Shown in pieces: positions 1-64,000 of a stretch of DNA of 64,000 nucleotides. The notes beneath the pieces were generated by a model. The model saw nothing but the letters and a program-made list of their open reading frames with translations. It was not told where the DNA came from and did not search any database. The position numbers were made by a program, and so were the translations under genes. Every line of letters begins with the position of its first letter. Positions within the stretch are counted from its first letter, which is position 1. Source of the DNA: Candidatus Cloacimonetes bacterium HGW-Cloacimonetes-2 (lineage in GTDB: Bacteria > Cloacimonadota > Cloacimonadia > Cloacimonadales > Cloacimonadaceae); the NCBI GenBank assembly GCA_002842035.1, contig PHBP01000002.1:124001-188000 (forward strand), given 5' to 3'.

Positions 1-2
1 GT

Positions 3-491
3 AAACTGATGCTTTTCTCGCGGCAGGTTCCCCCGAATAAGGTGGAACTAAATCTGAACAAAGTTATCACCGATGGCTTCTACTTTTTGGAAAGCCGTTG
101 CGAAAGACAATCCATAGAGATTGAAAAAGATCTTGATCCTGCCAATCCCACCATTGTAGCCGATGCCAGCCAGATTCATCAGGTGATGGTCAATCTGGTA
201 GTAAACGCTATGCATGCGATGCCAGAAGGCGGAAAGCTCACTTTGCGTACCAAACAACTGAAAGACTCCGTCCTCTTCAGTGTAGCTGACACAGGCACGG
301 GGATGACTGACGAGATCAAAAGCAAGGTCTTTATACCATTTTATACTACGAAGGACATCAATCAAGGCACAGGGCTGGGGCTCTCTGTGGTTCACGGCAT
401 TATTAGCAGCCACAACGGCAAAATCGAGGTGGATAGCAAACTGGGTAAAGGCAGCATTTTTAACATCTATTTTGAGGTAAGACATGCCTGA
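3..491 (+). CDS. sensor histidine kinase, C-terminal part (gene starts before the window)
   Basis: The reading frame is open to the left edge, so only the last ~160 residues are present. They form the ATP-binding (HATPase) domain of a two-component sensor kinase: an N box (NLVVNAMHAM), a G1 box (DTGTGM), an F box around FIPFYTTK, and a G2 box (GTGLGLS). The order and the FYTTK phrase are those of NtrB-like kinases. The dimerisation/H-box part lies outside the window. The stop overlaps the start of the downstream NtrC-type regulator by 8 bp, so the two are almost certainly a co-translated cognate pair. The signal sensed cannot be told from this fragment. Confidence 0.93.
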   Translation, partial: KLMLFSRQVPPNKVELNLNKVITDGFYFLESRCERQSIEIEKDLDPANPTIVADASQIHQVMVNLVVNAMHAMPEGGKLTLRTKQLKDSVLFSVADTGTGMTDEIKSKVFIPFYTTKDINQGTGLGLSVVHGIISSHNGKIEVDSKLGKGSIFNIYFEVRHA

Positions 492-1815
492 CAACAAGAC
501 TCCGATTCTGATCGTGGATGATTCAATTGATACTCTGGAGATGATAGCCCGAAAGCTCAATTCGCATGGCTTTAGCTGCTATAGTGCCCAAAGCGTGGAA
601 CGGGCTCTTGATATACTTGGCAAGACCGAGATTGATCTTGTTTTGACAGATTATAAGATGCCTAAACACAGCGGATTGGACTTGATCCGCCACCTCAGGG
701 ATCATCATCCTAATACGCGTGTGATAATGATTACAGGCTATCCGACCATTGAAGGAGCAGTAGAGGCTGTGAAGTTTGGAGCTGAAGAATATCTTACAAA
801 GCCATTTACAGATGAGGAGTTGTTCGGCGCTATCAGCAGTGCCCAAGCCAAGATATTGCAGCAAAAGATCGCCACCAAGCCTCATTCCACCCAGGGCAAT
901 CCTTATGGAATGATCGGCTTATCAACTCCAATGACCAAGGTTTACAATAGCATCAAGAAATCAGCAGCAAACAACGCCACCGTACTGATCAGCGGTGAAA
1001 GCGGAACCGGTAAGGAACTGGTTGCCAGAGCTATCCACTACAATTCCAAACGTAGCAAAGCTCCTTTTGTGCCTGTCAATTGTGGTGCTATTCCCGAAAC
1101 GCTGCTCGAAGCAGAGTTATTCGGCTACACAAAGGGATCTTTTACCGGAGCAACCGAGACCAGAGCCGGCTATTTCCTCACTGCGGATGGAGGTACGATC
1201 TTCCTCGATGAAATCAGTGAAACCTCCCTATCGATGCAGGTCAAGTTACTCCGGGTTCTGCAAGACAAACAGGTCACTATGATCGGCTCAAAACAAGCCC
1301 GCTCTGTCAATATTCGCGTAATCGCATCTACAAACAAAGACCTGCAACAGCTTATCCTTCAGGGCAGCTTTAGGGAAGATCTGTATTACAGGCTAAACGT
1401 CCTGCCTATCGCCCTGCCTGCCTTACGCGAACGCGGCGATGATGTATCCATCCTGGCCAGCCACTTCCTCGAGAAGTTTGCCCGCGAAAACGCACAAACT
1501 CCGCCTCATATCTCTGATGATGCTTTGGAGGCTTTGAAGAAATACCAATGGCCTGGAAACGTCCGTGAGCTGGAGAATCTGATCTACAGGCTGATGGTGA
1601 TGAGCGAAGACCGCCAGATCAATGTAAGCGATTTGCCCGATTATCTCAAATTCACAATCAACCGTAGCAAAAACCTCAACCGTAGCCTGGAAGAGGTTGA
1701 AATGGAGTATATTTCCGATGTCTTGGCATCTGTCAATGGTAACAAAAGTCTTGCTGCCAGAATCTTGAAGATTGACAGAAAAACGCTGCACAACAAGCTG
1801 AACATCAAGGAATAA
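484..1815 (+). CDS. sigma-54-dependent response regulator, NtrC family
   Basis: This 443-residue protein has the full NtrC architecture. A receiver domain occupies about residues 7-118 with the phospho-acceptor Asp in LVLTDYKMP and the conserved Lys in LTKPF. A sigma-54 interaction AAA+ domain (about 135-365) carries Walker A GESGTGKE near residue 171 and the sigma-54 contact loop as GSFTGA near 218 (the usual GAFTGA with Ser at position two, a known variant). A Fis-type helix-turn-helix closes the protein (NKSLAARILKIDRKTLHNKL). When phosphorylated by the upstream kinase it should activate sigma-54 promoters. No sigma-54 promoter (GG-N10-GC) was confirmed nearby, so the targets are unknown. 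Confidence 0.96.
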   Translation: MPDNKTPILIVDDSIDTLEMIARKLNSHGFSCYSAQSVERALDILGKTEIDLVLTDYKMPKHSGLDLIRHLRDHHPNTRVIMITGYPTIEGAVEAVKFGAEEYLTKPFTDEELFGAISSAQAKILQQKIATKPHSTQGNPYGMIGLSTPMTKVYNSIKKSAANNATVLISGESGTGKELVARAIHYNSKRSKAPFVPVNCGAIPETLLEAELFGYTKGSFTGATETRAGYFLTADGGTIFLDEISETSLSMQVKLLRVLQDKQVTMIGSKQARSVNIRVIASTNKDLQQLILQGSFREDLYYRLNVLPIALPALRERGDDVSILASHFLEKFARENAQTPPHISDDALEALKKYQWPGNVRELENLIYRLMVMSEDRQINVSDLPDYLKFTINRSKNLNRSLEEVEMEYISDVLASVNGNKSLAARILKIDRKTLHNKLNIKE

Positions 1816-1828
1816 ACAGGAGTGATAA

Positions 1829-2401
1829 ATGATTCTGGACCTGATAAGCAAATCACGTAGTTACCGCCGTTTTGATCACAACCGTGCCATTAGCAGAGCA
1901 GAACTCGAAGCCCTCATAGAGGCTGCTCGCCTCAGCCCCAGCGCTGCCAATCTGCAAAACCTGAGATTCTTCATTTCCTGGGAAGATTCTACCAATAATG
2001 CCATTTTCCCACATCTGAAATGGGCTGGCTACCTGAAATACTGGGATGGTCCTGCACCTGCAGAACAGCCCTCTGCCTACATTCTGATGCTCAGTCCTGA
2101 CCATTGCAGCAAGTACCACCTGATAGATACTGGTATCGCTGCCCAGAGTATTTTACTCAAAGCTACAGAGATGGAACTTGGCGGTTGTATGATCGCATCG
2201 ATGGACAAAGAAGCGATCAAAGATGCCCTGCAAATCCCTGAAGAGTACGAGATATGCCTGCTTATCGCTATTGGCAAGCCGGCAGAAACAGTCGTAATCG
2301 ATCCTGTGATCGATCCGGATGACATCGAATACTACCGGGATGCCAACGATGTACATCACGTTCCCAAACGCGGTTTGGACGAACTGATCATCAATATCTG
2401 A
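1829..2401 (+). CDS. nitroreductase family protein
   Basis: The 190-residue product has the typical small nitroreductase N-terminus: SRSYRRFD, followed by EALIEAARLSPSAANLQN, which in the family binds FMN. The family reduces nitro groups, quinones or related electrophiles with NAD(P)H. It starts 13 bp after the NtrC gene behind an AGGAG ribosome binding site, so it may be co-transcribed with the two-component pair or be regulated by it. The substrate cannot be predicted. The mid-region (GIAAQSILLKATEMELGGCMIAS) is also family-typical. Confidence 0.9.
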   Translation: MILDLISKSRSYRRFDHNRAISRAELEALIEAARLSPSAANLQNLRFFISWEDSTNNAIFPHLKWAGYLKYWDGPAPAEQPSAYILMLSPDHCSKYHLIDTGIAAQSILLKATEMELGGCMIASMDKEAIKDALQIPEEYEICLLIAIGKPAETVVIDPVIDPDDIEYYRDANDVHHVPKRGLDELIINI

Positions 2402-2415
2402 TAGCTTGCTCCTTC

Positions 2416-2470
2416 GCTGCCTGCATCAATCCTGCTTCTATCCTGCTTGAATCCTGCATGAGGAAGCAGC
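2416..2470 (-). repeat. interspersed 11-bp-unit repeat, copy A
   Basis: Successive 11-bp units (ATCCTGCTTCT, ATCCTGCTTGA, ATCCTGCATGA) follow each other in register. Read on the minus strand, the block aligns almost base for base with the copies at 49460 and 63102 (TCATGCAGGATTCAAGCAGG and onward). This copy sits in a convergent spacer, away from any start codon. Confidence 0.75.
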
Positions 2471-2792
2471 AATAAACTATCCTGTAAGCACTTAGGATCA
2501 TACCATTCTGAGGGGAGCCTATTCGGGTCTAGCTGTATGACTTATTGTCATCTATGGCTATGTATTTGTGTTTCTCGATAGTTTATTTACCTCTCTGCTA
2601 ACTTATTACTGTAAATGATACGATGTTATTGTTTAGATCATCTGCGTTATAACCATTGATAACATAATACTATGAGTAGAGTGATGATCAAATCATCATT
2701 CTCAAAGGCATCATTAGTCTCCCTATTTCTTTCCAGACTCACTCCTAGTCCGCCAGAAAGAATTGCCGGGAATTTCGCAGGACATACCCGGG

Positions 2793-2820
2793 AGATTCCC
2801 GGGCCTATGCCCGGGAATCT
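2793..2820. repeat. perfect 12-bp inverted repeat built on CCCGGG
   Basis: AGATTCCCGGGC (2793-2804) and GCCCGGGAATCT (2809-2820) pair perfectly around a 4-nt loop. A third CCCGGG lies just upstream at 2787. There is no T-run, so it is not a standard terminator in either direction. Confidence 0.7.
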
Positions 2821-2912
2821 CCTGCCCTAGGCCTCTCTATGCCCTCGCAGTTCTTTAAGCGAGCTTTTGCATATGATAGTTTGAACAAGGATGAAAGATA
2901 TTCAATTGATAC

Positions 2913-2944
2913 GAAAAAGCCCGGCAGAATCGCTTCGCCGGGCT
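2913..2944 (-). terminator. rho-independent terminator of the GcvT-family gene
   Basis: On the minus strand AGCCCGGC and GCCGGGCT pair around a short loop and are followed by TTTTT. It lies 22 bp past the stop codon at 2966. Confidence 0.88.
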
Positions 2945-2965
2945 GATCAGTTGAATCCTATTCTA

Positions 2966-4357
2966 TTATAAATTCTCTATGTTCTTGAGGGCTTTTGGCG
3001 CTGTGGCCGGACTGATCCCTTCAGCGGTAATATAGCCGATCACAGCAGTACCGATGGGCTTGCCTTCGGCATCCTCACGATAAAACTCCACGTGGATGCG
3101 TACAGGTTCGTCTTCAGTGCCTATGACATCTTTGCCTTCTGCATCAAGCTCGAAAGGATTGTTGTAGAGCCAGGCAAGACCGATTGCTGCTGTTCCGGCA
3201 GGTTCATTGACGTTTTTGCGTTTGGAGCCGATTGCCAGGCGTTTTTCAATAGTCAGATTTGGGGAATTGATCGAGGAAGTCACAGAGCCCAGACGCTTGC
3301 CGTTATTGTAAACAGCTCTGCCGGTCACAATTCCTTCGGTGATTATGATACACATCTTCTTGTTGCATCCGGCATCAATTTCCTTTTGCAGAGCGGCCTT
3401 GCCAACGAAGTAGTCCTTGTTCATATCGACCGCCGCTTCAAACAGCGGAGCATTGACCGGGTTGTGGTGAGGATCGTATTCCTGCCCCATCAGCGGTAAG
3501 CCGTAAGCACCTGCGGAGATACGGTTTTCATCGCGTCCGCCCAGTCCTACGAGCAGTCCGCCCAAATCAAGCGCTGTTGTCACTATTGCCTTAAAATCTT
3601 CTGCAGCGTTCTTCACAGGCAGATAGATCTCCCAGCCCCAACGGTTTGTATAACCAGTGCGGCTGATATAGTAATGCGCTCCATTACGATCGAATTCGTT
3701 GAAGCTAAAGAAGTTCATATTCTTGTCCGGGTTCGAACGATTTTTCAAGACGGCTTCCCCAAAGATGGACTTGATCAGTTTGAATGAATAGGGGCCTTGC
3801 ACATCGACTTTAACCAGGGTATGGGAGATGTCTTCTGCACAGACCTCTTCCCCATCCAGTTTGACAGCCATAATGCGGTCTATATCCGCGATCAGCTCAG
3901 TCTCTTCTCCGTGTGAAATGCCCTTGCCAGTAATATCGTGTCCGGCGTTGATCACGAGGATATATTCCTGCTCGGAAATGCGCATAGCGATCAAATCATC
4001 CTGCACTCCACCCTGCTCATTGAGAAGTAAAGTGTATTTGCAGGAGCCGATCTTCATCTCTGCAAGATTTCCTGCCAAAGCACGGTTTAGCACTACTGCC
4101 ACATCTTTGCCCCAAAAGCGAAGCTGAGCCATATGATCAATATTGTAAACTGCAACCTTATTGACCGCTGCAGCCTCTTCCAATACGGATGTCTGGTAGT
4201 TTACAGCCATATTGTACTCACCGAAATTGCTGCGTTTGGTTGCTTGCGGACTTGTGCCCAGTTTGGCAGCTAATAGTGGGTTGTACCAATTCTCTTCCAG
4301 ATCATAGAGGAAAGTTGCGCGGATATCGGCAGGGAAATCAAAACCGAGTTTGGACAT
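2966..4357 (-). CDS. GcvT-family aminomethyltransferase (glycine cleavage T-protein-like)
   Basis: The product is 463 residues from the ATG at 4357, which has an AAGGAGT ribosome site; the frame extends 16 codons further upstream without such support. Family signatures are clear: SRTGYTNRWGWEIYLP (the folate-fold 'SRTGYTGEDGFE' region), GLGGRDENRISAGAYGLPL, and a C-terminal NAPLFEAAVDMNKDYFVGKAAL. GcvT proteins bind tetrahydrofolate and move one-carbon units from an aminomethyl donor. At ~460 residues it is about 100 longer than a standard GcvT, and no gcvH/gcvP gene is adjacent. It may therefore be a paralogue acting on another methylated or aminomethylated substrate. Confidence 0.82.
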   Translation of the reverse strand: MSKLGFDFPADIRATFLYDLEENWYNPLLAAKLGTSPQATKRSNFGEYNMAVNYQTSVLEEAAAVNKVAVYNIDHMAQLRFWGKDVAVVLNRALAGNLAEMKIGSCKYTLLLNEQGGVQDDLIAMRISEQEYILVINAGHDITGKGISHGEETELIADIDRIMAVKLDGEEVCAEDISHTLVKVDVQGPYSFKLIKSIFGEAVLKNRSNPDKNMNFFSFNEFDRNGAHYYISRTGYTNRWGWEIYLPVKNAAEDFKAIVTTALDLGGLLVGLGGRDENRISAGAYGLPLMGQEYDPHHNPVNAPLFEAAVDMNKDYFVGKAALQKEIDAGCNKKMCIIITEGIVTGRAVYNNGKRLGSVTSSINSPNLTIEKRLAIGSKRKNVNEPAGTAAIGLAWLYNNPFELDAEGKDVIGTEDEPVRIHVEFYREDAEGKPIGTAVIGYITAEGISPATAPKALKNIENL

Positions 4358-4455
4358 TACTGACTCCTTGTTTCCATAAGTATTTTTTTGCCAGTTAAAA
4401 GGCAATCAGCTTTTTGTAAAGGAATTTCTTGAGATCAGAGCATTGGCGCCAGCCA

Positions 4456-5331
4456 TCAATCGGCTGCTATAGCAATGACTTTGAAGAACTTATATTGCTC
4501 GCTTGTTGCCCAGCCTGAAAAGCTGATCTGACTCATTGGACTAGCTCCTACCAAAGTGGAATAGTCGCAAACAAAATCAGGGCTGTTGCTGGCATAGACA
4601 TTGTAATAGCTTACATTTATGGGATAACCATCTATGGTGCTGGTGACCGGAGACCAGCTAAGGACTACATTTATCCCATCGATAGTCACAATGACGTTCT
4701 GCGGAGCTGCTGGAACAGGCAAGCTGGTTGTAAGAGACAGACCATCAAAGTATCCATCGTTGTTGGTGCCTGAATATCTTGTACTGATCAGTCTTATGCG
4801 GATATGGCGTGTACCGCTGGGGGCAAGGGTGCTATGCAACACTTGAATCCAACTTGTGATACTATTGTATGCACCCAAATCAGTACTGGCGAGAATATAG
4901 CTTTTGTCATGATTGAGATACTCAATAATCACACGCGACACGTCAGATGGGCTCTGATCCCAGGAACGCACCCAGCCAGAGAAATTGAAGCTCTGATTGC
5001 CGTTATCTATCAGAGCCGTATATTGTGATACATTTACATCCTGTCGTAGTTCTGCTGTAGCTCCCGCTCCGGCAAAAAAGTAATAGTCACCATCGTAGGG
5101 CTCTGGATTGGAACTCCTCTGAGTCCAATTTGTGCCCACTACTTCTTGCCAGAAAGGTATTTCTCCGCTTTCCAGAGGATATTCGTTGCTACCGTTTTGA
5201 AGTAATTCCACCCTATAGCTAGAAGTTTGATCGGCAGGAATATAGACCGGATTGGCGGCCAGGACTGGGCTGATGATCAAAAGCTATCCCCAGCAGATAC
5301 ATACTAACAGATAAAGCAATCTGCTCTTCAT
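4456..5331 (-). pseudogene. secreted fibronectin-type-III protein, interrupted by an in-frame TAG in its signal peptide
   Basis: A well-placed ATG at 5331 follows an AAGGAGG ribosome site and reads MKSRLLYLLVCICWG, then TAG (5284-5286). It continues in the same frame as LLIISPVLAANP and on for ~270 residues. The two halves together make one classic signal peptide ending in an Ala-Ala cleavage site, so the stop is a nonsense change inside a once-intact gene (or a sequencing error). The mature part has a jelly-roll-like N-terminal region (SWVRSWDQSP-like glycan/ligand-binding style) and a C-terminal FN3 domain (AAPQNVIVTIDGINVVLSWSPV). No sorting domain is seen. Re-initiation at TTG 5280 would leave too short a signal sequence for export. 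Confidence 0.8.
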
Positions 5332-5472
5332 AAGTTCCTCCTTATTCTCCAGACAAGCTAATCTTGCTTAGGATATGCTGTCAAGTCTATTTACCGACAA
5401 ATGCTTATGCCAAAGTAGAGTAATTTGGACTTTTATATTGACGTAAAACTGCTATCAGTACATTTGCCTTTT

Positions 5473-6579
5473 ATGGAAAGCTTGAAATACAAGAGAATTG
5501 CGTTTTTGGGGCCTGCGCCACCATTCAGGGGCGGTATCTCCAATTTTGGATATAATTTAGCCATTGCCTTACGAGATGTAGGAGCTGAAGTAAAGCTCTT
5601 CAATTTTGTCCGTCAATATCCTGCACTCATTTTTCCGGGCGGAAGCCAGACAGAGCTGGTAGAGAGGAATGATCAGCCGGATATAGAAGCGGTTTACACT
5701 CCCTATCTGCCGTGGACATGGGGCAAGGCTGTAAAAGCTATAAAGCAGTATCAGCCCGATCTTCTGATTATCTCATATTGGCTACCCTTCTTTGCGCCTT
5801 CTTATGCATTTATAGCATCTCAGATAAAGGACTGCAGGATTTTCTTTCTGGCTCATAATATCGAGAGTCACGAAAGATGGCCGTTGGGATCACTATTTCG
5901 CAAGCTGGCTCTTGGAAAAGCGGATCAGATCATATTACTATCCAAAGCCTGCCAGGTTCAGCTAAACAAGCTCTTGCCGAATAGAGTGGCACTGAGAGGT
6001 GTCCTGGGCTTTCACCCCATTGAAGAGAAAGAAGCAGTTGCAGTAAAAACGGAGAACAAGCAGATTCTATTCTTCGGCCTGATCAAGCCCTACAAGGGTC
6101 TCGATCTGCTCCTGATGGCAATACCCTTGATTATCAAGGAAATCCCCGATATCAAGCTTGTGGTCGCGGGAGCTGTGTATGGAGAGAGTGAATCATATTA
6201 CAAATTGATTGATGATCTGGGGATCAAGAGAAGTGTTGAGCTTCAATTCAGATACATCTCAGATAATGAAATGGCAGATTTCTTTAGTAGATCACAGCTT
6301 TGCATACTGCCCTACAGAACTGCAACCCAGAGTGGTGTAATTGCAAATGCATACAGCTTTGGTGTGCCGGTATTAGCTACTGATGTAGGCGGATTGAAAG
6401 AATATATAGAGCCAGGTAGAACCGGATATTTGGTTGCTCCGGAGGATCCTGTTGCTTTAGCGGAGGCAGTAGTAGAGCATTACAGATCGAACGCTCTTGA
6501 GAGTATGCGGATCAGCATTGCTGAATATCGCAAACGCTATTCCTGGCAAAAACTAGCTGAATTTGTCCAAGGACTATGA
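5473..6579 (+). CDS. glycosyltransferase, GT4-type
   Basis: The product of about 368 residues begins with RIAFLGPAPPFRGGISNFGYN, a standard GT-B N-terminal loop, and has a C-terminal nucleotide-sugar half with LFFGLIKPYKGLDLLL and GVPVLATDVGGLKEYI. GT4 enzymes transfer a sugar from a nucleotide donor with retention of configuration. The start is uncertain: the ATG at 5473 gives the natural protein beginning, while a TTG at 5425 in the same frame would add 16 unlikely residues; neither has a good ribosome site. It overlaps the next glycosyltransferase by 4 bp, so both probably build the same surface glycan. Confidence 0.9.
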   Translation: MESLKYKRIAFLGPAPPFRGGISNFGYNLAIALRDVGAEVKLFNFVRQYPALIFPGGSQTELVERNDQPDIEAVYTPYLPWTWGKAVKAIKQYQPDLLIISYWLPFFAPSYAFIASQIKDCRIFFLAHNIESHERWPLGSLFRKLALGKADQIILLSKACQVQLNKLLPNRVALRGVLGFHPIEEKEAVAVKTENKQILFFGLIKPYKGLDLLLMAIPLIIKEIPDIKLVVAGAVYGESESYYKLIDDLGIKRSVELQFRYISDNEMADFFSRSQLCILPYRTATQSGVIANAYSFGVPVLATDVGGLKEYIEPGRTGYLVAPEDPVALAEAVVEHYRSNALESMRISIAEYRKRYSWQKLAEFVQGL

Positions 6580-7820
6580 GCAGGATACTTATCTTAACTT
6601 ACTACTTCCCTCCTGCCGGAGGTGCGGCTGTCCAAAGATGGCACCGCTTTATCCCAGCTTTAATCACACTAGGGCATCAGATTTCAGTAATTTGCCCCAA
6701 TCGAGGCGCATATCCCTATCTGGATGAAAGCTTGCTGAGAGAGCTTCCCAACGAGTTGAGAGTAATCAGAACAGGTCGATCTAGCTTACTTGCCAATTGG
6801 CAAAAGGACGGGCTCTTACCCTATGGCAATTTGAATAGCTCCAAGAATGACAGTATATTGCGCAGATTGTTGATCTGGATCAGGCTGAATCTGGTGATCC
6901 CCGACATACGAATTAACTGGCTGCCGGCTGCGCTTACAGCAGCGTGTAAGGAACTGCGTAGATTTGATTACGATCTGATCATCACCACAGGTCCTCCCCA
7001 CTCCACTCATTTGTGTGGTCTATTCCTGAGTAATAGGTTTAGAAAACCCTGGTTGGCAGATTTTCGTGATCCCTGGTCTAGAATTCACTACTTATACCTG
7101 GCTAATCCCAGTAAGATTACTATGAAGATCCATAGATACCTCGAAAGAAAGGTTGTAAATAGCGCAAGCGCAGTAAGCGTCATCTCTCATCATATATCCA
7201 GTGAACTGCCTGATGGGAACAAGCATATCTTTTACAATGGATATAGTGATAAGGACTATAGCGGAATTGAGTATCACAAAGCCAATGTGTTTCGTATCAA
7301 GTACATTGGGCAGTTGACAGCAGGACAGAATATCAAGCCACTACTGAAGAAACTATCCGATCTTGATGCAGAGTTTAGTTTTATAGGAACAAACGGGATA
7401 GATGGATATCTTTCAAAGGCAAATGATCCCGGAAAACTCAAGATCATTAGAAAGGGCTTTCTAAAGCATAAAGAGGCAATATCCGAGATGGTGAATGCAG
7501 AGCTTTTGGTATTGATCATCAATGACTATCCGGGTAGCAAAGGTATGCTTACCACAAAGCTTTTTGAATATCTGGCATCAAGAACCCCAATCTTGTGTCT
7601 TGGTGATATGGAAAGTGAAGCAGCCCAGTTGATTTGCAGCTATGATGCAGGGCTTATCGTGCAAGATGCTGACGATCCGGCTGTGCTGGATTTTGTTAAG
7701 AGATCTATATCTGCTTGGCAAAGGGATAGATACATCAGAAACACTCATGATTGCAGTGATTTGGAAAGCTCAAGACAATCTGCAATCCTGGACAAATTGA
7801 TAAGGTCAATTTCGGGTTGA
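6576..7820 (+). CDS. glycosyltransferase, GT-B fold (GT4-like)
   Basis: This 414-residue protein starts ILILTYYFPPAGGAAVQRWHR, the usual glycine-rich start of bacterial GT4 enzymes. It has an acceptor half with DLIITTGPPHSTHL and LADFRDPWSR. The donor half contains IKYIGQLTAGQNIKPLL, a weakened form of the family phosphate-binding region, and LTTKLFEYLASRTPIL, where the KxFEY phrase holds the conserved catalytic Glu. Its ATG overlaps the upstream stop (ATGA), indicating translational coupling with the preceding glycosyltransferase. The sugar and acceptor are unknown. Confidence 0.88.
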   Translation: MSRILILTYYFPPAGGAAVQRWHRFIPALITLGHQISVICPNRGAYPYLDESLLRELPNELRVIRTGRSSLLANWQKDGLLPYGNLNSSKNDSILRRLLIWIRLNLVIPDIRINWLPAALTAACKELRRFDYDLIITTGPPHSTHLCGLFLSNRFRKPWLADFRDPWSRIHYLYLANPSKITMKIHRYLERKVVNSASAVSVISHHISSELPDGNKHIFYNGYSDKDYSGIEYHKANVFRIKYIGQLTAGQNIKPLLKKLSDLDAEFSFIGTNGIDGYLSKANDPGKLKIIRKGFLKHKEAISEMVNAELLVLIINDYPGSKGMLTTKLFEYLASRTPILCLGDMESEAAQLICSYDAGLIVQDADDPAVLDFVKRSISAWQRDRYIRNTHDCSDLESSRQSAILDKLIRSISG

Positions 7821-7873
7821 CAAATCTCCCCTTCACACTCCATTTGGACTTTTCTTAAACTATAGGAGCAGTA

Positions 7874-10800
7874 ATGTATATAGACCATAGATACGAAGTA
7901 TTGGAAGGCTTGGGAACAGGTTCCTGGGCAACTGTCTATAAAGTTCGGGATATACGTACAGACAAGCTTTATACTCTGAAGCTGTTTCAATACATCCCCT
8001 CAGACGAGCTGTATTCCAGGTTTAGTGCAGAGGAGATGCATCATATCACAAAGATTGAGCATCCCAATCTTAGCCACGTAGTGGATTTTGGCCATGTAGG
8101 TGATCATATCTATTTTATTAGCGATTACTTTGAAGGTTCTACGCTGAATAACTTCCGCTTTAGCAAGACCAAGATTGAGCTGTTATATGACATAATAGTA
8201 CAGATTGCCTATGCTTTGAATGCATTACACGCTCAGAATATCATTCATAAAGACCTGAAGCTGGAAAACGTGCTTTACAAGATAGAGAACAACAAGGTAG
8301 AGCTCAGGATAATAGACTATGGCTTTACCAAGGTTGATTCCAATGCTGATTCACAAATGATATCAGGCACTCTGCCCTATATCGCTCCGGAAGTTTATAT
8401 GGGCAAAGGTGCAAATCATACCAGCGATTTCTACTCTCTGGGTGTAATGTTGTATCGAATCACTACCGGATCATTGCCTTATAGCATAGATCAGATCAAT
8501 GCTCTGATGACAGGTAACCAGCAGTACTTTATTCCCATCTTCCCCTCTGAGCTAAATCCGGATATACCGCTTCCTCTGGAGAAGTTTATACTAAAGTTAT
8601 TAGAGAGAAATCCAGAGAATAGATTCCACGATGCACAGGAGATTATCGGCTACATCAATCGCATCCAGCACAAGGAGTATCCATTCTCCTCTTCGTGGTC
8701 TATCTTGAATACAATCCGGTTCAATAGTTATATTGTTCGGGAGAAATACTCGCATCAGCTATTGGATTTCATCCCGGCAGTTGAAGCCGGCAACGGCAAG
8801 ACTATCTCGCTGGTTGGGGGTGATGGACTGGGTAAAGACAGTATTTTGTCATTATTCAGATATCACATACTGAGTGGTGAGTATTTCCTCTTTGATTATA
8901 GCTGCACAAAGACCGATCACGAAGCATTCTTTGCCTTGATTAAGGAGTATCTTGCATCCCTATCTCAAGAAGAATTGAGTGCAAATCAGACCCTGCAACA
9001 AATATCTGCCAAATTCAAGCACTACCTGTTTGAGTCGGAAAAAGAATCCAAGGGAATTGCACAATCCCAGGATGAGCTAATGGCGGATTTTGAGAGCGTC
9101 AGGATGCTGCTCAAAGAGCTGTCCGAACGAAAGCCGGTGATCTTTATCATCAGGGATTTCCAGTTTGTACACAGACACACCATAGACTTTATCAACTTCC
9201 TTTCCTCGTTCATAGTGCAGAGCAGGGTACTGATCGTGCTCAGTTGTAACGACTTCAATAAGGTCAAGTTACTGGATCACACTATCCTTTTGGCTCTTCC
9301 TCCTCTGAATTACGATGAAGCATCCAGCTATACCAGCAAACTATTGGGAGAGAAACTGCCGGAAAATCTGGTAAACGCCATATTCTCCCGCTCAGCAGGT
9401 AATCCTCACTTTATCAGAGAGATACTAGTAGATCTAATCCAGAAGAAGAAGATAGTCTTCGAAGATAGATTCCGATATCCGGACAATCTGGATGGCTATG
9501 CCTTGCCAACGAGATTAATTCATTCTGTTTATTCCAGAATGAGCCATCTCACGCTAAATAACTATCAATACTTGCAAAAGATAGCAATCGTGCAGACCAA
9601 GCTATCCAGATCGTTGATTAGAAATATACTGGAGATCAGCGATGTCGAGCTCTATTCATTGATCAATGAGGCTGTTTACAACGAGCTGCTACTCAAGGAT
9701 GGAAAGAACTATCAGTTCTCTTTCCAAGAAGCTAAAGCCAGGCTGATTTCCGAGCTGGAACCTACCGAGCATATTTCTATATCAAAGAAAGTCCTCCAGC
9801 ATTACAAAGACCAAGTAATCCACAGTCCGGAACTGTGCAGAGGCATTATCAGAAATGCTGAGATAGCCGGTGATCTTGAAAAGACCCGATACTATCTCCT
9901 CAAGCTCTATCATATCTACGATGCTGACCATTTACAGGAAGATGCTTACGAGACAATTCTGAGGGTGGTTCTTCTCGATGTGGATTCGGACCTGGATGTC
10001 CCAATGAAGGAAGTGATCGAAGATCTGAACCTCTTCCAAGCCAAAACTGAGATTACAGGCTTTGTAAAACAAGCTGAAACCCTGGTCAAGAAGCTTAAGA
10101 AAGTGCCGGATATTTTTGAGAAGTTTATCCTATTGGGGACGATGGATCTGCTCTCGGAGAACGTAAAAAGCGCTGTTAAGAACTTTAACAAAGCCGAAGA
10201 ATCAGCTCTTACAGGCAAGCAGAAGATACTGTGTTGGCAGTATCAAGCCCAAATCTATACCCGGATTGATCCAAAGATTATGAAGGACTATCTGGATAAG
10301 ATATCCCGATTCACTTTACCACTGGATATGCAGATTCTCTATGTGGATAGATTGGCAGTTTACTACTCGCTGATGAAAGATACGGATAGAGCGATCAAGA
10401 CAATCGAGACTTTCTTTGAAGCGCTGCCTCCGGAACACGATACCAGCGTAATGATCCGTCTTGCAGCAATGCATAATGATCTCGGGGTATTCTATAGCGA
10501 TCAAAAGAACATCGAAGAAGCCACGGAGCACCTCAATAGCGCCTTGAACATTTGGAAGCGCTACAACATCAAGCGCTATCTCGGCTTGATCTACAATAAT
10601 ATCTCTGATCTCTACCTCAAGCAAGGCTTGATCCTGCAATCTGAAGAATACTCCAGAATGGCTTACTACTATGCGGATAAGCTCAATCTGGTGATGAATA
10701 AAGCTCTTGCACTGCTGAATCAGGGTGAAGCGAGAATCAAGATGGGAGACTTTAGGGAAGCAGAAAACAAGCTGATCGAGAGTAGGGAACTGATACTAAG

Positions 10801-13330
10801 CATTGGCAGTAAAAAGTATCTGGATTCGATCCAAAGAAACTTGGCGCTAGCAAAGAGCAAAATAGGTGGGTTTGCATATTACTATAAGTTTATCCAAGAG
10901 AATGAACCTGAACTGATCACTGGCTATATACGCGAGATCAATCCTCTGGTCAAGACCTACTTCTATTATCTGCACGAAATGGCAAATCCCAAGAAGCTAA
11001 AGAAACTTATTCGCAAGAATGTCCACATCAACTACAAGCATATTTATGAGGACGAGTTTTATCACAATATCCTTAGCCTTTTGGCACTATCAGAAAAGGA
11101 CTTTGAGAGAGCCCAGGCAGAGCTGAAGAAAGCTATGAAGTATGCCGGCGACATAAACAATAACTATGCTATTGCCGTGTTTTATGTGCTTCAAATTACC
11201 TGTTTATACGGCTTGGGTGATCATAAACGGGCTCAGGAACTGCTTTCCATAGCAAAGAACATGGTTCAAACCCACAATTACCAGTATTGGCTATACAACC
11301 TGCTGATTTGGGAGCTAAAACTTGATCTTCTGAATGCAGAGATTCCTCTCAGAGACATTCTAAGGCGATGCAACTCGACTATGCAGGAATGTCAAGAAAG
11401 AGAATACTACCAGCTGGTTGTTGAGCTATTCCAGATCAATATTCAGGTCTTATTGGATCTGGGAGCAGAGTCACTAGCCCAAAAGGTCTTTGATGAGTAT
11501 AAGATATACTTGGAACAAATCACTTCGGACATAGACGATGAGGATCGTCAAAACTATCTCGGTTATTGCAGGTATAGCCTGAAAAACGTTCGCAAGTTTG
11601 ATATGCTCGAGATCGTATCCAGAAGAAAAGACCTCCGCAGTAATTGGAACGAGCTACTTTACAATATTGCTAACGTCAACACAGTGGATAGGATTCAATT
11701 CCTCATAGAGAAGGGTTTAAGACAGGTTATATCACCTTGGCAATTCAGATTGATGGAGTATTCTGAGAGGATATCCAGTTTCTATACTGTGCAGTGCCTC
11801 AATTGTGAAAGAGACCGCATCTTAGCCCCAGAACTACACCCCTACATTGATAAGGCAGTCAAGAGCGATAACATCGTTACCACAAACTTCCAGGAGCAGA
11901 ATGTGGTAATCGTGCCTCTGAAAACAGGGACAAAACCAATTGGCCTTCTAATTCTGGCAGATCAAAACGAACTGGAGTTTTCAAGGCAGGAACTCTCCAT
12001 ACTGCGTAGCATAAAGCAGCATCTATCAGCCTTGATTATTCGGATCAGGGATTACACCCAGATAACCCAACGCATAGAAAAGATGAACCAATTGATGCAG
12101 ATATCCCATGAACTGATGAGAGTAGTTGATATTGCCACTCTGGAACATGAGATAGTGACTGCAGCCATCAATTTCACAAACAGCAGCCGGGGCTTCCTGA
12201 TCAAGAAAGACAATGAGGGAAACAACGTCTACAAAATCCACCTAGACAGAAACAATCAGGTGCTATCCTCCATCTCAGGGATATGTAAATCCGCAATCAG
12301 CACCAGCGCGGTCACCGGAACTCCTGTCTTCACTTACAATGCTTTGGAAGATGATCGATTCAAAGGCTCAATCAGTGTTCAGGATTATTCCATTAATGCC
12401 CTCTTTTGTGCTCCACTAAGAGTAGATGATGCAATTTACGGCTTCCTTTATCTTGATAACCTGGGCGAAAACAACCGTGAGATGTACCTTACAACAGAAA
12501 TTGTAGACCTCTTTATCGAACAGATCAGCGTAGCTCTTAAAAATGCGAGCCAATACGCCTCTGTGATCAGAAAGAATTCAGAGCTAAACGCTTTTGAAGA
12601 ACTTAAAGATGAATTTATGGCGATTGTCGCACACGAACTCAATACACCTCTTACCACGCTCCAGAGCTATGTGTCCAGACTAAAGCGAAATCTCTACGCA
12701 GATGAAGACGAGCGTAAAGAGATCATCCAGAAGATCGAGAATTCAGTGAAGAAACTGATCCTGACTACAACCGATATCACAACGATGAACAACTACAATC
12801 TCACCAAGCAGCTTGTCAAAGCGCCAATCGACATTCGCGAGATCCTGGAGCTGGTACAACAGGAAGTCGAGATAATATCTCGCAAACGCAAGATGTTCAT
12901 CAAGATGGAGATCGAAAAAGACCTCCCAATGCTTGAGGCAAACTGGGAAGCATTGCACCTGATGATTTACAATATAGTTCTCAATGCAATACGCTTTACA
13001 AACGACTTTGGGACAGTAATCATCGGAGCAAGGATCTCAGCTTTCCAACAAGAGAAAATCGATGGTAAAGATTCTGTAGTAATCTTTGTTCAGGACAATG
13101 GCATCGGAATACCTGAATACCAGCTGAAGAATGTCTTCCGTAAATTCTATGAACTGAACGAGATCTATGCTCACAAATCCGGAACTGTAGAATATCGTTC
13201 ATCAGGCTTGGGACTGGGCTTGGCAACTTCTCGCAGGATAGCTGAGCTTCACAGAGGCCAGATTTGGATTAAAAGTAAAGAAAACGAAGGAACAACAGTA
13301 TTTATCAGCCTTCCAGTGAAGGCTCGCTGA
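7874..13330 (+). CDS. giant Ser/Thr protein kinase - AAA ATPase - TPR - GAF - histidine kinase hybrid
   Basis: The 1818-residue protein carries two complete kinase modules. Residues ~8-265 are a Hanks-type kinase: Gly loop GLGTGSWATVYK, catalytic loop HKDLKLENV near 125, a DYG in place of DFG, and APEVY. A STAND/AAA-like region follows, with a P-loop GGDGLGKDS near 313 in which the usual Ser/Thr after GK is Asp. TPR-like helices fill ~680-1230. GAF-type regions lie at ~1270-1390 and ~1405-1570. A HisKA H-box (VAHELNTPL, His ~1588) and HATPase (NIVLNAIRF, DNGIGIP, GLGLGLA) end it. No transmembrane segment is evident, so it should be cytoplasmic. Such fusions occur in cyanobacteria and other bacteria as multi-input sensors. 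No cognate receiver is adjacent. Confidence 0.92.
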   Translation: MYIDHRYEVLEGLGTGSWATVYKVRDIRTDKLYTLKLFQYIPSDELYSRFSAEEMHHITKIEHPNLSHVVDFGHVGDHIYFISDYFEGSTLNNFRFSKTKIELLYDIIVQIAYALNALHAQNIIHKDLKLENVLYKIENNKVELRIIDYGFTKVDSNADSQMISGTLPYIAPEVYMGKGANHTSDFYSLGVMLYRITTGSLPYSIDQINALMTGNQQYFIPIFPSELNPDIPLPLEKFILKLLERNPENRFHDAQEIIGYINRIQHKEYPFSSSWSILNTIRFNSYIVREKYSHQLLDFIPAVEAGNGKTISLVGGDGLGKDSILSLFRYHILSGEYFLFDYSCTKTDHEAFFALIKEYLASLSQEELSANQTLQQISAKFKHYLFESEKESKGIAQSQDELMADFESVRMLLKELSERKPVIFIIRDFQFVHRHTIDFINFLSSFIVQSRVLIVLSCNDFNKVKLLDHTILLALPPLNYDEASSYTSKLLGEKLPENLVNAIFSRSAGNPHFIREILVDLIQKKKIVFEDRFRYPDNLDGYALPTRLIHSVYSRMSHLTLNNYQYLQKIAIVQTKLSRSLIRNILEISDVELYSLINEAVYNELLLKDGKNYQFSFQEAKARLISELEPTEHISISKKVLQHYKDQVIHSPELCRGIIRNAEIAGDLEKTRYYLLKLYHIYDADHLQEDAYETILRVVLLDVDSDLDVPMKEVIEDLNLFQAKTEITGFVKQAETLVKKLKKVPDIFEKFILLGTMDLLSENVKSAVKNFNKAEESALTGKQKILCWQYQAQIYTRIDPKIMKDYLDKISRFTLPLDMQILYVDRLAVYYSLMKDTDRAIKTIETFFEALPPEHDTSVMIRLAAMHNDLGVFYSDQKNIEEATEHLNSALNIWKRYNIKRYLGLIYNNISDLYLKQGLILQSEEYSRMAYYYADKLNLVMNKALALLNQGEARIKMGDFREAENKLIESRELILSIGSKKYLDSIQRNLALAKSKIGGFAYYYKFIQENEPELITGYIREINPLVKTYFYYLHEMANPKKLKKLIRKNVHINYKHIYEDEFYHNILSLLALSEKDFERAQAELKKAMKYAGDINNNYAIAVFYVLQITCLYGLGDHKRAQELLSIAKNMVQTHNYQYWLYNLLIWELKLDLLNAEIPLRDILRRCNSTMQECQEREYYQLVVELFQINIQVLLDLGAESLAQKVFDEYKIYLEQITSDIDDEDRQNYLGYCRYSLKNVRKFDMLEIVSRRKDLRSNWNELLYNIANVNTVDRIQFLIEKGLRQVISPWQFRLMEYSERISSFYTVQCLNCERDRILAPELHPYIDKAVKSDNIVTTNFQEQNVVIVPLKTGTKPIGLLILADQNELEFSRQELSILRSIKQHLSALIIRIRDYTQITQRIEKMNQLMQISHELMRVVDIATLEHEIVTAAINFTNSSRGFLIKKDNEGNNVYKIHLDRNNQVLSSISGICKSAISTSAVTGTPVFTYNALEDDRFKGSISVQDYSINALFCAPLRVDDAIYGFLYLDNLGENNREMYLTTEIVDLFIEQISVALKNASQYASVIRKNSELNAFEELKDEFMAIVAHELNTPLTTLQSYVSRLKRNLYADEDERKEIIQKIENSVKKLILTTTDITTMNNYNLTKQLVKAPIDIREILELVQQEVEIISRKRKMFIKMEIEKDLPMLEANWEALHLMIYNIVLNAIRFTNDFGTVIIGARISAFQQEKIDGKDSVVIFVQDNGIGIPEYQLKNVFRKFYELNEIYAHKSGTVEYRSSGLGLGLATSRRIAELHRGQIWIKSKENEGTTVFISLPVKAR

Positions 13331-13336
13331 GGTAAG

Positions 13337-16240
13337 ATGCCCCGATTAAGAACAGCTATACCAGCCCTATTGATAGGATTGTCCATAAGCTCTCTATTTG
13401 CTTTGGAGCGCAGTGCACAAAGAGATTTTGAACGCGTACAAGCAATGTACCAAAATGCCAATCTGGCAGAAGCCAAGGTTGAAGCAGAGCTCTTCCTGAT
13501 CAAACATCCGAGTAACGAACACAGATCTACTGTACGTTTCATTAGAGCCGAGACTCAGTTCTATTACAACAACTATCAGGCAGCAATAGATGATTACAAG
13601 CTCATTCTGCGGGATGAGATCGATCCTGTCTTAAGAGCTGAGTCCCTGCTACATATGGGCATCTGCTACTACTACCTGAAAACCTATCATCAAGCTCAGG
13701 AATCGTTTCAGACTCTGATTTCCGAGTATGACTTTGAGTCCTACAAGCATCAAGGTGCTCTTTGGATGGCCAGGATCTTTGCAGAAGGTGGTCAGTATCT
13801 TAGCGCAAAGCGATACTATGAGATAGCCTTGCCAGGAATACATGATAACTCCAATGTCAGGCTTGAGATGTTCTCTGTGCTCCTGAATCTACGAGAGATT
13901 AGCACAGCTATCAGAATGCTGGACAATCTCAATCCCAATGATCCGGGAAGACTGATCTTCCCATACCTGGAAGCTCTACTTAGCTTCTATCTGCGAGTAG
14001 GCTTTTACGATGACTTTGATGGAGCTCAACTAGAATATAGAATCACCCCTGAGAACTCCACCAATGCCATCAGATTGCTCAATATCCGCCGTTGGCTTTT
14101 GGAAAACAACTATGACAATGCCCAAATTTACCTATCTGCTCTAACTGAGAGTAGTGACACTGCCACGTATTATAGAGCTCTGTTGCTAAGGGGCAGAGGT
14201 TTTACTCCTGAGGCTGATTATATCCTTGCCGATCTTGTTGGTTCCAGTGATTTTGATATAGCGGTGATGAGCTATTTCGAGCGTTTAAAGATACTCTTTG
14301 AAAGCGATCAACAAGCTGCTTTGACCCAGCTTCAAAACTTCATCGAAACCAATCCCCAATCGAATCTTTTAGGAGAAGCTTACTTTTTGGCAGGCAGCTT
14401 ATCATACCAGAGAAATGAGCATGAGAATGCATTGCGGTATTTCTCCCGCAGCAAAAATTACGATCTGACGGCATTCCAAAAAGAGAGAACAGATGCAATG
14501 ACCGGAGAGTGCTGGCTGATGCTGGGGATGAACAACCAAGCTGAAGAGAACCTGAATAGATACTTAAACCTCTACCCCAAAGGTCTGTTCAGAGATCGTG
14601 CCTGGTTCAATCTTGGTATCACATCATTTCAAAACAGAGATTACAATCAAACCAAGTCTCGTTTGTATGCCCTCAAGACACGTCATCCCGAATCCAAGCT
14701 TATACAGGATGCAAATTTCTACCTGGCAGAATCTGATTTCTTCCTCTCCAATTATACCATTGCTGCCCAAGGCTACAGAACACTATTGGACCTTCACCCC
14801 ACTGACGACGCCCTAAGACTAAGACTGGCTCAATCGCTATATTTCAATCAAAACTTCGCTCAAGCTCTCTCGGTAGTTGATAGCCTTGTAGTAGAGAACC
14901 GGGATTCTGCTCTTTTAAGAGCAAATATCCACTTCAATCGCAGGCAGTTTTCCGCAGCTCTTGAGAGCTATCAACGAGTATATGATCTCAGTCAGAATAG
15001 CGTTCAGCAAACAGAAGCACTAAGTTATAAAGCTCTCACTCTCTATCAATTGGGAAGATTCAGAGAGGCATCCGATCTCTATCTAGAGCTCTCCGGTACT
15101 CAAGCTAATCCCGACACCTATCTATTCCTGGCTGCAAAATCTGCTATGCAATCCGGTAACACCAGCCAGGCAATGGATCTATATGATAGGTTTCTGACCC
15201 AATTCCCGGATTCTGCCCATCTCTACAATGTGCTCTCTGATATGGCTACGATCGATTTCAATCTAAGCCGGTATGGCAGTGCTTATCGCACCTGGGCAAG
15301 TGTCTTGCGTAGATACAAAGACAAAACAGGCTTTACTCAGCAAGAACGCCAAACCCTGAGAGAAGTATTCTCCGGAATTGAGCTCTGTCTCTCCCGGGTG
15401 AGCGGATTTGATGAAGCTGAAGACCTGATCACAATGATAGATCTCTTTAGCTCCGATTATATCAAGTTTGAACTACAATACATCCTCGTAAAGCTCTACG
15501 CTGATCGCGGTATGTGGGAAATGCTGCTCAATGAAGCTGAATCTATCCGTGCCACCGCTGGTATAGAGCGCAAGAACGAGATCGAGCTCCTGATGGCAGA
15601 GTCCCTCATCAAGCTCAATCAAACTGATCAAGCTGATAGCCTGCTCGCAGGCATCTATACCGAAAGCCAATCCATCCCAGCTTTACTCAAATGGGCTGAG
15701 CTCGAGATTCTGGGAGAAGACTACCAATCTGCTCTGGAAAAGCTTAGAACTGCTTATGCTGCCACACGTGAGCCGGATATCTGGATCAGAATGCTGGAGT
15801 GCTCGGAATACTTGGAGTTTCAATCCTATAGCGAGATTTGGGAGCTTGGATCGGAGTATGCCGAAGCCAATCCCTGGTCGCTCACCAGCTTAATGAGATA
15901 CAATCTCAATTCAGAGGATCTTCCCGCAGCCAGACTCGCCGCAATCAATATACTGGATATGAACTTGTCCGATTATTACTATGCCCAGGCATATCTTGTG
16001 GTTGCCGAAACTGATTTCAGGCTGGATAATTTCCAAGACGCAATCCGCTCTCTTGTGCGTATTAGAGAGCTTTATCCGGATTTCCCGGATATTATCAAAG
16101 CGGCTAGTTTTCTACAGATCAAGTCTTTACTTCAAAGCGGAGCTATCTCAGAGGCGCAGCAGTTGTATTGGGAGAGCTTGAATATCCTGGATGAAGATCA
16201 GATATTGATTATCAACAATAAACTGGAGAGCCTGAGATGA
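13337..16240 (+). CDS. exported tetratricopeptide-repeat protein
   Basis: This 967-residue protein begins with a likely signal peptide (MPRLRTAIPALLIGLSISSLFA, cleavage near residue 22). The rest is helical TPR-type repeats throughout, for example RAESLLHMGICYYYLKTYHQAQ and GEAYFLAGSLSYQRNEHENALRYF. It starts 6 bp after the giant kinase behind GAGGTAAG and overlaps the next gene by 4 bp (ATGA). Exported TPR proteins of this kind scaffold envelope complexes. The tight pairing with the following predicted outer-membrane protein suggests a periplasmic partner, but no specific function is recognisable. Confidence 0.85.
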   Translation: MPRLRTAIPALLIGLSISSLFALERSAQRDFERVQAMYQNANLAEAKVEAELFLIKHPSNEHRSTVRFIRAETQFYYNNYQAAIDDYKLILRDEIDPVLRAESLLHMGICYYYLKTYHQAQESFQTLISEYDFESYKHQGALWMARIFAEGGQYLSAKRYYEIALPGIHDNSNVRLEMFSVLLNLREISTAIRMLDNLNPNDPGRLIFPYLEALLSFYLRVGFYDDFDGAQLEYRITPENSTNAIRLLNIRRWLLENNYDNAQIYLSALTESSDTATYYRALLLRGRGFTPEADYILADLVGSSDFDIAVMSYFERLKILFESDQQAALTQLQNFIETNPQSNLLGEAYFLAGSLSYQRNEHENALRYFSRSKNYDLTAFQKERTDAMTGECWLMLGMNNQAEENLNRYLNLYPKGLFRDRAWFNLGITSFQNRDYNQTKSRLYALKTRHPESKLIQDANFYLAESDFFLSNYTIAAQGYRTLLDLHPTDDALRLRLAQSLYFNQNFAQALSVVDSLVVENRDSALLRANIHFNRRQFSAALESYQRVYDLSQNSVQQTEALSYKALTLYQLGRFREASDLYLELSGTQANPDTYLFLAAKSAMQSGNTSQAMDLYDRFLTQFPDSAHLYNVLSDMATIDFNLSRYGSAYRTWASVLRRYKDKTGFTQQERQTLREVFSGIELCLSRVSGFDEAEDLITMIDLFSSDYIKFELQYILVKLYADRGMWEMLLNEAESIRATAGIERKNEIELLMAESLIKLNQTDQADSLLAGIYTESQSIPALLKWAELEILGEDYQSALEKLRTAYAATREPDIWIRMLECSEYLEFQSYSEIWELGSEYAEANPWSLTSLMRYNLNSEDLPAARLAAINILDMNLSDYYYAQAYLVVAETDFRLDNFQDAIRSLVRIRELYPDFPDIIKAASFLQIKSLLQSGAISEAQQLYWESLNILDEDQILIINNKLESLR

Positions 16241-17703
16241 GATATCTGATTTTGTTCATTGCCCTGCTTAGCTCTATCTGCCTGGCACAAGTAGTTGAGC
16301 TCCCGGAGCAAACTGTAGTGGCTGATTCGCCCATCAAGGCTTATCTCTACAAAAAGACTCTTACTTATTCACCCAGCCACACTGCCTATGACTCTTTGCC
16401 GCCCTTTCTGGCTCCGCTAAAGGCTACGCCAAGTGTAGCTCCTATCTACAATCCTTCAAAGTCTGTTAAGATACTTGGTGAGCTAAGTGCTGATACCAAT
16501 GGCGATCTTGCTGCCAGGATATCTCATTATCCTGTCGATCCCAATTTTAAGGCCATAGTACTGGACTACGCACCCACTATTGATAATGCAGGCTACAAAG
16601 CACATCGCCTCAATCTGGACGCATTGATCACTACGAGGGCGCATACGCTTAGTCCCGCCCTAGAGCTCTTTTATAGCAGGGCTGATGGCTTTCATAGCAG
16701 TAACAACAAGCTTAGTCTCAGCCATTATACACGAGAGCTTGATTTGGGCAGGTTCGCCTGGACGCTACCATCAACTGAATTGGCGATAGATCTCTGGGAT
16801 CAGCAAGCTGGGGCTGCTGATGATGGGATTGATTTGCTATTGTCTCATCAAAGCCGGATAGATCTATACAAAACTGCCTTTGATCTGCAATTTACGCATT
16901 ACGGGAGCCAAACTGCCGTAAATCTTGCCTATCATCTACCTCAGCAGCGAATCTTCCTGGAAGACATCAAGCTAGGGCTCATCACTGATTTTAAGAAGCT
17001 GGCTCCCTCCATATCGATGAAGTATAAACCAATTCTTGGCAAATATGAGTACTTGGAGCTTGGACAAACCGCAGGTATTGTAGTAAGTGACCACTTCGAT
17101 CAACTCGATAGCTATACCTGGATACACCGTCCTGATAAGCCGAGAATCCCTATGGAGATTCTCAATCTACGGGCAGATTACTTCAGGATGACTCCACAGA
17201 ACGCCCAGCTCAAAGACTTCCATCTCGAAGCAGTCACCAGCTATACCCTTGGCAAGCCTACGCTATATGATGATCTATCCACATCTGTCCCCGGTATAAT
17301 ACATACTGACCAGTTTGCTCTCCACTTGGGCGGAGGCTTCTCCCTCGAAGCGGAGGATGCTGTCCTGAAGCAACAATTTGATGTAAACCTATGCTATCTT
17401 CCTGAGCATAACTACCGGCGTCTCCCCTATAAGGAGCTGCTTAGCTCGACCACTGAGCTTGATTTTTATGCCACAGGAACACATTACCTGATCACGCTGT
17501 TTCAAAACTATGGCAGATTGGACAGCAACTGGCAAAAGCTCCCCGAAGATGTGGATCTCAATTTTACAATAGACCGCGCCATTACAGAGGAACTGCATCT
17601 TGTGGGTGGAATGAAGCGCATCTTCGGCTCCAAAGCAACCGACTTTGCCGGTCTGCCAATGCGTGGTCGTGAGCTCTGGGCTCTACTAAAGTACTATTAT
17701 TAA
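16237..17703 (+). CDS. predicted outer-membrane beta-barrel protein of unknown function
   Basis: The 488-residue product has a signal peptide (MRYLILFIALLSSICLAQ) and then VVELPEQTVVADSP, which resembles the short N-terminal segment of outer-membrane receptors. After that come alternating-hydrophobicity strands rich in Tyr and aromatic ends, finishing in ...LLKYYY, an aromatic C-terminus as in barrels. It lacks an obvious plug domain. It is translationally coupled to the TPR protein before it. I do not recognise a named family; barrel assignment is inference from composition. Confidence 0.7.
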   Translation: MRYLILFIALLSSICLAQVVELPEQTVVADSPIKAYLYKKTLTYSPSHTAYDSLPPFLAPLKATPSVAPIYNPSKSVKILGELSADTNGDLAARISHYPVDPNFKAIVLDYAPTIDNAGYKAHRLNLDALITTRAHTLSPALELFYSRADGFHSSNNKLSLSHYTRELDLGRFAWTLPSTELAIDLWDQQAGAADDGIDLLLSHQSRIDLYKTAFDLQFTHYGSQTAVNLAYHLPQQRIFLEDIKLGLITDFKKLAPSISMKYKPILGKYEYLELGQTAGIVVSDHFDQLDSYTWIHRPDKPRIPMEILNLRADYFRMTPQNAQLKDFHLEAVTSYTLGKPTLYDDLSTSVPGIIHTDQFALHLGGGFSLEAEDAVLKQQFDVNLCYLPEHNYRRLPYKELLSSTTELDFYATGTHYLITLFQNYGRLDSNWQKLPEDVDLNFTIDRAITEELHLVGGMKRIFGSKATDFAGLPMRGRELWALLKYYY

Positions 17704-17736
17704 CATGTCACAATAAAAAACAGATAAGGAGAAAGT

Positions 17737-19344
17737 ATGGAAAAACTGATGCTACTCGGCGATGAAGCCTTGGCACAGGGTGCTCTTGATGCGGGCATTT
17801 CCGGCTTTTATGCTTACCCGGGCACTCCCTCCACTGAGATTATGGAATACGCCCAGCATAGCAAACAAGCAGAGGAAAGCAAGATCCACCGCACCTGGAG
17901 TTCAAACGAAAAGACAGCTATGGAATCTGCTATTGGTATGTCTTATAGCGGCAAGAGAACTATGGTGATGATGAAACACGTAGGTCTGAACGTAGCTGCC
18001 GATCCCTTTATGAACAGCGCTTTCACAGGCGCAAATGGTGGTTTGATCGTAACCGTTGCGGATGATCCTTCGATGCATTCATCCCAGAATGAGCAGGATT
18101 CACGCTTCTACGGTAAATTCGCTATGATCCCGGTACTAGAGCCATCCAACCAACAGGAATGTTATGATATGGCCTTCTGGGGGTTTGAGCTCTCCGAGAA
18201 GTATCACGTCCCTGTAATGATCAGGCTTACGACACGGCTTTCACACTCCCGTGCCGGTGTCAGCAGACGCCAGACCCTCACCCAGAATCCCCTTAACAAA
18301 CCTGAGGATATCAACCAGTTTATGCTGCTTCCCGCCATAGCCAGAAAGAAGTATAAACACCTGATCAGCCTTCAAGCCAAATTCGAGCAGGAAGCTCTCG
18401 ATTCTCCCTTCAATAGCTTCAAGCTGGAAGCTCGTGATTACTCCAAAGGCATCATCACTACTGGCCTCGGTTACAACTACCTGCGCGAAGCCTATAAAGG
18501 CGAAGAGATCCCCTATCCTGTCTATAAGATCAGCCAGTATCCCATTCCCAAGGACATTATTCAAGAGCTTTACAAGAAATGCGAATCCCTGGTAGTCTTT
18601 GAAGAAGGTATGCCTCTGATGGAAGAGCTCTTCAAGGGATATGGACTGGGTATGGAAAAGCCTGTGCATGGAAGATTGGATGGCACAATCCCTCGCGATG
18701 GCGAGCTCAATCCAAACAAAGTGGCTCAAGCTCTCGGTTTGCCTGATACCTATGGCAAAGACATTCCCGAAGTGCTTGCCGGAAGACCGCCTGCTCTCTG
18801 CGTTGGCTGCCCTCACGCTGATAGTTTCCTGGCTCTCAATGAAGCTATGAAAGAATACGGCAAGGGACACGTCTTCAGCGATATCGGTTGCTACACTCTC
18901 GGCTTTATGCCTCCTTACAATTCGATCAATGCTTGTGTCGATATGGGAGCTTCAATCACTATGGCAAAAGGTGCCGCCGATGCAGGCCTCTTCCCCGCTG
19001 TAGCAGTGATTGGTGATTCCACTTTCGCTCATTCCGGGCTCACCGGTATGCTGGATTGCATATTCGACAAGAGCAATGTCGTGATTGTGATCCTGGACAA
19101 TGCTACTACCGGTATGACCGGTGGACAAGATTACACTGCCGCAGGTAAACTGGAAGCCATTTGTGAAGGACTCGGCGTAGAAAAAGAACACATCCGTGTC
19201 TTCGTTCCTTTCAAAAAGGACTTTGATGAGATGGTGCAGATCTACAAAGAAGAGATAGCCTATAATGGCATCTCTGTGATCATCCCGCGCCGCGAATGCG
19301 TCCAGATTCTCAAACGCAAAAACAAGATGGAGATACCGCAATGA
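17737..19344 (+). CDS. iorA: indolepyruvate:ferredoxin oxidoreductase, alpha subunit, lacking the ferredoxin domain
   Basis: The enzyme oxidatively decarboxylates aryl-pyruvates from aromatic amino-acid breakdown to acyl-CoA and reduces ferredoxin. The 535-residue protein has the N-terminal pyrimidine-binding region (GISGFYAYPGTPSTEI), the motif PPALCVGCPHADSF, and the TPP/Mg site (SDIGCYTLG, then GDSTFAHSGLTGMLD and DNATTGMTGGQ). Ordinary IorA continues after the RRECVQILKR phrase with a two-cluster [4Fe-4S] ferredoxin domain; here the protein stops about ten residues later. iorB overlaps by 4 bp, so the shortening is not an assembly break. A GGAG ribosome site precedes the ATG. Confidence 0.93.
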   Translation: MEKLMLLGDEALAQGALDAGISGFYAYPGTPSTEIMEYAQHSKQAEESKIHRTWSSNEKTAMESAIGMSYSGKRTMVMMKHVGLNVAADPFMNSAFTGANGGLIVTVADDPSMHSSQNEQDSRFYGKFAMIPVLEPSNQQECYDMAFWGFELSEKYHVPVMIRLTTRLSHSRAGVSRRQTLTQNPLNKPEDINQFMLLPAIARKKYKHLISLQAKFEQEALDSPFNSFKLEARDYSKGIITTGLGYNYLREAYKGEEIPYPVYKISQYPIPKDIIQELYKKCESLVVFEEGMPLMEELFKGYGLGMEKPVHGRLDGTIPRDGELNPNKVAQALGLPDTYGKDIPEVLAGRPPALCVGCPHADSFLALNEAMKEYGKGHVFSDIGCYTLGFMPPYNSINACVDMGASITMAKGAADAGLFPAVAVIGDSTFAHSGLTGMLDCIFDKSNVVIVILDNATTGMTGGQDYTAAGKLEAICEGLGVEKEHIRVFVPFKKDFDEMVQIYKEEIAYNGISVIIPRRECVQILKRKNKMEIPQ

Positions 19345-19913
19345 AAAAGGATATTATTCTCGCCGGAGTTGGTGGACAGGGTATCCTGACCATCGCTACC
19401 ATCATTGGTGAAGCAGCTCTCAAGCGCGGCTGGCAAATCAAACAAGCCGAAGTACACGGAATGAGTCAACGTGGTGGAGACGTCCAATCCCATCTTAGAT
19501 TGTCTGATAACGAGATCTGGTCTGATCTGATCCCAATGGGTCAAGCTGATATGATCCTTTCTGTAGAGCCTATGGAAGCCTTGCGCTATCTGCCCTATCT
19601 GGCTCCTGATGGCTGGATCATAGCCAATAGCAACCCCTTCGTCAATATTACTAATTACCCCGAGATGGACAAGATCTATGCCGAGATCAAAGCTATTCCA
19701 AACCACCTCCTGCTCGATGCGGACAACATTGCCAAAGAGGTGAAAGCCAGCCGTGCGATGAATATCGTAATGCTGGGCGCAGCGATCAAGCATCTTGGAT
19801 TCTCTGCCGAGGAAATTCAGGCTTCGATCACCGCTATCTTCGCCCGCAAGGGTGATGTAGTCGTAGAATCCAATCTGCGAGCTCTGCAAGCCGGGATCGA
19901 TTTCCAAGCCTGA
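19341..19913 (+). CDS. iorB: indolepyruvate:ferredoxin oxidoreductase, beta subunit
   Basis: This 190-residue gamma/beta-type subunit starts MKKDIILAGVGGQGILTIA, the conserved glycine motif of the 2-oxoacid:acceptor oxidoreductase gamma domain, followed by EVHGMSQRGGDVQSHLRL. The ATG at 19341 overlaps the iorA stop (ATGA); the frame is open 15 codons further upstream but that lies inside iorA. With IorA it forms the peptide-fermentation enzyme that passes electrons to ferredoxin. A strong terminator follows. Confidence 0.95.
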   Translation: MKKDIILAGVGGQGILTIATIIGEAALKRGWQIKQAEVHGMSQRGGDVQSHLRLSDNEIWSDLIPMGQADMILSVEPMEALRYLPYLAPDGWIIANSNPFVNITNYPEMDKIYAEIKAIPNHLLLDADNIAKEVKASRAMNIVMLGAAIKHLGFSAEEIQASITAIFARKGDVVVESNLRALQAGIDFQA

Positions 19914-19932
19914 TAACCATATTAATCCATAG

Positions 19933-19963
19933 CGGATGAGTTGTTCAGCTCATCCGTTTTTTT
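19933..19963 (+). terminator. rho-independent terminator of iorAB
   Basis: CGGATGAG (19933-19940) pairs with CTCATCCG (19949-19956) around an 8-nt loop and is followed by seven T. Confidence 0.93.
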
Positions 19964-20321
19964 ATTGCTTATATTACCTCCTCTTAGGCTTAATCGTTCA
20001 CCGATCCCAGGTATCTCCCACGATTCTCCCACAAAGAGGGAGATATGAGGGAGTGAGCAGGCAGCAATCTATGAGCGAGCTTAAGCAGAGCCTTTGTGAA
20101 CTGCGCTCCTATTGATAGGATGCTTCTACCCTGCTTGTAGCCTGCTTGAATCCTGCTTGAACAAGCAGGATACAGCTACCCTGTATAGACTTAGGATTGT
20201 GAGATTGAATAAGAGGGAACAAAGAGATAAGTCTGGAAGTATGATACAGATATTATAGCATTGCTTTACGATAATATTGTGTATGTACTGGTCGAGGTGT
20301 ATGGCCTTAGTAGCTTGATTA
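19964..20321. other. convergent intergenic region with repeat copy B
   Basis: No gene is seen. Apart from repeat copy B, it contains an 8-bp inverted repeat TATCTCCC / GGGAGATA (about 20010-20046) with a long loop and nothing else recognisable. Confidence 0.55.
20102..20172 (-). repeat. interspersed 11-bp-unit repeat, copy B
   Basis: Units ACCCTGCTTGT, AGCCTGCTTGA and ATCCTGCTTGA follow in register, then ACAAGCAGGAT closes a hairpin head (ATCCTGCTTG / CAAGCAGGAT). On the minus strand it aligns with the copies at 2416, 49460 and 63102, including the GCATCCTAT end. Confidence 0.78.
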
Positions 20322-23300
20322 CTATAGGTTTACTTCTACCCAGACACCAATTCTGAAGATCGTAGTACCATCATCCATCTTTTTATTTGTGGTTACTTCG
20401 AACGAACTGGTGAGTCCACCCCGGATATTGCGGTCAAATTGGTAGGTTGCACCCGGTGTGATAGAGAAGCGGCTGGTATCCCGATCGACCTGGGTGGCAT
20501 CCAGTCCTTTTGTCTCATCATGGTTTTTCTCGTAGGCAAGATTGAGCGAGGAGCTGAGCTCGTTGTTGATATGGATGCGCTTCTTAGTAAATGGTATGGT
20601 AAATCCACGTCCGGCACGGAATGAATAGGAGAAAGAGCCATTGAGGGTTTGCGAATCATTGGTCTTGAGGATATTGTAAGATTCCATATCGGTTGTATTG
20701 AGTGATCTGGAAACAGAGTAACTAAGGTTTACGCTTAGAGCGTTCATCACATTGGTCGTAATACCGATCAATGGGCTAAAGGATGTCGTCAAGGTCTCTT
20801 GCTTAGGCTTGATCCAATCAAGATTTCCTGATTGCCGGACTGTGTATTGGAAAGCAGAATTTAGTCTGCTGCCGCTCACATAGCGTGACATCCCAAACCA
20901 TTGGTCAAATCCCGAGAAAGTTACCGAGAGATCAGGGAAGGTCATCGCAACTGTCTGGTTGCTGGCATCAGAGTATCGCTTGTTTATGGAGTAGGAATAA
21001 GCTACGACACTATCGAAAGCCCTGCCCAGACTCAATCCGGAGGATAGCGAAAGGGTATTGTCATTGGTCGTGGCATCAAGGAAATCCGGAGCCACGGAAT
21101 GTGGCAAACCAATCATAAAGGGGAAGGAAGGTCTGTCTTCTTTCCTGGTAAAGTTCATCGCATAGCTGTTTTGATAGGATAGATTGATATTCTTCAGCAT
21201 ACCGACATACTTCACGATCAGGCCTGGAATATAGGGGCCGATGCTGTCTTGATTGTCTTGTCCGGGGTCAGCCGGGGGTAGCTGATCTTCTGGCTTCATC
21301 TCAGGGAATTGATCAGGATTGCCTTCCATCTCTTTGAGTAGTTCTTCCCTACGGATGCGCTCTTCTTCGAGACGTCTAAGCTCATCCTCCGGCAGGTCTT
21401 TATCCGGCATAGGATCAAGGGAAGGTTCATTAACAGGCTCTTCTGACAGTTCCTCAGGCTTAGTCTCTTCACCGGGACTTGGGTTTTGCTCTGCATCGCG
21501 TCTGGATTCTTCTGCTCTGCGGTTTGCAGTCCGTACTTGGTGGGCTTGTTCCAGTTTTCGTGCCCAGCCGTTCAAGATAGAAGAATTCTGTAAGACCAGA
21601 TTAGTGCGGAAGCCGCGGGTATTGCCTCCATCAAGCTGGAATAAATCTACTACTGCTCCATCGACTGTTTGGGAGTATTTGCGCTGATATTCGGAGTATT
21701 TGGTACTGAGTGTGGCGCTGAAATTGAAGACTCGTGGCAGGTAGGCAGGATTGTATGAAAGCTCCAGATCCTGGACATACTCCGTCTCTTTGCCCAAATT
21801 GACTGTTTTGAAGTAGTTCTTTTGGATCAGATCCCTTTTGGTATTGAGCCTGGCTCGTACGCTGAGATCAGAAAGCAGAGCCCAATTGACGTTGTTATCG
21901 GTAGTAAGAACTCTTGTATCGACGATCTGGGGACGATCGTACCATCCTGGGACGTTTTCCCTGATCTCCCAATTGTAGCTTTCCGGCTGGGTTGAGTTGA
22001 ATGTAAAGCTGTTGTTCCAGGTAGTCGGGAACCAACCAACTCTATATCTACCCAGCAGAGGGATACTTACTTTATCAGACGGGAAACTAAGGTTGTAATT
22101 CAATGTCCCGCGCCAGCTCAGTATGTCATCCTTGGTAGTAGGTGTCTGTCTATATGAATCTTCATATCTGGCGCTGAATGACGTACGGTAGAGAGTGTAT
22201 TCCAAGATCTTGTTACGAGGGGCATTGCGCATACTGAGTGCGATATCCGCAGCATAGATCAAGCTCTCGTTTTGCTCTCTCTCTTTCTCGATCGGATCAG
22301 TAATATTATCTCTCAACAGGTCTGAATTTGCTCTGAATCTTGGGATACCTTTGCTATATGTACGGCTGAGGTTGAGAGGGATATCCAGATTCCACGAAGC
22401 CGGGAAGAGCTTTTGCAGGAAATATTTGTTATTGATATCAAAATTACGCTGACTGGTAAAGGTGTTTGATCTTCCCCGCTGGATATTGGGATTGAAGTTT
22501 TCGCTCTTGTCTTCGTAGTTTATGTCGAGAGTGATGAAATCAGCAATGGCAGTATTGAGAGAGACACGCTTGGCTATACCAATATCCTCATAGGGATCTG
22601 CTACCCTGAGATCATTGAAGTATATAGTACCGGTATAAGGCTTGGGATCGCTGATATCAGTAGGATTCTCCAAACCGAAGAAGATGTCTCTGATATTGGT
22701 AAGAGTGGGTCTGCCTTTGTATGAAATAGTATAAGTACCGTAATTTACAGAGCCCTCCAAAGCTGTCGGATTGATCTCTTTTAATGCAGATATCTCTTGT
22801 AACTCATAGCTATAATTGATCCAGGCATCTTCATCCATCTTGGATTGCCAATCGATCACTGCTACACGCTGATTGATCTGGTAGTAATTCAGCGAATCCG
22901 CGCCTACTCTAAAGATGATATCGAGCGAATCGGGCTTATCGGTGTATAGATCGTGAGCTTCGGGATAGATCCAGAACTGGATCTTGTCATACGAAAGCAA
23001 GCTATAAGGATCGAACAGTCGTTGCCGCAAAAGGCAGTGATTGCCTGGCTGCAGGTTGTTCATACTGAGGGTCAGAGCGGATTCATTGGTCTCGCGACGG
23101 TCTTCTATGTAAACAGTGCCGGGAGGTGGTGTATAATGCATCCGGTTCTTCTGGTTGTTTACGATACCCGAGATATAAGTGGTGTTATAGAGGAACATCT
23201 CGCTTTCAGTAAGAGGAATACCTTGCTGATTGCGGACATAGAAGTCCTGCCATTTGTTACCTACGACTGAGGCATCAGCAATCAGTACCTTGGCAGTCTC

Positions 23301-26300
23301 ATTGGTCTCCAGCCAAATCCTGGCATATGAGATCTTCTTGAGAGTGGGTTGGACACCCGTGGAATAGTTATTCACAATCTGATAATAAGCCGGATCAGTG
23401 ACGGGAATACGATAGACTCTCCAGCCATCGTGATTGATATTTTCAAGATGCAGAGAATCATTGAGAGATACTGCGTATGAGAAATAGCGGTCGAGCTGGC
23501 TAAGAACACCATCACCATTCAGATCTTCAGTATCCAGAATACCGTTGTTTTCAGTACCGTTGATATATGGATAATCACCTGTCTGTGGATCTATCTGATT
23601 TGAAGCAAGATCGTTTGGATCATGACCGGGCTCTCCGTGCCTGATGCCATCCAATCCGGTGTCCTCTTCGAGGGTCAGCACACCGTCGTTGTTCTTATCT
23701 TCTTTATTGATCGTTCCCAGACCACCGAATTCTGTATAATAGTCTTCGTTCAGATCACCCAAATCAATGTGAAGAATAGCATTGGGTGTGGGCTCACCTT
23801 CCCTGGTATCGACTTTGACCATTATCTCTATATATTTCTTTTGAGAGAAGTCAAGCTGGTTGCCGAGATACTTCATAATCCCGCCCCAACTCCAGACAGT
23901 CGAACCCGGCATATCCAGATTGTTAGGGAATACCTTGAGAGCAAGAACTGTCACTGTCTCTTTCTTTTCTCGTTCTGTAAGAGTAGAGGGATCTTCGAGC
24001 TGTTCGCGGCGAATGTTTTTGGGATTATACCATATTGTGCGTCCCTTTGCCAGGGAAGTAGCCCAGGGACGGCTACCAAGGCTCCAAGTACTAATAGTTG
24101 AGCCCAAGGGGTAGGAATCCACGATGGACTCCATATCGTCTATATAAGCACTCTTTTGCTTGCCATCGGGATCACCATAAATGCTGGGAATAGTGTAGGC
24201 AATCTCTCCCGAAAGGGTTACCCGTGACTCTGCATTCGTAGCGATCAATGGCAAAGCATCCAGCCACCTGGTAAGGAACCTTGGCTTGAGATTTATAGTA
24301 CCATCGATATTCGCCATCCACATCTGGATGTTTTCATTACCTATTCTGGGACGCTTGTCATTCACGCTTTCAGAGCGGTAGATCAGTGTTCCACCAAGCT
24401 TGGCATAATCAGTCAAGTTCCAGTCAGCCCGGAAGCCTGCCAATGTCTTGCGAGCAACAGCAAAGGTGCTGCGGTATTCGTAATCTATCTCGATCTTGGC
24501 ATCGGGGTCTTTGCCCTCGGAAGTAAGGAAGGTAATTCTGCCAAAGTCATAATCCACCAAATAATCTATGTTCTCTCGCTGTACACGGGAATTAACCAGT
24601 ACTCTAACGCTCCCTTTGAGGATACCACCTTGTCCCAGCTCGATTGCTTCCCTGCCTATCTTGCCTTTTACAGACATAAAGAACGCAATGTCTTGGTAGT
24701 AGATACTCTCGTTTTCATCCTGATAGACAATCCCATCACCCAGGGGCTTGAAAGGCTCCAGGAAGGGGATAGTTACCAAGCCGGCAGCCAGATTGACTGT
24801 ATTGTCGTCGCCATTGATCAAACCGTCACCGGAACTATCCATCCTTAGATAATCTGTGTAAGTTGCTATAGTACCAGCTGCAAGTGAATCCGGTACGTAG
24901 AAGTTTCTGGTACGATCTACATTCTCCGTGTATATCTGAAGTGTAAAGCCATCATTCTTGATGTTTGTTTTGTTCATATTGTAAACATTACGCATCTGGT
25001 AATGCCATACATTATCGGGATCGTCCGGATTGTATTCCTGATTGCGGCGTCGGATGGGTTTTGCGTGGAGGATACCGCCTTCTATGCCACTATTAGCAGG
25101 AATGGGAGTATTATCCCCTTGTACATAACGAACGGCAAGAGTGCTGCGTCTGTCCAATGCTCTCATTACCTGGATCGTACCGGCGTTGTAATTTGTAACG
25201 AAATCTGTTCCTTCGATCAGTTCTTCATATATTGGAACGTAGAAGTCGTTTTCACTCATATAGATTGGATCACCCTCAGGGAGACCAATGTTATTATTTA
25301 CATTTGCATCATCCAGGTAGAGCTTCACTGAGCCTGGCTTTGGCAGCAACTGGGGATTTTTTATAATCCAGGCTCCGGTAGGATCTGTCTTTACAGCGTT
25401 ATTGACATAACCTTGTGGTACATTAGGTCCCAAATCGTCTTCAGTGTATAGCTCATATAGCTCATAAGGATCATTTATAAAGTACATTGTACGGGCTGCA
25501 TAATCTTTACTGCGGAAGATAGTAGAATCTGCCTGGCTAGTTCCTAGATATGTCTGAGTATTCTTTTGTCCTTCCTCTTTACTTGCAATGACCGAGAGAT
25601 CGAGATTGCCATACTTGAACTTTGAGGTAACTCCAAATAATCCCTGAGAACTGGTCGAATAGCTGATGTATCTTGATCCTGTAAGCGAAAGAGTGATATT
25701 ACCGGCCTCGATAGACTTGACAATCTCATCCTCATCGCCTGTATACTTGATATTGATATTATTCGGATCAAAAATCTGCTCATCCATCTGTGAGTTGTAC
25801 TTCAGGTTTACTGCGATCTTCTCACCTATTGTTCCGCTGAGCCTGAGATTAGTCTCCTGATTCATCTTCATATCAAAGCGAGCGTTATTCTCCGTCTCAT
25901 AGATTGGAACTCTTTTGCGCTTTGTGGAGCTACCCTCCAGGCTGAGTTTCTGAGTACCATCCAAATTGAGCCTGCCTGCTCTGGAGCCCAAGACTCTTTG
26001 CACTGCCCTAGGCATAGCTATTGTTGGTAAATCGATTACAAACTCTCTGATCAGACCGGTTTGTGTAGGTTGCGTAGCCTGAGCTCTAATCTTACCCTGA
26101 GCCAATAGAGATGATCTAAAAATCTTCTTGCGGATATTCTCTGAATATCTATTGAAAGGCATCACCAGATCAGGAACAATAGTTTGCCCTTCTACGGTAA
26201 GGCTGATTCTGATATTATCCTGCTCCCGGTTGTAGGTATCCTTGCGTGTGGGAGCCATACCCTGAATGCTGTAAGCTTGGGTCTTGGTAAAGTTCAAGCC

Positions 26301-26441
26301 CTTATTCAGCTTGTAGATATCGCGTTGGTTATAGACTATAGGAGCATAACCCTCAAGATACATTCTCGGACTATAGACATTTGCTGCCAGAGAGCTGATA
26401 GCTGCCAACAGGTTCAGAACAATCAGTATCTTAATCCGCAT
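20322..26441 (-). CDS. sprA: SprA-type type IX secretion translocon protein
   Basis: At 2039 residues this is a little shorter than Bacteroidota SprA (about 2300-2500), the giant 36-strand outer-membrane barrel through which T9SS cargo leaves. It begins with a signal peptide (MRIKILIVLNLLAAISSLAA), has the SprA phrases MDEQIFDPNNINIKYTG and KQKSAYIDDMESIVDSYPLG, and shows several Ca-binding DxNxDG loops (DKNNDGVLTLEED, DLNGDGVLS) near residues 915-960. A very charged Glu/Pro/Arg-rich insertion lies at ~1627-1735 between barrel strands. It starts 12 bp after coaX. T9SS cargo genes are at 32139 and 45337, so the system is probably active. Confidence 0.9.
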   Translation of the reverse strand: MRIKILIVLNLLAAISSLAANVYSPRMYLEGYAPIVYNQRDIYKLNKGLNFTKTQAYSIQGMAPTRKDTYNREQDNIRISLTVEGQTIVPDLVMPFNRYSENIRKKIFRSSLLAQGKIRAQATQPTQTGLIREFVIDLPTIAMPRAVQRVLGSRAGRLNLDGTQKLSLEGSSTKRKRVPIYETENNARFDMKMNQETNLRLSGTIGEKIAVNLKYNSQMDEQIFDPNNINIKYTGDEDEIVKSIEAGNITLSLTGSRYISYSTSSQGLFGVTSKFKYGNLDLSVIASKEEGQKNTQTYLGTSQADSTIFRSKDYAARTMYFINDPYELYELYTEDDLGPNVPQGYVNNAVKTDPTGAWIIKNPQLLPKPGSVKLYLDDANVNNNIGLPEGDPIYMSENDFYVPIYEELIEGTDFVTNYNAGTIQVMRALDRRSTLAVRYVQGDNTPIPANSGIEGGILHAKPIRRRNQEYNPDDPDNVWHYQMRNVYNMNKTNIKNDGFTLQIYTENVDRTRNFYVPDSLAAGTIATYTDYLRMDSSGDGLINGDDNTVNLAAGLVTIPFLEPFKPLGDGIVYQDENESIYYQDIAFFMSVKGKIGREAIELGQGGILKGSVRVLVNSRVQRENIDYLVDYDFGRITFLTSEGKDPDAKIEIDYEYRSTFAVARKTLAGFRADWNLTDYAKLGGTLIYRSESVNDKRPRIGNENIQMWMANIDGTINLKPRFLTRWLDALPLIATNAESRVTLSGEIAYTIPSIYGDPDGKQKSAYIDDMESIVDSYPLGSTISTWSLGSRPWATSLAKGRTIWYNPKNIRREQLEDPSTLTEREKKETVTVLALKVFPNNLDMPGSTVWSWGGIMKYLGNQLDFSQKKYIEIMVKVDTREGEPTPNAILHIDLGDLNEDYYTEFGGLGTINKEDKNNDGVLTLEEDTGLDGIRHGEPGHDPNDLASNQIDPQTGDYPYINGTENNGILDTEDLNGDGVLSQLDRYFSYAVSLNDSLHLENINHDGWRVYRIPVTDPAYYQIVNNYSTGVQPTLKKISYARIWLETNETAKVLIADASVVGNKWQDFYVRNQQGIPLTESEMFLYNTTYISGIVNNQKNRMHYTPPPGTVYIEDRRETNESALTLSMNNLQPGNHCLLRQRLFDPYSLLSYDKIQFWIYPEAHDLYTDKPDSLDIIFRVGADSLNYYQINQRVAVIDWQSKMDEDAWINYSYELQEISALKEINPTALEGSVNYGTYTISYKGRPTLTNIRDIFFGLENPTDISDPKPYTGTIYFNDLRVADPYEDIGIAKRVSLNTAIADFITLDINYEDKSENFNPNIQRGRSNTFTSQRNFDINNKYFLQKLFPASWNLDIPLNLSRTYSKGIPRFRANSDLLRDNITDPIEKEREQNESLIYAADIALSMRNAPRNKILEYTLYRTSFSARYEDSYRQTPTTKDDILSWRGTLNYNLSFPSDKVSIPLLGRYRVGWFPTTWNNSFTFNSTQPESYNWEIRENVPGWYDRPQIVDTRVLTTDNNVNWALLSDLSVRARLNTKRDLIQKNYFKTVNLGKETEYVQDLELSYNPAYLPRVFNFSATLSTKYSEYQRKYSQTVDGAVVDLFQLDGGNTRGFRTNLVLQNSSILNGWARKLEQAHQVRTANRRAEESRRDAEQNPSPGEETKPEELSEEPVNEPSLDPMPDKDLPEDELRRLEEERIRREELLKEMEGNPDQFPEMKPEDQLPPADPGQDNQDSIGPYIPGLIVKYVGMLKNINLSYQNSYAMNFTRKEDRPSFPFMIGLPHSVAPDFLDATTNDNTLSLSSGLSLGRAFDSVVAYSYSINKRYSDASNQTVAMTFPDLSVTFSGFDQWFGMSRYVSGSRLNSAFQYTVRQSGNLDWIKPKQETLTTSFSPLIGITTNVMNALSVNLSYSVSRSLNTTDMESYNILKTNDSQTLNGSFSYSFRAGRGFTIPFTKKRIHINNELSSSLNLAYEKNHDETKGLDATQVDRDTSRFSITPGATYQFDRNIRGGLTSSFEVTTNKKMDDGTTIFRIGVWVEVNL

Positions 26442-26453
26442 CTGGTGTACTTC

Positions 26454-27245
26454 TTACAATCCTTGTATCTCTCTGTATGCCAGATATAGACCTTCCAGTG
26501 TCAGGTCCTGATCTACGATATCGATAGAATAGACTGCTTCTGCCAGCATAGTGGATAAACCTCCGGTTGCAACAGTCAACAATTGATCAGTATTTGTATG
26601 ATCTTGCTTGATCCTTTGAACAAAAGCATCCAGCATCAGGCAATATGATCCTACTATCCCCGATAGCAGTGCTTCCGAAGTACTTGTGCCTAATAGCTTA
26701 TGCGGGATGCTAAGCTCAATGGGCTTTAATCTTGATGTCCTGGAATAGAGAGATTCAGCTGCGGTAACCATCCCGGGGATGATTGAGACGCCTTCATAGA
26801 ACCCATCAGCTCTTACTAGTTGTATTGTACTAGCAGTACCTAAGTCCAATATGATCAGATCCCGTGAATACTTTTTCCACGCCCCAAAGGCATTGGCAAT
26901 CAGATCAGCTCCTATCGCCAGAGGATCGGTATAAGGAAGTCTCAAGCCCAGCCTGCTCTTGCCGTCCAGAATCAGGTATTCACAATGGAACTTAGTCTCC
27001 AATACCTGAATCCAAACATCGGTAAGCTCTGGGACTACACTAGCGATGATAACGTGCTGGATAATTGAAATATCATCAGGTATTGCATCCTTGATCTGCC
27101 CAAACAAGTCCTCAGGAACCGTCTTAGGATCGGTTCCAATGCGAATCTGCCAAAGCTTATTATCAGCTTTGTACAATGCACAGCTTGTTTTGGTATTTCC
27201 AATATCTGTCACCATTACAGATATCTCTGGCTTATACGGATGCAT
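26454..27245 (-). CDS. coaX: type III pantothenate kinase
   Basis: The 263-residue protein phosphorylates pantothenate, the first step of coenzyme A synthesis. It shows the phosphate-binding DIGNTKTSCALY near the start, LRLPYTDPLAIGADLIANAFGA, and LILDLGTASTIQLV, all CoaX signatures of the acetate-kinase/Hsp70 fold. ATG at 27245 gives the full protein; an internal ATG ten codons in is possible. It lies between era and sprA on the same strand with a ~100-bp gap to era. Confidence 0.94.
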   Translation of the reverse strand: MHPYKPEISVMVTDIGNTKTSCALYKADNKLWQIRIGTDPKTVPEDLFGQIKDAIPDDISIIQHVIIASVVPELTDVWIQVLETKFHCEYLILDGKSRLGLRLPYTDPLAIGADLIANAFGAWKKYSRDLIILDLGTASTIQLVRADGFYEGVSIIPGMVTAAESLYSRTSRLKPIELSIPHKLLGTSTSEALLSGIVGSYCLMLDAFVQRIKQDHTNTDQLLTVATGGLSTMLAEAVYSIDIVDQDLTLEGLYLAYREIQGL

Positions 27246-27347
27246 ATTCCCAACTCAATAATAAGATTATTAAAAAATACAAAAACAAGACCAGAATTCA
27301 CACTCCAAGCGAATCTCCTCGAATAGCCAATTATGTCAATACTTTTC

Positions 27348-28232
27348 TCAATCGAAACCGAGTTCTTTCAGAGAATTTGTCTTCTTTCGCCAATTGGGAT
27401 TGATCTTGACCCACAGATGTACTTGCACAGGCATATCCATAAACTCGCTCAACTGCTGCTCGGCATATTGCCTGATCTTGGCAAGCATCGCGCCATTACG
27501 TCCTATCAGAATCACCTTCTGGCTGTGTCTTTCCAGCCAGATAACTGCATCGATGATCGATCTGTCGGGCAGTTCTGTAAACTTCTCTATCAAGACTGCT
27601 GCCGCATACGGCAATTCCTGCTCCAGAAGATGGAAGATACCCTCCCTGATCACTTCCCTGGCAAAGAATCGCATTGGCAGATCAGATAGCTGATCCTCTT
27701 CATAATAAGGCTCGTGATAGGGGATATAACTTGTAATGCTCTCTAGTAATGCCGGAAGGTTCTCTGCTGTCCTTGCAGATATGTAATGCACTTGGTTGAT
27801 CGAGGGCGGAAGATATGATTCCAGCTTAGCTTTATCAATATCGTGCAAGAGATCTATTTTGTTAAATACAGCCAATTGTGGATTCTTGAGGCTTTTGAGG
27901 ATTTCCAGCACTTCCAGATCATATTCAGAGGGAAAGCCGTTCATATCCGTCATAAATACTATCAAATCCACATCACGCAAGGCATCACTCCAAATCTTGA
28001 GCATCTTGCGTTGCATCTCGTATCTGGGCTTGAGATAACCGGGCGTATCAATAAAGACTATCTGGTGCGACTCATCATTCCAGATACCCTTGATGGCGTA
28101 CCTTGTGGTCTGAGGTTTAGGCGATGTAATTGATATCTTTTGTTCCAAGATCCTATTCATCAAGGTCGATTTGCCTGTATTGGGCTTACCGACTATGCAA
28201 ACGAATCCGCTACGAAAATCTGCTGAAACCAT
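27348..28232 (-). CDS. era: GTPase Era, 16S rRNA maturation
   Basis: The 294-residue protein binds 16S rRNA 3' ends and assists 30S assembly. It has G1 GKPNTGKST, G3 DTPGYLKPR, G4 NKID, and a KH domain with VIWLERHSQKVILIGRNGAMLAKI, matching the family length. The ATG at 28232 is chosen because the 17 codons that can be read upstream of it lie inside the terminator hairpin of the preceding gene. The ribosome site is weak. Confidence 0.95.
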   Translation of the reverse strand: MVSADFRSGFVCIVGKPNTGKSTLMNRILEQKISITSPKPQTTRYAIKGIWNDESHQIVFIDTPGYLKPRYEMQRKMLKIWSDALRDVDLIVFMTDMNGFPSEYDLEVLEILKSLKNPQLAVFNKIDLLHDIDKAKLESYLPPSINQVHYISARTAENLPALLESITSYIPYHEPYYEEDQLSDLPMRFFAREVIREGIFHLLEQELPYAAAVLIEKFTELPDRSIIDAVIWLERHSQKVILIGRNGAMLAKIRQYAEQQLSEFMDMPVQVHLWVKINPNWRKKTNSLKELGFD

Positions 28233-28238
28233 CTTTAT

Positions 28239-28273
28239 CAAAAGAGCTCCGCCGGGATCTTGACTCCCGGCGG
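28239..28273 (-). terminator. terminator of ornithine aminotransferase, immediately before era
   Basis: On the minus strand CCGCCGGGA and TCCCGGCGG form a 9-bp stem with a 7-nt loop, followed by AGCTCTTTTG. It lies between the rocD stop and the era start, so era must have readthrough or its own promoter. Confidence 0.8.
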
Positions 28274-28290
28274 AATAACTCAATTATCTA

Positions 28291-29532
28291 TCAAAGAGCC
28301 TCAAAGACACTCTTGATGATGGCTGCGCATTCATCAAGCTGCTCTTCGGTGATCACCAAAGGAGGAGCAAGACGGATGATATGACGATGTGTAGGCTTGC
28401 AGAGGATGCCCTTTTCTTTTAGCATCAGGCATACGTCCCAAGCTTCGACGCCATCTTTGGGCTCGACTACTATGGCATTCAGCAGACCTTTACCACGCAC
28501 CAGCTTCAGCATCGGGTGTTTGATAGCTCTGAGAGAGGCACGGAATCTTTCGCCCAATATCTGGGAACGTTCGGCAAGCTTCTCTTCTTTGACTACTTCC
28601 AACGCAGCTTTGGCTACAACACAGGCCAGCGGGAATCCACCAAAGGTAGAGCCATGTTGGCCCGGTTTGATGGTGAGCATAATATCTTTATCTGCCAGCA
28701 CTGCTGATACGGGCAGCACACCACCGGAGATTGCTTTGCCCAGGATCAGTATATCAGGGCGGACATTCTCATGATCGCAAGCCAGGAGCTTTCCTGTGCG
28801 TGCAATACCGGTCTGTACTTCATCTGCGATGAATAGAACATTGTGTTCTTTGCAGAGATCATAACAGTTCTTCAGATAACCCTCATCAGGCACGAAGACC
28901 CCGGCTTCACCCTGAATGGGCTCTGCAATAAAGGCAGCTACATTCTTTCCATGCTTTTCAAGAGCAGCTTTGAGCGAGGAAGCATCATTGTATGGTATCT
29001 TCATCACGCCGGGGATGAAAGGACCAAATCCTTCATAGCAATCAGGATCGGTAGAAGCAGAGACTACAAAGAGAGTTCTGCCATGGAAGTTATTCTCACA
29101 GAAAATGATGATTGCATTGTCTTTCTCGACGCCTTTGACGGTGTAAGCCCACTTGCGTGCAAGCTTGAGAGCTGTTTCTACGCCCTCGGCACCGGAGTTC
29201 ATCGGGAGCACCATATCATAACCGAAGTATTCGGTGATGAATTTCTCATACTCACCCAGCTTGTTGTTAAAGAAAGCGCGGGATGTGAGTGTAAGTTCTT
29301 TTGCCTGGTCGCAAAGAGCGCCGATGATTTTGGGATGGCAATGTCCCTGGTTGACAGCGGAATAAGCGGATAAGAAGTCAAAATAGCGGTTTCCTTCCGG
29401 ATCCCATAGGAATACACCTTCACCCTTTGCCAATACTACCGGCAGCGGATGGTAATTGTGCGCACCATATTTTTCTTCCAGTTCCATAGCTTCTTTCGAG
29501 CTGATCTTTCCGTAAACTAGATTCTCGGACAT
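28291..29532 (-). CDS. rocD: ornithine--oxo-acid aminotransferase
   Basis: This PLP enzyme moves the delta-amino group of ornithine to 2-oxoglutarate, giving glutamate semialdehyde. The 413-residue protein has the family beginning [20 protein letters not shown], then [21 protein letters not shown], the PLP Asp in [14 protein letters not shown], and the Schiff-base Lys in [25 protein letters not shown] site precedes the ATG. It is transcribed alone and ends in a strong terminator. The window also holds an ornithine-decarboxylase-like gene at its right end, so ornithine may be a real nutrient here. Confidence 0.93.
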
Positions 29533-29870
29533 GATTCCTCCATTTATCCTTTTTGTAATGATTTTCTGTAGGTCACCATATTAAAAATGGACATTCCGTG
29601 TCAATACAAAGTTTTTTTCTTTCCTACCCAATCCTAGCCCCTGGGCTGCCAATCAGTCATTATGAGATCAAGAGCAATTCAAGAGCAATTCAAGCCGAAC
29701 CACGTTCGACTTGATTTGCTTTTGATCTGCTGGTGATATGCTCTAGATCATTAGAAATCAATAGGAATCCAGTAATACTTTAGCAGCAGAGAGTCGATAA
29801 CGAATTCAAGTACAGAAAAAAAGGACTTGCCAAAAAAAGCGCAGTAGAATTTATGGGCTTCACATCCGGT
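29533..29870. other. intergenic region before tRNA-Pro with diverged repeat copy F
   Basis: No gene is seen. It contains repeat copy F and, at 29785-29793, AGCAGAGAG, a word also found at the end of copies C, D and E. A TTGCCA at 29827 with TTTATG 17 bp later is a weak candidate promoter for the tRNA. Confidence 0.5.
29664..29729. repeat. diverged 11-bp-unit repeat with hairpin, copy F
   Basis: AAGAGCAATTC is repeated twice in direct 11-bp register, then a central GAACCACGTTC hairpin and a rough inverted half (GACTTGATTTGCTTTTGATC) follow. The unit sequence differs from copies A-D but the 11-bp period and hairpin layout match. Confidence 0.55.
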
Positions 29871-29948
29871 CGGGATGTAGCGCAGTCCGGCTAGCGTACT
29901 TGAATGGGGTTCAAGTGGTCGCAGGTTCAAATCCTGTCATCCCGACCA
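29871..29948 (+). tRNA. tRNA-Pro (anticodon GGG)
   Basis: The acceptor arm CGGGATG pairs with CATCCCG, followed by A and an encoded CCA. The anticodon stem CTTGA/TCAAG encloses the loop ATGGGGT, giving anticodon GGG. The T arm is GCAGG-TTCAAAT-CCTGT. All arms fold without mismatch in the stems checked. Confidence 0.95.
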
Positions 29949-29964
29949 GTATTTTTTTAATAGC

Positions 29965-29992
29965 AAAAAGCCTCGAGTAATCGAGGCTTTTT
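29965..29992. terminator. bidirectional terminator between tRNA-Pro and the converging gene
   Basis: AAAAAGCCTCGA pairs perfectly with TCGAGGCTTTTT around GTAA, giving a T-run on either strand. Confidence 0.9.
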
Positions 29993-30017
29993 CTTTTGTA
30001 GCAGTTGAAAAGCCGGT

Positions 30018-30857
30018 TTAGAAGTTTGTTCCCAGACTGATCCCAATAAAGGGGCTGGCACCTTCAAATATGGTATTCCTTTCGGGTAAAGGCAAAGTAG
30101 CTGCGGGTAGCCAGGGGTCAGGCTCAAAGATTGCATTGCCACTTGTCCAATCATCCACATCGCTCTTAAGATACCAGTTGCCGTCTCTGGCAGTATTGTA
30201 GCGCATTCCTGCAGTCAGGCTGAGAAAAAAGTTTTGATACACTCTAAATCCACCCCGTGCAGCAAGCTCCAGTCCTGCAGTGATCGGAGTAGATTCTTTG
30301 ATGGTGCGGTCTCCATTGTCATCCTCAAAGTCATAAACATACTTGTATTTTGCTCCGCCAAGCTCAATCTCCTCATACAGGGGAGTCTGCGTAAAGGCAG
30401 AGAGCTTTGCGCCCACATTTACATAGCCCAGATAGTTCAGGACGGGGTAGGTCACACCGGCATAAGCAGAAACTATGTCTGCATAAAAGGCTGTCTTCTC
30501 TTCATCTTTCACCGAAGCATATGTAAGCCCGGCATTATCAAACAGACCGAGGTAACCCATCACGATCGGAGCTTTCTCGCCCCTGATCTTCATATTGTTG
30601 ATACCCCAGCGCAAGATGCTGAGATTTACAGAACTGAGACCCTCGATATCATCACTATCGGATGAGAAATAATTGATCGAGATCGGCATCAGATAGCCAC
30701 CGGCAAGGAAATCTGCAAAGACAGATTCATTGGTAACTGCACGAGTCGCTTCCTGCACTACAGGTGTTCTGTTGTCGCTGGATGAGCGATCGTATTGAGC
30801 AAACAAGCCCCCGATCATCAGCAGGCTGATCAGAATAAGGGTAATACGTGTTTTCAT
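30018..30857 (-). CDS. small exported envelope protein of unknown function
   Basis: From the ATG at 30857 (AAGGACG ribosome site) the product is 279 residues with a signal peptide (MKTRITLILISLLMIGGLFAQ). The mature part has repeated amphipathic, aromatic-rich segments and ends in FIGISLGTNF with a terminal Phe, as in outer-membrane barrels. An 8-codon longer start exists upstream but lacks a ribosome site. It begins 11 bp after the dNTPase stop, so the two are co-transcribed although their roles look unrelated. No family is recognised. Confidence 0.75.
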   Translation of the reverse strand: MKTRITLILISLLMIGGLFAQYDRSSSDNRTPVVQEATRAVTNESVFADFLAGGYLMPISINYFSSDSDDIEGLSSVNLSILRWGINNMKIRGEKAPIVMGYLGLFDNAGLTYASVKDEEKTAFYADIVSAYAGVTYPVLNYLGYVNVGAKLSAFTQTPLYEEIELGGAKYKYVYDFEDDNGDRTIKESTPITAGLELAARGGFRVYQNFFLSLTAGMRYNTARDGNWYLKSDVDDWTSGNAIFEPDPWLPAATLPLPERNTIFEGASPFIGISLGTNF

Positions 30858-30868
30858 TGTCGTCCTTC

Positions 30869-32020
30869 TCACCATTTCCACGGTAGGAAATAGTCCTTTA
30901 TTTCTTCATTGTAATATCTGTCAGTCATTGTAGCGATAAAGTCTCTTACCTGCTCGGCTGGGCTAAACTGCTCCAAATAAGCCGAAGCTTTGTGATCCAG
31001 AAAGTGCTTGAATATCTTGGAAGAGCGGTTTTGCTTTTTAATATCTTCAAGATACTTCTCAAACATCATACTCATCGTGCGATAGATGATCATATTGGAT
31101 TTCTTCACGTTATCATCTGTATAGATGTGTTTGTAATTGAAGCGTTTCAGTTCCAATAGGTGAGCAGAAGTATCCTCATCAAAAGCTATCCAATCCTGAT
31201 CGTAACTATTGATGATCACGCTGCGGATCAAGGTATCTATGATCTGGGAATTGGTGTTCCCTAAGTGCTTTGTGACCTCTGCCGGCAGTTCATCACGCTT
31301 GAGGATATTATAGCGGATGGCATCTTCAATATCTTGACCTATGTAGGCGATAGTATCTGTGATCCTTACTACACAACCTTCCAGAGTTGCTGGCATCCAT
31401 TGCACGTTTTTGCCTTCTTTCTTGCTGCTAATATAGCTTTGGATATCTGCTTCAGACTTTGTAAGATCAGGCATTAAAACAGTATTATGGACTTCACCAT
31501 CATGACTGATGATCCCGTCTCGTACCTGGAAAGTAAGATTTAAGCCTCTTCCCTTCCTCGAGATGTAGTCAACAATGTGCAAGCTTTCGATATTGTGATG
31601 AAACTGACCGATCCCGGCTGCTTCACAGCACTGGCTAAGAGCCTTCTCTCCATCGTGACCAAAGGGTGCATGCCCCAGATCGTGTCCCAAAGCTATCGCT
31701 TCTATCAGCTCTGTATTTAGCCCCAGATACTTGCCTATCGTCCTGGAAATCTGTGATACATAGGCAATGTGCAGATTGCGATTGGTCATCTCTTCATCGA
31801 TCAGATTGGTGAAGGAAAAGACTTGTGTCTTGCCGTGATATCTCCGATAAGCCCCGCTGTAGAGAATGCGATCTCTATCGACAGCAAATCTGGAACGCAT
31901 ATCGTCTGCTTCTTCATCACGACTTCTGAAGGCTGCTTCGTCTTTGAAAGCCCTGTTCTGCAATGAACACTCGTTTTTTGCACGAATATCTTTGAATATC
32001 TCTTTGAATTTATCTTTCAT
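30869..32020 (-). CDS. dgt: deoxyguanosinetriphosphate triphosphohydrolase-like HD protein
   Basis: This 383-residue HD-domain enzyme would split dNTPs into deoxynucleoside and triphosphate. It shows RSRFAVDRDRILYSGAYRRYHGKTQVF (substrate-binding start) and the HD motif in ALGHDLGHAPFGHDGEKAL. The distal metal ligand region (HHNIESLHIVDYI) and RITDTIAYIGQDIEDA are also family-typical. ATG at 32020 is preferred because GGAGAT lies just upstream; the frame is open 21 codons further. Confidence 0.9.
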   Translation of the reverse strand: MKDKFKEIFKDIRAKNECSLQNRAFKDEAAFRSRDEEADDMRSRFAVDRDRILYSGAYRRYHGKTQVFSFTNLIDEEMTNRNLHIAYVSQISRTIGKYLGLNTELIEAIALGHDLGHAPFGHDGEKALSQCCEAAGIGQFHHNIESLHIVDYISRKGRGLNLTFQVRDGIISHDGEVHNTVLMPDLTKSEADIQSYISSKKEGKNVQWMPATLEGCVVRITDTIAYIGQDIEDAIRYNILKRDELPAEVTKHLGNTNSQIIDTLIRSVIINSYDQDWIAFDEDTSAHLLELKRFNYKHIYTDDNVKKSNMIIYRTMSMMFEKYLEDIKKQNRSSKIFKHFLDHKASAYLEQFSPAEQVRDFIATMTDRYYNEEIKDYFLPWKW

Positions 32021-32092
32021 TGTACATCTCCGTTTAGATATAGGATAAACAATCCCAGCTTCATTCGCAAGCACAAAGCGCATTACAGCAAC

Positions 32093-32116
32093 AAAAAAGC
32101 CCCGGAAACCGGGGCT
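32093..32116 (-). terminator. terminator of the nidogen-domain protein
   Basis: On the minus strand AGCCCCGG and CCGGGGCT pair around TTT, followed by five to six T. It is 23 bp past the stop at 32139. Confidence 0.92.
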
Positions 32117-32138
32117 ATATATATAATCGACTGAGTTT

Positions 32139-33821
32139 TTACTTTACCAATACCAGTTTTTTGGTTTGATTCATTGTAGGGCTGGTAACTCTATAGAAAT
32201 AGATTCCGCTGCTGCAAGGACGGTTATACTGATCCATTCCATCCCACTTCAGCGAGTGTGTTCCCTGGCCTCTTTCGTAGCTGCGAACTACCTGACCGAG
32301 GATGTTATAAACTGTAACCATTGCAGTTTCTCCCTCTTTCACTGTAAGATCGATATTGGTCATACCTCTGAAAGGATTGGGATAGGCATTACCCAAGACC
32401 GTAGCAGTGGGAAGAGTAGGCACTGAGCTTTCACTTACATTGACGACTACAGGACCGTGCAGAGTGCTGGTGCCGTCCATTTCTACGGCTTGCAGCCAGT
32501 AGCGATAGGTATGCCCCGTCTCGACTTCGGTATCTGTGAAGCTATAATTATGCTGAGTGGAGCTATTGGTTGAGGTCTCAAACCACAGGCTGATAGCCGA
32601 AGCAAAATCCGCGCTTTCATTGCGATAGACTCTGTAACCACTCATATTGGTCTCTGATTGAGTGATCCATGCCAGACCCACGAAATTTGAAGCAGTCACA
32701 AAAGCGGAGAAACTGCTCAGTTCCACCGGCAAAGTCTGATCATTGACAATCAGGATGGGCACATCAGCTTTTGCTCCGAAAGGAACATTTGACCATACCA
32801 GATCTCCAGGTCCAGTCATCGGGAAAACATCAGCTTGATTCCAAATGCTGTTATACCAAGCCCATCCTCTCCAGATGCCGGGGCCTACTGGGATAGTGAT
32901 AGTCTGGTTGCCGGGGCCGGGATAGCTGGCGACATAGCCCTGCAAACCAGGATCTCCGGGTTCTGTTCCGCCGGGATATCCACCGCTGGCAGTTACAAGA
33001 TCTACTGTTGAAGGACTTACGATTAATACACCCGAGCCACCTGTGCCGGTGTTGAAATAGAAGAGCTGATTATCGAGCCAATCAACACCATCATTATTGT
33101 CGTAACCGCCATCATAAGCAGTCCCGGGTTGATCAAAACGACCTATCTGAGCATAGAGCGCACCATCACCTTTGTTGATACCGACTGTTGCAGGAGTACC
33201 ACCGAAACCTTCAGCTCCGCCAGATGCATCACCGGTCGTCCAAGCCATGTCACCATAACTGAATGCAACTGTATTTCCTATGCCTATTGTAGGATCTGTA
33301 CCATCAGTAAAGATTAGTTCAAAAGTGTTCAGCTTGTCCGTATGCGAGCCAAAGTAACCAACCGCATCCCAGATCACAATCATCCGGTTTGCTTCAATCT
33401 TGTACCAAACTGATCCTGTTCCACGGGTATCAACATCTCCAAAGAAGGGAGCCAGCATCGGAGAGCCATTAATCGGGAAACCCCAAGGAGTATATGAAGA
33501 ATAGCCTCCATCAAATGTGACATTACCATTATTGTTGATCCAGCATTCTGTATAGATACTTCCATATAGTGAGAAGTTGAACACATAATTGATGGGACCA
33601 ACATAGCTATCATCATTAGGACTCATAGCCAAGACAAAGTTGCTATCCCACGGTACTAGCAAGCCTGAAGTATCCTTGGGCTGAGCTGGACTTTGATTGA
33701 CTACGGGTACAGCAGCTCCGAATTCAATATCGTTCTTTTGATTTGCTGCAACAACGCCATTTGCATACAATGCTAATGAGAGCACTGCAATAAAGACGAC
33801 AAATAAAGTGACTTTTTTCAT
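32139..33821 (-). CDS. secreted nidogen-like/FN3 protein with T9SS C-terminal sorting domain
   Basis: The 560-residue product starts with a signal peptide (MKKVTLFVVFIAVLSLALYANG). Residues ~65-235 read like a NIDO (nidogen extracellular) domain: WINNNGNVTFDGGYSSYTP, SPMLAPFFGDVDTRGTGSVWY. An FN3-like region opens with ELSSFSAFVTASNFVGLAW, a phrase common in secreted proteins of this group. The last ~80 residues are a type A sorting domain: NAYPNPFRG, VYNILGQVVR, WDGMDQYNRPCSSGIYFYRV and terminal KKLVLVK. It should be exported through SprA and attached to the cell surface or released. Its binding partner is unknown. Confidence 0.9.
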   Translation of the reverse strand: MKKVTLFVVFIAVLSLALYANGVVAANQKNDIEFGAAVPVVNQSPAQPKDTSGLLVPWDSNFVLAMSPNDDSYVGPINYVFNFSLYGSIYTECWINNNGNVTFDGGYSSYTPWGFPINGSPMLAPFFGDVDTRGTGSVWYKIEANRMIVIWDAVGYFGSHTDKLNTFELIFTDGTDPTIGIGNTVAFSYGDMAWTTGDASGGAEGFGGTPATVGINKGDGALYAQIGRFDQPGTAYDGGYDNNDGVDWLDNQLFYFNTGTGGSGVLIVSPSTVDLVTASGGYPGGTEPGDPGLQGYVASYPGPGNQTITIPVGPGIWRGWAWYNSIWNQADVFPMTGPGDLVWSNVPFGAKADVPILIVNDQTLPVELSSFSAFVTASNFVGLAWITQSETNMSGYRVYRNESADFASAISLWFETSTNSSTQHNYSFTDTEVETGHTYRYWLQAVEMDGTSTLHGPVVVNVSESSVPTLPTATVLGNAYPNPFRGMTNIDLTVKEGETAMVTVYNILGQVVRSYERGQGTHSLKWDGMDQYNRPCSSGIYFYRVTSPTMNQTKKLVLVK

Positions 33822-33992
33822 TGTATCGTTCCTTTTCTTTATTGGTTGAACACAAACAGGGTCAAAGACCCAATTGTAACGACTAACTCTATAACTTCGG
33901 TAAGCATCCGAGGCAAACCGGTTAATACCAGGACATTGTTTGCTAACTCACTATACAATATGTAGCTTGCACAATCAGTATTTACTTGCCTA

Positions 33993-34023
33993 ATTACATT
34001 CTGATAGTCTAATTCTTTGTCAA
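33993..34023 (-). promoter_or_regulatory. candidate promoter of the nidogen-domain gene
   Basis: Minus strand TTGACA (34018-34023) and TGTAAT (33993-33998) are separated by 19 bp, a wide spacing, and lie ~170 bp before the start codon. Confidence 0.35.
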
Positions 34024-34218
34024 GAGCATACAAGAAGACTGTTTTGCATATTCCAGGTCTATTGTTGAATTACTTCAACTGGCATAGTTGATGCCGTTTG
34101 TTTACGCTCTATCTGACATATCTTTGGAACCTATTCTTAAGTGTAAGATCATCCAAGCTGAAGGAGGATTATTCTTTCTTTGCCTATTGAATTCTAAGGT
34201 AATACTCAAGAATGAATC

Positions 34219-34304
34219 TGGTGATCCTTTGGTGGCCACCAAGGGATCACAAGGGGATCACAAGAGGATCACAAGAGGATCTCCAGAGGATTCAAGCAGA
34301 GAGA
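34219..34304 (+). repeat. diverged 11-bp-unit repeat, copy E
   Basis: A palindromic head (GATCCTTTGGTGG / CCACCAAGGGATC) is followed by 11-bp units AAGGGGATCAC, AAGAGGATCAC, AAGAGGATCTC and the end word AAGCAGAGAG (34294-34303), which is identical to the end of copies C and D. It lies 37 bp before the UvrC-like gene, with a TTGACA at 34318. Confidence 0.65.
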
Positions 34305-34340
34305 TAAGGGAATTGATTTGACATAAAGAGCTCAAGTAAA

Positions 34341-35300
34341 ATGATGACTCGGATGGAACGTATCAATATTAGTAATCTGACAGACAGCTATTTAGCAGGT
34401 CTTCCCCGAGATTGGGCAATAGTCATCTTCCGCAGTGAAGGCTTAGCTCAGTACGCACTGATTACAGGAGATCTGCGTCAAAGGCTGAAATCAATCTTGA
34501 GTAGGGACACCGATGGTAACGCGTATTCAGAGTTGCTTACCTTGTGTGATGAGATTTGTTGGGAGCGTTGTGAAAGCTCTCTTGAAGCTCTAATCGCTTT
34601 CAAAATCGTTATTACCCAAGAAAAGCCGATCCAGCAGCAAGCTCTGTTTGCACAGAGGGATTATGTTTATCTGGCACTGAATGCACAGACATTCCCATTT
34701 ATCAAAATTGCAGATTATACTATCGAGAATTGGAACTATGTTGGTCCATTCCGCAGCAGGTTTGTACTGGCCGACTTCATTGATAGCGTCTCACGTATAC
34801 TAATGCTGCCCAATTGTGAGACAGGGACATTCCCTTGCGAAAAGTTTGATCTTGGCACATGTCGCGGTTGGTGCCTCAATCTCGCTCCGGAAGCGGAGAG
34901 CGATACCGCCAGAGACATCGCAAAGCTCGAGAAACTGCTTTTTGAGTCATATATGACGCCTACTGATACTATCATCAATATGCTCAAGACCGAACACGAC
35001 AAGTATTTCGACGATCTTGAATTTGAAAAGGCAGAGCTTTTCTCAGATGCCATCAAGCTTCACGAGTTTTACAAGGACTGGCTGGAGTTTCTGATTGAAG
35101 CAAGAAGGATTGATTATCGGGATGATCGGATCAATGTACAATCTGGTCAACTAAAGGCATATCACGATGGCAAAGATTGGATAGATTTACATTGCCAAGA
35201 ATTGGCGTTTAATCCGAATGAATTTCTGGCACTGGACAAAAGCCTTGCCGACGAAGCTAGAATACTCTATAATTACATAAAATATAAAGAGGTTAGATGA
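34341..35300 (+). CDS. UvrC N-terminal-half-like protein (Cho-like), degenerate GIY-YIG
   Basis: The 319-residue product follows the order of the UvrC N-half: a GIY-YIG-like start (WAIVIFRSEGLAQYALITGDLRQRL), the family Glu in SLEALIAFKIVITQEKP, then FPFIKIADYTIENWNYVGPFRSRF, the cysteine-rich strip NCETGTFPCEKFDLGTCRGWCLN, and a UVR-like helix DDLEFEKAELFSDAIKLHEFY. The C-terminal RNase H-like nuclease and HhH of UvrC are absent, as in Cho. The catalytic GIY/YIG tyrosines are not conserved in the usual form (WAI, ALITG), so 3' incision activity is doubtful. It overlaps purC by 4 bp. Confidence 0.7.
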   Translation: MMTRMERINISNLTDSYLAGLPRDWAIVIFRSEGLAQYALITGDLRQRLKSILSRDTDGNAYSELLTLCDEICWERCESSLEALIAFKIVITQEKPIQQQALFAQRDYVYLALNAQTFPFIKIADYTIENWNYVGPFRSRFVLADFIDSVSRILMLPNCETGTFPCEKFDLGTCRGWCLNLAPEAESDTARDIAKLEKLLFESYMTPTDTIINMLKTEHDKYFDDLEFEKAELFSDAIKLHEFYKDWLEFLIEARRIDYRDDRINVQSGQLKAYHDGKDWIDLHCQELAFNPNEFLALDKSLADEARILYNYIKYKEVR

Positions 35301-36190
35301 TGTATAATGAACTCAGCAAGCTCTCCAATGTGAAGCAAAGCTGGCAGGGAAAGGTGCGCGATATCTACGATCTGGGAGAAGAACTCCTGATCGTGACCAG
35401 CGATCGTATCTCAGCCTTCGACGTAGTCTTCCCCACACCTATCCCAGATAAAGGGAAAATACTCACCCAAATCTCGATCCATTTCTTCAAACAAACTCAA
35501 AACATTGTGCCAAACCACTTCATCAGCGACAAAGTGGAGGATTTTGGCGCAGACTTTATGCCTTTTGCAGAGTACCTGGAAGGACGCAGTATGCTGGTTC
35601 GTAAGACCAGAGTTATCCCCTTTGAGTGTATCGTTCGCGGCTACATCACCGGCAGTGCTTGGAGTGAATACAAGCGCAGCGGAACTATCGGCGGAATGCT
35701 ACTTCCTGACGGTATGTTGGAAAGCCAACGCTTTGCTACACCTCTTTTTACTCCCAGCACCAAAGCTGATAGCGGACACGATGAAAACATCAGTTACCGC
35801 GAAATGCTTCACAGGATGGATGAGTGGTTGGCTGTAAAGATCAAGGATTACTCATTGGCCATCTTCAATTACGCTCACGATCTGCTCTGGGATGAGGGAA
35901 TTATTGTAGCCGATACAAAGCTGGAATTTGGAACAATCGGAAACGAAGTAATACTTATCGATGAAGTCCTGACCCCTGATTCCTCTCGCTTTTGGGACAA
36001 AGACTCCTATGAAATTGGCAAAACACCGCTCAGCTTTGACAAGCAGTATCTGCGGGACTATCTTGAAAAGATCGGTTGGGACAAGCAACCACCCGCTCCG
36101 GAGCTTCCGCTCGATGTAGTCGAACAGACACGTGATAAATACACAAAAATATACAAGACAATCACAAAGGACGAAACAAGACAATGGTAA
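35297..36190 (+). CDS. purC: phosphoribosylaminoimidazole-succinocarboxamide synthase
   Basis: SAICAR synthetase joins CAIR and aspartate in purine synthesis using ATP. The 297-residue protein begins with the signature WQGKVRDIYDLGEELLIVTSDRISAFDVV, continues RKTRVIPFECIVRGYITGSAW, and has the nucleotide site IVADTKLEFG and LIDEVLTPDSSRFW. Length fits the longer, yeast-like PurC type. The start is at ATGATG overlapping the upstream stop; the second ATG is equally possible. It is the only purine-synthesis gene of this operon, though guaB is in the window. Confidence 0.96.
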   Translation: MMYNELSKLSNVKQSWQGKVRDIYDLGEELLIVTSDRISAFDVVFPTPIPDKGKILTQISIHFFKQTQNIVPNHFISDKVEDFGADFMPFAEYLEGRSMLVRKTRVIPFECIVRGYITGSAWSEYKRSGTIGGMLLPDGMLESQRFATPLFTPSTKADSGHDENISYREMLHRMDEWLAVKIKDYSLAIFNYAHDLLWDEGIIVADTKLEFGTIGNEVILIDEVLTPDSSRFWDKDSYEIGKTPLSFDKQYLRDYLEKIGWDKQPPAPELPLDVVEQTRDKYTKIYKTITKDETRQW

Positions 36191-36564
36191 GAGTTATCTG
36201 CGTCGTGGATGATGAAGACGAACTGGTAGCAAATCTTCAATATGAGATAAAAGCACTGCGCCCTAATTGGGAAGTCAAAGGCTTCTCCTCCGGGCTTACT
36301 GCCATCCAGGAGATAATGAAAGGCACGATTGATCTGGTGCTAACCGATATCGCAATGCCGGATATGGATGGTTATGAACTGTTTTGGCGTATAAAAGATT
36401 ATAAAGAAGATCTTCCAGTTATTATGATGACTGGATTTGGCTATGACCCAAACCACGTATTGGTTAGAGCTAAGGTGGACGGTCTGCAGGATATCCTGTA
36501 CAAACCTTTTGATGTGGAGCGTTTGGTCGAGCTGATCGAACGTCGTCTTCCCGATAAGGAGTAG
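36184..36564 (+). CDS. stand-alone receiver-domain protein (CheY-like)
   Basis: This 126-residue protein is a receiver domain only: acidic pocket VVDDEDE, phospho-Asp in LVLTDIAMPDMDG, Thr in MMTGFG and Lys in ILYKPF. There is no output domain, so it would act by protein-protein contact. Its ATG overlaps purC by 7 bp. The giant histidine kinase at 7874 and the NtrB-like fragment at the left edge are possible phosphate donors, but nothing in the sequence links them. Confidence 0.92.
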   Translation: MVRVICVVDDEDELVANLQYEIKALRPNWEVKGFSSGLTAIQEIMKGTIDLVLTDIAMPDMDGYELFWRIKDYKEDLPVIMMTGFGYDPNHVLVRAKVDGLQDILYKPFDVERLVELIERRLPDKE

Positions 36565-36621
36565 CCAACGCTACAGGATCTGATCCGCAGACATTTATTC
36601 AGAAGAACGGGGATAAGCTAT

Positions 36622-37623
36622 ATGCTCTATCCCCTTTCCCTATTGTACTTTGCACTACACAAGATCAAGCAACACTTTAATAGCAGAAACCAGTTTAGAG
36701 CAGCATGTAAAATCATCAGCATTGGCAATATCACTGCCGGGGGTAGCGGAAAGACTCCACTCACTATTGCAATCGCTAAGGCTATGACTGAGAGAGGAAC
36801 CAAGCTGGCAATTTCGCATCGAGGTTTCAAAGGTAAATACGAACATTCGATGAAGATAGTCTTGGGCTCAATCCTGGATGAGGATGCACTTAGCTTGGGT
36901 GACGAAGCCTATATGTTCAGCAATGCACTGCCACAAACACCTGTAGCAGTGGGTAAAGACCGTAAACTTGCAATCATCAGTCTATTGAAGCTCTATCCGG
37001 ATCTCGATCTGATCATCCTGGATGATTCTCTGCAGAATAGAAAAGTATTTCACGATCTGGATATCGTGGTCTTTAGTGAAGATTACGGGATAGGCAATGG
37101 TTTTCTGCTTCCCGCGGGATACCTTAGAGAACCTGTAAGTAGCATCAACAAGGAGCAGATAGTAGTGATCAGTTCCAAAGGTTTTGCGAATAACCCAGAG
37201 TTTGAGCAAAGCCTCAAAAAGCAAGGAATCAAGCCGCTACACAGCAGGGTGAGAGTTAAGGGATTATTTACTGCAAGTGGAAAAGAGCTTGATCCAGTAG
37301 AACTTGATAAGCCAATCCTTATCTCAGGAATTGGAAACCCACAATCCTTTGAAGAGACTGCCCGTACAATAGGGATTGATTTCCTGAAGCACTACAGATA
37401 TCCTGATCACTATAACTTTGTGGATGTATCTGCTATTCTTGATGATATCAAAGCCAATCCACAGCAGCAGTTTATATGTACCCACAAAGACCTGGACAAG
37501 TTGTTGCATAAAGATGAGCTGAACGATAGGCTAAGCTATATCGAAATTGAAGCGGATACGGTCGAGAATGGGCTGATTGAGCTGATCTTGGAACGATTAG
37601 CTCTTGATACGAGAACTGAGTAG
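36622..37623 (+). CDS. lpxK: tetraacyldisaccharide 4'-kinase
   Basis: LpxK phosphorylates the lipid A disaccharide precursor at the inner membrane. The 333-residue protein has an N-terminal hydrophobic anchor (LYPLSLLYFALHKI), a P-loop ISIGNITAGGSGKTPL, HRGFKGKY, and DDSLQNRKV at the position of the family's DDGFQHR. The PAGYLREP phrase is also typical. It shows that the cell makes lipid A. Its 3' end overlaps the converging rsmE by 27 bp. Confidence 0.93.
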   Translation: MLYPLSLLYFALHKIKQHFNSRNQFRAACKIISIGNITAGGSGKTPLTIAIAKAMTERGTKLAISHRGFKGKYEHSMKIVLGSILDEDALSLGDEAYMFSNALPQTPVAVGKDRKLAIISLLKLYPDLDLIILDDSLQNRKVFHDLDIVVFSEDYGIGNGFLLPAGYLREPVSSINKEQIVVISSKGFANNPEFEQSLKKQGIKPLHSRVRVKGLFTASGKELDPVELDKPILISGIGNPQSFEETARTIGIDFLKHYRYPDHYNFVDVSAILDDIKANPQQQFICTHKDLDKLLHKDELNDRLSYIEIEADTVENGLIELILERLALDTRTE

Positions 37624-38307
37624 ATATTGAGACGCAATCGCTATAGCAGCGGTTTCTGCGCGGGTGACCAAGGGACTAATCGAGATATGAGGAATCTCCT
37701 TGAAGAGCTCATACTCATCCTCAGACCATCCACCTTCCGGGCCTATTATAAAGCAGGGATCACATTTATCCAGATTATCAGCCCACAGGTCGGGTCTTTT
37801 CTCACTGCACAGCACAGGCAAATAGCCTTTGCTTATGATAGAGCTAAGCGTTGCTTTGAGAATCATGACTGGATTGATCATAGGTAGATATGGATTGTCA
37901 CACTGCTTGATAGCTGCCAGAGCGATCTTCTCAAATCGGCTTATCGAACTGGGAGAGGGCTTTCTTACGCTGTACCTGGAGGTAAAAGGAAAGAACTCAC
38001 CCGCTCCGAGCTCTGTACACTTTTCGATTACAAGCTCATCATTCTGGTTTTTAAGGAGACTTAGTGCTATTGCATAGCGTGGAACCAGACTCTGTGATAG
38101 AAGAGCAGTAACTATAAAGCTGCTGCTTTGTTTGTCTATCTGGGTAATCTCAGCTTCCGCCAGAATGCCTTTTCCGTTATTGAGCATCATCCTATCCCCT
38201 ATTCTGGCTCTGCTTACAATAGAGAGATGATGGTGCTCTTGACCACTTAGTTGCTGGATTGAACCGACCTCAGGCTTGAGATCGGGCAGAAAGTAAGAAG
38301 GCATCAA
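37597..38307 (-). CDS. rsmE: 16S rRNA m3U1498 methyltransferase
   Basis: The 236-residue SPOUT-class protein has an N-terminal PUA-like part ([20 protein letters not shown]) and the knot motif [17 protein letters not shown] with [18 protein letters not shown] at the end. It overlaps dnaJ by 4 bp at its start and is therefore the last gene of the heat-shock operon, an arrangement seen in other bacteria. Confidence 0.94.
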
Positions 38308-39461
38308 CTAAAAAACTCTCTCATCTTGGAAAAGAAACCTTTGCCGGGCTTGAACTCGTGTTTGTGATCAAAGGTCTTGAGCTTGGTGTATATTTCCGTT
38401 TCTTCTTTGGAGAGCTTGTTCGGTATCACAACAGTGATCCTTACTATCAAGTCTCCCTTGGCACTGGAATGCAAGCTTTGAATACCCTGTCCTTTGAGAC
38501 GGAAGAGCCTGCCATTTTGCGTACCAGCAGGAATCTTCATCTTGGCACTACCGGTGATCGTGGGAACTACAAGTTCATCTCCAAGCACTGCCTGTGATAC
38601 AGATATGGGAAAATCGAGCACGATGTTATTACCATCTCGTTCGAATGTATCATCCTGTTTTTCACGGATCAAGACCAGGATGTCACCATTTGATCCACCC
38701 CGCGGTCCTACGTTACCCTGGCCTCTAAGGCGGATGTATTGGTTTTCCTCCACTCCGGCAGGTATCTTGACATTGATCTCGGTAACCTTGCCTACGCGTC
38801 CCTCACCGTAACACTTGGAGCAGCGGTTTTTGATGATCTTGCCCTCTCCTCTACAGGAAGGACATTCGGAGGCAGTCTGCATCTGTCCAAACAGTGATTG
38901 TACTACTCTGCGAATCTGTCCGGTACCATGGCACTGCGTACAAGTCTCGCTCTTCCCATCAGCAGAGCCTGTTCCACTACAGGTTTCGCAGGAACTCTTG
39001 ACGCCTACCTTAATCTTTTTCTCAGCACCGATGGCAATCTCTTTAAGACTAAGGGAAAGCTCGATCTGCAAATCTTCTCCGCGGTTTGAGGATCTTCCTC
39101 TTCCTCCTCCCCCACCGAAACCACCACCAAAGATGGATTCGAAAATACTACTGAACCCGCCACCACCAAAGAGATCGCTGATATCATCAAAGTGACTGAA
39201 GTTATCCCAATTGAATCCGCCACCGCCAAACTGACCTTCTACTCCTGCGTGTCCAAATTGGTCATACCGTTGGCGCTTGTCCTTATCTGAAAGCACCTCA
39301 TAGGCTTCCGAAGCTTCTTTGAACTTCTCTTCTGCTTCCTTGTTATCGGGATTTTTATCAGGGTGAAACTGCATAGCCAATTTACGGTATGCCTTCTTGA
39401 TAGTCGCTTCATCGGCTGTTTTATCAACGCCCAATACTTCGTAGTAATCTCTTTTTGCCAT
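38304..39461 (-). CDS. dnaJ: chaperone protein DnaJ
   Basis: The 385-residue co-chaperone stimulates DnaK ATPase. All parts are present: J domain with HPD, Gly/Phe-rich linker ([12 protein letters not shown]), four CxxCxGxG zinc motifs ([32 protein letters not shown]), and the C-terminal substrate-binding domain. It follows dnaK after 61 bp containing a small hairpin. Confidence 0.98.
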
Positions 39462-39488
39462 CTAAAACTGAACTCCAGTGAATATTAT

Positions 39489-39509
39489 GGGGTGCCCATC
39501 GGACACCCC
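39489..39509 (-). other. hairpin between dnaK and dnaJ
   Basis: GGGGTG and CACCCC pair (extended by CC/GG around one mismatch) with a short loop and no T-run, so it is more likely an mRNA-stability or processing element than a terminator. Confidence 0.55.
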
Positions 39510-39522
39510 ACCTAAGCTGTCT

Positions 39523-41481
39523 TTATTTGTCATCGACGACTTCAAAATCCGCGTCGATAGGTCCATCATTCTTTTCTTCTTGCTGGGGCTGACCTTGTGC
39601 AAAGTCTTCTGGATTAAATCCTGCTGCATTGGGATCAAAGCCTGCACCGGCTCCACCTTGCTTGCTTTGCATGTCTGCATAGATGATCTCACCCAGTTTC
39701 TGAGCTTTCTTACCAAGTTCATCCTTGATCTTGTCCAGCTCTTCCTTGGTGTCTGCTTTCTCCATCTGAGCCTTAGCTTCTTTGACGGCTTCCTCAATCT
39801 TGGCTTTTTCATCTGATGGTAGCTTCTCAGCATATTCGCTGAGGCTCTTTTCTGTAGAGAAGATCAGAGTGTCAAGCTCGTTCTTGGCGGTTACAAACTC
39901 CTGGCGCTTCTTGTCTTCATCAGCGTGCATCTCTGCATCTTTGATCATCCGCTCGATATCATCCTGATTGAGGTTTCCGGCACGATCGATCACTATTGAT
40001 TGTTCCTTGCCGGTTCCCTTGTCCTTGGCTGATACATGCAAAAGACCATTGGCATCTATATCAAAGGTAACCTCAATCTGAGGTACTCCACGTGGTGCTG
40101 AAGGAATACCAACCAGATCAAAACGTCCCAGCGACTTGTTATCAAGAGCCATAGGACGCTCTCCTTGCAAGACATGGATGGTGACTGCAGTTTGATTATC
40201 CGCTGCCGTGGAGAAGACTTGACTCTTCTTGGTCGGGATGGTGGTGTTTCTATTGATCAAAGCAGTCATCACTCCTCCCAAAGTCTCTATACCCAAAGAC
40301 AGGGGTGTCACATCGAGCAAGAGAACGTCACTTACCTTCTCATCGCCGGACATTATAGCACCCTGAATAGCTGCACCAATGGCGACCACTTCATCAGGAT
40401 TGAGGCTGCGGTTTGGCTTTTTGCCAAAGAATCTTTCGACTGCTTCCTGCACTGCCGGGATACGTGTGCTTCCCCCCACCAGGAGGACTTCCTGTATTTC
40501 GGAAGCATTGAGCTTGGCATCGGTTAAAGCCTTCTTGCAAGGACCAAGGCTACGCTCTACCAGATCTGCAGTAAGCCGGTTGAATTCAGCCAGGCTCAGA
40601 TCGAGATTCAAATGCTTGGGACCTGTAGCATCGGCTGTGATAAAAGGCAGATTGATATTGGCTGTCTGAGTACCGGAAAGCTCTATCTTGGCTTTCTCAG
40701 CTGCTTCACGCAGTCTCTGCAGAGCCATCGGATCTTTGGAGAGATCAATCCCTTCCTGAGCTTTGAACTTTTCCAAGATCCAATCTATCACACGCTTGTC
40801 AAAATCGTCTCCACCCAAGTGAGTGTCACCGTTTGTAGATAGTACTTCCACAACACCCTGGGAGATATCCAGGATGGAGATGTCAAAAGTTCCGCCACCC
40901 AGATCATAGACGGCGACTTTTTGTTCCTTCTTATTTTCCATACCATAGGCCAAAGCCGCAGCGGTAGGCTCGTTGATGATACGCTTTACTTCGAGACCTG
41001 CAATCTTGCCGGCATCTTTAGTCGCCTGTCTTTGGTCGTCATTGAAGTATGCCGGGACTGTGATCACAGCTTCGGTGACTGTTTGTCCCAAATATGCTTC
41101 TGCTGTTTCTTTCATCTTGGTGAGCACCAGAGCGGATATCTCCTGAGGAGTGAAATCTTTGTTCTCGGAGTCAATGTGCACTGCTGCCTGATTCTTGAGC
41201 CCGCTTTTGACCTTGTAAGGTACTTGCTTGATCTCTTCGCTTACTTCGTTATAGGCTCTACCCATAAAGCGTTTGATCGAATATACTGTATTTGTGGGAT
41301 TAGTAACTGCCTGACGCTTTGCTAATTGACCCACCAGACGCTGTCCGTCTCTGGTAAAACCCACCACTGATGGTGTGGTACGGGTTCCTTCCACATTTGT
41401 AATAACTACCGGCTTGCCGCCTTCCACGACAGCAACGCAGGAATTGGTTGTACCAAGGTCGATACCGATTATCTTTCCCAT
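39523..41481 (-). CDS. dnaK: chaperone protein DnaK (Hsp70)
   Basis: From ATG 41481 (GGAGG upstream; the frame begins four codons earlier inside that ribosome site) the product is 652 residues. ATPase signatures [28 protein letters not shown] and [16 protein letters not shown], the linker [14 protein letters not shown], the substrate domain and an acidic C-terminus ending in [10 protein letters not shown] (like the family's EEVKD end) are all present. Confidence 0.98.
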
Positions 41482-41502
41482 GGTTTCCTCCATATATTCA
41501 TA

Positions 41503-42072
41503 TTATTCATTTGAATCTTGGGTTTGCGGATTTCCGCTGGATACTGCCACCCTCACAGGGCGGATTACTATATCATTCATTGTGTAGCCGTTTTGGATCA
41601 CGGCTGCCACAATATTCTCTTCAAAATCAACTGAAGGTATATGAGCCAGAGCTTCATGCTTTGCAGGATCAAAATCGTGACCCAAAGCTTCAATCTTCTT
41701 TACTCCTTCACGTTCCAAGACGCTAGTGAGTTGCTGCTCGATCAGGCTGATACCTTTGAAAAACTTGTCCTCAGCCTGCTCTGGATCTATCTGAGCCAAA
41801 GCACGCTCAAAATTATCCAGGACATCACAGACATTGAGAGCTAGTTTCTCTGTGGAACGCTTGATCCAATCTGCTTTTTCCTGGTTTGTGCGTCTGCGGT
41901 AATTCTCAAATTCAGCCATTGAACGCAGATACTTGTCTTTCCATTCGTCTCTTTCGCGACTTAGCTTCGTCAATTCGTCCTCAATCGTTTCTTCTTGCCC
42001 GGTTTGATCTTGATCAACCTGCTCAAGCACAGGCTCTTGATCTTCCGGATGATGTTTCTTTTTATGTGACAT
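41503..42072 (-). CDS. grpE: nucleotide-exchange factor GrpE
   Basis: The 189-residue protein has an acidic, charged N-terminus, the long helix with RSMAEFENYRRRTNQEKADW, and the C-terminal beta-wing with GHDFDPAKHEALAHIPS and VIQNGYTMNDIVIRPVRVAV. It releases ADP from DnaK. ATG at 42072 follows GGGAG and lies 2 bp after the hrcA stop. Confidence 0.96.
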   Translation of the reverse strand: MSHKKKHHPEDQEPVLEQVDQDQTGQEETIEDELTKLSRERDEWKDKYLRSMAEFENYRRRTNQEKADWIKRSTEKLALNVCDVLDNFERALAQIDPEQAEDKFFKGISLIEQQLTSVLEREGVKKIEALGHDFDPAKHEALAHIPSVDFEENIVAAVIQNGYTMNDIVIRPVRVAVSSGNPQTQDSNE

Positions 42073-42074
42073 TA

Positions 42075-43130
42075 TCAAACTCCCTGTTTCGGCACGATCA
42101 TCCCCTTGCGGGTGGTTTCAGTAATCGTACGGGTAATATCTCTGATCAAGGGTATCAGCTTGCGATAATCTGTCCTGAGAGGTGCTACTACACCCAGATA
42201 CCCGGGTATGCCAAAGACTTCATATTTCCCAAAGATCACTACAAAATCCAGCCAGTTTGGCTCGCAGAGCTCTTCGCCCATCAAGACCTTTACTTCATTA
42301 TCGTCCTGATTGGCCCTCATAATCCCGAGAAGATTATCCTGTCTCTGGATCAGATTCATAAAGCTCAAAATAGACTGTTTAGAATCAAACTCCGGTTGTT
42401 CCAAAAACTTGATCGAGCCATCATAGTGAATGAAGAAATCACTGATCTCTATAAAAGCACGATGCAATTCCTGGAGAAAAGAACTAACCAGCAGGTTTTC
42501 CTGATGCATATTCTCCCGCATTTCCACGAGGACTTTATTGGCAATGTCATAGACTCTCAAGCCAACCAATTCGTCATTGAGATATCGCACCAGTTTTCGC
42601 AACTGGGTCTCGCTCATCTCATATTCGCATTTCAGGATCACTGTCTTGTCCAGACCGCTATCCAAGCTCATCACAAAGAGCAGCTTGCCATCCCCAATCG
42701 GAAAAACATCCAGCTTTGCTAAATATCCATTTGAGACCTCAGGCTCTGCCACAAAGCTAAGCTGATCTGTCTCTTTGGCAAGTATCTGCATAATGTAGTG
42801 CAGAGCTCTGGGAGTGTCTTTGTAGTTGTGGATCAGAAGATCCCGCAGTATATCCATCCGCTCAAAACTTACCCTTTTATGATCCTCAGCGATCAGCTCC
42901 AGGTACTGCCTGTAACCGCGGATCGTAGGTATCCTTCCGGCGGATGTATGGGGTTGATGGATCAGATTTCCTTGTTCCAGCTTAAACAAATCCAGGCGCA
43001 AGGTCGCAGAACTCACTTCCTGCAGATACTTTTCATTTAGCATTCGCGAAGAGACTGGCTCATTAGTCTGGATAAATTCATCCACCAATGCCAGCAAAGT
43101 CTCATTCAATCTTAGCTGATTCTTCTTCAT
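42075..43130 (-). CDS. hrcA: heat-inducible transcription repressor HrcA
   Basis: The product of about 351 residues has the winged-helix start with SSRMLNEKYLQEVSSATLRLDLFKLEQGNLIHQPHTSAGRIPT, broken here as in the family's SSATIRNDMA...HTSAGRIPT, and a GAF-like C-terminal domain. It represses its own operon through CIRCE and is kept active by GroEL in other bacteria. The ATG at 43130 has GAGGA at proper spacing; the ATG three codons earlier sits too close to it. Confidence 0.92.
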   Translation of the reverse strand: MKKNQLRLNETLLALVDEFIQTNEPVSSRMLNEKYLQEVSSATLRLDLFKLEQGNLIHQPHTSAGRIPTIRGYRQYLELIAEDHKRVSFERMDILRDLLIHNYKDTPRALHYIMQILAKETDQLSFVAEPEVSNGYLAKLDVFPIGDGKLLFVMSLDSGLDKTVILKCEYEMSETQLRKLVRYLNDELVGLRVYDIANKVLVEMRENMHQENLLVSSFLQELHRAFIEISDFFIHYDGSIKFLEQPEFDSKQSILSFMNLIQRQDNLLGIMRANQDDNEVKVLMGEELCEPNWLDFVVIFGKYEVFGIPGYLGVVAPLRTDYRKLIPLIRDITRTITETTRKGMIVPKQGV

Positions 43131-43152
43131 CTTCCTCATTCCTCAGAACTTA

Positions 43153-43179
43153 TTAGCAGTCCCATCATTCATCTGCTAA
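43153..43179. promoter_or_regulatory. CIRCE operator of the hrcA-grpE-dnaK-dnaJ-rsmE operon
   Basis: TTAGCAG (43153-43159) and CTGCTAA (43173-43179) form the 9-9-9 inverted repeat of CIRCE (TTAGCACTC-N9-GAGTGCTAA), with the variant seventh base G/C. It lies between the candidate promoter and hrcA. Confidence 0.88.
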
Positions 43180-43188
43180 TCTGAGGAC

Positions 43189-43216
43189 AATCTAATCGAG
43201 TCTGCTAAATTGTCAA
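43189..43216 (-). promoter_or_regulatory. candidate sigma-70-type promoter of the heat-shock operon
   Basis: Minus strand TTGACA (43211-43216) and TAGATT (43189-43194) are 16 bp apart, immediately upstream of CIRCE. An extra half-site TTAGCAGACTC lies between the two boxes. Confidence 0.65.
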
Positions 43217-43269
43217 TCAAAATGTGAGACTGCTTAAAAGCCGGCTAACAAAACTTCTTTATAAACCCT

Positions 43270-43482
43270 CACTGAAAACTTCAAATCCAATCACCAAAAC
43301 TTCAAATCGGGGAAATCCGGTCATAACAGGGGTATTCTGGGCTCATGGTTTTTATCACCATTTCTTCAAATACCATCACCGTTTCTTCAAATCTGATCAC
43401 TGAAGACTTCAAGCTTTTATCATACTTTCTTCAAATCACCATCACCATTTCTTCAAACTTTTATCACAGAAACTTCAAATGG
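43270..43482. repeat. 22-bp tandem array (TTCAAAT repeats) upstream of the heat-shock promoter
   Basis: At least six units of 21-22 bp end in TTCAAAT or a near match (TTCAAGC, TTCAAAC) and begin TTTATCACCAT or similar: 43350-43482 is nearly continuous, with two more copies at 43279 and 43299. The stretch has no coding frame. It is the gap of more than 300 bp between hrcA and the IS element. Confidence 0.8.
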
Positions 43483-43492
43483 GATTCCACAT

Positions 43493-43527
43493 AAAAAAAA
43501 GTGGGAGACACCGGGTGGTGTTCCCAC
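43493..43527 (-). terminator. rho-independent terminator facing the decayed protease operon
   Basis: On the minus strand GTGGGAACACC pairs with GGTGTCTCCCAC (one bulge) and is followed by eight T. No intact minus-strand gene ends here; it fits the original end of the operon now cut by the IS element. Confidence 0.82.
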
Positions 43528-43628
43528 GTATCGGAGGGCATATAGTGGATTAGATTTTTAGGACAGCCCAATAAGGTGTACTTGACATTAAGAAAGCGAT
43601 GAAGAAAGTACAACCGTGGGAGGTTCAA

Positions 43629-43922
43629 ATGAAAAAGCGCAGCACTTACAGCGGTAAGTTTAAGAGCAAGGTTGCCCTTGCGGCAATCGAGGGCAGAAAG
43701 ACAATAGCGGAGTTGGCGTCTGAGTTTTCGTTGCATCCGAATCAGATCAGTCAGTGGAAGAGTCAGTTGTTAGCGAGATCTGAAGAAATCTTTTCCGACA
43801 AGCGAAAAAGGGATAAGGAAGATAATGCTCAGCTAATAGATGAGTTATACAAGCAAATAGGCCAGCTAAAAGTAGAGTTAGACTGGCTGAAAAAAAAATC
43901 TGGGATCATCGGTAAGGGCTAA
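43629..43922 (+). CDS. IS3-type transposase OrfA
   Basis: From ATG 43629 (GGGAGG ribosome site) this 97-residue protein has the Tnp_1 helix-turn-helix (KFKSKVALAAIEGRKTIAELASEFSLHPNQISQWK, in parts) and a leucine-zipper-like end (LIDELYKQIGQLKVELDWLKKKSG). It binds the element ends and works with OrfB. An A9 run lies near its 3' end. Confidence 0.9.
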   Translation: MKKRSTYSGKFKSKVALAAIEGRKTIAELASEFSLHPNQISQWKSQLLARSEEIFSDKRKRDKEDNAQLIDELYKQIGQLKVELDWLKKKSGIIGKG

Positions 43923-43923
43923 A

Positions 43924-44387
43924 GTGCAGCTTATTGAATCGGCGCAAGAGAGTATCAGTGTTGTCCGACAGTGCGAGTTGCTGGGCATCTCTCAGTCGTC
44001 CTACTATTACAAACCGCGGATAAATGAGTTTGATTTAGAGCTAATGGCTAAGATTGATGAGATTTATACCAGGAGGCCATTTTTCGGCTCGCGTCGGATA
44101 ATGATGGAATTGAAGCAGTTAGGCTTATCCGTCGGTAGAAGGAAAGTGCAAGCTCTGATGGATAAAATGGGTATTGAAGCTATTTATCCCAAGCCTAATC
44201 TAAGCAAGCCCAATTTAGAGCATAGAAGCTACCCCTATTTACTCAGAAACGTGAAGATAGAGCGACCGAATCAGGTTTGGTGTTCGGACATAACTTACAT
44301 CAGGATGACGAATGGCTGGCTTTATCTGGTGGCGGTCATGGATTGGTACAGCCGATACATTCTCTCCTGGGAGTTGTCGAATACCAA
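43924..44387 (+). pseudogene. IS3-type transposase OrfB, 3'-truncated
   Basis: The frame starts at GTG 43924 just after the OrfA stop and reads SVVRQCELLGISQSSYYY, FFGSRRIMMELKQLGL and the first catalytic Asp region VWCSDITYIRM, then VAVMDWYSRYILSWELSNT. There the IS sequence ends; the frame runs on to 44628 only through foreign sequence. The second Asp (SDQGSQY region) and the Glu of the DDE triad are missing, so it cannot transpose. The frame is +1, not -1, relative to OrfA. Confidence 0.85.
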
Positions 44388-45328
44388 CCCATCAACTCTC
44401 TTTCCCAGGCACACATTCCTTTTGATGCGTCAAATCCGACCTGATTTGCGTTCAACAATCCAAGATTTGCAATTCTACCTGTATGACCGCCAACTCCACC
44501 TCTTATCAACCAATGACCTACTTCATGCAGTATTCTATCCCGTGCCCACAAATGACCATTTAAATTTCCACCTTGCGTCGTACCATTCGATACAATTATT
44601 GGCTGTCCTGATGGTAATGTATCATTAGATGTGTAAGTTGTTATAAGCGAAGCAATTCCAGAATAAGTAACATTTGGTCCATAGACATTTACCGCTGGAT
44701 CCATGTGAGCACCATTTAATGGACTCCTATATGATATAAAGACCAGATCTGCAAATCCATCAGGTTGATTAATGTGATTGTATGACTGACTCTGATGGTC
44801 ATAAGTAGATGTCCAGTTATCGTAAAGACCGAAATCAATGACCGAATCCATGCTGCTTAGAATGTAGTTATTTATTGAGCCATAGGATGATGAATTGAAC
44901 CCCGGCGGATATGGATTGGGTAATGTAAATCTATAGACATCTCCAACATACTTGTAAACACCTCGAGACATGTCCCAGAAATATTTGGTTATGTTGATAT
45001 CTGACAGCCATTAGAATCCTGGCGTAAACGGATCAAAGTTAATGCTTTCTATGAAGATGTTTTGATAATCCGGATCTCCCGGTGATGGCCAGTAGGGTGC
45101 ATTGGGAAGATATTCTTCACCTTCTCGATCAACAAAGATTATACATACTCTCATGATCCCAGTAGATGGTACTGAATGTCCACCTCGTGGAAACAACCTG
45201 ATGTGTGTTGTCGTTAATGAATCTTCAGGGCTGTATTCATCATAGTCATCCCAACGCCCCTGACAATAAAGCTGAGACGACAACAATGACATCACAAAAG
45301 CAAGCAGTAAACTTAATGTAACTCGCAT
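44387..45328 (-). pseudogene. secreted M6-like zinc metalloprotease, broken by an in-frame TAA and by the IS element
   Basis: ATG 45328 (GGGGGA ribosome site) begins a signal peptide (MRVTLSLLLAFVMSLLSSQLYCQ) and a propeptide-like region with MRVCIIFVDREGEEY. TAA at 45011-45013 ends it at codon 106, yet the same frame continues WLSDINITKYFWDMSRGVYKYVGDVYRF, as expected for an M6-type (immune-inhibitor-like) protease. The zinc motif follows as HEVGHWL, and MCAWERELMGW is the last recognisable stretch before the IS junction at about 44387. All domains beyond, including any sorting domain, are lost. It starts 8 bp after the upstream T9SS-cargo gene. Confidence 0.82.
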
Positions 45329-45336
45329 AGTTCCCC

Positions 45337-46302
45337 CTATTTTATTAAAATAAGTTTTGAGAGTTTTGAGCCCTCTTGTGTTCTGAGGCTACAATAATAG
45401 ACTCCACTCGGTAACAACTTGCCTGATTCGTTACGTCCATCCCACTTAACAGCTCCATCTCCATTTACGGGGATACTGATTATCAATTGGCCTTTAATGT
45501 TGAATATGGATAGAGTTCCGGTTTTGCTCCTATCAGGTATTATGTAGCTGATGGTTATTGCATCTTTGAATGGATTTGGAAAACAGGATAAACCGAGTGC
45601 AATAGATGGAGGCATAGGTTCATATACTGACACCGGCTGACCATAATGAACTCCATTGATCTCGCAAGCTGCAGAAGCTATTACATTATCTGGCTGATCA
45701 TCCCATTCTTCATAGGTAGGCCCAAACCCCCTTGCCCATCCTCGAGTATGATGACTTGTTGCCCAGCCGGGGGCCCAGTATTCATGGAATCTAATGTAGG
45801 TCGGGATATAGTAATGACTCAAATAGTGCTCTCCGTCACTGGTGCAGATCCATGGATAAGGCCAATCATCTAAGAAATGAAAGACATAGAAAGATCCGAC
45901 AGATGAAAAATTCTCGTGAATTATCTCATCGGTATCCGGATTATTGTCCAAGTCAAATTCGTCATAAGCATAAGTAATATCACCTTCATTCCGAATCCAG
46001 TGGTTTTCACCAGACCCCAACAATCCAACGACTTTGTAATACACGTTACCATTGATTTCCGTAGATGCGACTACCTCTCTGATAAGCTGATACCCGCCAG
46101 AGGACAAACTTCTCCACCATTTGTTTCCCACGTGCAAGGGATTATAGGAGTATAACTCGGGATCTTCTCTTGCTCTTCTAAAGAACTCAGTTTTATGATC
46201 TTCGGTTGGTTCCACCTTGTACTGAAGAATTGACGCCGGAGTTGAATATGCTGCTCCCCATATGAGAAGCCCCAGCAGAAATAAGGACAGCTTTCTCATC
46301 AT
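45337..46302 (-). CDS. secreted protein with T9SS C-terminal sorting domain
   Basis: The 321-residue product has a signal peptide (MMRKLSLFLLGLLIWGAAYS), an unrecognised middle with many Trp and Tyr, and a type A sorting domain at ~240-321: CFPNPFKDA, IFNIKGQLI, WDGRNESGKLLPSGVYYCSL, end SKLILIK. GGAGG precedes the ATG. It was the first gene of an operon with the M6-like protease now in decay; it could be an inhibitor, activator or simply a co-exported partner of that enzyme, but this is guesswork. Confidence 0.88.
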   Translation of the reverse strand: MMRKLSLFLLGLLIWGAAYSTPASILQYKVEPTEDHKTEFFRRAREDPELYSYNPLHVGNKWWRSLSSGGYQLIREVVASTEINGNVYYKVVGLLGSGENHWIRNEGDITYAYDEFDLDNNPDTDEIIHENFSSVGSFYVFHFLDDWPYPWICTSDGEHYLSHYYIPTYIRFHEYWAPGWATSHHTRGWARGFGPTYEEWDDQPDNVIASAACEINGVHYGQPVSVYEPMPPSIALGLSCFPNPFKDAITISYIIPDRSKTGTLSIFNIKGQLIISIPVNGDGAVKWDGRNESGKLLPSGVYYCSLRTQEGSKLSKLILIK

Positions 46303-46340
46303 CTCAACCTCCTTGTCTCAAACTATAGCTACTTTATATC

Positions 46341-46368
46341 AATATAGTTTAAATGTGGAGGCTGCCAA
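46341..46368 (-). promoter_or_regulatory. candidate promoter of the secreted-protein/protease operon
   Basis: Minus strand TTGGCA (46363-46368) and TATATT (46341-46346) are 16 bp apart, with the -10 box about 38 bp before the start codon at 46302. Confidence 0.6.
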
Positions 46369-46405
46369 CACTTTTTTTATCTCTTTCGCTATTAATTCGC
46401 AAATT

Positions 46406-47197
46406 CTATACTGGCGATTTGATATAATTCCTAATCAGCAACTCAGTCTCAGCCTGGAAAGCTCCAGATACGGAGTACTGCGTCTCAACTTCTTCAATGA
46501 GACAGCCATCGTATAGCTGCTTTATGTAAGGATCGTTGTTGTAGGATAGCAGGAACTTGCCCTTGATCTGTTTCAAGGCTTCTGCCAGCTCTACATGCTG
46601 GTTGAAAGCATCCGCGTCCTCACGTTCGTAGATGTGCTCCTTGGTATAGTAGGGAGGGTCAAGATAGAAGAACGTGTGGGGCTGATCGAACCGGGCTACG
46701 ATCTTCTCCCAAGGCTGCTTTTCAATGATAACGTGCCTCAGACGTTCCGAGGCTTCCTTCACCTTGTCCAGATTCCTCAGTGGCATGTATTTGTAGCCCT
46801 GATTGACGCAGAAGTTCTTTGATCTTGAGCCATAGCTGCAGGCGAGGTTGTAATAGAACTTGATCGCCCTTTCCAACTCGGTTCTGGGCTCATGCATCAT
46901 GAAGTTATCAAACATCTCCCTGGCGATCAGATAGTTGTTCAGTTCGGTAACGAAGGCTTCCGGGTGGTTCTTGATGTACTTCCAGAAGTTTACCAGATCG
47001 CCATTGATATCGTTATAGACCTCAGTATAGCGACTCTTCTTAGATAGCTGCCAATCTTCCTTGTTGGCACTCTTCCCGAATAGTATCCAGGCCGCACCTC
47101 CAAAGACTTCGCAGTAGATGTCATGCTTGGGGATGAGCGGAAGGATTTTCTTGCGGAGGAGACGCTTGCCGCCTACCCAGGAGATGATAGAGTTCAT
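46406..47197 (-). CDS. D12-class N6-adenine DNA methyltransferase (first of a tandem pair)
   Basis: The 263-residue protein has the Dam-like SAM-binding start WVGGKRLLRKKILPLIP and EVFGGAAWILF, and the catalytic motif DPPY near residue 180 (FFYLDPPYYTKEHIY), followed by LLSYNNDPYIKQLY. The class methylates adenine N6 in a short site. Its ATG overlaps the stop of the upstream paralogue (4 bp). No restriction enzyme is adjacent; the context is phage-like, where such enzymes protect phage DNA. The target sequence is unknown. Confidence 0.93.
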   Translation of the reverse strand: MNSIISWVGGKRLLRKKILPLIPKHDIYCEVFGGAAWILFGKSANKEDWQLSKKSRYTEVYNDINGDLVNFWKYIKNHPEAFVTELNNYLIAREMFDNFMMHEPRTELERAIKFYYNLACSYGSRSKNFCVNQGYKYMPLRNLDKVKEASERLRHVIIEKQPWEKIVARFDQPHTFFYLDPPYYTKEHIYEREDADAFNQHVELAEALKQIKGKFLLSYNNDPYIKQLYDGCLIEEVETQYSVSGAFQAETELLIRNYIKSPV

Positions 47198-47997
47198 TGT
47201 TTCACCCCACTTCCCAACAAGTTGGGCAGCGAGGACCCCGACTCCTCCAGTTTGAAGTTGGCGATGATCACTTCGTTAAACTCGGACTTGCCTTCCTTGC
47301 GGTTGATGCCCTTGGTTCGGGTAACATGCCTGATGTCAAAACCCTTGTATAGCTTAAGCACTTCGGGATTATCATCGTAGGACAGAATGAACCTTCCCTT
47401 GATGTTCTTCAGTATGTCTCTCAAGGCTTCATGGCTGAACTGCTTGGAGTTCTCATAGGTATAGCCCAGCATGTAAGGAGGATCGCAATAGAAGAAGTTG
47501 CTCTTGGTGTCATACTTATCGATCACCTGCTCATAAGACAGATTCTCAATGATCACCATATCCAGGCGTTTGTGGAGTTCTTTGATGCGTTCCAGACGAT
47601 TATACATACTGGAGGTACCACGCTTCTGAGAGGTGCCGAAGCTGTCACCCTTACTTCCGAATGATCTGGTGATCAGATACATGAACCTGGCAGCACGCTG
47701 TATCTCGGTAAGACCTTCCTGCTTGAGGATATCCCCAAAGAGCTTGCGGCTGGCAACTAACCAGTCCAGTTCCTTGATCAGCTCATCAGGATGATACTTT
47801 ACCTGCATGAACAGGTTGACCAGGCGGTTATCGAGATCGTTATAGACTTCCAGATCTCCCCATTTCTCTTTGTAGAGAAGCATCCAGGCAGCCCCACCGA
47901 AGGGCTCGATGTAGCCTTTGATGTCCTTGGGGACGTAGGGAGCGATGACCTTTCTCAGGAGGCGTTTACCGCCTATCCAGCCGATGATCGCATCCAT
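47194..47997 (-). CDS. D12-class N6-adenine DNA methyltransferase (second of a tandem pair)
   Basis: This 267-residue paralogue begins WIGGKRLLRKVIAPYVP, with EPFGGAAWMLLY and the catalytic DPPY near 170 (FFYCDPPYMLGYTYE), then FILSYDDNPEVLKLYKG. It resembles its neighbour along the whole length yet differs in the region between motifs that sets specificity (for example SKGDSFGTSQKRG here). Its start overlaps the stop of the -1-frame extension before it. Confidence 0.93.
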   Translation of the reverse strand: MDAIIGWIGGKRLLRKVIAPYVPKDIKGYIEPFGGAAWMLLYKEKWGDLEVYNDLDNRLVNLFMQVKYHPDELIKELDWLVASRKLFGDILKQEGLTEIQRAARFMYLITRSFGSKGDSFGTSQKRGTSSMYNRLERIKELHKRLDMVIIENLSYEQVIDKYDTKSNFFYCDPPYMLGYTYENSKQFSHEALRDILKNIKGRFILSYDDNPEVLKLYKGFDIRHVTRTKGINRKEGKSEFNEVIIANFKLEESGSSLPNLLGSGVKQ

Positions 47998-48203
47998 CAG
48001 ACATCTCCTTTCGGGTCGGTGATACAGAGTCGCAGATACAGTTCAGGTAATGTGAGAGTGTCGAAGTCAACACTCTCGAAGCCCAGCTTTCTGAGGATCA
48101 TTTCGAACCTCTCGAAGGGGTATTTGGAGACGCCGTTACCGCCAATCCGAAACTCCCGAGCCAACCTGCGAACCTCTCTTTGTTGGCTCTGATATAGACG
48201 AAA
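47997..48203 (-). CDS. -1-frame extension of the phage frameshift gene (fusion about 150 aa); 34-aa ORF inside
   Basis: Read in the -1 frame after the slippery site the sequence gives 67 residues without a stop: RLYQSQQREVRRLAREF, then IGGNGVSKYPFERFEMIL and RKLGFESVDFDTLTLPEL, ending LRLCITDPKGDV. Joined to the first 83 residues of the 0-frame this makes about 150 residues. An ATG inside it (48101) overlaps the 0-frame stop (ATGA) and would give a separate 34-residue protein by coupling. Its stop overlaps the following methyltransferase start by 1 bp. Confidence 0.62.
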   Translation of the reverse strand, partial: FRLYQSQQREVRRLAREFRIGGNGVSKYPFERFEMILRKLGFESVDFDTLTLPELYLRLCITDPKGDV

Positions 48204-48448
48204 AAAGCGGAGATATGCTCCAGTGCTTCAAGTGCATCCATATTGTCCGGGTCCTGGTTTGAGATGATACGGATCAGCTCTTTATCGGCTTCCGATTGGC
48301 TGATCAGTTCAAGCAGTTCCAGCTCACTCACCTTGGCTACCTTGCCGGATAGGAAGTCCTCAAGCTTGGCTTTCAAGGTAGCGTTCGAGATCGTGAGACA
48401 GAGTATTTGCCGCAGTTGGCTATAGCTGAGTTTTGGTTCTCGCTTCAT
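48098..48448 (-). CDS. phage-type small protein, 0-frame product of a probable frameshift gene
   Basis: This 116-residue frame begins MKREPKLSYSQLRQILCL and is largely helical (VSELELLELISQSEADKELI). At codons 82-83 it passes a T TTT TTC heptamer, after which the 0-frame tail (VYIRANKERFAGWLG...SRGSK) looks poor while the -1 frame looks like real protein. The size, the overlap and the position beside a tail-like gene resemble phage tail-assembly chaperones (G/GT type), but no family match can be proven by eye. AAGGATTATTCT is the only sequence upstream of the ATG resembling a ribosome site. Confidence 0.7.
   Translation of the reverse strand: MKREPKLSYSQLRQILCLTISNATLKAKLEDFLSGKVAKVSELELLELISQSEADKELIRIISNQDPDNMDALEALEHISAFFVYIRANKERFAGWLGSFGLAVTASPNTPSRGSK
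48158..48206 (-). promoter_or_regulatory. probable -1 ribosomal frameshift site: heptamer plus stem-loop
   Basis: The heptamer TTTTTTC (48200-48206) is in the correct phase (T TTT TTC). Ten bases later GAGCCAAC (48182-48189) pairs perfectly with GTTGGCTC (48158-48165) around a 16-nt loop. Slippery heptamer, spacer and stem together are the standard layout of programmed -1 sites. Confidence 0.68.
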
Positions 48449-48463
48449 AGAATAATCCTTTTC

Positions 48464-48706
48464 TTATTGACCAAAGAACATTTCGAGGGCAATGCCTAGT
48501 AAGAGCAGGAATTGCGAGGTGGAGACGGTTAGCAGTATCTTCATATTCGTCTCCACTCTCGCCATTCTGGTTACCAGTGACTTGTTGCTGTCACCATTGC
48601 CATAGATCTCCTCGTGAACCGAATCGATTTTCTCCTTGAGCACCCCACAGCACAACGAGTTGTGCTGCGAGGACCCCGCGATCTCAGGTTTGCACTGGCA
48701 GTCCAT
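48464..48706 (-). CDS. small phage-type membrane protein (holin-accessory-like)
   Basis: This 80-residue protein has a cytosolic charged coiled-coil part (VLKEKIDSVHEEIYGNGDSN, MARVETNMKILL) and one C-terminal membrane helix (STSQFLLLLGIALEMFFG). The layout is that of XhlA-like lysis accessories and other phage membrane-tethered coiled coils. Four Cys in the first 20 residues are unusual. AAGGAA precedes the ATG. Function is not certain. Confidence 0.65.
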   Translation of the reverse strand: MDCQCKPEIAGSSQHNSLCCGVLKEKIDSVHEEIYGNGDSNKSLVTRMARVETNMKILLTVSTSQFLLLLGIALEMFFGQ

Positions 48707-48749
48707 AGCAGTTCCTTGTTTTCGAGTGTAGCTGCGAAGAGCAGTGATC

Positions 48750-49086
48750 TTATACTCCCGGAGGGATATCCTTGAGCAGGAAGATCTTGTTGGAGGTCAC
48801 TCCAGAGAACTCGGTGGAGATGACTACGTTGAAGAGGCCATCAGCCTCTCCCGACCAGTCAACTGTCCAGCGTAGTCCGGTGAAGATCACCACCCGATCC
48901 AGTTCCTTGGAAGCCACTACGATGGTGGTATCCTTGCTCATGAACAGGGTGCTTTCCAGGAAGTTCTTCTGCTTGGTGGAGAGTCCGGAGATGTTGAGTT
49001 CGACCGTGCTGGTGCGCTTGCCCGGGATGGTATAGTTGCGGGTCTTGAGCTTGGTCAGCTTAGAGTCCGTCTTACCGGGAGGTCAC
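48750..49086 (-). pseudogene. phage tail-like protein, frameshifted near its start
   Basis: A frame is open from 49082 to 48750 and reads GKTDSKLTKLKTRNYTIPGK, then TVELNISGLSTKQKNFLES and, from an internal ATG at 48941, MSKDTTIVVASKELDRVVIF. It has no start codon of its own before 48941. A GTG at 49086, 4 bp after the preceding small ORF, would enter this frame if the CCC at 49078-49080 region had one more C, giving a ~112-residue protein starting VTSPGKTDSK. So a one-base loss (or sequencing error) in a C run is likely. The style resembles phage major tail/tube proteins. Confidence 0.6.
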
Positions 49087-49090
49087 CTTT

Positions 49091-49171
49091 CTAATTCACC
49101 TGGCTGGCATTAATTCCATAAGCCCCTGCCAGCAATCCGAAGATTTGGACTGCAAAGAGCATCTGTCTCAT
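49091..49171 (-). CDS. 26-residue hydrophobic small protein
   Basis: The frame MRQMLFAVQIFGLLAGAYG... (26 residues) has an unusually strong ribosome site, AAGGAGTATAA before the ATG. One hydrophobic helix fills most of it. It is the first gene of the phage-like block, 4 bp ahead of the frameshifted tail-like gene, and lies downstream of the palindrome at 49221. Function unknown. Confidence 0.5.
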   Translation of the reverse strand: MRQMLFAVQIFGLLAGAYGINASQVN

Positions 49172-49220
49172 TTATACTCCTTAGAACGGGCGATTAATAA
49201 TGAGCCGCGCTATGTGTCCC

Positions 49221-49237
49221 TGTTGACACTGTCAACA
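49221..49237. promoter_or_regulatory. 17-bp perfect palindrome containing TTGACA, possible operator
   Basis: TGTTGACA and TGTCAACA are perfect inverse complements around one C. It lies 50 bp upstream of the 26-aa ORF; each arm holds a -35-like TTGACA. Phage repressor-type operators have this size. Confidence 0.45.
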
Positions 49238-49459
49238 TTTTGTTTCAAGGATCATTTGCATTATGTTGCATCCATATTTAGCCTTCCTCAAAGCTCACAC
49301 CTCTGCATCCCCTGTGATTCCGCTGTGGGACAGGGGATTCTCAGCTCCTATCCAGCACTTGTACAGGAGGCTGTTTAAAGGAAGATAAGGAGTATTACAT
49401 TCTTGCACTTAGCTCACCCCTTTGATAGTAAATTGCTAACTACCTGATTGACTATTGCT

Positions 49460-49526
49460 TGCTGCATCATCATGCAGGATACAAGCAGGATACAAGCAGG
49501 ATACAAGCATCCTGGCAAGCAGAGAG
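49460..49526 (+). repeat. interspersed 11-bp-unit repeat, copy C
   Basis: A TGCTGCATCATCATGCAGG head is followed by three near-perfect units ATACAAGCAGG/ATACAAGCATCC and the end word AAGCAGAGAG (49517-49526). The guaB promoter candidate begins 22 bp later. Confidence 0.82.
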
Positions 49527-49548
49527 CAGAAAATAGCTAATGCCAAAC

Positions 49549-49575
49549 TTGACAGCATAAGCTCTTGCAAATAAT
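49549..49575 (+). promoter_or_regulatory. candidate guaB promoter
   Basis: TTGACA (49549-49554) and AATAAT (49570-49575), spacing 15 bp, 21 bp before the start codon and its AAGGAG site. Confidence 0.5.
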
Positions 49576-49596
49576 TGGCTTGAAAAGGAGTCTCAG

Positions 49597-51057
49597 ATGA
49601 AGAAAACCGTGCGTAAGTCCTACACTTTTGATGATGTACTGCTCGTACCTCAATACTCCCGTGTTTTGCCTTCCACCGTTAGTCTCGAAACCCGCATCAG
49701 CCCCAAGATCACTCTAAAAGTCCCCATCATTAGCGCTGCAATGGATACCGTCACAGAGAGTGATTTGGCGATAGCGATGGCACGTGAAGGCGGGCTGGGA
49801 ATAATTCACAAGAATCTATCCATCGAAGCGCAAGCAAATGAGGTTCACTTGGTTAAGCGTGCCGAAAGCGGAGTGATCACCAATCCCTATACGGTATCCC
49901 CCAAAGACAGCCTCAAAAAGGTTCTTGAGCTCAAGCAGCAGCATAAAGTGGGCGGATTCCCGGTAGTTGAGGGCAGGAAGCTGGTGGGAATACTCACCAA
50001 TAGAGATATCCGATTTGAGACCAATCAAAAACGCATGGTAAAAGACCTGATGACTCCCAAGGACAGACTGATTACCGCTCCGATCGGCGTATCGACGGAA
50101 GAAGCTAAAGCACTGCTTCAAAAGAACAGAATTGAGAAACTTCTATTGATCAATCCGGATCAGAGCCTGGCAGGGATGATCACCGTAAAAGATATTATGA
50201 AGGGGATTGACTTTCCAAATGCAGTGCAGGACAGTAAAAACAGGCTTTTAGTAGGCGCTGCCGTTGGTGTAACCGGAGACTTTTTGGAGCGTGCCCAGGA
50301 ATTGGCGGTTAAGGGTGCTGATATCATCACCATCGATACCGCACACGGTCATCAGATCAATATCAAAGAAGCGATTAGTAAGATCAAAAAGCACCTTAGT
50401 ATTGACGTTTTAGCAGGAAATATCGCTACCGCAGCAGCGGCAAAGTATCTGATAGATGCCGGTGCTGATGCTATCAAAATCGGGATTGGACCCGGCTCAA
50501 TCTGCACGACTCGAGTAGTGGCAGGAATTGGCGTACCCCAGCTTTCTGCCATAATGGATTGCGCTGAAATCGCCAATACAAGAGGCATTCCTCTGATCGC
50601 TGATGGCGGGATCAAGTATTCTGGAGACATTGTAAAAGCATTAGCAGCAGGAGCAAATGCTGTGATGATCGGCTCGCTCTTTGCCGGCACAGATGAGAGC
50701 CCGGGTGAATACATTATCTACAATGGCCGCAGATTCAAGACCTATCGCGGAATGGGATCGATTGGAGCTATGAAACTTGGCAGCAAAGATCGCTATTTCC
50801 AGGAGAGCAGCGAGGAAAACAAGCTTGTGGCAGAGGGAATCGAGGGAATGGTGCCTTACAAAGGCCCTCTGAAAGACTATTTGTTCCAGTTGGTAGGCGG
50901 GATCAGAAGCGGTATGGGTTATTGCGGAGCAGCCAATCTGCTGGCTCTGAGAACCAATGCGGAATTTATAGAGATCACTCCAGCCGGATTGAAAGAATCG
51001 CATCCCCACGATATCCGTATCACCAAAGAAACACCCAATTACCATAGCAGTGAATGA
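49597..51057 (+). CDS. guaB: inosine-5'-monophosphate dehydrogenase
   Basis: The 486-residue enzyme oxidises IMP to XMP, the committed step to GMP. It has [18 protein letters not shown], two CBS domains at ~95-210, the phosphate/K loop [17 protein letters not shown] with catalytic Cys, [25 protein letters not shown] and the flap RGMGS. AAGGAG precedes the ATG. The downstream recombinase start lies within its last codons. Confidence 0.97.
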
Positions 51058-51943
51058 GCAGACTTATAACGATCTGATCAGCGCTTTTAGCTTTTACCTG
51101 AGAGTTGAAAAAGGGCTCGCGGAAAATAGCATCGAAGCTTATAGCCGGGATGTAAGAGACTTTTTGCTCTATAATTCCAAGGATATCGGTGCCTACCAGC
51201 ACGGTGATGTAATCGATTACTTCGTAAGCCTGCAACGCACAGGGCTGGTAAATAGCAGCCTTGCCAGAAGAAGAGTGGCTATCAAGCAGTTCTTTCTGTA
51301 TTTATCCGAAAATGACTATCAGGTAGGTGTGGATTTTGAGAAAGTACCCTCGGTGAAAATTGAACAGCACTTACCGGATTTCCTCAGCGTGGAGCAAATG
51401 CTGGGGCTATTGGACGGATTGCCCACCGCTACTGCATTGGATCTGAGAAACAAGGCAATGATGGAGCTGATGTACGCCTGTGGCCTGAGAATCTCGGAGC
51501 TATTGGGCTTGAGCCTGCACGATATCATCGATGCACAAATGCTGATTTTGGTAAGGGGCAAAGGCAATAAACAGCGATATGTACCATATCCTGAATCAAT
51601 CGGCAATCTGCTGGCTCATTATATGGCACAAGCAAGACCGGTGATTATTGGTTTTATCAATACTGATATTCTTTTCCCCAATTACCGGGGCAAGCAGATG
51701 AGCAGGATGGGTTTTTGGAAGATCTTGCGCAAAGCCTGCCTGGAAGCAAAAATCAAGCAAGAGATTACTCCACATACCTTTAGACATTCCTTTGCCACCC
51801 ACCTGCTGGAAGCCGGAGTCAATCTGCGCATCGTGCAAGCTCTACTGGGACACGCCAGCATCGATACTACACAGATTTATACACACGTTGATACCAGATA
51901 CCTGATAGAAACACATAGAGTTTACCACCCCAGATCAAAGTAA
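51050..51943 (+). CDS. tyrosine recombinase, XerC/XerD type
   Basis: The 297-residue protein has an N-terminal SAM-like domain (LRVEKGLAENSIEAYSRDVRDF) and the catalytic domain with Arg in YACGLRISELLGLSL, Lys in VRGKGNKQRYVP, HTFRHSFATHLLEAG, LLGHASIDTTQIYTHV with the nucleophile Tyr. This is the full active set. Start is GTG at 51050, overlapping guaB by 8 bp, so it is a housekeeping chromosome-dimer resolvase rather than a mobile integrase. Whether XerC or XerD cannot be told. Confidence 0.92.
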   Translation: MNEQTYNDLISAFSFYLRVEKGLAENSIEAYSRDVRDFLLYNSKDIGAYQHGDVIDYFVSLQRTGLVNSSLARRRVAIKQFFLYLSENDYQVGVDFEKVPSVKIEQHLPDFLSVEQMLGLLDGLPTATALDLRNKAMMELMYACGLRISELLGLSLHDIIDAQMLILVRGKGNKQRYVPYPESIGNLLAHYMAQARPVIIGFINTDILFPNYRGKQMSRMGFWKILRKACLEAKIKQEITPHTFRHSFATHLLEAGVNLRIVQALLGHASIDTTQIYTHVDTRYLIETHRVYHPRSK

Positions 51944-51956
51944 AATGGAGATAGAT

Positions 51957-52937
51957 ATGAGAAGAATGATACTTTTAGCGGTAATCTTTAGCTGCCTGAT
52001 AATACTACCAGGCTGCTCACCAAAGAAAGAAGAGGCAAAAGAGCTTCGTAAGGTGAGAATTACCCTCGATTGGACACCTAATACCAATCATACAGGCATT
52101 TATGTCGCTAAGGAACTCGGTTACTTTGCTGAGGAAGGTTTGGATGTAGAGATTCTGCAACCCGGTCAAAACACGACCGATCAGATCGTAGCTTCAGGAA
52201 ACAGCGAATTTGGAGTCAGCTATCAGGAAAATGTAGTACTGGCTCGCGCTCAGAGCATCCCATTGGTCTCCATCGCGGCTGTGATTCAGCATAATACTTC
52301 GGGTTTTGCTGCCTTGAAGAATTCCGGGATAATGAGCCCCAAAGATTTTGAGAACAAGCGCTATGGCAGTTGGGATTCACCATCCGAACTGGCTATACTC
52401 AAGACAGTGATGGAAAAGAGCGGTGCTGATTTCTCCAAGGTAAGGATAGTCTCCGGAGTCTATGATTTCTTTACTACTATTGGCAAAGATGCAGATTTTG
52501 AATGGATTTATGATGCCTGGACAGGTATCGAAGCTCGCAATAAGGGGATCGAGATAAACTATATACCTCTCAGAGAGCTTGATCCGGTCTTTGATTACTA
52601 TACACCGGTGATTATAACCAGTGAAAAGCTGATCGCCCAGGATGGTGAGATGATCAGTAGCTTTATGAAAGCCCTTAGCCGGGGCTATGATTATTGCATA
52701 GCCAAGCCCTCCGAGGCAGCGGACGTTTTGCTCAAATACGTTCCGGAATTGGATAGCGCATTGGTAAAAGGTTCTCAGGGATATCTTGCCGCGGAATATC
52801 GCTCTGATGCTGCGCGATGGGGCGAACAGCAAACAGTCGTCTGGAAACGCTTCATCGATTGGGCTTTTGACAATCGGATAATCAACGTATCAGTTGAAGC
52901 CGACAAGGCATTTACAAATCATTTCTTACCGCAATGA
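51957..52937 (+). CDS. ABC transporter substrate-binding lipoprotein, ThiY/NMT1-like
   Basis: The 326-residue protein starts at ATG 51957 (GGAGATAGAT ribosome site; an in-frame ATG 4 codons earlier lacks one). A lipobox LPGC gives a lipid-anchored Cys. The mature part has RITLDWTPNTNHTGIYVAKELGYFAEEGLDVEI in pieces, the THI5/NMT1 start, and QNTTDQIVASGNSEFGVSY. Family members bind thiamine-pyrimidine precursors or similar ring compounds. It is followed by the ATPase, overlapping by 4 bp, but by no permease. No TPP riboswitch is visible upstream. Confidence 0.88.
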   Translation: MRRMILLAVIFSCLIILPGCSPKKEEAKELRKVRITLDWTPNTNHTGIYVAKELGYFAEEGLDVEILQPGQNTTDQIVASGNSEFGVSYQENVVLARAQSIPLVSIAAVIQHNTSGFAALKNSGIMSPKDFENKRYGSWDSPSELAILKTVMEKSGADFSKVRIVSGVYDFFTTIGKDADFEWIYDAWTGIEARNKGIEINYIPLRELDPVFDYYTPVIITSEKLIAQDGEMISSFMKALSRGYDYCIAKPSEAADVLLKYVPELDSALVKGSQGYLAAEYRSDAARWGEQQTVVWKRFIDWAFDNRIINVSVEADKAFTNHFLPQ

Positions 52938-53668
52938 CAGCATATCTGAGCGCTCGCAAGATAAACAAGAGCTTCCTCTTTGGAGGCAATAAGATAGGTA
53001 TCTTGAGTGAACTTGATTTTGATATCTGTGAAGGAGAATTTGTCTCTATACTGGGTTCCAGCGGTTGTGGCAAAAGCACTCTTCTGGAGCTATTTGCCGG
53101 AATCACCAGACCCGATAACGGTAGTATCCTGCTATGTGGTGATGATATTACAGGACAAAGCGGTCATCTGGGATATATGCCTCAGGAAGATTTACTTTTT
53201 CCCTGGCTCAGTACAGAGCAGAATGTCTTACTACCGGCACGGATAAAGAAACGAGATCTGGCGCAAGCCAGAGCAGAGATCAAGCGGTTGCTCCCGGTCT
53301 TTGGATTGGAAAACCATTCCAAGTTACTACCTTATCAGCTTTCAGGTGGGCTAAAGCAACGTGTGGCGCTACTCAGGACATATATGACGGGCTCGCACCT
53401 ACTACTACTGGACGAGCCGTTTGCTTCGCTGGATGCCATTACGAGATTGCAGATGCAGGAATGGTTACTACGGATCAAAGAGAAGCTGGAGCTCACCATA
53501 ATCCTGGTAACACACGATATCAGCGAAGCTATCAAGCTATCAGACAGAATAGAATTGATGGATAAGTCACCCGGACGCTTCATCAAGACCTATTCATTAA
53601 GCCAGGATTTAAAGAATAATCCCACCGAATTTGAAATGCTCAAGAAAGAGATTGTGGCAAGGCTGTGA
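52934..53668 (+). CDS. ABC transporter ATP-binding protein (nitrate/taurine/ThiZ class)
   Basis: The 244-residue ATPase has Walker A GSSGCGKST, Q-loop YMPQEDLLFPW, signature LSGGLKQRV, Walker B LLLLDEPFASLD and switch His (LVTHDISEA). The Q-loop and D-loop forms are those of the NrtD/TauB/ThiZ class, which fits the NMT1-type binding protein before it. The expected membrane permease is not in the window; the next gene is pyrE. Confidence 0.93.
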   Translation: MTAYLSARKINKSFLFGGNKIGILSELDFDICEGEFVSILGSSGCGKSTLLELFAGITRPDNGSILLCGDDITGQSGHLGYMPQEDLLFPWLSTEQNVLLPARIKKRDLAQARAEIKRLLPVFGLENHSKLLPYQLSGGLKQRVALLRTYMTGSHLLLLDEPFASLDAITRLQMQEWLLRIKEKLELTIILVTHDISEAIKLSDRIELMDKSPGRFIKTYSLSQDLKNNPTEFEMLKKEIVARL

Positions 53669-53742
53669 AGCATCTCACAAGCTTCTTTTGATCTTGGCAG
53701 GAAGCAGCAAAACACGTATTATTTCCTTGAGAGGAATATATT

Positions 53743-54531
53743 ATGGACGAACATCTGGTAACTATAGCACGTTATGACAATAACTTTGAAGCAGAACTGG
53801 CAAAGAATCTCTTGGAAGATATGGAGATCAGAGTATATCTGCTCAATGAGCGTATGATGGGCATCTACCCCACTACAGCCGGAGATATGTATTATATCCA
53901 ATTGCAGGTCTCCAGCCTGGATGAGGAGAAAGCGGCAAGGATACTGGAAGAGCTGGATGATGCTGCTTTCGCATCCCAACTCTTATCAGCCAATAATGCT
54001 TTGTTGGATGGACATTTCCTTTTAACCTCTGGTAGGCACAGCTCTGCTTATATCGAAAAGATCCGCATTCTGCAATCACCCGGAGCAGCATCACTATTAT
54101 GCCGCAAGATCGCAGACAGAATCAAAGATTATGAGCTGGATGCTATCATCGGTCCAGCTTATGGAGGCATTGCTCTGGCATTTGAAGTGGCACGGATACT
54201 GGACAAGGACTTTGTCTTTACTCAAAGAAAAGATGAGCAAATGACCATTCGTAGCGGCTTTGATCTATCCGGCATCAAGAAAGTAGCGGTGGTGGAAGAT
54301 ATCGTAACAACTGGTGGAAGCGTCTTTGAAGTGATCACAGCGCTCGAAACCAGAGGCATCGAGGTAGTCGTAGTAGCCGCCTTGGTAGATCGCAGTGGAG
54401 CAAAGGTCGATTTTGGCAGACCATTTGAGGCACTCCTTGAACTGGATATTCCCAGTTGGGAAGCCTCCGACTGTGAACTTTGCAAGCAAGGAATGGCTTT
54501 GGTAAAGCCGGGCGCTAGCGACAAGAAATGA
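53743..54531 (+). CDS. pyrE: orotate phosphoribosyltransferase with N-terminal DUF2007-like domain
   Basis: The 262-residue protein joins two parts. Residues ~1-70 (LVTIARYDNNFEAELAKNLLEDMEIRVYL and YIQLQVSSLDEEKAARIL, in pieces) follow the pattern of the DUF2007 'putative signal transducing' fold. Residues ~75-262 are a full OPRT: LTSGRHSSAYIEK, AIIGPAYGGIALAFEVAR, TQRKDEQMTIRSGF and the PRPP motif VAVVEDIVTTGGS. OPRT makes OMP from orotate and PRPP. Ordinary OPRT is about 190-215 residues, so the extra domain explains the length. It overlaps the next gene by 4 bp. Confidence 0.9.
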   Translation: MDEHLVTIARYDNNFEAELAKNLLEDMEIRVYLLNERMMGIYPTTAGDMYYIQLQVSSLDEEKAARILEELDDAAFASQLLSANNALLDGHFLLTSGRHSSAYIEKIRILQSPGAASLLCRKIADRIKDYELDAIIGPAYGGIALAFEVARILDKDFVFTQRKDEQMTIRSGFDLSGIKKVAVVEDIVTTGGSVFEVITALETRGIEVVVVAALVDRSGAKVDFGRPFEALLELDIPSWEASDCELCKQGMALVKPGASDKK

Positions 54532-55958
54532 AGATCAGGATCGTCTCCACTGAGCCTGCCATAGCCGGCAGGATAGTGGAATTCTTTCGCTTTCACAAGC
54601 CTTTGGAAGGTGTAACCTACGAACATTTCTGCCCCCGGGAACTGGTAAATATGCTTATCCTGGACGAAGTCCCGGAGCAATTCAGCGCCTACTCCATACT
54701 GCCTTTGCCAGAGCTCGGGCAGAGCGATTGGGCAGCGGATGCTGTTGTCTTTGCTGATAGGACCAGTATTTCTTTAGCATACCAGAGTGGTCTTACCTAC
54801 GGTGCAAGCTATATATTGAGTTCTGGGCTATGCCTGGCTGCAGGCAAAGATGCTGGTGATTTCCAGCCTTGCCCAAATGTATCAGGTATGATTGAGCTGG
54901 AGGAGGATGGAACTGAGAGATCACTGAGTGAATTGATTCATTCCGCAGGGGCTGAGTATATGCTCTACAACGAGTCTTTGGAACTACGTGAATTGCTATT
55001 GGCAATTGATCCTTTTGATACACTGGAGATAGTATCATCCGTTGATATGCCTGTTTTGCAGCTTAATCTCCAATTGGTAGAGCCTTCACGGATCACAGAT
55101 AAGTGTTTCAAAGAGCTCAGCAGGCTGGAGCATCTAATTACGGAAGGTATAGAACGACTCAACCTTGCTGATTTTGTGCATAGGGGGCAATCGGGCAATG
55201 CTGCTTATTCCTTTTTTGCCAGGCAATATGACTCCTATATGGCGCATGTGGATTACCACTGTTGGGTAGAGAACATCATCAAGTGGCAAAAGCGCCATTC
55301 GGGATCAAAATGCCGGAAGGTGATGGAGCTTGCCTGCGGCACAGCCAATGTGGCGGGTTTGCTTTGTCAGGAGGGATTTGAGGTGGAGGCTTGCGATCTC
55401 TCGAGACAAATGCTGGAGATAGCACAGCAGAAACCAGTAAAACCCAGGTTGTTCAGGCAGTCAATGACTGATAAGCTCCCTGATGGGGATTACGATCTGG
55501 TGATCTGTCTTTTTGACAGCATCAATTACTTGTTAAAGAAGCAGGAAATCAAGGCTACCCTTGCAAGCGTTTGCGATGCTCTCAAACCAGGCGGACTCTT
55601 TATCTTTGATATCTCGACTCTGAACAACAGCGTGGAAAACTTTAACGATACGTATAGTTTTACCCGGCTTGATAAAGGATACCTGATGCATCATGCGGAA
55701 TACGAAGACTTTTCTCACAAACAGAGATCGCATCTCTATCACTTTGTGAAGCAGCCATTCTCTTACTCGATGGAACGCGAAAGCCACGTACAGATGGTCT
55801 ATAGGCACTACGAGATTGTGGAGTTGATACACAATTCGCCGCTTTGTCTGGAAGCAGTTTATAGCACAGAGACTCAGGGAAACTTGCTCAAGAGGGATCA
55901 ATCTATGCTGGATCATAAGTATCCTCGTCTGTTTTACATCCTCAAAAAGCCCGAATGA
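54528..55958 (+). CDS. class I SAM methyltransferase with unknown N-terminal domain
   Basis: In the 476-residue product, residues ~225-476 are a methyltransferase: a region AAYSFFARQYDSYMAHVDY typical of small-molecule methyltransferases, motif I VMELACGTANVAGLL, motif II EACDLSRQML, motif IV DLVICLFDSINYLL and PGGLFIFDIST. The first ~220 residues (MKIRIVSTEPAIAGRIVEFF...) match no family I recognise. Both ends overlap neighbours by 4 bp (pyrE and rnhB). The substrate is unknown. Confidence 0.8.
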   Translation: MKIRIVSTEPAIAGRIVEFFRFHKPLEGVTYEHFCPRELVNMLILDEVPEQFSAYSILPLPELGQSDWAADAVVFADRTSISLAYQSGLTYGASYILSSGLCLAAGKDAGDFQPCPNVSGMIELEEDGTERSLSELIHSAGAEYMLYNESLELRELLLAIDPFDTLEIVSSVDMPVLQLNLQLVEPSRITDKCFKELSRLEHLITEGIERLNLADFVHRGQSGNAAYSFFARQYDSYMAHVDYHCWVENIIKWQKRHSGSKCRKVMELACGTANVAGLLCQEGFEVEACDLSRQMLEIAQQKPVKPRLFRQSMTDKLPDGDYDLVICLFDSINYLLKKQEIKATLASVCDALKPGGLFIFDISTLNNSVENFNDTYSFTRLDKGYLMHHAEYEDFSHKQRSHLYHFVKQPFSYSMERESHVQMVYRHYEIVELIHNSPLCLEAVYSTETQGNLLKRDQSMLDHKYPRLFYILKKPE

Positions 55959-56572
55959 ACAGATTGTTGAAGAATGACCTGGAGCTTTGCGAAAGCTCGC
56001 TAGTCGGGATCGACGAAGCAGGCAGAGGAGCTTTGGCGGGACCTGTAGTGGTTGCAGCAGTGATATTGAGCTACACATATCCCCTGGATCAACTCAATGA
56101 CTCTAAAAAGATATGTGCTAAGACACGGGAAAACTTGTACGAGCTTATAATGGAAGATCTTGTAGCATTCAGTATAATTGAGATTGATAAGGCCTATATA
56201 GACGAGTATAATATCCTTGAAGCTACTATGGAGGGGATGAGACAAGCAGCCAAAGCCACAGCGCGACGTAATTCTCTGATCCTTATAGATGGTAATTCAG
56301 TACCCAAAGATATGGTCGCGAGGGCTGTAGTAAGGGGAGATTCGCTACACGGATGTATAGCCGCCGCCTCGATCCTGGCAAAGGTGCACAGAGACAGGCT
56401 GATGACAGCAGCTTCCGAGCAGTATCCCGATTATGGATTTGAGAGAAACAAGGGCTATGGCACAGCAGAACATCTGAGAGCTATTGAAAAGTTTGGCCCC
56501 TGTCCTATCCACAGAATGAGCTTTGCTCCTCTCTCGGAACTAAGTATCTGGTCCAGGATAAAAAGCTCTTGA
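55955..56572 (+). CDS. rnhB: ribonuclease HII
   Basis: The 205-residue enzyme removes ribonucleotides and RNA from DNA hybrids. It shows GIDEAGRGALAGPVVVAAVIL with the first catalytic Asp-Glu, DSKKICAKTRENLYELI, LIDGNSVPKD, and GDSLHGCIAAASILAKVHRD with the later catalytic Asp. ATG overlaps the upstream stop. Length is normal. Confidence 0.96.
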   Translation: MNRLLKNDLELCESSLVGIDEAGRGALAGPVVVAAVILSYTYPLDQLNDSKKICAKTRENLYELIMEDLVAFSIIEIDKAYIDEYNILEATMEGMRQAAKATARRNSLILIDGNSVPKDMVARAVVRGDSLHGCIAAASILAKVHRDRLMTAASEQYPDYGFERNKGYGTAEHLRAIEKFGPCPIHRMSFAPLSELSIWSRIKSS

Positions 56573-56629
56573 CCAAAACCGGCATAGCTCTCCAAATGGC
56601 AAAAAAATGTATATTACGGAGCAAGATAA

Positions 56630-57841
56630 ATGAGTACAGCACCTAGAGGTGAACGCCTTATTATTGCCTTGATAGGCAAACGCAATGCAGGCAAATCCAG
56701 CCTGATCAATGCAATTGTGGGTCAGGAAATAGCTATAGTTTCAGAGATCCCGGGCACTACGACTGATCCGGTGGACAAGCATTATGAGCTGTTACCGCTT
56801 GGTCCTGTGACCTTTTATGACACAGCAGGTGTCGATGACGAAGGAAGTCTGGGAGATCAGCGCGTAAAAGCAACCCGCAAGATACTTTATAGAGCTGACA
56901 TTGTGCTCTTTGTAAATGACAATGAAGCTTTTTGTCCCCAGGAATTAGCTATGCTGGCACGCATCAGGGAGATGGAGATACCTACTCTGATAATCCTCAA
57001 TAAGACAGATTTGAGAGCTGCCAATCAAGACAATATCGCCTGGTGCAAGGACAACGAACTGCCTTTTGTGGCAGTGTCCGCCCTGGAGAAATCTGGCATA
57101 CTGGAAGCCAAAGAAGAGCTAATCCGCCTGGCGCCAAAGTATTTGAAAGAAAACCGCATCCTGGTGGGCGATATCATCAAACCCAAGAGCAGAGTGATAC
57201 TAGTCTGCCCTATCGATTCTGCAGCGCCCAAGGGAAGGCTGATTCTCCCGCAAGTGCAGGTAATCCGAGACGTATTGGATCACGATGGACAAGCAATGGT
57301 AGTCAAAGAGACTGAACTTCTCGATGCGATCTACTCATTTAAAGAGCTGCCGGACTTGGTGATTACAGATTCCCAGGCTATTGAGCAAGTGCAGCGTGAG
57401 ACTCCACCGGAAGTACGCCTTACCACCTTCTCGATCCTGTTTGCCCGATATAAAGGTGAGTTGGATACACTACTGGAAGGCACCCGGATGCTGGACAAAC
57501 TGGAAGATAGCGATAAGGTACTGATTGCAGAAGCTTGCTCCCATCACGTGCAAAAAGATGATATCGGCAGGAACAAGCTGCCCAAATGGATCAGGGATTA
57601 TACAGGCAAAGACCTGATATTTGATGTCTTTGCAGGACACGACTTCCCTGAAGACCTGGAGAAATACAAGGTAGCCATCCACTGCGGAGGCTGTATGATC
57701 AATGCTATGGAGATGAACCGACGCATCATAGAGGCTCAACGCAGAGGCGTTCCAATTACAAACTATGGTATGACCATATCCAAACTCAATGGCGTCTTGG
57801 AGCGAGCTGTAGCCCCGCTCTACGAAAACAAGGAGAATTGA
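56630..57841 (+). CDS. hydF: [FeFe]-hydrogenase maturation GTPase HydF
   Basis: The 403-residue protein is the scaffold on which the 2Fe subcluster is built. The GTPase domain has [35 protein letters not shown] and NKTD. The C-terminal cluster domain has [18 protein letters not shown] and the ligand motif HCGGCMIN, with [14 protein letters not shown] [FeFe] hydrogenase is thus expected in the genome, in line with a fermentative anaerobe. HydE, HydG and the hydrogenase are not in this window. Confidence 0.95.
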
Positions 57842-57842
57842 T

Positions 57843-61947
<4,105 letters not shown>

Positions 61948-61948
61948 A

Positions 61949-63037
61949 ATGCGTATAATAGATAGATACATTACTCGTGAGTTCCTCAAGACATATTTGA
62001 TCATCTTTTTCTCTTTCGCTGTGCTTTTTATTGTGATAGATGTAATCGACAATCTGCCCCGCTTGATCCGCAGTGGTGCCAGCACTGAGCTTGCGGCGCT
62101 CTATTATCTCTTACGCTTGCCTTATCTGATCGTGCTTACCTCTCCTGTGACTGTGCTTCTGACAGGCCTGTTTATGATGAACAGCTTGTCAAAACACAAT
62201 GAGAGTGTTGCTATCCGCGCGGCGGGACTCAGTATCAAACGCTCGATGATGCCTCTGTTTATCATAGGTTTTATGATTAGCCTGGGGATCGCTGTGATCG
62301 GCGAGTATCTGCTTCCTTATGCAGAATCGAGGCGTTCTTATGTTTACAATGTCCAAATCAAGGGTGAAGAACCGGAAGATCAGATGCTCAAAGCCCGTAT
62401 CCATTATCAGGGCAAGGCAAACGACTTTTATTATTTTGGTTTCTTTGATGGATACAAGAATACCTTAAGGATCATCGACCTTACCAAGGTTGACTATGAG
62501 ACAAATCAGATATTGGAGCATGTTACAGCCGCCAGTGCAACCTGGCTGGATGGTAAATGGATCATCGAAGACTGTGAGATCAGGCGTTTTGTAGGTGGCA
62601 AACAGGTCTATAGCCAGTACTACCCACGCACTGATCTGGCTCTATTGGATGTCGAGCCCAAAGACTTTGTAAGGATCACCAAGAAAACCCTCAGCCTTAC
62701 ATTCTTTGAACTGCAGGACTATATCAAGCGCTTGGAAAAGCTGGGAGACAGCACTTTCCGGGAACGCACAGATTTGCATATGAAGCTGTCCTTCCCTCTT
62801 ACAAACCTGATTGTGATCTTCTTCTTTATCCCAATAGCCACTACCAATGTCCGCAGCAAAGGTAGAGGCTGGGTCTTTATGCTTGGTTTGGTGGTCTGTT
62901 TCGCCTACTTAATAGTGGTCAGAATCATCCAAAGCCTGGGCTACAACGGCATCATTCCTCCTGTTTGGGCTGCCTGGTTACCAAATATAGTCTTTACTTT
63001 ATTAGGTTATGCCTTCCTGCAGAAAGCTGAGATATAA
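61949..63037 (+). CDS. LPS export permease, LptF/LptG family (second copy)
   Basis: The 362-residue paralogue starts RIIDRYITREFLKTYLIIFFSFAVLFIVID and has the usual three-plus-three membrane helices around a periplasmic domain; FIPIATTNVRSKGRGWVFMLGLVV is the fifth/sixth helix region. It begins 1 bp after its partner. Which of the two is F and which is G cannot be told with confidence by eye. Confidence 0.9.
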   Translation: MRIIDRYITREFLKTYLIIFFSFAVLFIVIDVIDNLPRLIRSGASTELAALYYLLRLPYLIVLTSPVTVLLTGLFMMNSLSKHNESVAIRAAGLSIKRSMMPLFIIGFMISLGIAVIGEYLLPYAESRRSYVYNVQIKGEEPEDQMLKARIHYQGKANDFYYFGFFDGYKNTLRIIDLTKVDYETNQILEHVTAASATWLDGKWIIEDCEIRRFVGGKQVYSQYYPRTDLALLDVEPKDFVRITKKTLSLTFFELQDYIKRLEKLGDSTFRERTDLHMKLSFPLTNLIVIFFFIPIATTNVRSKGRGWVFMLGLVVCFAYLIVVRIIQSLGYNGIIPPVWAAWLPNIVFTLLGYAFLQKAEI

Positions 63038-63101
63038 TAGATTATACCCTCTTCCCTCCCCTATTCAATTATACCTTCGTAATACATTGCAGAATAAGCC
63101 T

Positions 63102-63170
63102 TTCCTGCTTGTTCATGCAGGATTCAAGCAGGATAGAAGCAGGATACAGGCATCCTATGAAGCAGAGAGG
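63102..63170 (+). repeat. interspersed 11-bp-unit repeat, copy D
   Basis: A hairpin head (TTCCTGCTTGTTCATGCAGG) is followed by units ATTCAAGCAGG, ATAGAAGCAGG, ATACAGGCATCC and the end word AAGCAGAGAG (63160-63169). It ends 71 bp before the decarboxylase start codon. Confidence 0.82.
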
Positions 63171-63181
63171 ATGAAATCTAT

Positions 63182-63204
63182 TGACACAAACGGGCATTGT
63201 GTCA
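63182..63204. promoter_or_regulatory. 8-bp inverted repeat before the decarboxylase gene, possible operator
   Basis: TGACACAA and TTGTGTCA pair perfectly around 7 bases. A -35-like TTGACA (63181-63186) overlaps the left arm, but no strong -10 box follows at 17 bp. Confidence 0.45.
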
Positions 63205-63240
63205 GATTGAACGAAAGTATTGTATTCAGAGGAATCCGTA

Positions 63241-64000
63241 ATGTACAAAGAGCCCTACCACTTCTCGCTGCAACGCTTTATAGAGCCCGAGCAGTTTGAA
63301 GCCCTAAAAGATTATGTAAGCGATCTTCCCACTCCTGTTCTCCTGATAGATGTGGAAAAGATCAGGCAAAAGTATAGAGAGCTCAATCAGAGTTTTCCCA
63401 TGGCACAGATATACTATGCAGTCAAGGCTAATCCTCAAGACTCAGTAGTCAATATGCTGGAATCCGAAGGCTCCAATTTCGATATTGCTTCGCGTTATGA
63501 ATTAGACCAAATGCTGAGATTGGGAATCAGTCCGGATCGGCTAAGCTATGGCAACACTATCAAGAAACCCAGCGATATCAAGTACTTTTATGATCACGGC
63601 GTTAGGATGTTTGTCACCGATTCTGAAAATGATCTGAAAAACATCTCACTCCTTGCTCCGGGGAGCAGAATACTCTTTAGGATTCTTACAGAAGGTACAG
63701 GCGCAGACTGGCCATTATCCCGTAAATTCGGATCTCACTCCGATGTGATCTACTACCTGATTTTGCAAGCCCAGCAGCTAGGTTTGCAACCTTATGGTAT
63801 ATCTTTCCACGTGGGCTCCCAGCAGAGAGACATAGGCCAGTGGGACGATGCCATAGCCAGATGCAAGTATCTCTTTGACGCAGCTTGGGAAGAAGGAATC
63901 GAGCTCAAGATGATCAATCTGGGCGGTGGATTCCCTGCAAGTTACGTAGATCCTACTTATGGCGTTGCTGAGTATGCCGCTGAAATATTGAGATTCATAG
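63241..64000 (+). CDS. ornithine/lysine-type decarboxylase, fold type III PLP enzyme (runs off the window)
   Basis: ATG 63241 follows AGAGGAATCC. About 253 residues are present: LPTPVLLIDVEKIRQKYREL, the PLP Lys in IYYAVKANPQ, FDIASRYELDQMLRLGI, LSYGNTIKKPSDIKYFYDHGVRMFV in pieces, GISFHVGSQQRD and MINLGGGFPASY. The IKKPSDI phrase is that of ornithine decarboxylases and their bacterial L/ODC relatives, not diaminopimelate decarboxylase. It would make putrescine (or cadaverine) for polyamines. The active-site Cys of the partner subunit lies beyond the edge. Confidence 0.88.
   Translation, partial: MYKEPYHFSLQRFIEPEQFEALKDYVSDLPTPVLLIDVEKIRQKYRELNQSFPMAQIYYAVKANPQDSVVNMLESEGSNFDIASRYELDQMLRLGISPDRLSYGNTIKKPSDIKYFYDHGVRMFVTDSENDLKNISLLAPGSRILFRILTEGTGADWPLSRKFGSHSDVIYYLILQAQQLGLQPYGISFHVGSQQRDIGQWDDAIARCKYLFDAAWEEGIELKMINLGGGFPASYVDPTYGVAEYAAEILRFI

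Follow-up and report, generated by a model that had tools for sequence, protein, structure and literature searches.

A short gene with two overlapping reading frames lies on the minus strand of the window (the whole 64,000-nt stretch of DNA that was analysed, from Candidatus Cloacimonetes bacterium HGW-Cloacimonetes-2), within a 2.66-kb prophage scrap in the host chromosome. The features of this region are as follows.

about 46415..49079, no strand assigned: prophage scrap, 2.66 kb, with boundaries defined by blastn against phage loci
48750..49079, minus strand: 3' part of a tail tube gene, lacking the first ~72 codons; the full-length homologue matches lambda V
48464..48706, minus strand: upstream gene for an 80-aa protein, conserved in phages, with a hydrophobic C-terminal segment
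48098..48448, minus strand: 0-frame gene for a 116-aa protein, a candidate G-like tail assembly chaperone conserved in 43 distinct proteins (alignment A2)
48218..48221, minus strand: Shine-Dalgarno (SD)-like GGAG, probable frameshift stimulator, 11 nt upstream of the heptamer
48200..48206, minus strand: putative slippery heptamer T TTT TTC, phased gcT TTT TTC (codons Ala-Phe-Phe)
48182..48189, minus strand: 5' arm of a putative stimulatory stem, GAGCCAAC
48158..48165, minus strand: 3' arm of the same stem, GTTGGCTC
47997..48206, minus strand: -1 frame segment, putative T-like domain (69 codons including the two Phe codons, plus the stop)
47194..47997, minus strand: first D12/Dam-type adenine methyltransferase (PF02086, E 1e-26; TIGR00571, E 7e-27, below the cut-off)
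46406..47197, minus strand: second D12/Dam-type adenine methyltransferase (PF02086, E 3e-25)

Beyond the heptamer, the -1 frame encodes 67 residues until the stop at 47997, giving a predicted fusion of 150 aa, and ~33 codons of the 0-frame in the window are dual-coded. The stem consists of 8 bp and starts 10 nt past the heptamer. On re-reading, the layout proposed in the initial annotation proved correct: the 116-codon frame carries T TTT TTC in phase (48206-48200, minus strand), the 67-residue -1 frame that follows is free of stops and ends at 47997, and the 8-bp stem (48189-48182 with 48165-48158) is present 10 nt after the heptamer.

The lower homology boundary of the scrap (~46415-46425) coincides with the end of the second methyltransferase, and the upper boundary (49079) falls inside the tail tube gene in almost all loci. 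The scrap contains no tape measure gene, no start of the tube gene, and no head genes; because the tape measure gene and the tube gene start are missing, the frameshift gene cannot alone serve tail building here. The frameshift gene itself is intact and its protein is 97-99% identical to the nearest phage copies, which is consistent with a recent acquisition. A shorter scrap of the same phage tail region was found between host genes of another Cloacimonadota genome at L134:2166-3063 (also in L015 and L124), containing a tube gene without its start, a 79-aa gene, and the first 21 codons of the frameshift gene; such independent short scraps from one phage region are curious. An identical 48-bp stretch is present near both scraps (window 43260-43307 and L134:3436-3483), within TTCAAATC-like repeats. 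Two dispersed repeats of ~75 bp (window 49275-49385 and 49456-49530), possibly representing a REP/BIME-like or MITE-like element, have 46 more matches in the same genome, often forming a close +/- pair, and none in 15 relatives. The window also contains an IS3-type orfA/orfB pair (43599-44628), probably a decayed insertion sequence, in which orfB is shortened and nine consecutive A occupy the junction.

Homologues were searched for in related genomes, IMG/VR, GTDB genomes, and the phylum. Except for two weak, partial matches, relatives are confined to Cloacimonadota and their phages and prophages. These two were left out: L135, which carries the label Treponema, and L141 (100 aa, E 2.6e-4), the latter because its surroundings are not phage-like. 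Counts refer to 44 distinct copies readable through the slip site, including the window copy; L014 (a chimeric assembly), L021 and L024 (runs of N), L122 (several deletions at a contig end), and L134 and L015 (truncated at about codon 21) were excluded. Protein identity decreases to ~45% in L012 and ~36% in L013. The 44 copies share kinship, and copy counts do not equal independent events.

A conserved in-phase heptamer links the 0-frame to the -1 domain in all 44 copies, the arrangement expected of genes of the lambda gpG/gpGT type. It reads T TTT TTC in 43 copies and T TTT TTT, which is also slippery, in L026, and the expectation of the initial annotation that homologues would keep it thus holds for every alignable copy. 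The window ORFs of at least 150 aa, 21,014 codons in all, contain no in-phase T TTT TTC, and the chance of keeping the heptamer at Ala-Phe-Phe from codon usage alone is ~0.18 per sequence. Among the 31 ungapped copies, the Ala81 codon is GCT without exception and Phe82 is always TTT, and TTC and TTT are used at 42:4 in the rest of the gene. The -1 frame is open across 69-77 codons in every homologue, and the 0-frame extends 33-37 codons past the heptamer.

Codon-position variability, measured on the same 31 ungapped copies, peaks at third codon positions, those of frame 0 before the site (0.33 vs 0.15 and 0.08) and those of frame -1 past the 0-frame stop (0.49 vs 0.17 and 0.08), and is flat across codon positions in the overlap (0.11-0.16). 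The pN/pS ratio is 0.24 for frame 0 upstream of the site and 0.20 for frame -1 where this is the sole coding frame, vs 1.15-5.6 in the wrong frames; within the overlap, the synonymous rates of both frames are strongly lowered. Purifying selection acts on the proper frame on each side of the site and on both frames in the overlap. The comparison of synonymous and non-synonymous rates suggested in the initial annotation therefore reveals a switch of constraint from frame 0 to frame -1 at the site, and since the copies are related, the switch in codon periodicity is a weightier argument than copy counts. The 0-frame tail and the -1 frame are both kept in homologues, not the tail alone. The tail had been described as less protein-like than the -1 frame; this does not hold, as its first ~20 residues (FFVYIRANKERFAGWL...) are kept in all copies.

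The identity of the gene was examined through the gene order of intact relatives. In L035, the order is portal, protease-capsid protein, holin-like protein (a label that represents our own reading of the sequence), 181-aa protein, 97-aa protein, frameshift gene, Dam, Dam, and tape measure. The best match of the structure model of the 181-aa protein is the lambda tube protein V (probability 0.99, E 3e-3), with other tail tubes and Hcp ranking next; the tape measure gene was recognised through PHROG 3336 (E 7e-18). In the divergent L012 and L013, the tape measure gene, labelled from the likeness of its protein start to that of L035, begins within the -1 frame, 8 nt before its end, with no intervening gene. 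Intact relatives thus place the frameshift gene after the tube gene and ahead of the tape measure gene, from which two methyltransferases separate it in the main clade. In the L013 prophage, a tandem pair of tail-tube-like genes (L013:1951-3027) lies ahead of the frameshift gene.

The profile search proposed in the initial annotation recognised neither half of the fusion in Pfam, PHROGs, or NCBIfam, and no credible family match to either half was found in these libraries, PDB, or phage records. The best PDB hit, to 7tok, an acetylxylan esterase entry (E 0.0047), covered only 62 residues, made no sense in this context, and was rejected. The phage record collection also gave no match when queried with the L012 protein and the tape measure protein. 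The structure model of the 0-frame protein is all-helical at moderate confidence (pLDDT 67), and a fold search with it returned no significant match, with two chaperone-named viral proteins at E 4-8. Sequence similarity is not truly defining for these genes, because known counterparts share little of it (PMC5009743); what tailed phages conserve, even where the sequences have little in common, is the frameshift and the order tail tube, chaperone, tape measure (PMC5009743). The very probable membership in the tail assembly chaperones rests on this gene order and the frameshift, and the order found in intact relatives backs what the initial annotation had offered as an inference. There is a slim chance that the gene is a programmed frameshift gene with some other function in the tail module, such as a virion or lysis protein, as might be proposed from the failure of known chaperones to match by sequence or fold; however, a position directly after the tube gene and before the tape measure gene, combined with a frameshift, is the signature of chaperones (PMC5009743), and in the divergent L012 and L013 the tape measure gene follows the frameshift gene immediately. 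It is highly likely from these features that the gene is a lambda gpG/gpGT-type tail assembly chaperone of a Cloacimonadota tailed phage, made via a -1 frameshift.

Upstream of the heptamer, the -1 frame is closed by a stop at a distance of 24-126 nt in all 44 copies, none of which has a start codon in the interval from this stop to the heptamer. The earliest possible -1-frame start lies 33-117 nt past the heptamer, at a position that is not conserved. When the 0-frame codons of the overlap were resampled synonymously, the -1 frame remained open in only 7% of cases, vs 44 of 44 real copies. The locus would instead comprise two separate overlapping genes if the -1 frame were translated by internal initiation (TTG at 48164, giving 55 aa) or reinitiation, and many copies, including that of the window, do carry the TTG at +42 with a loosely SD-like GAGAGG upstream. 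However, the TTG is replaced by CTG or missing in L010, L011, L017, L027, L052, L012, and L013, the -1 residues ahead of it (RLYQSQQREV), which would then go untranslated, are nevertheless conserved, and internal initiation leaves the fixed heptamer and the GGAG unexplained, all of which makes this arrangement very improbable. We infer that the -1 product has no start of its own and would need frameshifting, as is characteristic of the lambda gpG/gpGT type.

The segment 11 nt upstream of the heptamer is GGAG in 41 of the 44 copies and GGAA in the other three, and the Leu codon within it always ends in G. In the neighbouring Leu73-Glu74, which serves as an internal control, the Leu codon varies and Glu is always GAA. 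The spacing falls within the range of 9-14 nt for -1 stimulators (PMC5009743). Because no 16S gene was found in the genome itself, the anti-SD sequence was read from a relative, whose 16S-type 3' end is GGATCACCTCCTTT. The conserved GGAG, absent from the initial annotation, probably belongs among the elements of the site. The downstream stem is a plausible stimulator. Its cells are paired in 93.8% of cases vs at most 41% when slid, and two of its pairs show changes on both sides; shuffle controls are modest (18 to 33 of 500 for the covariation and pairing measures), and the stem is broken in L012 and present in an extended version in L013. Of the 48 possible single changes in its arms, just 2 leave the proteins of both frames unaltered; dual coding alone would thus hold the arms nearly fixed, and the stem does not count as a separate line of evidence. 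Of the three elements that had been described as coinciding at this site, the heptamer and the -1 frame stand, and the stem, lost in L012, is the weakest.

The frame change could also take place in transcription, by slippage of the polymerase on the T run that exists here (seven T in L026), but the run comprises six T vs the >8 T of runs used for transcriptional realignment (PMC3711429), and a phase-specific heptamer with an upstream GGAG suits ribosomal slippage; the probability of this alternative is accordingly minimal. A gene broken by a one-base indel, or a T6 sequencing error, that split a 150-aa protein might be suspected in a copy residing in a degraded prophage scrap, homopolymers being prone to errors, but this is practically impossible and is ruled out by the homologues: the two-frame layout and the heptamer recur in 43 further assemblies derived from many samples and genomes, a single-frame fusion occurs in none, and the 0-frame tail and stop are conserved.

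Under the ribosomal frameshift, most ribosomes would produce the 116-aa 0-frame protein (G-like), and a minority would slip back one base on T TTT TTC, aided by pairing of the upstream GGAG with 16S rRNA and perhaps also by the downstream hairpin, to produce the 150-aa fusion with the T-like domain. We infer both the slippage at T TTT TTC and its efficiency. The binding roles would be those of lambda by analogy: the part shared by the two products would form a coat around the tape measure protein, the T domain would bring in subunits of the tail tube, and the finished virion would contain neither product.

Xu, Hendrix and Duda (2004, cited in PMC5009743) reportedly described the gpG/gpGT tail assembly chaperone of phage lambda, together with its widespread counterparts. 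As in lambda, the gene sits between the tail tube and tape measure genes, encodes a short 0-frame protein (here predicted to be all-helical), appends a second domain by a predicted -1 slip at an X XXY YYZ heptamer, and is followed by a gene that starts at the end of the -1 frame. Unlike in lambda, the heptamer reads T TTT TTC and a pair of Dam-type genes precedes the tape measure gene in the main clade, and no sequence or fold relation was detected between the two systems. The dual-coded overlap (33-37 conserved 0-frame codons) is also longer than in lambda, where the slip frequency is low, about 30:1. The E. coli dnaX gene likewise has a homopolymer-type heptamer, an SD-like element ~10 nt upstream, and a downstream hairpin, but it is a cellular gene whose product is shortened by the shift, whereas the shift in this phage gene would lengthen the product, and the hairpin here is not consistently conserved. 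HK97-type tail assembly chaperones, for which 6-7% frameshifting has been measured (PMC3711429), are also phage tail genes with a programmed shift but show no sequence match to the present gene.

The ATG of the first methyltransferase overlaps the stop of the fusion by 1 nt, both in the window and in almost every relative; within the main clade, the Dam start overlaps the -1-frame stop by 1 nt in 38 copies and by 4 or 13 nt in three. The distance from the 0-frame stop to the methyltransferase start is 91-109 nt. The frameshift might therefore also set methyltransferase output, with only slipped ribosomes handing over directly to the Dam-type gene, but we consider this unlikely, the first methyltransferase having its own SD-like GGAG ahead of its start. 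If true, this coupling would tie phage DNA methylation to the chaperone ratio and might explain why the host scrap retains exactly this stretch. The Dam-type pair (window 46406-47997; L035:5452-7049) comprises two different enzymes and is not present in L012 or L013; in L035, it is followed by an ORF on the opposite strand (7034-7384). The pair looks like a cargo cassette because it is restricted to the main clade and is adjacent to this opposite-strand ORF.

Programmed frameshifting in tail chaperones is already known from other phages, and the accepted model of tail assembly is unchanged. The sequence family is new to the libraries searched, and the kind of gene is well known; no relatives from Cloacimonadota phages were present in the phage record collection searched. 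The gene, which very likely belongs to the tail assembly chaperones, would add to the frameshifted tail chaperones a sequence family from Cloacimonadota phages that had gone unrecognised, with a long dual-coded overlap and an inserted methyltransferase pair as its unusual details. Here again, it would be the frameshift and the gene order, rather than the sequence, that are conserved and allow such genes to be recognised.
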